DNA of 22,499 nucleotides from a virus. Positions 1 to 22,499 of the stretch are shown here, piece after piece. The notes beneath the pieces are model-generated. The model was not told where the DNA came from, searched no databases, and saw only the letters and a program-made list of their open reading frames with translations. How positions within the stretch are numbered: position 1 is the first letter of the stretch; the number at the start of each line of letters is the position of its first letter. Made by a program: the position numbers and the translations under genes. The DNA lies in IMG/VR virus record IMGVR_UViG_3300044608_000160, positions 1 through 22,499 of that record; one strand, 5' to 3'.

Positions 1-2
1 TC

Positions 3-47
3 GCAACCGCCGTCGTCAACTGCGCTAGCCCCGCCCGGGCTGCCTGA
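3..47 (+). CDS. possible C-terminal end of an upstream gene (partial)
   Basis: The frame starting at base 3 is open from the window edge to a TGA at 45-47 and uses codons ending mostly in C, like genuine genes here. It would give the last 14 residues of an upstream protein, plausibly a scaffold or protease expected just before a capsid gene. A second frame is also open from base 1 to TAA at 73-75 but uses rarer codons. Too little is visible to assign a function or to choose firmly between the frames. Confidence 0.25.
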   Translation, partial: ATAVVNCASPARAA

Positions 48-63
48 CGGCCTGAGTAGAGAC

Positions 64-69
64 AAGGAG
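64..69 (+). promoter_or_regulatory. ribosome binding site of the capsid gene
   Basis: AAGGAG ends 8 nt before the ATG at 78. It is close to the ideal anti-Shine-Dalgarno match and fits the high expression expected of a capsid gene. Confidence 0.8.
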
Positions 70-77
70 CAGTAACG

Positions 78-1055
78 ATGGCGCAGCCCAGTATCAATCA
101 GGTTCACATTGACGCGATCCTGACCAACATCTCCGTTGCTTACATGCAGATGGCGGAGAACTTCATTGCCGATAAGGTGTTCCCGGTTGTGCCGGTGGAC
201 AAGAAGTCGGACAAGTATTTCACCTACACGAAGAATGACTGGTTCCGTGATGAGGCGCAGCGTCGCGCCGATGCCACGGAGTCGGCAGGTTCGGGTTACA
301 GCCTCAGCACCGCGTCTTACAGCGCGGATGTGTGGGCGTTCCACAAGGATGTTGGCGATCAGACCAAGGCCAACGCGGACGCTCCGCTGAACCCGCTCCG
401 TGAGGCGTCTGAGTTCGTTACTCAGCGTCTGCTTCTTCGCCGTGAGGTGCAGTTCGTTTCCGATTACATCACCACGGGCGTTTGGGGCAAGGATTACACC
501 GGTGTTGCCGGTGCACCTTCCACGGACGAGTTCAAGCAGTGGTCGGATTACACCAACTCTGACCCGATTGAGGACGTTGAGGGCGGCAAGGCCCAGATTC
601 TCTCCACCACGGGTTTCGAGGCGAACACCCTTGTCCTTGGGTATGAAACGTTCCGCAAGTTGCGTCATCACCCGGACATTGTTGACCGCATCAAGTACAC
701 CTCGTCCTCTGTCGTGACGAGCGACATGCTCGCTCGCATGTTTGAGGTTGACCGTGTGCTTGTCGCCAAGTCGATTCGGGCCACGAACAACGAGGGTGCT
801 ACTGGCGCTTACTCGTTCAATGTGGGCAAGGTTGCGTGGCTTGGTCACGTTGCCCCGAACCCGGGCCTTCTTACCCCGTCTGCCGGTTACATCTTCTCGT
901 GGACCGGTGTTTCGGGTGGCCTTGGTCAGACGATCGGCGTTTCTCAGATTCGCATGGATTCCCTTAAGGCGGACCGTGTTGAGGCTGAGGTTGCGTTCGA
1001 CAATAAGGTTGTGGCTTCTGACCTTGGCGTCTACTTCAACACAGCGGTGGCGTAG
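78..1055 (+). CDS. major capsid protein (HK97-fold type)
   Basis: This 325-residue protein is the probable shell subunit of the phage head. Its N-terminal part (residues about 25-60, containing FIADKVFPVVPVDKKSDKYF) and the following segment rich in Arg, Asp and Ala match a widespread family of tailed-phage major capsid proteins that assemble as HK97-like shells. Length is normal for a capsid protein without a fused scaffold domain. The start is fixed by AAGGAG 8 nt upstream. It is followed two bases later by a beta-rich small gene, the usual position of a decoration or stabilisation protein, and further on by the head-tail connectors. The family is recognised from memory; the fold and exact family number are inferred. 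Confidence 0.88.
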   Translation: MAQPSINQVHIDAILTNISVAYMQMAENFIADKVFPVVPVDKKSDKYFTYTKNDWFRDEAQRRADATESAGSGYSLSTASYSADVWAFHKDVGDQTKANADAPLNPLREASEFVTQRLLLRREVQFVSDYITTGVWGKDYTGVAGAPSTDEFKQWSDYTNSDPIEDVEGGKAQILSTTGFEANTLVLGYETFRKLRHHPDIVDRIKYTSSSVVTSDMLARMFEVDRVLVAKSIRATNNEGATGAYSFNVGKVAWLGHVAPNPGLLTPSAGYIFSWTGVSGGLGQTIGVSQIRMDSLKADRVEAEVAFDNKVVASDLGVYFNTAVA

Positions 1056-1057
1056 TC

Positions 1058-1492
1058 ATGGTGAATCGTCTTACGCAGGGTGAGGCTGTCGTTGGCGCTC
1101 TCACGGCTGAGGAGACGATTGAGGGTGCCGATCTGGCAGCCTCAGACGACCTCACCGTTGGTGACGATGCGACTGTGACCGGTGACCTTACGGCGGGTAC
1201 GCTCGCCGTGGGTGGCGGTTCCACCGTCAAGGGCATTAGCACGGGCACCGGCGCTATCGACCTCCCGTCGATTTCTGCCGGGGCTACCGGGTCGGGCACT
1301 ATCACGGTCACGGGCGCTGCTGTCGGTGACATGGTTGTGGTGAACCCTCCGGCGCTCACATCAGGACTTGCCTTCGCGGGTGCTGCTGTGACGGGCGCTA
1401 ACACGGTCACGGTGTACGCGGTCAATGCGAGTGCTTCATCGATCAACGAGGCGTCTCATACGTTCCGTTACCTGTGGGTTGACCTGACCTGA
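1058..1492 (+). CDS. putative capsid decoration / head fibre-like protein
   Basis: This 144-residue protein starts at an ATG two bases after the capsid stop, probably translated by coupling because its own ribosome site is weak. Residues 1-55 are a Thr/Ala/Gly/Asp-rich stretch of short repeats (such as DDLTVGDDATVTGDL), which suggests a beta-helical or shaft-like region. Residues 60-144 form a compact beta-rich domain (around GSGTITVTGAAVGDMVVV) of a kind that recurs in phage structural proteins. Immediate downstream linkage to the capsid gene suggests a head decoration or stabilising protein, but a fibre role is equally compatible. Function is inferred from position and composition; no enzymatic motif is present. 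Confidence 0.6.
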   Translation: MVNRLTQGEAVVGALTAEETIEGADLAASDDLTVGDDATVTGDLTAGTLAVGGGSTVKGISTGTGAIDLPSISAGATGSGTITVTGAAVGDMVVVNPPALTSGLAFAGAAVTGANTVTVYAVNASASSINEASHTFRYLWVDLT

Positions 1493-1507
1493 TAGGTAAA
1501 TAGTTCA

Positions 1508-1558
1508 GCCTGAGCGGCGGGGTTCAGCGGGTGATCCCTGCTGGCCCCGCCGCTAGGC
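1508..1558 (+). terminator. strong RNA hairpin after the capsid/decoration genes
   Basis: AGCGGCGGGG (1513-1522) pairs perfectly with CCCCGCCGCT (1545-1554). The stem is extended outward by GCCT (1508-1511) with AGGC (1555-1558) across a single bulged G. Inside, CAGCGGG (1525-1531) pairs with CCCTGCTG (1536-1543) with one bulged T and a TGAT loop. No U-tract follows, so it is not a textbook intrinsic terminator. It may be a partial terminator or a 3' stabiliser of the capsid mRNA. The next gene starts 20 nt downstream. Confidence 0.6.
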
Positions 1559-1577
1559 ACATCTAGGGAGGTTGGAA

Positions 1578-1721
1578 GTGCCCACCACTCCGGGCGGTTT
1601 GCCGTACCCGTCAGCGTCGGATGCCGCTAATGTGCCCGCCGATTTGCAGTCTTTGGCTGAAAGCGTGGAAGACTTGCTGGACATTGCCCGTGTCGATTTG
1701 CTTATGCTGATGGGAGCCTGA
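1578..1721 (+). CDS. small 'YP' fibre-associated protein, cassette 1
   Basis: This is a 47-residue protein with a GTG start preceded by AGGGAGG (1565-1571). It contains GLPYPSASD, then VPADLQSLAESVEDLL. The pattern G-x-x-YP-x-x-x-D ... D-[LI]-Q-x-LA is familiar as a short N-terminal segment of minor tail and fibre proteins in actinophages, followed by a predicted helix. Here it stands alone as a complete mini-gene. A second copy occurs at 5968-6099, also ending in LMGA and also directly upstream of a ~105-residue beta protein. The codons for LMGA carry the GGGAG ribosome site of the next gene. It is likely a virion structural or assembly peptide; exact role unknown. Confidence 0.6.
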   Translation: MPTTPGGLPYPSASDAANVPADLQSLAESVEDLLDIARVDLLMLMGA

Positions 1722-1722
1722 A

Positions 1723-2052
1723 GTGGCTACTACTTACAAGGTGCTGGGGCAGTCCGCTCCGGGCGCAACTACGCAGACCACTCTTTACACGGTTCCGGCT
1801 GCCACTACTGCTGTTATTTCTACTATGTTCGTGTGTAATCGTGGGGCTAGCGCGGGTACTGTTCGTATCGCTGTGCGCCCTGACGGTGCCGTTCTTGCTA
1901 ATCAGCACTACTTGTACTTTGACACTTCTGTTCCCGCTAACTCAACCATCTCAATCACTACCGGCATCACATTGGACGCCGCTGACATTCTTGCCGTCTA
2001 TGCCTCCACGGCTGACTTCAGTTTCGTTGCGTTTGGGAGTGAGCGGGCATGA
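1723..2052 (+). CDS. small beta-sandwich virion protein, cassette 1
   Basis: This 109-residue protein has a GTG start one base after the preceding stop and a GGGAG site 6 nt upstream. It begins with YKVLGQSAPGA, continues with LYTVPAATTAVISTMFVCN and RIAVRPDGA, and ends in FGSERA. This family is very common in phages of aquatic bacteria and is rich in alternating beta-strand sequence, with no catalytic motif. A close paralogue lies at 4514-4843, sharing about 16 identical bases near the 5' end (the codons for YKVLGQ). A more distant one is at 6099-6404. All three are followed at once by a glycine-rich gene, so it probably works as a base or adaptor for that protein. Function inferred from context. 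Confidence 0.7.
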   Translation: MATTYKVLGQSAPGATTQTTLYTVPAATTAVISTMFVCNRGASAGTVRIAVRPDGAVLANQHYLYFDTSVPANSTISITTGITLDAADILAVYASTADFSFVAFGSERA

Positions 2053-2843
2053 GCGTAGTTCAGTATCCGGCCCCTTCCGGGTCTAAGGCACTCAGAACAC
2101 AAGAGTTTCTGGCAGGCGGGTCGTGGATATGTCCTGCGGGCGTGTTCGCGGTTGAGGTGTTCGCAGTCGGTGGTGGCGGCGGAGGTGGTGGACGTAGTAG
2201 CAGCAACTTCTCGGGCGGCGGCGGAGGTGGCGGCGGCGTCGTTACGCGCGTCGTACCTGTCACACCGGGCACGTCGTACACCGTCACGATCGGCTCTGGT
2301 GGCGGTGCTGGCGCGGCGGGCGCTGCCGGGTCAGACGGCGGAAGCACCACTTTCGGCGCTCTCGTCACGGCAGATGGTGGCGGTGGTGGCGCTAACTGGG
2401 ATGTCAGTACGCGCGATGGCGGCTGTGGTGGTGGTGGTGCGGCGTCAGACGTTAACTCGGGCGCTGGTGGTGGTGGCGGCGCGGGCGGAAATGGCAAGGA
2501 TGCTAACTCCGGCGCGTCGGGCTCCACAATCACTTGGGGCGGACGAGGCACGCAAGGTGGATGCGGCGGCGGCGGGGGTGTATCTAACGCTGGCATGGGG
2601 CACGGCGGTATCGGCGTCAACGGGTACGGCGGTGGCGGCGGTGGCGGTGGACAGAACAGCAACAACGCAGGACGACGCGGGGCCGGATCATCTGGTGGCG
2701 GCATGGGCGGGCTTGCGGGAACCGCAGCAGGTGCAGGTACCACTAACACAGGCGGCGGTGGTGGCGGCGCGGGTGGCAACTCAGGGTCCGCAGCAGCAGC
2801 GGCAGGCGGGTCCGGTTACATGCGGCTGATCTGGTGGGAGTGA
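2049..2843 (+). CDS. glycine-rich adhesin-like virion protein, cassette 1
   Basis: This 264-residue protein overlaps the previous stop by 4 nt (ATGA). Residues about 17-50 read FLAGGSWICPAGVFAVEVFA and then a poly-Gly run, the hallmark of the phage 'glycine-rich domain' found at the tips of fibres. Gly tracts alternate with short beta segments (TSYTVTIGSGGGAG, STTFGALVTADGG), and it ends in a conserved-looking SGYMRLIWWE. Gly-rich tips in other phages form polyglycine-II-type sandwiches that contact receptors, so host binding is a fair inference. Paralogues with the same N-terminal signature and C-terminal aromatic strand are at 6404-7051 and, as a fusion, at 4845-5762. Confidence 0.75.
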   Translation: MSVVQYPAPSGSKALRTQEFLAGGSWICPAGVFAVEVFAVGGGGGGGGRSSSNFSGGGGGGGGVVTRVVPVTPGTSYTVTIGSGGGAGAAGAAGSDGGSTTFGALVTADGGGGGANWDVSTRDGGCGGGGAASDVNSGAGGGGGAGGNGKDANSGASGSTITWGGRGTQGGCGGGGGVSNAGMGHGGIGVNGYGGGGGGGGQNSNNAGRRGAGSSGGGMGGLAGTAAGAGTTNTGGGGGGAGGNSGSAAAAAGGSGYMRLIWWE

Positions 2844-2845
2844 CG

Positions 2846-3148
2846 ATGGAGCGTATCTTCGCCGCTATTGACGGCGACATTATCAGTAACACGTTTGTCG
2901 GTGACGACGACTTTGCTGCCCTTGTGCGCCCCGACCACGACGAGGTTGTGGAGATTACTGGCCTTGATCCCATGCCCGGTGTCCGGTGGGCTGTTCACTC
3001 GGACGGCTACCGGCCTCCGCAGCCGTGGCCTTCGTGGGCCTGGAACGGAGCAGTCTGGTATGCGCCGGTTGAGCGTCCTGATACACCGGGTGTTTGGGTG
3101 TGGGATGAGGACGCGCAGGAGTGGACCGACCTTGCGGCGCAGGGGTAG
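2846..3148 (+). CDS. Trp/Pro-rich fibre-associated protein, cassette 1
   Basis: This is a 100-residue protein. The ATG at 2846 is chosen because GGAG (2837-2840) lies 5 nt upstream; an in-frame GTG at 2834 lies inside the preceding gene and has no better site. The C-terminal half carries PPQPWPSWAWNGAVWYAPV and WVWDEDAQEWTDL. The pattern 'PPxPWxSWxWN ... WDEDxxEW' belongs to a family seen beside tail-fibre genes in cyanophages and marine phages. The WDEDxQEW signature is repeated almost exactly in the paralogue at 7054-7443. It is likely a fibre assembly factor or fibre component; this is inference from family and neighbours. Confidence 0.65.
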   Translation: MERIFAAIDGDIISNTFVGDDDFAALVRPDHDEVVEITGLDPMPGVRWAVHSDGYRPPQPWPSWAWNGAVWYAPVERPDTPGVWVWDEDAQEWTDLAAQG

Positions 3149-3151
3149 CCG

Positions 3152-3697
3152 ATGCCTCTTACTCCTAACCTTTCTACGGTCACACTAGGTGGTCAGTACG
3201 TGGACGTATCCGGTGCCCCTATCGCTGGGCAGGTCAAGTTCACGCCGCGCACCATCCTTACCGACGCTGTTGAGGATCAGATCATCATTCCGCGCACTAT
3301 CACGGTGGACTTGGATGCGAATGGTGAGTTCACCGTTGTGCTTCCCGCTACGGACGATACTGATGTGTCTCCTAGCGGGTTCACGTACAGCGTAGAGGAA
3401 TCCTTTACCGGGGGTAGGGTTTACGATATTGCGCTTACGGCCCTTCCTGCTACACAGAATCTTGCTGACAAGGTTCCTACTGTCGCGTTGGGTGGCACGG
3501 AAGCCACGACGTATGTGCTGCTGTCGGTGTTTAATCCGCTTGAGGCGCGTGTAGATGTTATTGAGTCGGTAACGTCGTCTGTGCAGACTGCTGCTGCCCA
3601 GGTTACGGCGGCTGCTACGGCTGCTACTACGGCTCAGGCGGCTGCTTCAGCGGCTGAGGCCCGCATCCTTCACCCGTTTGTGTTCTTGGGTATCTGA
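3152..3697 (+). CDS. Ig-like domain plus coiled-coil fibre protein, paralogue 1
   Basis: This is a 181-residue protein. Residues about 8-100 form a beta domain (VTLGGQYVDVSGAPIAGQVK, VDLDANGEFTVVLPATDD, SFTGGRVYDIAL) of the type found in actinophage minor tail proteins. Residues about 125-168 include LEARVDVIESV and then an Ala/Thr/Gln-rich heptad-like stretch predicted to be a coiled coil. It ends in HPFVFLGI. The same plan, including LEARVD and the HPFVF ending, is repeated in the next gene, so these two arose by duplication. Probably a trimeric or dimeric fibre or spike subunit in the particle; not enzymatic. It starts 3 nt after the preceding stop. Confidence 0.65.
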   Translation: MPLTPNLSTVTLGGQYVDVSGAPIAGQVKFTPRTILTDAVEDQIIIPRTITVDLDANGEFTVVLPATDDTDVSPSGFTYSVEESFTGGRVYDIALTALPATQNLADKVPTVALGGTEATTYVLLSVFNPLEARVDVIESVTSSVQTAAAQVTAAATAATTAQAAASAAEARILHPFVFLGI

Positions 3698-4455
3698 TGG
3701 CTCTCGCGGGCAACGTCGCTACCGTTATCGTTACCGGTGAGTATGTGGATTTCGAGGGTGACCCTATTGCGGGGCAGGTCATCTTCGCTGTGCCTAAGGC
3801 GTTGCGTAATGCGCTGGCGGATCAGATTCTTGTGGCGTCGTCTTACTATGTGACGTTGGATGCGAATGGGGCGTTCACGGTTACTCTTCCGGCGTCGGAT
3901 GACCCGGATTTCCATGAGACGTTTGAGTACACGATCACGGAGTCCTTTACTGGGGGTAGGACGTTCTCTGCTGTTCTTCCTACGCCGTTGACGTATGCAG
4001 AGTTCGATGATGAACCGTATTCGTATTATGTAGGTCTGGGTTCTAGTTACGGTGTTGCCACGGGCACTAACGCCCGTATGAGTGCGCTTGCCCCTGTGAG
4101 TGTTCTCGGTAGCCCTCAGGTGGAACTGGCGGCTTATTCGTCGTATGTGTCGCTGGAAGCGCGTGTGGATGCTGCGGAACTTACGGTGGACACTACTCCG
4201 CCGACTACGGGCATCATTATGGCGGTGCAGTATGCGTCGGTGCCGGTTGGGTATGCGACGTACACGCTGCTTGCGGCGGGTCCTGCCACGTACACGGCTT
4301 TCTCCACGGCTCAGATTCTTGCTACTTCTGCCGCTATCGCTAACTACGCTACGGCGGCTCAGGCCTCTCAGGCCACGGCTGAGGCAGCGAAGGCGGCGGC
4401 TGAGGCTACGGAGGTTCGCGATCCGCATCCGTTTGTGTTCACGGGTGCGGCGTGA
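3697..4455 (+). CDS. Ig-like domain plus coiled-coil fibre protein, paralogue 2
   Basis: This 252-residue protein overlaps the previous stop by one base (TGATG). The N-terminal beta domain (VTGEYVDFEGDPIAGQVIF, VTLDANGAFTVTLPASDD, SFTGGRTFSAVL) closely matches the preceding gene. It then carries an extra segment of about 75 residues rich in Tyr, Ser and Val (residues about 105-190), including LEARVDAAELTV. An Ala-rich coiled coil (about 215-240) and the ending HPFVFTGAA follow. The inserted Tyr-rich segment is the main difference from its neighbour and might hold the binding surface. It is likely a virion fibre protein; role inferred from domain order and location. Confidence 0.65.
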   Translation: MALAGNVATVIVTGEYVDFEGDPIAGQVIFAVPKALRNALADQILVASSYYVTLDANGAFTVTLPASDDPDFHETFEYTITESFTGGRTFSAVLPTPLTYAEFDDEPYSYYVGLGSSYGVATGTNARMSALAPVSVLGSPQVELAAYSSYVSLEARVDAAELTVDTTPPTTGIIMAVQYASVPVGYATYTLLAAGPATYTAFSTAQILATSAAIANYATAAQASQATAEAAKAAAEATEVRDPHPFVFTGAA

Positions 4456-4462
4456 TGGGCGG

Positions 4463-4468
4463 TAGACT
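4463..4468 (+). promoter_or_regulatory. possible -10 box upstream of cassette 2
   Basis: TAGACT followed by GTTTG lies in the 58-nt gap before the 4514 gene. The same TAGACTGTkTG string occurs just after the terminator at 12541. It fits the TAnnnT pattern of actinobacterial -10 boxes, but no -35 or TGn extension is evident, so this is tentative. Confidence 0.25.
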
Positions 4469-4491
4469 GTTTGACGCTGCCACACGTATCG

Positions 4492-4503
4492 TAACCCGGG
4501 TTA
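4492..4503 (+). repeat. 12-bp perfect palindrome TAACCCGGGTTA
   Basis: A perfect inverted repeat lies directly upstream of the ribosome site (AGGAGAGG) of the GTG start at 4514. Eleven of its twelve bases recur at 8179-8189 in the same position relative to another GTG start. It could be an operator or a recombination scar. Confidence 0.5.
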
Positions 4504-4513
4504 GGAGAGGCTA

Positions 4514-4843
4514 GTGCCTATCGCTTACAAGGTGCTGGGACAGTCAGCCCCTAGCGCCACCACTAACACGGACATTTACACGGTCCCTGTTTCCACGCAG
4601 GTAGTGATCTCCTCCATCGTGGTCGCTAACCGGGGTACGGCATCCACGACGTTCCGTATCGCCGTCCGCCCTAACGCGGCAACGCTCGCGAACCTTCACT
4701 ACATCGCCTTCGACACGACTATTGCCGCTAATGACGTAGTGGCCTTGTCTCTTGGTATCACCGTAGACGCGGCTGATGTGGTGACCGTGTACGGGGGTAA
4801 TGCGGATCTGACGTTCAGCCTGTACGGAACGGAGATCACCTGA
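4514..4843 (+). CDS. small beta-sandwich virion protein, cassette 2
   Basis: This is a 109-residue protein with a GTG start preceded by AGGAGAGG. It begins with YKVLGQSAPSATTNTDIYTV, followed by VVISSIVVANRG, RIAVRPNAA and FSLYGTEIT. It is the same length as the 1723-2052 protein and plainly paralogous over its whole length, including the nearly identical first 12 residues. The gene opens the second cassette, but no YP mini-gene precedes it. Instead there is a 58-nt gap with a palindrome and a possible -10 box. It is probably an adaptor or decoration subunit for the glycine-rich protein encoded next. Confidence 0.7.
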   Translation: MPIAYKVLGQSAPSATTNTDIYTVPVSTQVVISSIVVANRGTASTTFRIAVRPNAATLANLHYIAFDTTIAANDVVALSLGITVDAADVVTVYGGNADLTFSLYGTEIT

Positions 4844-4844
4844 C

Positions 4845-5762
4845 ATGGGTATCTCGCGTATCCGCCCGGCGAGTAGCGCCTCCACGCTGTCGGCGACCGC
4901 TGCCGCAGCGAACACGGCGTACACGATCACTCAGTCCTTCGACACCGGCATCTACACGATCTCGTGTTTGTCCACGACGATTACGAACGTTGCCTTCTAC
5001 TCAGGGAACACAAGCATCACGACAGCGACCACGGTGTCCGGCTCGGTGTCAGTAGTCCTTGGCACGCCTGCCACTTCTATCGTGTATTGGACGAACACCG
5101 GCACGAACATCACCGTCAACATCTCGCTCACGGGGCAGGCGCTCCCCACGGGCTCGGCGTCGGGAACGTTGGACACGATTACGGCGTCGGGCACCTACAC
5201 GCAGGTCGGGCGCGGCCTTGTCGTGGTGGTGGGCGGTGGGCAGCGTGGCTTCGGCGGTTCGGGCGGATCGAACCCGACCACCATCGCTGGCGGTGCGGGC
5301 GGAGCGTCCGGTGGTATCACCGGGCCTACCGCAGTTGAACTGACGGGCAGTATCGCGGTCACCATCGGGGCTGGCGGCACGGCAACGAACGGTGCGGCTG
5401 GCGGTACGACTTCGTTCGGTGCGCTCACCGCAGCGTCAGGCGGCACTAACGCCGCAACCGCTAGCGGCACGGCTACGACCGCGGATCGCGCCCAGCCTGT
5501 GAAGTCTGGTACGACTGGGGCGGGCGGCGCAGGAGGCGGTGTTAGTGCGGGTCCGACACCGGGGGGTGGCGGTGCGGGCGGCGGTAGCGGCATCGGAACC
5601 GGCGGAAACGGGTCTAGCGGCGTGGGCTCCGGAACGGCAACGAGCGGTGCGGCTGGGACAGGCTACGGTGCTGGCGGCGGGGGCGGGGGTGCTGCCTACG
5701 GTACGCCTGGTAACGGCGGCAACGGTGCGCCGGGTGTTGTCTACGTCCTTCGGTTCACATAA
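4845..5762 (+). CDS. beta domain fused to glycine-rich adhesin-like region, cassette 2
   Basis: This 305-residue protein starts at an ATG one base after the preceding stop. Residues 1-105 form an extra N-terminal domain, rich in Thr and Ser, with beta-strand alternation (TAYTITQSFDTGIYTISCLS, TNTGTNITVNISLTGQ). Residues about 110-305 are the glycine-rich region with GTYTQVGRGLVVVVGGGQRG, SIAVTIGAGGTA and TTSFGALTAASGG, ending in PGVVYVLRFT. Compared with the other two glycine-rich paralogues it lacks the long early poly-Gly run and carries the additional N-terminal domain, so it is the most diverged copy. Receptor binding is inferred from the family. Confidence 0.7.
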   Translation: MGISRIRPASSASTLSATAAAANTAYTITQSFDTGIYTISCLSTTITNVAFYSGNTSITTATTVSGSVSVVLGTPATSIVYWTNTGTNITVNISLTGQALPTGSASGTLDTITASGTYTQVGRGLVVVVGGGQRGFGGSGGSNPTTIAGGAGGASGGITGPTAVELTGSIAVTIGAGGTATNGAAGGTTSFGALTAASGGTNAATASGTATTADRAQPVKSGTTGAGGAGGGVSAGPTPGGGGAGGGSGIGTGGNGSSGVGSGTATSGAAGTGYGAGGGGGGAAYGTPGNGGNGAPGVVYVLRFT

Positions 5763-5771
5763 GGAGAGGTT

Positions 5772-5981
5772 ATGGCTGACTTTGCTATCCACGATGGTTC
5801 GACGGTGGTGAACGTGATTGTGGCGGACTCGCAGGAGATCGCTGAGGAGGTCACCGGTTTGTCTGCGGTCGAAACCACAGGTGAGCCGTGGATCGGCTGG
5901 ACCCTGAGCGACGGTGTGTGGGTTGCGCCGCCTCAGCCTGAGCCTGAGTTCATTGAGGAGTTGTCTGATGCCGGAGACTAA
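5772..5981 (+). CDS. short Trp/Pro-rich fibre-associated protein, cassette 2
   Basis: This is a 69-residue acidic protein with a strong AAGGAGAGG site ending 2-3 nt before ATG. The N-terminus (MADFAIHDGSTVVNVIVADS) resembles the first strands of the 7054-7443 protein (HFVKIDADGYVIDAIVIAN). The middle WIGWTLSDGVWVAPPQPEP is a reduced version of its Trp/Pro region. It lacks the C-terminal WDED..EW repeat, so it may be a shortened paralogue. Its 3' end overlaps the next small gene by 14 nt. Position directly after a glycine-rich gene is the same as in the other two cassettes. Confidence 0.6.
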   Translation: MADFAIHDGSTVVNVIVADSQEIAEEVTGLSAVETTGEPWIGWTLSDGVWVAPPQPEPEFIEELSDAGD

Positions 5982-6099
5982 CCTGGGATTCCGTTACCCT
6001 GCGGGTTCGGACACCCCTGATGTGCCGCGTGATATTCAGTTCCTTGCGGACGATGCGAATGAGCAAGAGATCATTACTTTGATGGGAGCGTGGGCCTGA
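5968..6099 (+). CDS. small 'YP' fibre-associated protein, cassette 3
   Basis: This is a 43-residue protein starting at ATG 5968 with GAGGAG about 7 nt upstream. A longer in-frame start at 5914 has no ribosome site and reads through the previous gene in another frame. It contains LGFRYPAGSDTPDVPRDIQF, then LADDANEQEIITLMGAWA. The YP..SD....VP.D[IL]Q.LA pattern and the LMGA near the end match the 47-residue protein at 1578-1721. As there, the LMGA codons (GATGGGAGC) provide the Shine-Dalgarno element for the next gene. Role unknown; presumed structural or chaperone-like partner of the adjacent beta protein. Confidence 0.55.
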   Translation: MPETNLGFRYPAGSDTPDVPRDIQFLADDANEQEIITLMGAWA

Positions 6100-6404
6100 T
6101 GGCTGCTACTGCTAAGGCTCTGTTCCGTGGGGCGGCTACGACTAACACGGCGACGGTTTTGTACACGACACCTTCTGCCACTACTACGGTTGTGACTCAG
6201 ATTGTTGTGGTTAATACTTCGGCGTCGGGGCAGACGGCGACTATGTTTTTGAATGGTGTTGACATTATGGCTGCGGCGGCTGTTCCGGCTAATTCTTCTT
6301 TGGTGTTGGATTTGAAGCAGCCTATTGCGGCTACTCAAACTATTACGGGTGGGGCGTCTGCGGTGTCTGTTGATTTTCATGTTGCTGGGGTGGAGATCGT
6401 CTGA
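6099..6404 (+). CDS. small beta-sandwich virion protein, cassette 3
   Basis: This 101-residue protein overlaps the preceding stop by one base (TGATG). An in-frame GTG 9 nt upstream is less well placed. The sequence shows alternating beta strands (ATVLYTTPSATTTVVTQIVV, NTSASGQTATMFLNGVDI, VSVDFHVAGVEIV). It shares the strand order and the LYTxPxxTTxVxxxxVxN theme with the 1723 and 4514 proteins but has lost the YKVLGQSAP start, so it is a distant relative. The codons are strongly T-rich (gct, ttt, ggt) compared with the C-richer neighbour 6404-7051, hinting at a separate origin. Likely adaptor or decoration subunit. Confidence 0.65.
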   Translation: MAATAKALFRGAATTNTATVLYTTPSATTTVVTQIVVVNTSASGQTATMFLNGVDIMAAAAVPANSSLVLDLKQPIAATQTITGGASAVSVDFHVAGVEIV

Positions 6405-7051
6405 TGGGTGCTTCGCTGTTCCCTCCCCCCGCTGGTGGTAAGACCCCTAAGTTCGCCGAGTTCACCGCTACGGGCTCATGGACGTGCCCCGCCGATGTGT
6501 TGACAGTCGAGGTTTTGATGTGCGGCGGCGGTGGTGGCGGCGGTCGCGGCAATTCGTGGGGCGGCGGTGGCGGCGGTGGGTCCGTGACAAAGAGTCTGCT
6601 AACTGTAGTTCCTGGCACAACCTACACCATCACGATCGGTGCGGGGGGCGCTGGTGTTGCTTCTTCGCCTGGCACGGGTGGCACAGGTGGCTCGTCTACC
6701 TTTGGGGCGTTACTTACCGTGACAGGCGGCATCGGAGGCGGTCCCGCTAATGACTCCGCTCAGCCGATAGCGGGCGGTCGCGGAGGCGGATTGTCGGGTG
6801 GGCACGGCGGTAATGGCAACACCGGTACTACGACTACTTCATCACGTTACGTCAACAATGGCGGTGTAGGAATCGACGGCTTCGGCGGCGGTGGTGGCGG
6901 CTTTTCTAATGGCACTTACAGCGGCGCAAGTGACGGTGGAGGGTCAAGCAACGACGCTGGGCGTATAAACAGCGGCGGCGGGGCAAGTGGCACGACTACT
7001 TCCAACCTTGCTGGCGGTTCTGGTTTCTGTCGCATCGTGTGGGAGGAGTAG
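6404..7051 (+). CDS. glycine-rich adhesin-like virion protein, cassette 3
   Basis: This 215-residue protein overlaps the preceding stop by one base. Residues about 17-48 read FAEFTATGSWTCPADVLTVE followed by a poly-Gly run, the same signature as the protein at 2049-2843. TYTITIGAGGAGV and SSTFGALLTVTGG repeat the same internal strands, and it ends in GSGFCRIVWEE, parallel to SGYMRLIWWE. It is about 50 residues shorter in the glycine-rich body. Presumed receptor-contacting tip of a surface fibre or decoration. Low-complexity glycine codons make this gene a likely site of recombination with its paralogues. Confidence 0.75.
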   Translation: MGASLFPPPAGGKTPKFAEFTATGSWTCPADVLTVEVLMCGGGGGGGRGNSWGGGGGGGSVTKSLLTVVPGTTYTITIGAGGAGVASSPGTGGTGGSSTFGALLTVTGGIGGGPANDSAQPIAGGRGGGLSGGHGGNGNTGTTTTSSRYVNNGGVGIDGFGGGGGGFSNGTYSGASDGGGSSNDAGRINSGGGASGTTTSNLAGGSGFCRIVWEE

Positions 7052-7053
7052 AT

Positions 7054-7443
7054 ATGGCGCACTTCGTGAAGATCGACGCCGACGGTTATGTCATTGACGC
7101 AATCGTCATTGCCAACGAGAACGCGCCCGATCCCGCGCCGGGCAATAGTGAACCTCTAGGTCAGGCGTTCATCGCATCACTCGCGGACAACGAGCCGCGC
7201 CTCGCAGGCGTATGGGTGCAGACTTCTTACTCGGGTGCGTTCCGCAATCAATACGCGGGCGGTGACGGCTACCGCTACGATGCCTACGCTGATGTGTTCA
7301 TCGCTCCGTCCCCGTATGCGTCGTGGGTGCTAGACGCGGATCAAGACTGGCAGCCGCCCGTCCCAATGCCTACCGGCGACGGCAGTTGGTCGTGGGATGA
7401 GGACTCGCAAGAGTGGATCGACACGACACCGCCGGAGGCTTGA
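7054..7443 (+). CDS. Trp/Pro-rich fibre-associated protein (cyanophage-type family), cassette 3
   Basis: This 129-residue protein starts at ATG 7054, preceded by GGGAGGAG (7041-7048). A GTG-type start at 7039 lies within the previous gene. The order AHFVKIDADGYVIDAIVIAN ... GVWVQTSYSGAFRNQYAGGD ... YRYDAYADVFIAPSPYASWV ... WQPPVPMPTGDGSWSWDEDS matches a family common in T4-like cyanophages and marine phages, where it accompanies fibre genes. The closing WDEDSQEWID repeats the ending of the 2846-3148 protein. This is the longest of the three cassette members and probably the ancestral form. Its biochemical role is not known to me; fibre assembly or a fibre subunit are candidates. Confidence 0.7.
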   Translation: MAHFVKIDADGYVIDAIVIANENAPDPAPGNSEPLGQAFIASLADNEPRLAGVWVQTSYSGAFRNQYAGGDGYRYDAYADVFIAPSPYASWVLDADQDWQPPVPMPTGDGSWSWDEDSQEWIDTTPPEA

Positions 7444-7444
7444 A

Positions 7445-7855
7445 GTGACTTGGACTTACACGGGTGACCCTAACGTCTCCGACCGTGACCGTATCCGGTT
7501 TCTGATTCAGGATACGGATACCACAGACCAACTTGTCTCCGATGAGGAGATTGCTTGGGCGCTCACAGAGGCGGGGTCTACTTATCAGACGGCGCATGAT
7601 CTATGCACGATTATTGCGGCTAAGTTCGCCCGTTTGGCTACGTCTAAGAGTGTTGGGGATTTGTCTCTGTCGTATTCGGATAGGTCTGAGACGTATCATC
7701 GGCTTGCGGGGCGTATGTTGCATTTGGCTGATCGGCGTGATGTTCCTACTCCGTGGGTGTCTCCTAAGAACTTGCAGACTGCTGCTGAGCGTTCTGAGTT
7801 GGGTATGCAGGGGCATGAGTTCCATACTGGGGTTCACGACAATCAGAGGCTTTGA
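7445..7855 (+). CDS. head-tail connector (adaptor) protein, gp6/gp15-like
   Basis: This 136-residue protein has a GTG start one base after the previous stop and GGAGG upstream at 7434-7438. The opening TWTYTGDPNVSDRDRIRFLI, then QDTDTTDQLVSDEEIAWAL, is the characteristic start of the HK97 gp6 / SPP1 gp15-type adaptor family, followed by a helical bundle (TAHDLCTIIAAKFARLA). The adaptor forms a ring under the portal to which the stopper attaches. Length is typical. The next three genes are stopper, tail-completion and tail-terminator candidates in canonical order, which supports the call. Confidence 0.82.
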   Translation: MTWTYTGDPNVSDRDRIRFLIQDTDTTDQLVSDEEIAWALTEAGSTYQTAHDLCTIIAAKFARLATSKSVGDLSLSYSDRSETYHRLAGRMLHLADRRDVPTPWVSPKNLQTAAERSELGMQGHEFHTGVHDNQRL

Positions 7856-8181
7856 TGGGTATTGCGCGTGATTTCTATGTGATGATGCCGCACACCGTGA
7901 CGGTGTTTGGTACTTCGACTATGGATAAGTACGGGAAGCAGGCGTGGTCGGGTGCGGGCACTAACTATCGGTGTCGTCTTGTGTTCGATTCGCGGATGGT
8001 TCGTGATGCTGAGGGTCGGGAGATTCTTGAGGAGGGCCGGGCCATTGTGTATGGGGTGGCTACGGTGACGGTGAAAGATCGGTTGACGTTGCCGGGCGGA
8101 AGGTCACCCCTGGTTACTTCTGTGGCTACTATTAAGGATGAGACGGGCGATCACCATACGGTCATCGGCTTCGGTGCCTAA
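7855..8181 (+). CDS. head-tail stopper-like connector protein
   Basis: This 108-residue protein overlaps the previous stop by one base (TGATG). Small beta-barrel composition (HTVTVFGTSTMDKYGKQAWS, YRCRLVFDSRMVRD, VYGVATVTVKDRLTLPGG) and position right after the adaptor match the SPP1 gp16-type stopper family. The stopper closes the portal channel after DNA packaging and docks the tail. No catalytic motif. The call rests largely on gene order and length, with weaker family recognition. Confidence 0.72.
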   Translation: MGIARDFYVMMPHTVTVFGTSTMDKYGKQAWSGAGTNYRCRLVFDSRMVRDAEGREILEEGRAIVYGVATVTVKDRLTLPGGRSPLVTSVATIKDETGDHHTVIGFGA

Positions 8182-8189
8182 CCCGGGTT
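8179..8189 (+). repeat. second copy of the TAACCCGGGTT element
   Basis: Eleven bases identical to 4492-4502 overlap the stop codon of the stopper gene and stand just before GGAG and a GTG start. The CCTAACC-GGG theme also recurs at 11085-11098 and 11468-11482 in promoter-bearing gaps. Confidence 0.4.
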
Positions 8190-8198
8190 GGAGTTAGT

Positions 8199-8621
8199 GT
8201 GGCTTCCGTAAGGGTCAAGGGGCTAGCCCCGCTTATGGCTGCCTTTACTGCCGCCGGTAACGATGCCCCCAAGTTCGCTGCCCGCGCCTTGTACGAGGAG
8301 GCGCAGGAGGCGTTCGCCATCTCGCAGACCCTCGTACCCGTGGATATGGGTGTGCTGAGGGCTTCAGGTCAGGTGCATTTCCCGGTCATGTCGGGCACTA
8401 AGGCAATGGTGATGATCACCTACGGCGGTCCTGCTGCGTCGTATGCGATCTATGTCCATGAGATTCCGCCTAATAGTGGGGGCCGCTGGGGCACGGGCAA
8501 TAAGCACGCCCCTCCTACCCGGTACAAGTATTTGGAGTACCCGGTTAAGCGTTACTCCCGTGATATGGCGGCTAGGATGACTGCACGTGTTCTTGACATG
8601 CTCAATAGGAGGTTCACGTGA
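8199..8621 (+). CDS. HK97 gp10-like tail completion / neck protein
   Basis: This is a 140-residue protein. The GTG at 8199 is preceded by GGAG at 8190-8193 and keeps the typical MASVRVKGLAPLMAAF start. The N-terminal helix (KFAARALYEEAQEAFAISQT) and then LVPVDMGVLRASGQVHFP, YAIYVHE and KYLEYPVKRYSRDMAARMTA are the hallmarks of the HK97 gp10 family (xVPVDTGxLRxS ... YAxxVE). Members sit at the head-tail joint, between stopper and tail terminator, exactly as here. Length is normal. Confidence 0.85.
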   Translation: MASVRVKGLAPLMAAFTAAGNDAPKFAARALYEEAQEAFAISQTLVPVDMGVLRASGQVHFPVMSGTKAMVMITYGGPAASYAIYVHEIPPNSGGRWGTGNKHAPPTRYKYLEYPVKRYSRDMAARMTARVLDMLNRRFT

Positions 8622-9016
8622 CTGTCCTAGAGGCTGTCGGTGACTATTTGCAGGCGCAGGGCCAGGGCACCCTGGGCACTAACCTGTTTCTCGCGGTGAT
8701 GCCGGAGTCGCCGGATGCGTGTGTGTGCGTGTTTGAGACTGCGGGGTTCGCGCCTCAGTTCACTATGGGTTCTGCCGCTATGGCGGTGGATCAGCCCGGT
8801 TTGCAGGTTATTTGCCGTGCGGCCCGTGGGGATTACCCGGGGGCGCGGGACAAGGCCGATGCGATTAGGCGGCTGCTTGGGGCTGTGCTTGAGCAGACTA
8901 TTTCTACGGTTCACATCATGCGTATCGCCCCGGATGGCGGTGTGCTTCCTATGGGGGAGGACGAGAATGGGTGTCCTATGGTGAGTGTGAACTTCTCTTG
9001 TCAGGTGCGCCCGTGA
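8618..9016 (+). CDS. tail terminator protein (minor capsid-type)
   Basis: This 132-residue protein has a GTG start overlapping the previous stop (GTGA). Its order TVLEAVGDYLQAQGQGTLGT, LFLAVMPESPDACVCVFETA, QPGLQVICRAARGDYPGARD, then IRRLLGA and a C-terminal strand region (CPMVSVNFSCQVRP), is that of the phage tail-terminator family. That family forms a hexameric ring at the top of the tail and stops tube growth. The conserved G..Y..AR..A..I motif is visible. In most relatives the tail tube gene follows next; here nearly 4 kb of other genes intervene. Confidence 0.78.
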   Translation: MTVLEAVGDYLQAQGQGTLGTNLFLAVMPESPDACVCVFETAGFAPQFTMGSAAMAVDQPGLQVICRAARGDYPGARDKADAIRRLLGAVLEQTISTVHIMRIAPDGGVLPMGEDENGCPMVSVNFSCQVRP

Positions 9017-9153
9017 CGGACCCGTATGGGCGTAGTGCGGTTACTGATGAGGCCCCGCGCTGTTGGCGTTGTAATCGTATTCTTGCTTTGAGTGTTACTC
9101 GTCCGTGGGCTATTAGGTGTTCGCGTTGTAAGGCGGAGAACCGACATGAGTGA
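9013..9153 (+). CDS. Com-like zinc-ribbon protein
   Basis: This 46-residue protein has a GTG start overlapping the previous stop (GTGA), so it is translationally coupled. It carries two CxxC pairs, CWRC (17-20) and CSRC (36-39), separated by 15 residues, with the pattern 'RCxxCNRIL ... IRCSRCKAENRHE'. This strongly resembles the small Com proteins of phage Mu and relatives, where Com binds mom mRNA and activates translation of the DNA-modification gene. No mom-like gene is visible in this window. It could therefore regulate a gene elsewhere or have a separate nucleic-acid-binding role. Family call is from the Cys spacing and flanking residues. Confidence 0.65.
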   Translation: MTDPYGRSAVTDEAPRCWRCNRILALSVTRPWAIRCSRCKAENRHE

Positions 9154-9409
9154 TCTTGCGTCTGATCTTGAGTCGCTGCTGTCTGAGGTTACTGTGCAGC
9201 CGCATCAGAAGAGGTGTTCTATCGCTGTGGTGTTGGAGCAGGTTACTGAGGAGCAGCGCGACAAGTTGGAGGTTCTGGTTGCCTCGGATTGTCGTGTGGC
9301 GTCGGGCAAGGTAGCCGGAGTTCTGCGTAACTGGGGTTTCGATGTGGGGTATCAGTCGGTGCAGCGGCATCGGCGGCGTCACATGGGTTCGGGGTGTCTA
9401 TGTCCGTGA
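9146..9409 (+). CDS. helix-turn-helix DNA-binding protein
   Basis: This 87-residue protein has an ATG overlapping the previous stop by 8 nt; its ribosome site is GGCGGAG upstream. Residues about 22-60 are helical (KRCSIAVVLEQVTEEQRDKL). Residues about 50-78 (CRVASGKVAGVLRNWGFDVG, then YQSVQRHRRR) look like an HTH of the type 'IA..L...G..I...TVRRHRRG.C.C' seen in many actinophage proteins, including a Cys-rich tail (SGCLC). It may be a regulator or a terminase-small-subunit-like DNA binder. A small terminase would normally lie upstream of the large terminase and capsid genes, so a regulator is somewhat favoured. Confidence 0.6.
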   Translation: MSDLASDLESLLSEVTVQPHQKRCSIAVVLEQVTEEQRDKLEVLVASDCRVASGKVAGVLRNWGFDVGYQSVQRHRRRHMGSGCLCP

Positions 9410-9654
9410 AGGATTTGACGCTGATGGTGATGCCTGATCGTAAGGTGTGGATTGACTCTGAGTCGCTTATTTCGTACATGCGAATGATTCAGCGGCAGGC
9501 CGGGGCGCAGGCTGCTGAGGCGCATGGGGTTGGGGATTTCCACGGGTACGCTGCTGCGGTTGCTGTCGATTCGATGATGCAGCAGATGGCTGACAGTCTT
9601 CAGGTGACGGCCCTGTCGGCTATTGACAGGATGGAGAGGCCGCGTGTCTCTTGA
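9400..9654 (+). CDS. unknown small protein
   Basis: This is an 84-residue protein. ATG 9400 is preferred, with GGGG at 9391-9394; a GTG at 9394 would add two residues. No family recognised. It opens with a short basic/hydrophobic strand (VKDLTLMVMPDRKVWIDSES) and continues as mostly helix rich in Met, Gln and Ala (MRMIQRQAGAQAAEAHGVGD, SMMQQMADSLQ). It overlaps the HTH gene by 10 nt and the phosphoesterase gene by 11 nt, so it is translated with them and may act in the same process. Confidence 0.6.
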   Translation: MSVKDLTLMVMPDRKVWIDSESLISYMRMIQRQAGAQAAEAHGVGDFHGYAAAVAVDSMMQQMADSLQVTALSAIDRMERPRVS

Positions 9655-10831
9655 GGACGATCTTGGTTCGCTAGTTTCGCCGGGGCCTACGTCTCCGTAT
9701 CAGCCTGCTACGTCTCGGCCTCCTGTGGGTTGGGAGCCGGGTGTGGCGTGGGATGGTAACGCGGGCACGCTGACGACTAGCCCTATGGATGCTCCGCCCC
9801 GTGATTGGGTTGAGTTGCTTGCTGTGTGGGATTTGGACCCGGCTGAGTATGAGGTGGTTGAGCCGGTTCAGTATCGGGCTTGGGATGCCGGTATCGGTGA
9901 GGGCAATGTCCAGCGGCTCTTCTATTACCGGGCGAACATTCGCCGTAAGCGTGCGGGTGGGGTGTCGGCTGATGATCTTGTGGATGCGATTGCTAAGTGG
10001 CGTCCCCGTAAGCAGGCTGATCCGGTTGAGGGCGGGTTGTCGTATGTGGTGGCGGCGGGTGACCTTCAGTTAGGTAAGCCGGATGGTGATGGTACGGCGG
10101 GTACGGTTGAGCGGTTCCTGACTAAGACTGATGCGGCGGTTACGCGGCTTAAGGAGTTGCGCCGGTTGGGGCGTCCGGTGTCGGATATTACGTTGCCGTG
10201 GCTGGGGGATTGTGTAGAGGGCCTGTATTCGCAGGGTGGTGCGCTTGCTGCTGCGGGGCGTCTTGACTTGTCGATTACGGAGCAGGTCAGGGTGTTTAGG
10301 CGTTTGATGCTTCATCAGGTGAAGGTGTTTGCTCCGCTTGCTGATCGTGTGGTGATTCCGGTGGTGCCGGGTAATCACGATGAGGCTCAGCGTGTGGGTA
10401 AGGTGGTGCGCTCGTACACGGATTCGTGGGCTGTTGAGGGTGCTGCTGCTGTGTCGGATGCGATCCGTTTGTCTGGCGGGTTTGAGAATGTGTCGTTTGT
10501 GTTCCCGCAGGATGATGAGTTGACGGTTACGTTGGATTTGGCGGGCACTCCTACGGGGTTCGCGCATGGGCATCAGTTTGGGCGTGACCCGATTAAGTGG
10601 TGGGCTAATCAGGCTCACGGTATGCAGCCGATTGGGTCAGCGACGTTGCTGTTGGGGGCGCATCTTCACCATTTGCGGGTGGAGCAGACGGGCGCTAAAT
10701 CGTTCATTCAGATTCCAGCGTTGGACGGGGGCTCGCAATGGTGGAAGCATCGGACGGGTCAGGATTCTCCGGCTGGGCTTGTGACGATGCTTGTGGGGCA
10801 TGGCGGTTGGGGTGACCTGGCGGTACTGTGA
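9644..10831 (+). CDS. calcineurin-like metallophosphoesterase
   Basis: This 395-residue protein has a GTG start with GGAGAGG at 9632-9638. Metal-site motifs appear in the proper order: GDLQLGK (139-145), GDCVEG (188-193), GNHDE (243-247), AHGHQFG (307-313) and GAHLHH (338-343). They match the dinuclear metallophosphoesterase/Mre11-type fold (D-x-H, GD, GNHD, H, GHxH). In motif I the usual His is Gln, as I recall from other phage members (DxQxGK). The first ~130 residues are a Pro/Trp-rich region with a helical part (QRLFYYRANIRRKRAG), perhaps a DNA-binding or partner domain. It could act as a nuclease or phosphodiesterase on DNA or nucleotides; substrate not determinable. It lies unusually within morphogenesis genes. 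Confidence 0.8.
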   Translation: MSLEDDLGSLVSPGPTSPYQPATSRPPVGWEPGVAWDGNAGTLTTSPMDAPPRDWVELLAVWDLDPAEYEVVEPVQYRAWDAGIGEGNVQRLFYYRANIRRKRAGGVSADDLVDAIAKWRPRKQADPVEGGLSYVVAAGDLQLGKPDGDGTAGTVERFLTKTDAAVTRLKELRRLGRPVSDITLPWLGDCVEGLYSQGGALAAAGRLDLSITEQVRVFRRLMLHQVKVFAPLADRVVIPVVPGNHDEAQRVGKVVRSYTDSWAVEGAAAVSDAIRLSGGFENVSFVFPQDDELTVTLDLAGTPTGFAHGHQFGRDPIKWWANQAHGMQPIGSATLLLGAHLHHLRVEQTGAKSFIQIPALDGGSQWWKHRTGQDSPAGLVTMLVGHGGWGDLAVL

Positions 10832-10835
10832 GGCC

Positions 10836-11069
10836 ATGACTTCTGGGGAGTACGCGGCTGAGGTCGCACAGATTGTGGGCAGGCTTGAGGACCGGATCAT
10901 GGGTCCGGGCATGTTGCAGTACGACGACGGCTCAGGGAAGCAGCGGTTTGAGGGCCGCGAGTTGGATGCGATTGTGCAGGACGCCTTGGAAGAGGTGGAA
11001 GACCTGATCGCCTATGCCTGTCAGTTGCATATCCGGTTTCGGCAGATTCGGGATTCGGTTCCTTTCTGA
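10836..11069 (+). CDS. unknown small acidic helical protein
   Basis: This 77-residue protein starts at ATG 10836, with TGTGAGG just upstream partly overlapping the phosphoesterase stop. The sequence (VAQIVGRLEDRIMGPGMLQY, FEGRELDAIVQDALEEVEDL, IAYACQLHIRFRQIRD) is predicted to be helical. It resembles a small phage family with the ending 'ALEEVEDLI.Y...L.IR...L', often annotated only as hypothetical. A weak likeness to helical nucleotide-binding folds is not enough to assign activity. It closes the Com/HTH/phosphoesterase group; the following gap contains a new promoter. Confidence 0.6.
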   Translation: MTSGEYAAEVAQIVGRLEDRIMGPGMLQYDDGSGKQRFEGRELDAIVQDALEEVEDLIAYACQLHIRFRQIRDSVPF

Positions 11070-11099
11070 CCCCTACCCGCCAGTAGCCTAACGGGGGTG

Positions 11100-11108
11100 T
11101 GGTATCAT
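11100..11108 (+). promoter_or_regulatory. extended -10 promoter before the 11133 gene
   Basis: TGGTATCAT fits the extended -10 consensus TGnTAnnnT, in the 63-nt gap between genes. It is preceded by AGCCTAACGGGGGTG (11084-11098), which is almost repeated before the next gene. No -35 box is evident, as expected for an extended -10 element. Confidence 0.55.
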
Positions 11109-11132
11109 GGTGGTGTACGGGAAGGGGGTGCC

Positions 11133-11474
11133 ATGACCGAGTTGACGGTGTGGCGCGTGGAAGACCATGAGGGCAATGGCGAGTGTCAGCGGTGCGGCAA
11201 GACCGGGCTGCGTTGGGTCACCTACCTGTCTGACGGTAGCCGGGTGGGCGGTGAGTGCGCTAAGCGGCTGCTGGGCTGGGCTCCTACCCGTAAGGGCTTC
11301 TCTTGGGTCACGGGCCTGTCGGTGGTGGCTGAGGGCGCTATGTCGCCTACTCAATGGGTCACGCTGTGGTCTGATGCGAACGGGGTCAAGGGTGTGATGG
11401 CGGTTAACGGTAATGCTCAGTTCGTGGGACCGTTTGCTGCTGCGGAGAGTGAGTTCCAGCGGCGCATAGCCTAA
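11133..11474 (+). CDS. small Cys-motif protein of unknown role, moron block
   Basis: This is a 113-residue protein. ATG 11133 is preceded by GAAGGGGG; upstream in-frame GTGs lie in the promoter. N-terminal Cys18 and Cys21 (ECQRCGKTGLRWV), then Cys42 in VGGECAKRLLGW, suggest a single zinc-binding site, possibly completed by His12 (VEDHEGNGEC). The pattern 'C..CG...RWV..L.DG..VG.ECA..LLG' recurs in small actinobacterial phage and plasmid proteins of unknown function. The C-terminal half is beta-rich. With its own promoter and a more C-ending codon choice than the phosphoesterase gene, it looks like an acquired accessory gene. It may bind nucleic acid, but this is not shown. Confidence 0.65.
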   Translation: MTELTVWRVEDHEGNGECQRCGKTGLRWVTYLSDGSRVGGECAKRLLGWAPTRKGFSWVTGLSVVAEGAMSPTQWVTLWSDANGVKGVMAVNGNAQFVGPFAAAESEFQRRIA

Positions 11475-11482
11475 CCGGGGTG

Positions 11483-11491
11483 TGGTACACT
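11483..11491 (+). promoter_or_regulatory. extended -10 promoter before the 11516 gene
   Basis: TGGTACACT (TGnTAnnnT) sits 9 bases after the preceding stop codon. The upstream AGCCTAACCGGGGTG is identical to the element at 11084-11098 except for one base, so the two promoters look like copies. Confidence 0.55.
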
Positions 11492-11515
11492 TAGGGTGTG
11501 GAAAGGGGGCAAGAC

Positions 11516-12094
11516 ATGAGCGATTCATGGTTCATGTGCCGCGACTGCTACACGATGGTGTCGTGGCGAACCGCCAAGAGCGGCAAGAAGTACCTGGCAG
11601 TTGAGACGACATGGCTGGGCGACTTCGGGGGCATCAAGAGTTGGTATCCCTCGCACAGTTGCACGCCCAACCCGGAGCGTCAGGCGCAGTACGCCGCTGA
11701 GCAGGCTGAGCGTGAGGCCGCTCGCGCTGCCGCGCTGGGAGCCAAGGCTGAGCGTGAGGCTCGCCGTGAGGCGCTGCTGGAAGCCGGTGTGACGGTCCCT
11801 GAGGGCCGCGCCACGGTGACCGGCGTGATCGTGTCAATCAAGGCTCAGGAGACGTACTACACGTACTCCGGTGAGATCACCCTGAAGATGCTGATCGAAA
11901 CGACGGATGGCTTCCGGTTGTGGGGCACGATGCCCCGCTCATTGGAGGGCAACTACAATACGGTCAGCGCGGAGGAGGGGGACACGGTGACGTTCACCGC
12001 CACGCTGACGGCCTCCGATGATGATCCGCTGTTCGGGTTCTTCAAGAGGCCCACGAAGGCTTCTATCGTGGCGCGGGCATCCGCTAGCGTCTGA
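11516..12094 (+). CDS. zinc-ribbon plus OB-like domain protein, moron block
   Basis: This is a 192-residue protein. ATG 11516 is preceded by AAAGGGGG; an earlier in-frame GTG at 11498 overlaps the likely transcription start. Residues 8-49 hold CxxC (Cys8, Cys11) and HxC (His47, Cys49), a likely zinc ribbon. Residues about 52-95 are a charged Ala/Glu/Arg helix, probably a coiled coil. Residues about 98-192 are beta-rich (ATVTGVIVSIKAQETYYTYS, LKMLIETTDGFRLWGTMPRS, GDTVTFTATLTASDDDPLFG, FFKRPTKA). This last module is familiar from actinomycete plasmids and phages and may be an OB-fold. It suggests single-strand nucleic acid or protein binding; function unknown. Confidence 0.65.
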   Translation: MSDSWFMCRDCYTMVSWRTAKSGKKYLAVETTWLGDFGGIKSWYPSHSCTPNPERQAQYAAEQAEREAARAAALGAKAEREARREALLEAGVTVPEGRATVTGVIVSIKAQETYYTYSGEITLKMLIETTDGFRLWGTMPRSLEGNYNTVSAEEGDTVTFTATLTASDDDPLFGFFKRPTKASIVARASASV

Positions 12095-12100
12095 TACAAT
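12092..12100 (+). promoter_or_regulatory. extended -10 promoter before the 12124 gene
   Basis: TGATACAAT (TGnTAnnnT) overlaps the stop codon of the preceding gene. It is followed by CGGGGTTAAGGGAGGGAGGG and a GTG start at 12124. It is the third such element within 1 kb. Confidence 0.5.
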
Positions 12101-12123
12101 CGGGGTTAAGGGAGGGAGGGATT

Positions 12124-12306
12124 GTGGCGGGATACAAGAAGACTGAGCGACTTGCCAATGGCACCGTTCAGATCACCCTGCTTAACGGTCAGACCATGAC
12201 CTACGCTGAGTACGCCGCATACCGTAAGGACAACCCGGTCACCAATGCACCGGGCGACTATTACGACGAGAACCTTGGTTGGGTTTACGAGCAAGACTAC
12301 GCCTGA
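12124..12306 (+). CDS. unknown 60-residue protein, moron block
   Basis: It has a GTG start preceded by GGGAGGGAGGG, a very strong purine-rich ribosome site. The 60-residue product is polar and Tyr-rich (TVQITLLNGQTMTYAEYAAY, DYYDENLGWVYEQDYA), with an N-terminal strand-hairpin and an acidic aromatic tail. No family recognised. Its own extended -10 overlaps the previous stop, so it may be expressed independently. Small, acidic Tyr-rich phage proteins are sometimes host-takeover inhibitors, but nothing in the sequence proves that. Confidence 0.55.
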   Translation: MAGYKKTERLANGTVQITLLNGQTMTYAEYAAYRKDNPVTNAPGDYYDENLGWVYEQDYA

Positions 12307-12315
12307 GGGGGCACC

Positions 12316-12456
12316 ATGTACCGCGTCTACTACCTGAACCGCAAGGTCGCCACCTACCGCGACCGTGACTCCGCCCTTAACTACATCATCGCTGAGGTGG
12401 GCAAGGGCAAGGAGTTCGGAGACTACGAGATTCTGGACGGCTCCGACTCCCTTTAG
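12316..12456 (+). CDS. unknown 46-residue protein, moron block
   Basis: This is a small gene starting at ATG 12316, 9 nt after the preceding stop, with GAGGGGG (12305-12311) as ribosome site. The product is basic at the N-terminus and acidic at the C-terminus (MYRVYYLNRKVATYRDRDSA, FGDYEILDGSDSL), predicted strand-helix-strand. The RVYYxxKxVATYRDRDSA...YEILDGSD pattern resembles tiny hypothetical proteins of other actinophages. It is the last gene before an intrinsic terminator, so it closes an independent transcription unit. Confidence 0.6.
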   Translation: MYRVYYLNRKVATYRDRDSALNYIIAEVGKGKEFGDYEILDGSDSL

Positions 12457-12490
12457 ACCCGGTTACCTGTCCCCCCGGGTAGCCGATGAG

Positions 12491-12526
12491 GAACCCCTGA
12501 CTTCTTCCCCCGGAAGTCGGGGGTTC
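12491..12526 (+). terminator. intrinsic-type terminator closing the moron block
   Basis: GAACCCCTGACTTC (12491-12504) pairs with GAAGTCGGGGGTTC (12513-12526), a 14-bp stem with one G-U pair and an 8-nt loop. It is followed by CGCCTTTCTGCC, a weak U-rich tail typical of high-GC hosts. A smaller ACCCGG/CCGGGT hairpin (12457-12480) precedes it. Confidence 0.8.
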
Positions 12527-12540
12527 CGCCTTTCTGCCTC

Positions 12541-12546
12541 TAGACT
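12541..12546 (+). promoter_or_regulatory. possible -10 box restarting tail gene transcription
   Basis: TAGACT lies 14 nt after the terminator stem, in a 197-nt gene-free gap (12457-12653). The string TAGACTGTkTG is shared with 4463. No convincing -35 is present. A promoter would be expected here because the tail genes follow a terminator. Confidence 0.35.
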
Positions 12547-12563
12547 GTGTGGAGCAATACTTT

Positions 12564-12579
12564 CGTGCCCTAGTGGCCC
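12564..12579 (+). repeat. 16-bp intergenic repeat, copy 1
   Basis: CGTGCCCTAGTGGCCC is identical to 14070-14085. It lies in the untranslated region before the 12654 gene and contains the imperfect dyad GCC-ctagt-GGC. Confidence 0.6.
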
Positions 12580-12653
12580 CGATCTGCCTATGCGATCGTG
12601 CCCCCCGTGGCCTTCGTGGCGGTGCGGGGTCGTGCCGTCAGGAGGTGGATCGG

Positions 12654-12887
12654 TTGGCTCAGTATCGGGCTCTGGTTGGTTTGGAGTACCCCCCGGATCG
12701 TAGGGTTGAGGCGGGTCATATTGTTGACGACCTCCCCGGCAAGAGCGTTAAGTGGCTTCTTGAGCAGGGCCTGATTGAGCCCGCTACCGGTAAGCCCGCC
12801 GACAGCAAGAAGGATGCGAAGCCTGATTTCGCTGCCCCGGCTCCCGCTCCCGCTACCCCCGTTGAGGATGAGGAGGATGAGGGCTGA
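12654..12887 (+). CDS. conserved small protein preceding the tail tube genes
   Basis: This is a 77-residue protein. TTG 12654 is chosen because AGGAGG (12640-12645) lies 8 nt upstream. An in-frame GTG at 12645 overlaps that site, and a GTG at 12549 lies in the presumed promoter. The sequence AQYRALVGLEYPPDRRVEAG, then IVDDLPGKSVKWLLEQGLIE, matches a widespread small phage protein, with an acidic Pro/Ala/Asp-rich tail (APAPAPATPVEDEEDEG). Its function is not established to my knowledge. It overlaps the tail tube start by one base, and in related phages it sits among head-tail or tail tube genes, so a structural or assembly role is likely. Confidence 0.65.
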   Translation: MAQYRALVGLEYPPDRRVEAGHIVDDLPGKSVKWLLEQGLIEPATGKPADSKKDAKPDFAAPAPAPATPVEDEEDEG

Positions 12888-13606
12888 TGGCCTTTAAGCA
12901 TGGCAAGAACACGGGCGTCCTGATTGACGACGCTAACCTGTCGGCGTTCTTCAATGAGGCGTCTGCGTCTCAGGATGTGGAGACTGCGGAGACAACGACG
13001 TTCGGCTCTTCGGCTAAGTCGTACATCATCGGCCTGAAGGACGGCACCATGTCCATGTCGGGCATGTTTGATGGTGACGCTAACGCTATTGACGATAAGT
13101 TGACAGCGACCCTTGGGGCTGACTCTCCCGGTTATGCGACGGTGGCCCCTGAGGGCCTGACCATCGGTAACGCCTCGTACTCATGTCAGGCACGTAAGAC
13201 CTCCTACGAGGTTTCGTCTCCGGTCGGTGACGTTGTGTCCGCGAACCTTTCCATTCAGGCAGACGGCGGCATTGACCGTGGCGTTCTGCTTGGGGCTGCT
13301 ACCGCTGTCACTTCCACGGGCACCGGCGCTTCGCAGGACAACGCGGCTTCATCGGCTAACGGTGGCGCGGCGTACCTGCATGTCACGGCTAACACCCGCG
13401 ACGGCAGCAGCACGTTTAAGGTTCAGCACTCGTCCGACAATACGACGTTTGCTGATCTTGCTACCTTCACCGGAGTGAGCGCCACTACTACGGCGTCCGA
13501 GAAGGTCAGCGTCACCGGCACGGTGAACCGTTACCTCCGTGCCTCTCATGCCCCCGGTGGCTCCACCGGGTCGGTCACCTACACAATGGCGTTCGCCCGG
13601 AAGTAA
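12887..13606 (+). CDS. major tail (tube) protein with C-terminal extension
   Basis: This 239-residue protein overlaps the previous stop by one base. Residues 1-132 (MAFKHGKNTGVLIDDANLSA, VETAETTTFGSSAKSYIIGL, TSYEVSSPVGDVVSANLSIQ) match the phage tail-tube family of actinophages, whose hexamers stack to form the tube. Residues 133-239 are an added Thr/Ser/Ala-rich beta domain (AAYLHVTANTRDGSSTFKVQ, NRYLRASHAPGGSTGSV), probably an Ig-like or carbohydrate-binding-type module exposed on the tail surface. The next gene encodes the same core without this extension. Confidence 0.82.
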   Translation: MAFKHGKNTGVLIDDANLSAFFNEASASQDVETAETTTFGSSAKSYIIGLKDGTMSMSGMFDGDANAIDDKLTATLGADSPGYATVAPEGLTIGNASYSCQARKTSYEVSSPVGDVVSANLSIQADGGIDRGVLLGAATAVTSTGTGASQDNAASSANGGAAYLHVTANTRDGSSTFKVQHSSDNTTFADLATFTGVSATTTASEKVSVTGTVNRYLRASHAPGGSTGSVTYTMAFARK

Positions 13607-13617
13607 GGAGTCATAAA

Positions 13618-14049
13618 GTGGCGTTCATTCATGGCAAGAAGAGCAAGTTCGAGATTGACAACTCTGGCGGCACCCTCACCGACATTTCGGCGTTCTGCGA
13701 CGAGGTTTCCCTGAGCCGCGACATTGAGACGGCTGAGGTCACCACGTTCGGTGACAATGCCAAGGAGTACATCATCGGCCTGTCCGATGCGACCATCAGC
13801 GTGTCGGGCAAGTTCGACGCTGCGGGTTCTTCGACGGTTGACGCTGTGCTGGCGGGCATTCTGGGCCAGGAGGCTTCCACTTCCTTCGCCTACACCCCCG
13901 GTGGTGGTACAGAGTCGTCCACTAACCCCAAGTACACGGGCGAGTGCTACCTCACCTCGTACGAGGTTTCGGGTAGCGTCGGTGACGTTACTTCGTTCTC
14001 CGCTTCGTTCCAGGTCACGGGTGCTATTACCCGCGACGTTACTCCGTAA
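13618..14049 (+). CDS. second tail tube protein (paralogue, core domain only)
   Basis: This is a 143-residue protein with a GTG start and TAAGGAG upstream (13604-13610). It shares with its neighbour the start MAF.HGK, the ETAE.TTFG..AK.YIIGL block, the S.SG.FD segment and the C-terminal TSYEVSGSVGDVTSFSASFQ. It stops at the point where the other protein enters its extra domain (ITRDVTP versus IDRG). Duplicated tail-tube genes could give a tube of two subunits, a different layer at one end of the tail, or a decorated versus bare mixture. Which is the main tube subunit is not clear from sequence. Confidence 0.8.
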   Translation: MAFIHGKKSKFEIDNSGGTLTDISAFCDEVSLSRDIETAEVTTFGDNAKEYIIGLSDATISVSGKFDAAGSSTVDAVLAGILGQEASTSFAYTPGGGTESSTNPKYTGECYLTSYEVSGSVGDVTSFSASFQVTGAITRDVTP

Positions 14050-14069
14050 CACAACTTAATACCCAATGG

Positions 14070-14085
14070 CGTGCCCTAGTGGCCC
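14070..14085 (+). repeat. 16-bp intergenic repeat, copy 2
   Basis: CGTGCCCTAGTGGCCC is identical to 12564-12579. It lies in the 56-nt gap between the second tail tube gene and the chaperone gene, ending 20 nt before the GTG start and just before AAGGAAG. Confidence 0.6.
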
Positions 14086-14105
14086 ATCGAAAGGAAGTGA
14101 CCGTA

Positions 14106-14468
14106 GTGTCCCTGCGAGACAAGATTCTTGAGTCAGTTGACATTCCTAGCGAGATGGTTGAGGTCCCTGAGTGGGGCGTCAGCATTGAGGTTAGGGGCAT
14201 GTCGGGTGCTGACCGTGTTCGCATCTTCGACACCATCTCAGTAGACGGTGAGATTAAGGCTGGCACTCTGTACGTGGAGACTGTCCTTGTCACCGCCTAT
14301 GACCCGGAGTCAGGTGCCCGCGTCTTTGATGAGGGTGACCGTACGGCTCTGATGGAGAAGTCGGCTCAGGCCATTGACCGCCTTGCGCGTGTCGGGCTGA
14401 GGTTGTCGGGCATGGAGGGAGAAGTCTCGCAGGACGAGGCAGGCAAGCGGTTTCCTGAAGAATCCTGA
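14106..14468 (+). CDS. tail assembly chaperone, short form (gpG-like)
   Basis: This is a 120-residue protein. GTG 14106 is preferred, with AAGGAAGTGA at 14091-14100; an in-frame GTG at 14079 lies in the repeat and has no ribosome site. The fold is beta then helical (MVEVPEWGVSIEVRGMSGAD, TLYVETVLVTAYDPESGARV, TALMEKSAQAIDRLARVGLR), typical of the first of the two overlapping chaperone frames between tail tube and tape measure. It binds tape measure protein during tail assembly and is absent from the virion. It stops at TGA 14466-14468. An open +1 frame with no start codon continues to 14637, see the frameshift entry. Confidence 0.8.
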   Translation: MSLRDKILESVDIPSEMVEVPEWGVSIEVRGMSGADRVRIFDTISVDGEIKAGTLYVETVLVTAYDPESGARVFDEGDRTALMEKSAQAIDRLARVGLRLSGMEGEVSQDEAGKRFPEES

Positions 14469-14637
14469 ACGGCGCTTCTTATTTGAGTTAGCAGAGAAGT
14501 TGGGTCGGACGGTCGGAGAGTTGCTGTTTGGCTCTCCGGCCCACCGCCCGATCTCTAGCGCAGAGATTACGGAGTGGGAGGCTCTGTGGCATTTGCGTAA
14601 CTGGGAGCATGAACAGGCCATGAAGAAGGCCAGGTAG
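14106..14637 (+). CDS. tail assembly chaperone, frameshifted long form (gpGT-like)
   Basis: The +1 frame is open from 14401 to TAG 14635-14637 and has no ATG or GTG before TTG near 14497, so it is probably reached by +1 frameshifting from the 14106 gene. A good site is CGG-TTT-CCT at 14448-14456: tRNA-Phe on UUU can slip one base to the cognate UUC. The added ~60 residues (FLKNPERRFLFELAEKLGRT, VGELLFGSPAHRPISSAEIT, EWEALWHLRN) look like gpT-type C-termini (LGxTVxELL...SSxEITEWxA). The predicted product is about 176 residues. Frameshift site inferred; a -2 shift would give the same downstream frame. Confidence 0.72.
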
Positions 14638-14652
14638 GAAGGCGGTGTTAGC

Positions 14653-17600
14653 GTGGCGCAGACTGAAGTAACTGCGATTTACCGCGCTGACACCGCCGCC
14701 TACGTTCGGGGGGTCAAGGCAGCGCAGGCGTCCACTAAGGCGTTTGCCGATGCGACTGCGGGGGCTAATCGTTCCGCCGGTTCCATGAAGGCGTCTACTG
14801 TCGCCTTGGGTTCGGCTATGGGCATCCTGGGCACTCAGGCTATCGGGATGGCTACGGCGAAACTCAAGCAGTTCACGACTCAGGCCATTACGTCTGCCGC
14901 GTCGTATGAGCAGACGGTTATTTCCATTGAGGGCATCTTCGTCGGTATGGGTAAGTCGGTGGAGCAGGCCACCGCCGAGACGAAGACATACCTCGCGGAT
15001 TTGCGTGACTTCGCTGCCACTACGCCGTTTGAGTTGCCTCAGACCCTTGACGCGGTTAAGCGCCTGCTGTCTATTGGCTATGCGGCTGAGGATGTTAAGG
15101 ACCGGCTGCTTCCCGCTATCGGTGATATCACTTCTGCGCTAGGTCAGCCCGCGTCCGCGATTAACGGTGTTGTGTATGCGATGGGTCAGATTAAATCTGC
15201 CGGTCGTGTCATGCAGCAAGACCTCATGCAGATTGGTAACGCTCTTCCGGGCTTTAACGCCCGCATGGCTATCGCCAAGGAACTGTTTAACGGTGACATG
15301 AATGCGATGGCTCAGGCTGTCGAAAGTGGCGCTCTTACTGGCGAGAAGGCCATTGAGGCCCTTATCTCGCAGATGCAGAAGTTCCCTGGCGCTGCCGGTG
15401 CTATGGAGCGTCAGTCCAAGACTCTTAACGGTGTCATTTCTACGTTTAAGGACACCGTTAATAACGCGATGATTGACGCGCTTATGCCCGCCATGCCGGT
15501 GCTGTCTGAATCGCTTATGGGGCTTGTGGACCCGGTGTCGCAGTTGGCGGTTGCGTTCGCCAGTCAACTCGGACCTACATTGGTTCAGGTTGCTACTAGC
15601 GCACAAGAGTTCGCTCCGCAGTTCTCCGAGATGGCTGCCGCGTTTATGGAGTTGGCTGGCGGCGCTCTTGTGCGGCTTGTGGAAGTCATGGGGGCTCTTG
15701 CACCCGTATTCACCATTGCCGCTAAGACATTGAGTGGCTTGGCTATGGTGCTTCAGGCGCTGCCGGATTCGGTACTCGCCGCTGTCGCCGCGCTTCTCAT
15801 TCTCATGCGAACGGGCATCGGTAAGGCGTTTATTACATCAGTCGGATCGGCAACCATCGGTGTCGCTAAGTTCGGCGCTACTACGCTCACATCCTCACGT
15901 ACAGCAGCAACCGGATTCGCCGCCATCGGCACTTCCGCCGTTGCGTCCATGCGGGTTACCGATGCCGCCATGAAGGCAGGCACAGCCGCCGTTAACGGAT
16001 TCAAGATTGCGCTGTCGTCCACCGGTATTGGTCTTCTCATCGTAGGTATTTCTACGGCTCTCACCGCTATGGCTTTCAGCAGCGATGAAGCATCCCAGTC
16101 CGCACAGAATCTTACGGATAGCATTCTGGATCAGAACGGTGCCTTGGTTGAGAACCATAGGCAACTTATCGCTAAGAGCCTTGCGGAGCAAGGAATCCTT
16201 GACGCTGCCACCAAGGCCGGTATCGCTACTAACGAACTTGTAGACGCTTACTTAGCCGGAGGTAACGCACTTCAGCCGTACATCGACAAGATGTACGCAT
16301 ACGCTGACGCTAATCGAGACGCCGAAGAAGGAATCAAACTACTTCCTGATTGGCTTTGGGATAGTTCGTCCGCTATGGGAGAGCAAGCGGGTGCGGTTCA
16401 GGATGCGGCTAATGCCCTTGGCACTTACAGCGGCACGTTGGATGCCGCTAGGGCAACTAATCAGCAGGCCGTTATCGCTGCTGAGGGTGTTACGGCTGCT
16501 TATGCGAACACGGCTGTTGAGACTGGCAAGGTCAGCATGGCTACCTTGCGTGCCGCTGAGGCCGCGGAGTTGTACAACCCTGCCGCCCAGACGGCTGCTA
16601 CTGCTACTGGTGCGCTGGCAGATGAGGCTGCCGAGGCCGCTGCCGCTATTGAGGCCATGCGTAATCAGCAGGAGCAATGGCTTAAGGTCACGGGTCAGAT
16701 TTCTGCTGTGGATGCGGCTGCCGCTGCGCTTGAGCAGATTGGTACGTCGGCGGTTGAGAACACGAATAAGTTGATTGGTACGTCGCCTAAGATTCGTGCG
16801 TTCCGTGGCGATGTTATTTCGGCGTTTGAGCAGGCCGCTGCTTCCGCTACTTCTCTTGGCAAGAATGCTGAGGAGCAGCGTCAAATCTTTACCGGCGAGT
16901 TGGTCAAGATCGTTGCTGCTCTTCGTGCGTCCAAGGTCAAGGATTCTGACATTCAGACGTTCCTGATGGCTATGGATGATCTTCCTGCTTCGGTTGAGCA
17001 GATTATGACTGCTGCCGGTGTGGCGGTGGGCAAGGGGGCCAAGAGGTTTAAGACTGATGTTCAGAAGCAGATTGAGGATGCTTTCAGCGGTGGGGCTAAG
17101 GCGGCTAGGCCACTCAATGAGCAGGCTATGGATGCGATGGCTGAGGCTGCTACGGCTAAGGCTAAGTCTCAGTTGGGCTTGACTCTTGAACCTCAGTTGG
17201 CTTCCGTTCTGAAGTCCACCGCTAGTGCCCTGTCTTCAACGGCTTTGGCTGAGGGTGAGTCTCCGGGTCTTAACCTGTCGGCTGGCATTGCGGCGGGTGT
17301 CGATAAGGGAAGTCCCCTGGTTGTGTTGGCGGTTCGGCGTGTTATCGCTGCCGCTAAGGCTGCTGCGGATGCAGCATCTGAATCTCAGTCCCCGTCTAAA
17401 CTATTTGCCGAGGTCGGGGATAACCTCATCCAAGGTTTGCGTCTAGGGTGGGATAGAGGTTCTAAGGATTTTGTGGATGGCATTGCTCGCACTATGCAGG
17501 ATGCTTTCTGGTCATTGAAGGATGCCGGTGATGCCGTTGCCGATGCGAAGAAGCGTCTGAAGGAGGTTAGGGAGGAGCGCAAGAAGGGGGATGCGTCTGC

Positions 17601-19164
17601 CCGTGAGGTGGCTGCCGCTGAGCGTGATTTGGCTAGGGCTTACCGGGATCAGGTTGACGCTCAGAAGGCTGCTGCGGATGCTCAGCGTAATCTGAATGCC
17701 GCTCGCCGCATGGCTACGTTTAAGCCGCCTCAGGTTAACTGGACTTCGCTGCTTGACGAGTTCAATAAGAGCGGTGACTTGTCTCGCGTTTGGGATGCGC
17801 TGTCGGACAAGTTGTATGACCGTGCCATGCGGGCGGGTATGACGCCTGAGGCGGCTCAGGCTTACGTGGATGGTGTTATCGGCAATATTGAGGAGAAACT
17901 GGCGCGTAGGTTGCGGCGGTTGGATGCGTTGTCGCGTGAGTTGAGCGACATTCGTGAGCGTCTTTCCGTGCTTACGGAGATTGCTACTGAGCGTGAGTCG
18001 GGTCGCAAAAGTATTTCTGATTTCCTTGCTGATCGGTTTGGTGAGCCTAGTGAGTTTGATAAGGCTTACAGGTCTGCTGAGTTGAGTGTGGATCAGGCTA
18101 TTGCTCTGTTTGATCGCGCTAAGGAAATGATTGAGCAGCGCCTTGGCGGCGGCGAGGGTATCGGTGACGCTGATAAGGCTCAGCGTGAGGGTCTGGTCAA
18201 GTATGTTGAGGTTCAGACTCAGGCCCTAGTCGCGCTGATTAAGAAGCGTAATGACCTTCTTGAGAAGATCACGGCTGAGTCAGCGAAACTGAAAGACCTT
18301 GAGGATAAGCGCAATCAGGCTCAGGAGAAGTTCACTCAGTCCATCCTTGACTTCTCTAAGATCAGCGGGAAGATCGGGTCGGCTCAGGAATACATCATGG
18401 GTCTTGAGCAGCGTGCGGCTGCTACTAAGAAGTACGTGGAGGATATCGCTGCGCTGCGTAAGAAGGGTGTGGCGGAGTCTGTTATTCAGCAGATTCTTGC
18501 TGCTGGCCCGGAGCAGGGTGGTTCGTTTGCGGCTGCGTTGGCTTCTGCTAGTGCGGAGCAGGTTCAGTACATAAATACGCTGACCGCGCAGAATGAGGCT
18601 ACGGCTACGGCGTTTGGTGATGCTCAGGCTGGGATCATGTATGACGCTGGCATTACGGCTCAGCGTAGTTTGGTTACGGGTCTTCAGACTGAGTACAACA
18701 CGGTCATCACGGAGATGAACACGATTGTGGCTGGGATTGAGGCTGCGCTTGCGCCGTTGGGTACGGCGGGGTACACGGCTGGGGATCAGTTGCTTGCTCA
18801 GACCATCGCTGGCCTGAAGGCGCGTGAGAAGGAGATTCTGGACGAGATCGCCCGTATCGGTGCTGCTATTCAGGCGGCGTGGACCGCTGCGATGACTCCG
18901 GTTACGCCTTCTCCCGGCTCCGGTGGCGGCGGCGGTGGTGGTGGTGGTGGGCGTGGACGTACTACCACCCGTGCGGCTACGGTCCCCGCCCCGGTCATCC
19001 CATACACGACGGCCCCGGCTATCTCGGTTGCTTCCGGTGGTGTTCAGGTGGCTGTTACTGTGGGTGCCGATCAGAACCCGGCTGCTGCTAGCGAGGCAGT
19101 CAAGTCCGCTGTCATGGAAGCCTTGTCTGAGGTAGCGGCTAGGGCCGCTAACGCACGGAGGTAG
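14653..19164 (+). CDS. tape measure protein
   Basis: This is a 1503-residue protein with a GTG start preceded by AGGAAGGCGG. Residues about 95-145 (EQATAETKTYLADLRDFAAT, TPFELPQTLDAVKRLL) and about 150-220 match the TP901-type tape measure core. Hydrophobic segments lie near 375-386 (VLAAVAALLILM) and 459-476 (GIGLLIVGISTALTAMAF), as expected for a protein that inserts in the host membrane. Long charged helices, probably coiled coils, occur around 960-1020 and 1190-1230. A poly-Gly run sits near 1423-1436. At roughly 0.15 nm per residue it implies a tail of about 225 nm, a flexible siphovirus tail. The central part uses different codons from its flanks. Confidence 0.9.
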   Translation: MAQTEVTAIYRADTAAYVRGVKAAQASTKAFADATAGANRSAGSMKASTVALGSAMGILGTQAIGMATAKLKQFTTQAITSAASYEQTVISIEGIFVGMGKSVEQATAETKTYLADLRDFAATTPFELPQTLDAVKRLLSIGYAAEDVKDRLLPAIGDITSALGQPASAINGVVYAMGQIKSAGRVMQQDLMQIGNALPGFNARMAIAKELFNGDMNAMAQAVESGALTGEKAIEALISQMQKFPGAAGAMERQSKTLNGVISTFKDTVNNAMIDALMPAMPVLSESLMGLVDPVSQLAVAFASQLGPTLVQVATSAQEFAPQFSEMAAAFMELAGGALVRLVEVMGALAPVFTIAAKTLSGLAMVLQALPDSVLAAVAALLILMRTGIGKAFITSVGSATIGVAKFGATTLTSSRTAATGFAAIGTSAVASMRVTDAAMKAGTAAVNGFKIALSSTGIGLLIVGISTALTAMAFSSDEASQSAQNLTDSILDQNGALVENHRQLIAKSLAEQGILDAATKAGIATNELVDAYLAGGNALQPYIDKMYAYADANRDAEEGIKLLPDWLWDSSSAMGEQAGAVQDAANALGTYSGTLDAARATNQQAVIAAEGVTAAYANTAVETGKVSMATLRAAEAAELYNPAAQTAATATGALADEAAEAAAAIEAMRNQQEQWLKVTGQISAVDAAAAALEQIGTSAVENTNKLIGTSPKIRAFRGDVISAFEQAAASATSLGKNAEEQRQIFTGELVKIVAALRASKVKDSDIQTFLMAMDDLPASVEQIMTAAGVAVGKGAKRFKTDVQKQIEDAFSGGAKAARPLNEQAMDAMAEAATAKAKSQLGLTLEPQLASVLKSTASALSSTALAEGESPGLNLSAGIAAGVDKGSPLVVLAVRRVIAAAKAAADAASESQSPSKLFAEVGDNLIQGLRLGWDRGSKDFVDGIARTMQDAFWSLKDAGDAVADAKKRLKEVREERKKGDASAREVAAAERDLARAYRDQVDAQKAAADAQRNLNAARRMATFKPPQVNWTSLLDEFNKSGDLSRVWDALSDKLYDRAMRAGMTPEAAQAYVDGVIGNIEEKLARRLRRLDALSRELSDIRERLSVLTEIATERESGRKSISDFLADRFGEPSEFDKAYRSAELSVDQAIALFDRAKEMIEQRLGGGEGIGDADKAQREGLVKYVEVQTQALVALIKKRNDLLEKITAESAKLKDLEDKRNQAQEKFTQSILDFSKISGKIGSAQEYIMGLEQRAAATKKYVEDIAALRKKGVAESVIQQILAAGPEQGGSFAAALASASAEQVQYINTLTAQNEATATAFGDAQAGIMYDAGITAQRSLVTGLQTEYNTVITEMNTIVAGIEAALAPLGTAGYTAGDQLLAQTIAGLKAREKEILDEIARIGAAIQAAWTAAMTPVTPSPGSGGGGGGGGGGRGRTTTRAATVPAPVIPYTTAPAISVASGGVQVAVTVGADQNPAAASEAVKSAVMEALSEVAARAANARR

Positions 19165-19166
19165 TT

Positions 19167-20690
19167 GTGCCTACGGTTACTATCCGCCCTGACGCTGTGT
19201 CTACTGGCGCGTCTAACTTCACGGTGACGGGGGCGGCTAACGCTGCCGCTGCCACTAATGACGACTCGGATGCATCGTTTGTGCGGAAGAGTAGCGCCGT
19301 CTCTGGCACTCAGACGCTTTCTCTCACGTTCGCTAACACCACTATCACTTCCGCTCAGCGTGTGCGGCGGGTGCGGTTGCGGGCGCGTGTTGAGACTGAC
19401 AATGCGAATGGCAGGATGGATTTGATGCTGGGCACTCGCGTGTCCGGGCAGACGTACTACTACACGGGCTACGCTGTGCGTGGCGCGGTCGGCGTCAGCA
19501 CTCCGGTCGCTGTTACGGGGGCGTGGTTTTCCGCTTCGCCAGATGGTGCGTCTTGGGATCAGACTCGTATCGACGCGCTTAGGGCTCAGTACATTGAGTA
19601 CAAGGATTCGTCTGATATCGGCTACGTGTACGAGTTGTACATTGACGTAGATGTTTCGTCTCAGCCCACTCTTTCGGTTTCGGCACCTACGGGCACGATC
19701 ACTACGTCCGCTACTCCTGAGGTGCAATGGGCGTACACGGACCCGGATGCGGAACTGCCTCAGGCGTTCTATGAGATTCGCGTGTTTACGGCGGCTCAGT
19801 ATGGCGCGGGCGGGTTCGATCCTGCTACTTCCGTGTCTACGTGGGATTCGGGTGTTGTCGGCAGTAGCGAGTTGGGTGCGGCTATTGCTGAGCCGCTTCT
19901 GTCTGGCACGTACCGGGCTTATGTGCGGGTCGCTAAGTCGATCAATGGTTCTCCGTTTTGGTCGGCGTGGGGGTTCTCGCAGTTCGTCCTGAATCTGACC
20001 CCTCCGCCTGCCGTGGCTGTGAGTGCGGCGTGGTCGGCTACTGAAGGTAAGGCCACGCTCGCACTCACCGGGGGTAACCCGGTTGGGTTTACGTCTCAGT
20101 ATTTCCAAGTGCAGCGTTCCGATGATGGCGGAACCATGTGGGACTACATTCGTAACGGGGAAGAGGTCGCGGCTAGCGGCACCTACACGGCTACTGTCCT
20201 TGACTACGAGGCCCCTCGCGGCCTCACGGTGCGTTACCGGGCTAGGTCTATCGGTGTCAGCGGTGAAGAGCGCATCCCTAGTGCGTGGTCTGCTTCCATC
20301 CCTCAGGTGCTTGTCACGAATGATGGCACGTGGTGGCTTAAGGCTGTTGAGGCTCCGGCGCTTAATGTGGGTTCGCTTGTGGCTACGGGTAACTTGAGCC
20401 GCAAGGTTGAGGAGCCTAACTCTGTCTTTCGCCCGTTGGGCCAGAATCTGCCTATTGTGGTGTCTGGTCTTATCGGTGGTGTGGATGGGCAACTCACCTT
20501 GACGGCGCTGAACAGTACGCAATGGGATGCGATTGAGGCTGTGCTTACGCATCAGGGCACGCTTCTTGTGCAGGACCCGCTGGGCAGGCAGCAGTACATT
20601 CGGATTATTACGCGGTCGTGGGTTGAGCGGTATTCGGCGGGTCGTGTGGTCAGGGATATTACGGCTGACTATGTTGAGGTTTCTGCCTGA
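19167..20690 (+). CDS. distal tail / minor tail protein with Fn3-like domains
   Basis: This is a 507-residue protein with a GTG start; GGAGG (19157-19161) overlaps the tape measure stop. Residues 1-175 form a beta-sandwich (SFVRKSSAVSGTQTLSLTFA, YYYTGYAVRGAVG, SSDIGYVYELYIDVDV). Residues about 175-375 contain two fibronectin-III-like domains (APTGTITTSATPEVQWAYTD, GTYRAYVRVAKSINGSPFWS, TVRYRARSIGVSGEER). Residues about 385-507 hold WWLKAVEAPALNVG, PLGQNLPIVVSGLIGGVDGQ and TLLVQDPLGRQQYIRIITRS, a domain seen in actinophage distal-tail-type proteins. It follows the tape measure directly, as expected for the ring joining tube and hub. Confidence 0.75.
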   Translation: MPTVTIRPDAVSTGASNFTVTGAANAAAATNDDSDASFVRKSSAVSGTQTLSLTFANTTITSAQRVRRVRLRARVETDNANGRMDLMLGTRVSGQTYYYTGYAVRGAVGVSTPVAVTGAWFSASPDGASWDQTRIDALRAQYIEYKDSSDIGYVYELYIDVDVSSQPTLSVSAPTGTITTSATPEVQWAYTDPDAELPQAFYEIRVFTAAQYGAGGFDPATSVSTWDSGVVGSSELGAAIAEPLLSGTYRAYVRVAKSINGSPFWSAWGFSQFVLNLTPPPAVAVSAAWSATEGKATLALTGGNPVGFTSQYFQVQRSDDGGTMWDYIRNGEEVAASGTYTATVLDYEAPRGLTVRYRARSIGVSGEERIPSAWSASIPQVLVTNDGTWWLKAVEAPALNVGSLVATGNLSRKVEEPNSVFRPLGQNLPIVVSGLIGGVDGQLTLTALNSTQWDAIEAVLTHQGTLLVQDPLGRQQYIRIITRSWVERYSAGRVVRDITADYVEVSA

Positions 20691-21802
20691 TGTATCCGAC
20701 TACGGATGCGTTCCGTGCTGAGGTTCGCCGGTCGCATGTGTCTGTGGCTCGCGCTGAGGTGTGGCGTGGTTCGCAGAAGGTGTTGGATTTGCCGGTGCAG
20801 GATGGGTCTGTGTCGGTGAGTGTGTCTCAGGCTACGCGGCGTACGTGTTCTGTCACGTTGCAGGTCAGTCGTGCTGACAATGATCTTGTGCCGTCTACGG
20901 CGGTGGATGCGATTACCCCATTTGGCAATGAACTGCGGTTGTATCGGGGGGTTGAGTATGCGGATGGTACTCAGGAGGTGGTTCCGCTTGGGGTGTTTGT
21001 GATGACTAGCATCACGTTCGATCAGACTTCTAGTGGCATATCTATTTCTATTTCTGGGGTGGATCGGTCTATCCGGGTGTCTCGTAATCTGTGGCTTGAG
21101 CCGTATCAGGTTTCGGCGGGGGCTCTTACTGATGCGCTTACTGGCATTCTTCAGAACCGGTGGCCTGCCGTGGAGTTGTCCTTTCCGACTATTGCGGTGA
21201 ATGTTCAGCAGCAGGTTCTAGGTCAGGAGTCGGGTTCTGACCCGTGGAAGGATGCCGTGTATTTGGCTGAGGTTGCGGGCTATGACCTGTTCTTCGATCA
21301 GAACGGTATTTGTGTGTTGCAGCCTTTCCCTTCTCCCGATTCGGCTAGCGTGGTGGCGTCTTTCGCGGATACGGATGTTCTGGTTAAGGTGGCTCGCACG
21401 GACACGACTACGGACACGTACAACGGTGTGGTGTATGTGGTGGAGTCGTCGTGGCTGTTGGTTCCGTTCCGGGTTGAGGTGTGGGACGACGATCCTGCTT
21501 CTCCCACGTACCGGTATGGCCCGTTCGGTGAGGTTCCTAAGGTGGTGTCGCAGTCTGCTATCACGGACAATAATGCTGCTACGGCTGCTGCTGCGCTTCT
21601 GCTTTCTAACGGTTTGGGGCTGGCGCAGAACGTGTCGTGGGAATCTATCGTGGACCCGGCGCTAGATGTTAACGATGTGGTGCTTGTCAGCAATACGGGC
21701 ACTAAGACTGATCGGGTAATGATTATCGACCAAGTAACTATTCCGCTGTCTCCTGCTACGCCTATGCAGGCTACGGCCCGGACGGTTAGGGTGCTTGAGT
21801 GA
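20690..21802 (+). CDS. minor tail protein, tail hub-like (DUF5047-type start)
   Basis: This 370-residue protein overlaps the previous stop by one base. The N-terminus (MYPTTDAFRAEVRRSHVSVA, RAEVWRGSQKVLDLPVQDGS, RRTCSVTLQVS) and VVPLGVFVMTSITFDQT match the DUF5047/hub family of actinophage minor tail proteins. The central part (DPWKDAVYLAEVAGYDLFFD, NGICVLQPFP) and the C-terminal beta region (SNGLGLAQNVSWESIVDPAL, DVNDVVLVSN) resemble gp27/gpJ-type hub folds. It probably forms the trimeric hub at the tail end. Confidence 0.75.
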   Translation: MYPTTDAFRAEVRRSHVSVARAEVWRGSQKVLDLPVQDGSVSVSVSQATRRTCSVTLQVSRADNDLVPSTAVDAITPFGNELRLYRGVEYADGTQEVVPLGVFVMTSITFDQTSSGISISISGVDRSIRVSRNLWLEPYQVSAGALTDALTGILQNRWPAVELSFPTIAVNVQQQVLGQESGSDPWKDAVYLAEVAGYDLFFDQNGICVLQPFPSPDSASVVASFADTDVLVKVARTDTTTDTYNGVVYVVESSWLLVPFRVEVWDDDPASPTYRYGPFGEVPKVVSQSAITDNNAATAAAALLLSNGLGLAQNVSWESIVDPALDVNDVVLVSNTGTKTDRVMIIDQVTIPLSPATPMQATARTVRVLE

Positions 21803-22449
21803 TGGATGCGATTAACCGTCTGGCAGGTCAGGTCGCGGCGCATCCGGGTTTGCGTATCCGGCAGGGCGCGGTTTCGGCTGTGTCGTCTTATGGGATCACG
21901 GTCACTATTGCGGGTTCCACTCAGTCTGTTTCGGGTGTCAAGTATTTGGGTTCGTATGCGCCTAGGGTGGGTACGCATGTGTGGCTTGTGACTGACGGGT
22001 CGGATATGTTCGCCATCGGGCATCTCGCCCCGCGTGGTGTCCCGGCCTTGAGGGTTACGGGTGCGGCTACGTCTGTGGCTACCGCTACTGAGACGGCTCT
22101 GGCGTTTAACGCTGAGGTGGGCACGGACCCGTGGGGCATGTGGGTGGTGGGTTCGGCGTCACGTATCACGGTGCCGTTGGATGGGTGGTATTCGTTCACG
22201 GGGTGGGTTTCGTTTGCTGCTAACGCTACGGGTGTGCGCGGGGTGAAGATTCGTCAGGGTGGGTCTACGGCTCTTGCGTTTCATCGGGTTCCGGCTGCGG
22301 GTGCGGGTACTACGGAGTTGACGGTGGTGTCTGGTCCGGTGAGTCTGTCGGCTACTAACTATGTGGAGTTGACGGTGGAGCAGACTTCGGGTGGTGCGCT
22401 GAATGCGACTCCGGTGATGGGTGTGCATTACATCGGACCGGCTGAGTAA
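21802..22449 (+). CDS. tail tip / baseplate protein: OB-like domain plus C1q-like domain
   Basis: This 215-residue protein overlaps the previous stop by one base (TGATG); GTG 21799 is an alternative start. Residues about 18-80 (LRIRQGAVSAVSSYGITVTI, VKYLGSYAPRVGTHVWLVTD, FAIGHLAP) are the OB-like domain common in phage tip proteins. Residues about 85-215 (ATETALAFNAEVGTDPWGMW, RITVPLDGWYSFTGWVSFAA, VKIRQGGSTALAFHRVP, YVELTVEQTSGGALNATPVM) match the C1q/TNF-like beta sandwich found in actinophage minor tail proteins, probably trimeric and host-binding. It is the last complete gene. Confidence 0.75.
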   Translation: MDAINRLAGQVAAHPGLRIRQGAVSAVSSYGITVTIAGSTQSVSGVKYLGSYAPRVGTHVWLVTDGSDMFAIGHLAPRGVPALRVTGAATSVATATETALAFNAEVGTDPWGMWVVGSASRITVPLDGWYSFTGWVSFAANATGVRGVKIRQGGSTALAFHRVPAAGAGTTELTVVSGPVSLSATNYVELTVEQTSGGALNATPVMGVHYIGPAE

Positions 22450-22455
22450 CCCTAG

Positions 22456-22483
22456 TTGCAGTATTAACGATCGTTCATAATGA
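22456..22483 (+). promoter_or_regulatory. possible promoter/operator after the tail operon
   Basis: TTGCAG (22456-22461) and TAATGA (22478-22483) are separated by 16 nt. The perfect palindrome AACGATCGTT (22466-22475) lies between them, the layout of a repressed promoter. A gene could start at ATG 22480 or 22489, but no ribosome site is visible and the window ends, so this is tentative. Confidence 0.3.
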
Positions 22484-22499
22484 TGACCATGCCTTCGCT

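Follow-up and report, generated by a model that had tools for sequence, protein, structure and literature searches.

Three putative fibre-tip units between the capsid and neck genes of a virus: a probable relocated tail-fibre module

The genes between the capsid and neck genes of the window (the whole 22,499-nucleotide stretch analysed here, from a virus that probably infects aquatic actinobacteria) are probably a tail-fibre (receptor-binding) module that has moved into this slot and comprises three fibre-tip units, each with the order anchor - B - C - D. The open reading frames, gene order and position proposed in the initial annotation were confirmed, with PHROG profile matches on both sides. 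The slot is bordered on the left by the major capsid protein gene (78..1055, forward strand, as are all genes given below; phrog_1005, major head protein, E 5e-98), followed by g2 (1058..1492), which encodes a small protein recognised in many relatives and had no PHROG match at E 0.1. The right border is ad1 (7445..7855; phrog_1732, E 3e-21), called the first neck-region gene by position, after which come the head-tail connector gene ad2 (7852..8181; phrog_3881, E 9e-6) and a match to a further connector family (phrog_5, E 2e-7). The three cassettes as delimited initially hold 11 genes, not 12. In the mechanism we propose, the anchor (A1; X1-X2; A3) would form the base or shaft of a fibre, with a hydrophobic tail as its last residues; B, a small jelly-roll protein, would bind this tail and carry C; C, a glycine-rich adhesin tip that is presumably trimeric, would contact the host; and D would fold C, working like the chaperone gp25 of phage Pam3. 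Two B classes would fit two tail types, allowing several tips to be mounted without mis-joining, with all three perhaps in use simultaneously.

B was found in 21 of the 28 records searched, lying in the capsid-neck slot in 19 and in the tail module, 14-15 kb downstream, in 2; the records are related to one another and the slot counts may include near-copies, the right slot border is out of view in G002, G003, G025 and G026, and G003 is counted on the condition that the two ends of its record are joined. Both records with B in the tail module have an empty or nearly empty slot. Filled-slot records lack A, B, C, D and X genes after the tail-end gene d2 in 10/10 cases (forward strand, over the 2-11 kb that were read), and the five of them checked have endolysin-like genes there, whereas A, B, C or D genes occur after the tape measure gene or d2 in 4/4 empty-slot records read. 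Only these four of the empty-slot records extend as far as the tail end, two of them (G005 and G013) covering just 2-3 kb there and carrying A without B, and the comparison after d2 rests on relatives, the window ending at position 22499. Because empty-slot relatives have such genes in the tail module and filled-slot relatives do not, the region is most likely a relocated tail-fibre module, whose products would sit on the tail of the virion. The surface fibre on the head suggested by the initial annotation is unlikely, since in sister phages these genes belong to the tail module, and it was dropped as first choice. Hence the caution that a fibre gene adjoining a capsid gene need not encode a head fibre.

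Cultured phages offer partial parallels. Pontimonas phage phiPsal1 (MG835450; actinobacterial host) has a B-C-D set of identical order behind a gene for a short protein with the C-terminus NALMLMGG, and its C belongs to the Gly_rich_2 family; the set is, however, present in a single copy within the tail module, after the tape measure and a putative tail fibre, and its C is unannotated in the record. The closest cultured capsid relatives, Arthrobacter phages Ottawa and LiSara (59-61%), also have extra large proteins in the capsid-neck slot, including an annotated minor tail protein in LiSara, although no A, B, C, D or X was recognised there. Insertions between capsid and tail genes are described for Arthrobacter phage Laroye in PMC5513430.

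The anchors tie the region to tail fibres. The mini-protein genes A1 (1578..1721; GTG start after GGAGG, most likely at 1578) and A3 (5968..6099) are paralogous, and in locus L250 an A domain forms the N-terminus of a Pfam Tail Collar protein (E 8.5e-21), while A and C are fused into one protein in L004. A second paralogous pair, overlooked initially, lies between cassettes 1 and 2 (3152-4455): X1 (3152..3697), with a fibre N-terminal domain, an Ala-rich stretch and the end HPFVFLGI, and X2 (3697..4455), which match at 49% over 95 aa (E 6e-25). X1 hit phrog_14726 (tail fiber, E 1e-18) and, across residues 5-139, phiC31 gp49 (tail fiber protein, NC_001978; 35%, E 3e-6); a sequence search of X1 against solved structures gave only chance-level matches. 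Both A and X are thus homologous to the N-termini of annotated tail fibres. Cassette 2 had been described as having no YP gene, but X2, whose C-terminus is a tail of this kind too, directly precedes B2, and we therefore read it as the proposed anchor of unit 2.

The adaptor genes B1 (1723..2052) and B2 (4514..4843; sister of the L018 B) were assigned to class 1 from the tree, and B3 (6099..6404), whose ATG overlaps the A3 stop and whose most likely start is 6099 (101 aa), to class 3. The best PHROG of B1 has no assigned function (phrog_1276, E 1.5e-9) and the second-best is a tail fiber family (phrog_11338, E 9e-9). One scan of viral contigs returned at least 575 B relatives, and one query of one-per-species bacterial and archaeal genomes returned none; no credible Pfam family was found (lowest E 0.0008, from 1 of 76 B), and B sequences gave only chance-level rows against solved structures. 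The AlphaFold2 model of B1 is an 8-strand beta sandwich (pLDDT 95.6). Its top Foldseek row, a "pentameric capsid protein from metagenomic phage" (E 0.002 but TM 0.34), was not used.

This fold bears on a rival reading in which B would be a turret base on the capsomers and C a trimeric head, adsorbing reversibly and head-first like HFTV1, a virus that often binds head-first and whose turret consists of a base hexamer and a trimeric head, according to PMC12494034 and PMC9973310. The region does lie directly 3' of the capsid gene, and the B model matches HFTV1 8qpg_TD (Z 9.7, 95 residues; presumed from the chain length to be the turret base) as well as the KHP40 cement protein (Z 9.6). However, plant HD2 domains (Z 9.4-10.0) and nucleoplasmins (Z 8.2-8.9) score about equally, so that the jelly-roll fold is not diagnostic, and the HFTV1 turret (PMC12494034), though B-like in its small jelly-roll fold, has no sequence link to B and sits on the capsid. 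Capsid-mounted fibres or turrets are unlikely given also that these genes lie in the tail module of sister phages, that in other phages B comes after a gene for the tape measure or a tail fibre, and that A and X look like tail-fibre N-termini.

C and D lend further support to the tail-fibre reading; against it, a labelled C comes after B in only 35 of 83 cases. C1 (2049..2843; E 1.6e-13) and C3 (6404..7051; E 7e-20) match Pfam Gly_rich_2 with scores of 51.6 and 72.4, above the curated cut-off of 24.3 bits, as do phiPsal1 C (84.6) and the fused L004 A+C (44.0). C2 (4845..5762; phrog_863, E 6e-15) had no Gly_rich_2 match and is a more distant glycine-rich protein; the initial proposal of corresponding C members therefore held for C1 and C3, with C2 divergent. 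The N-terminal GSWxCPA..VEV stretch noted earlier in C1 and C3 is real (E 7e-4 with low-complexity masking), but we read it as typical of Gly_rich_2 in general and therefore as no proof of local duplication. Searches with C3 gave only chance-level sequence matches to solved structures and no match in the phage collection.

D is represented by the Trp-rich D1 (2846..3148; most likely start 2846), D3 (7054..7443; most likely start 7054; phrog_7759, a family of no assigned function, E 1e-29) and a short D2 of 69 aa (5772..5981), which aligns with the N-terminal part only. The gene immediately 5' of D is glycine-rich in 62 of 78 cases, against 206/3770 of all genes. The best structural match of the D3 model is a Pam3 fibre entry (7ypx chain a, residues 1-57; Z 6.1, rmsd 2.0 over 57 residues), with the runner-up at only Z 3.2; the match is weak but isolated, and a Z of 6.1 could reflect a common arrangement. 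Foldseek alone gave no significant match (Pam3 at rank 8, E 2.8), and the C-terminal half of the D model had no structural match. Lake phage Pam3 pairs a glycine-rich adhesin tip, gp24, with the small chaperone gp25 (PMC9608196, PDB 7ypx), which were cloned as a single DNA segment (PMC9608196), and it is the fibre-binding N-terminal beta domain of gp25 that the D model matches. The gp25-type helical trimerisation domain is nonetheless absent from D (no helix of at least 4 residues past residue 49 in the D3 model), because of which D is not filed as a gp25/Tfa-type member, although we propose that it works like one; searches of PDB sequences gave no match of value and no sequence link to gp25. 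The window virus also differs from Pam3 in adding the separate adaptor B, anchor genes and several units. No credible Pfam family was found for D (at most 2 of 54 match any one family, best E 0.003, none a chaperone), and short D had no match of value in the phage collection or among solved structures. From the D3 model and the gene order, we infer that D may be the chaperone of C. Exchange of a receptor-binding module with its own chaperone between distant phages is reported for Alteromonas phages (PMC10579305, PMC7289586). Overall, the initial suggestion of a fibre or adhesin module with adaptor, tip and helper is supported.

The units are related, but apparently not as copies of one block. 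Single-sequence profiles (no relatives added; E-values scaled to 35 window proteins) linked B1 to B2 (E 2.8e-38) and B3 (E 1.1e-8), D1 to D3 (E 2.9e-9) and A1 to A3 (E 1.7e-7). With relatives added and the window's own virus excluded, B1-B3 reached E 2.9e-28 in round 1, and D1-D2 was recovered only then (E 2.3e-6 in round 2), so that the predicted paralogy of corresponding A, B and D members is borne out. The DNA of the cassettes is alike in patches only, with longer stretches 69-75% identical across 64-138 nt and short ones of at most 37 nt, which argues against recent block duplication. In the B tree, which has few columns and unsettled bootstrap, B2 clusters with relatives having B behind X (4 rows, support 99/99), B3 falls in a separate deep clade (21 rows, support 100/100) and B1 is sister of neither; the nearest relatives of A1, B1, C1 and D1 sit in different loci. 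Copying of a single ancestral anchor-B-C-D cassette within the lineage, followed by divergence, would account for the identical order of all three units and the paralogous A, B and D members, and could have preceded the split of the B classes. We consider it improbable, as B1, B2 and B3 occupy different places in the tree, the closest relatives of the unit-1 genes are spread over several loci, and the class-1/class-3 split is also present in other phages. The cassette copied as one unit in the initial annotation thus gives way to units that may have been gathered and diversified over time, without recent copying as a block. Copy number varies as predicted (three B in 2, two in 5 and one in 14 of the 21 records with B), and scattering of the genes is partial, with C-D, B-C and A found separately in other phages.

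At the sequence level, the protein just 5' of B usually has a hydrophobic, FLLMGA-like end, with a different end before many class-3 B; this appears to be new here, and no earlier description of the B or D families, the tail or the relocation was found in open-licence literature. In the window, A1 ends in LLMLMGA (1698..1718) and X2 in HPFVFTGAA (4426..4452), both of class-1 type, and A3 in the class-3 type IITLMGAWA (6070..6096). The pattern was fixed on the first loci and then applied to held-out genes (B less than 90% identical to the first set, from the same collection as source), where it matched 50 of the 80 genes that precede B, compared with 54 of 1112 others. The T1 tail was present in 41/46 held-out class-1 predecessors, and T3 in none; T3 was present in 13/34 class-3 predecessors and T1 in none, T3 as written being absent from the other 21/34, and a simpler class rule gave 4 class-3 genes with T1. 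Predecessors were the longest ORF, from 25 aa, in the held-out set (6 of 86 B had no adjacent ORF) and greedy gene calls in the first set. They are regarded as mutually unrelated solely because they differ in length (42-949 aa) and in domain content (collagen in L155; X; A), and clustering into unrelated families returned one large linked cluster (71/79 in the first set; 54 held-out).

These patterns suggest that the tail is a docking peptide for B. Going further, we tentatively propose, with slightly more doubt than confidence, a plug-and-socket code in which C-terminal peptides of 6-9 residues (F-L-L-M-G-A type for class 1, L-x-x-I-M-G-A-Y type for class 3), borne by highly diverse anchors, shafts and mini-proteins, dock into B in at least two non-cross-reacting classes. 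One virion could then carry several different tips, and tips could be swapped between distant phages, or from a tail to a head gene module, with the shaft unchanged. As the best PHROGs of B and D have no assigned function, much viral dark matter could be annotated if B is the fibre-tip socket and D the chaperone of the tip; the short tail would then flag receptor-binding genes and offer a simple test of how several host-binding tips are carried by phages and passed between them. The tail could also be a general fibre feature, because hydrophobic ends occur on proteins that do not precede B: the 113 such matches in the first set comprised 33 X, 28 A, 37 unlabelled and otherwise other proteins. 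Alternatively, it might be a side effect of the Shine-Dalgarno site that serves B, since ATG GGA GCN contains GGAG, and the tail glycine codon is indeed GGA in 66/70 class-1 cases with a gap to B below 12 nt. With gaps of at least 12 nt, however, the tail is kept in 14/20 class-1 cases with GGA in 0/14, the hydrophobic residues ahead of the glycine lie outside the site, and X2-B2 has a 58-nt gap, the glycine codon GGT and its own AGGAGAGG, making this origin very improbable. B gaps longer than 75 nt were excluded from the tail counts; in the first set, 2 of the 3 such gaps contain a short ORF ending ALMTMGA.

The window, which is the whole IMG/VR virus record (22,499 bases), carries a slot between its major capsid gene (78-1055) on the left and first neck gene (7445-7855) on the right. 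This slot contains a small gene following the capsid gene (g2) and 13 fibre-type genes in the order A1-B1-C1-D1, X1-X2, B2-C2-D2 and A3-B3-C3-D3, where A is a proposed anchor mini-protein, B a small protein with a predicted jelly-roll fold and a proposed adaptor role, C a glycine-rich proposed tip, D a chaperone-like protein and X a fibre N-terminal-type protein. By capsid protein, the nearest cultured phages infect Arthrobacter (up to 61%) and, in one case, Microbacterium (55%), which makes an actinobacterial host likely.

In all, 28 records of the window's phage family were searched with a B alignment and the capsid protein. B was found in 21 records, 19 of which have it within the slot (the right border is out of view in G002, G003, G025 and G026, and counting G003 requires end-to-end joining of its record), and two of which have it 14-15 kb further on (G011, slot of 234 nt; G016, slot of 75 nt). 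B was not found in the available sequence of the other seven, including G005, G012 and G013, which have near-empty slots. D was found in 13 of the 28, with 12 in the slot region (among them a weak match in G026, E 8e-4, whose placement requires a joined record) and one in the tail module (G016). Among the empty-slot records whose tail region was read, G016 carries C-D-429 aa-B-C-C downstream of its tape measure. In G011, A-(153 aa)-B-C-(360 aa)-C follows the tail-end gene d2, and the A protein contains a Pfam Tail Collar domain; G005 and G013 each encode a protein headed by A in this region. None of A, B, C, D or X was found after d2 in any of ten filled-slot records (L242-L247 and L252-L255; 2-11 kb, forward strand). 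An endolysin-type domain (CHAP, amidase or peptidase) follows d2 in the five of these whose candidate gene was checked, the L242 match being below the curated cut-off; G006 (L245) encodes large proteins of 930 and 778 aa after the tail-end genes, a position taken by small genes in the other nine. From this comparison we conclude that the slot probably holds the tail-fibre module.

Slot occupancy was also surveyed in the 35 relatives from L003-L082 that show both slot borders (near-copies kept; L003 and L011 represent the virus of the window itself, and L018 and L020 are mutual near-copies). B was in the slot in 14, the neck gene was at most 80 nt from the capsid gene in 12, six had a slot of 234 nt (space for one 76-aa ORF) and three had other genes. 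The slots of three named isolates (L083-L085) were without A, B, C, D and X. For Laroye, large insertions separating the capsid genes from the tail genes have been reported (PMC5513430). A 224-244-aa protein of unknown function (e.g., L004 13171-13854; L018 7406-8092) is found repeatedly, both in the fibre slots and next to the B-C sets of other phages (18 matches).

Elsewhere, the cultured Pontimonas phage phiPsal1 has one B-C-D set downstream of its tape measure and putative tail fibre. Between its B and D lies an unannotated 298-aa glycine-rich ORF (L230, MG835450.1, 8349-9245; Gly_rich_2 E 1.4e-23), where the record annotates instead two short other-frame ORFs (phiPsal1_022 and 023, "no BlastP matches"). 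In two sets of ten proteins each, neighbouring genes elsewhere encode, among others, tape measure and tail-fibre proteins, the remainder being function-unknown proteins, glycosyltransferases, a halogenase and a portal. A glycine-rich gene directly precedes 61 of 78 D genes and an A+C fusion one more, the remaining D genes following an unlabelled gene (11, none glycine-rich) or another D (2) or lying at an edge (3); C-D arrays alternate in loci L177 and L170. The B-C pairing is looser than the C-D pairing, because C follows only 35 of 83 B genes and an unlabelled gene follows 40. In L097 (9223-9827), a pair of B genes, each of about 100 aa, forms a direct tandem, and in L185 a B domain lies inside a 428-aa protein adjoining two further B genes.

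The initial annotation described three paralogous cassettes in the slot, a gene set copied as a unit. Profiles built from single window proteins (E values per 35 proteins) matched B1 to B2 (2.8e-38) and B3 (1.1e-8), D1 to D3 (2.9e-9), A1 to A3 (1.7e-7) and X1 to X2 (3.9e-26); for the D1 profile to reach D2 (2.3e-6), two rounds with added relatives were needed, with contigs of the window's own virus left out of the database. C1 and C3 are both Gly_rich_2 members with a common N-terminal motif, and C2 had no match to this family in a Pfam search. Copying of the three units as a block is not what the sequence comparisons suggest. A tree of 80 B proteins, with few columns and a bootstrap that had not settled, placed B1, B2 and B3 apart: two deep classes were recovered (class 1, 59 rows with B1 and B2; class 3, 21 rows with B3; each 100/100), and B2 grouped with B genes following X (99/99), with B1 outside that group. 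The nearest relatives of A1, B1, C1 and D1 are in different loci, although for C the evidence is weak and the match glycine-rich. L018/L020, with 80% identity in the capsid, have no B in unit 1, whose A is 195 aa long, and no D in unit 3; in L004, A and C are fused in a single 346-aa protein. Both B classes occur a few kb apart in L100, L107, L117, L132, L154 and L159, and, judged by length, in L119.

Proteins encoded directly before B commonly end in a hydrophobic tail, as in A1 (LLMLMGA), X2 (HPFVFTGAA) and A3 (IITLMGAWA), and in relatives (FSSFLFIGA, LNSFLLMGA, PTALMTMGA and INPLLLIGG; before class-3 B, LTLILMGAL and EIANIMGAY). The pattern occurred in 58/79 B-preceding genes versus 113/2665 others in the loci on which it was fixed, and in 50/80 versus 54/1112 in a held-out set (86 new B genes sharing <90% identity with those of the first set; for 80 of them an ORF lay adjacent on the upstream side). 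For class-specific patterns T1 and T3, written with the held-out tails already seen, held-out class-1 predecessors had T1 in 41/46 and T3 in 0/46, and class-3 predecessors had T3 in 13/34, T1 in 0/34 and neither in 21/34 (several of these ending in variants, e.g., IEDIMDSK, and others plainly unlike), against a background of 39/1145 (T1) and 13/1145 (T3); first-set values by class were 47/55 and 17/21. A simpler class rule left four T1 tails before class-3 B. The phiPsal1 tail directly before B (NALMLMGG) fits the pattern, and DSL-LC04 and P-SSM2 show no clear fit. When the gap to B is short, the Shine-Dalgarno site is a genuine confound, the tail glycine codon being GGA in 66/70; at gaps of at least 12 nt it is not, as GGA occurs in 0/14 and the tail is retained in 14/20. 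The 113 background matches comprise 33 X, 28 A, 37 unlabelled, seven ad2 (head-tail connector), five B, two C and one capsid; such tails could form a series of successive joints or be a property of fibres in general. In many relatives (L068, L080, L082, L109 and others), a 65-aa protein ending FFLVGA precedes a second X gene that ends LLLIGG and itself precedes B, possibly a chain of docking tails.

Based on comparative sequence analysis, we propose that the anchor tail would insert in a socket of B, which would bear the C tip. D would act as the chaperone of C, as proposed from gene pairing and a weak but isolated fold match: the D3 model (pLDDT 89) aligned with chain a of the Pam3 fibre entry (Z 6.1 over 57 residues; next best 3.2), whose 162 residues equal the length of gp25, the chaperone of the glycine-rich fibre gp24. 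For the B1 AlphaFold2 model (mean pLDDT 95.6), the closest chains by Z were plant HD2 domains (up to 10.0), an HFTV1 turret entry (9.7), a phage cement protein (9.6) and nucleoplasmins (up to 8.9), and a Foldseek search gave no match at E < 0.001. Glycine-rich tips with chaperones (PMC9608196) and exchange of fibre-chaperone modules (PMC10579305, PMC7289586) are already known. For the class-matched tail and the probable head/tail relocation, as for the B and D families, no description was found in the open-licence papers searched, a set far from the whole literature.

Further along the window, a phosphoesterase/exonuclease-like protein (9623-10828; phrog_284, E 5e-66) separates the neck genes from the tail-tube genes, and many relatives reaching that far have it too. 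Two neighbouring tail-tube-like proteins (12887-14049) share 45% identity, and both are present in several relatives that extend to this region.
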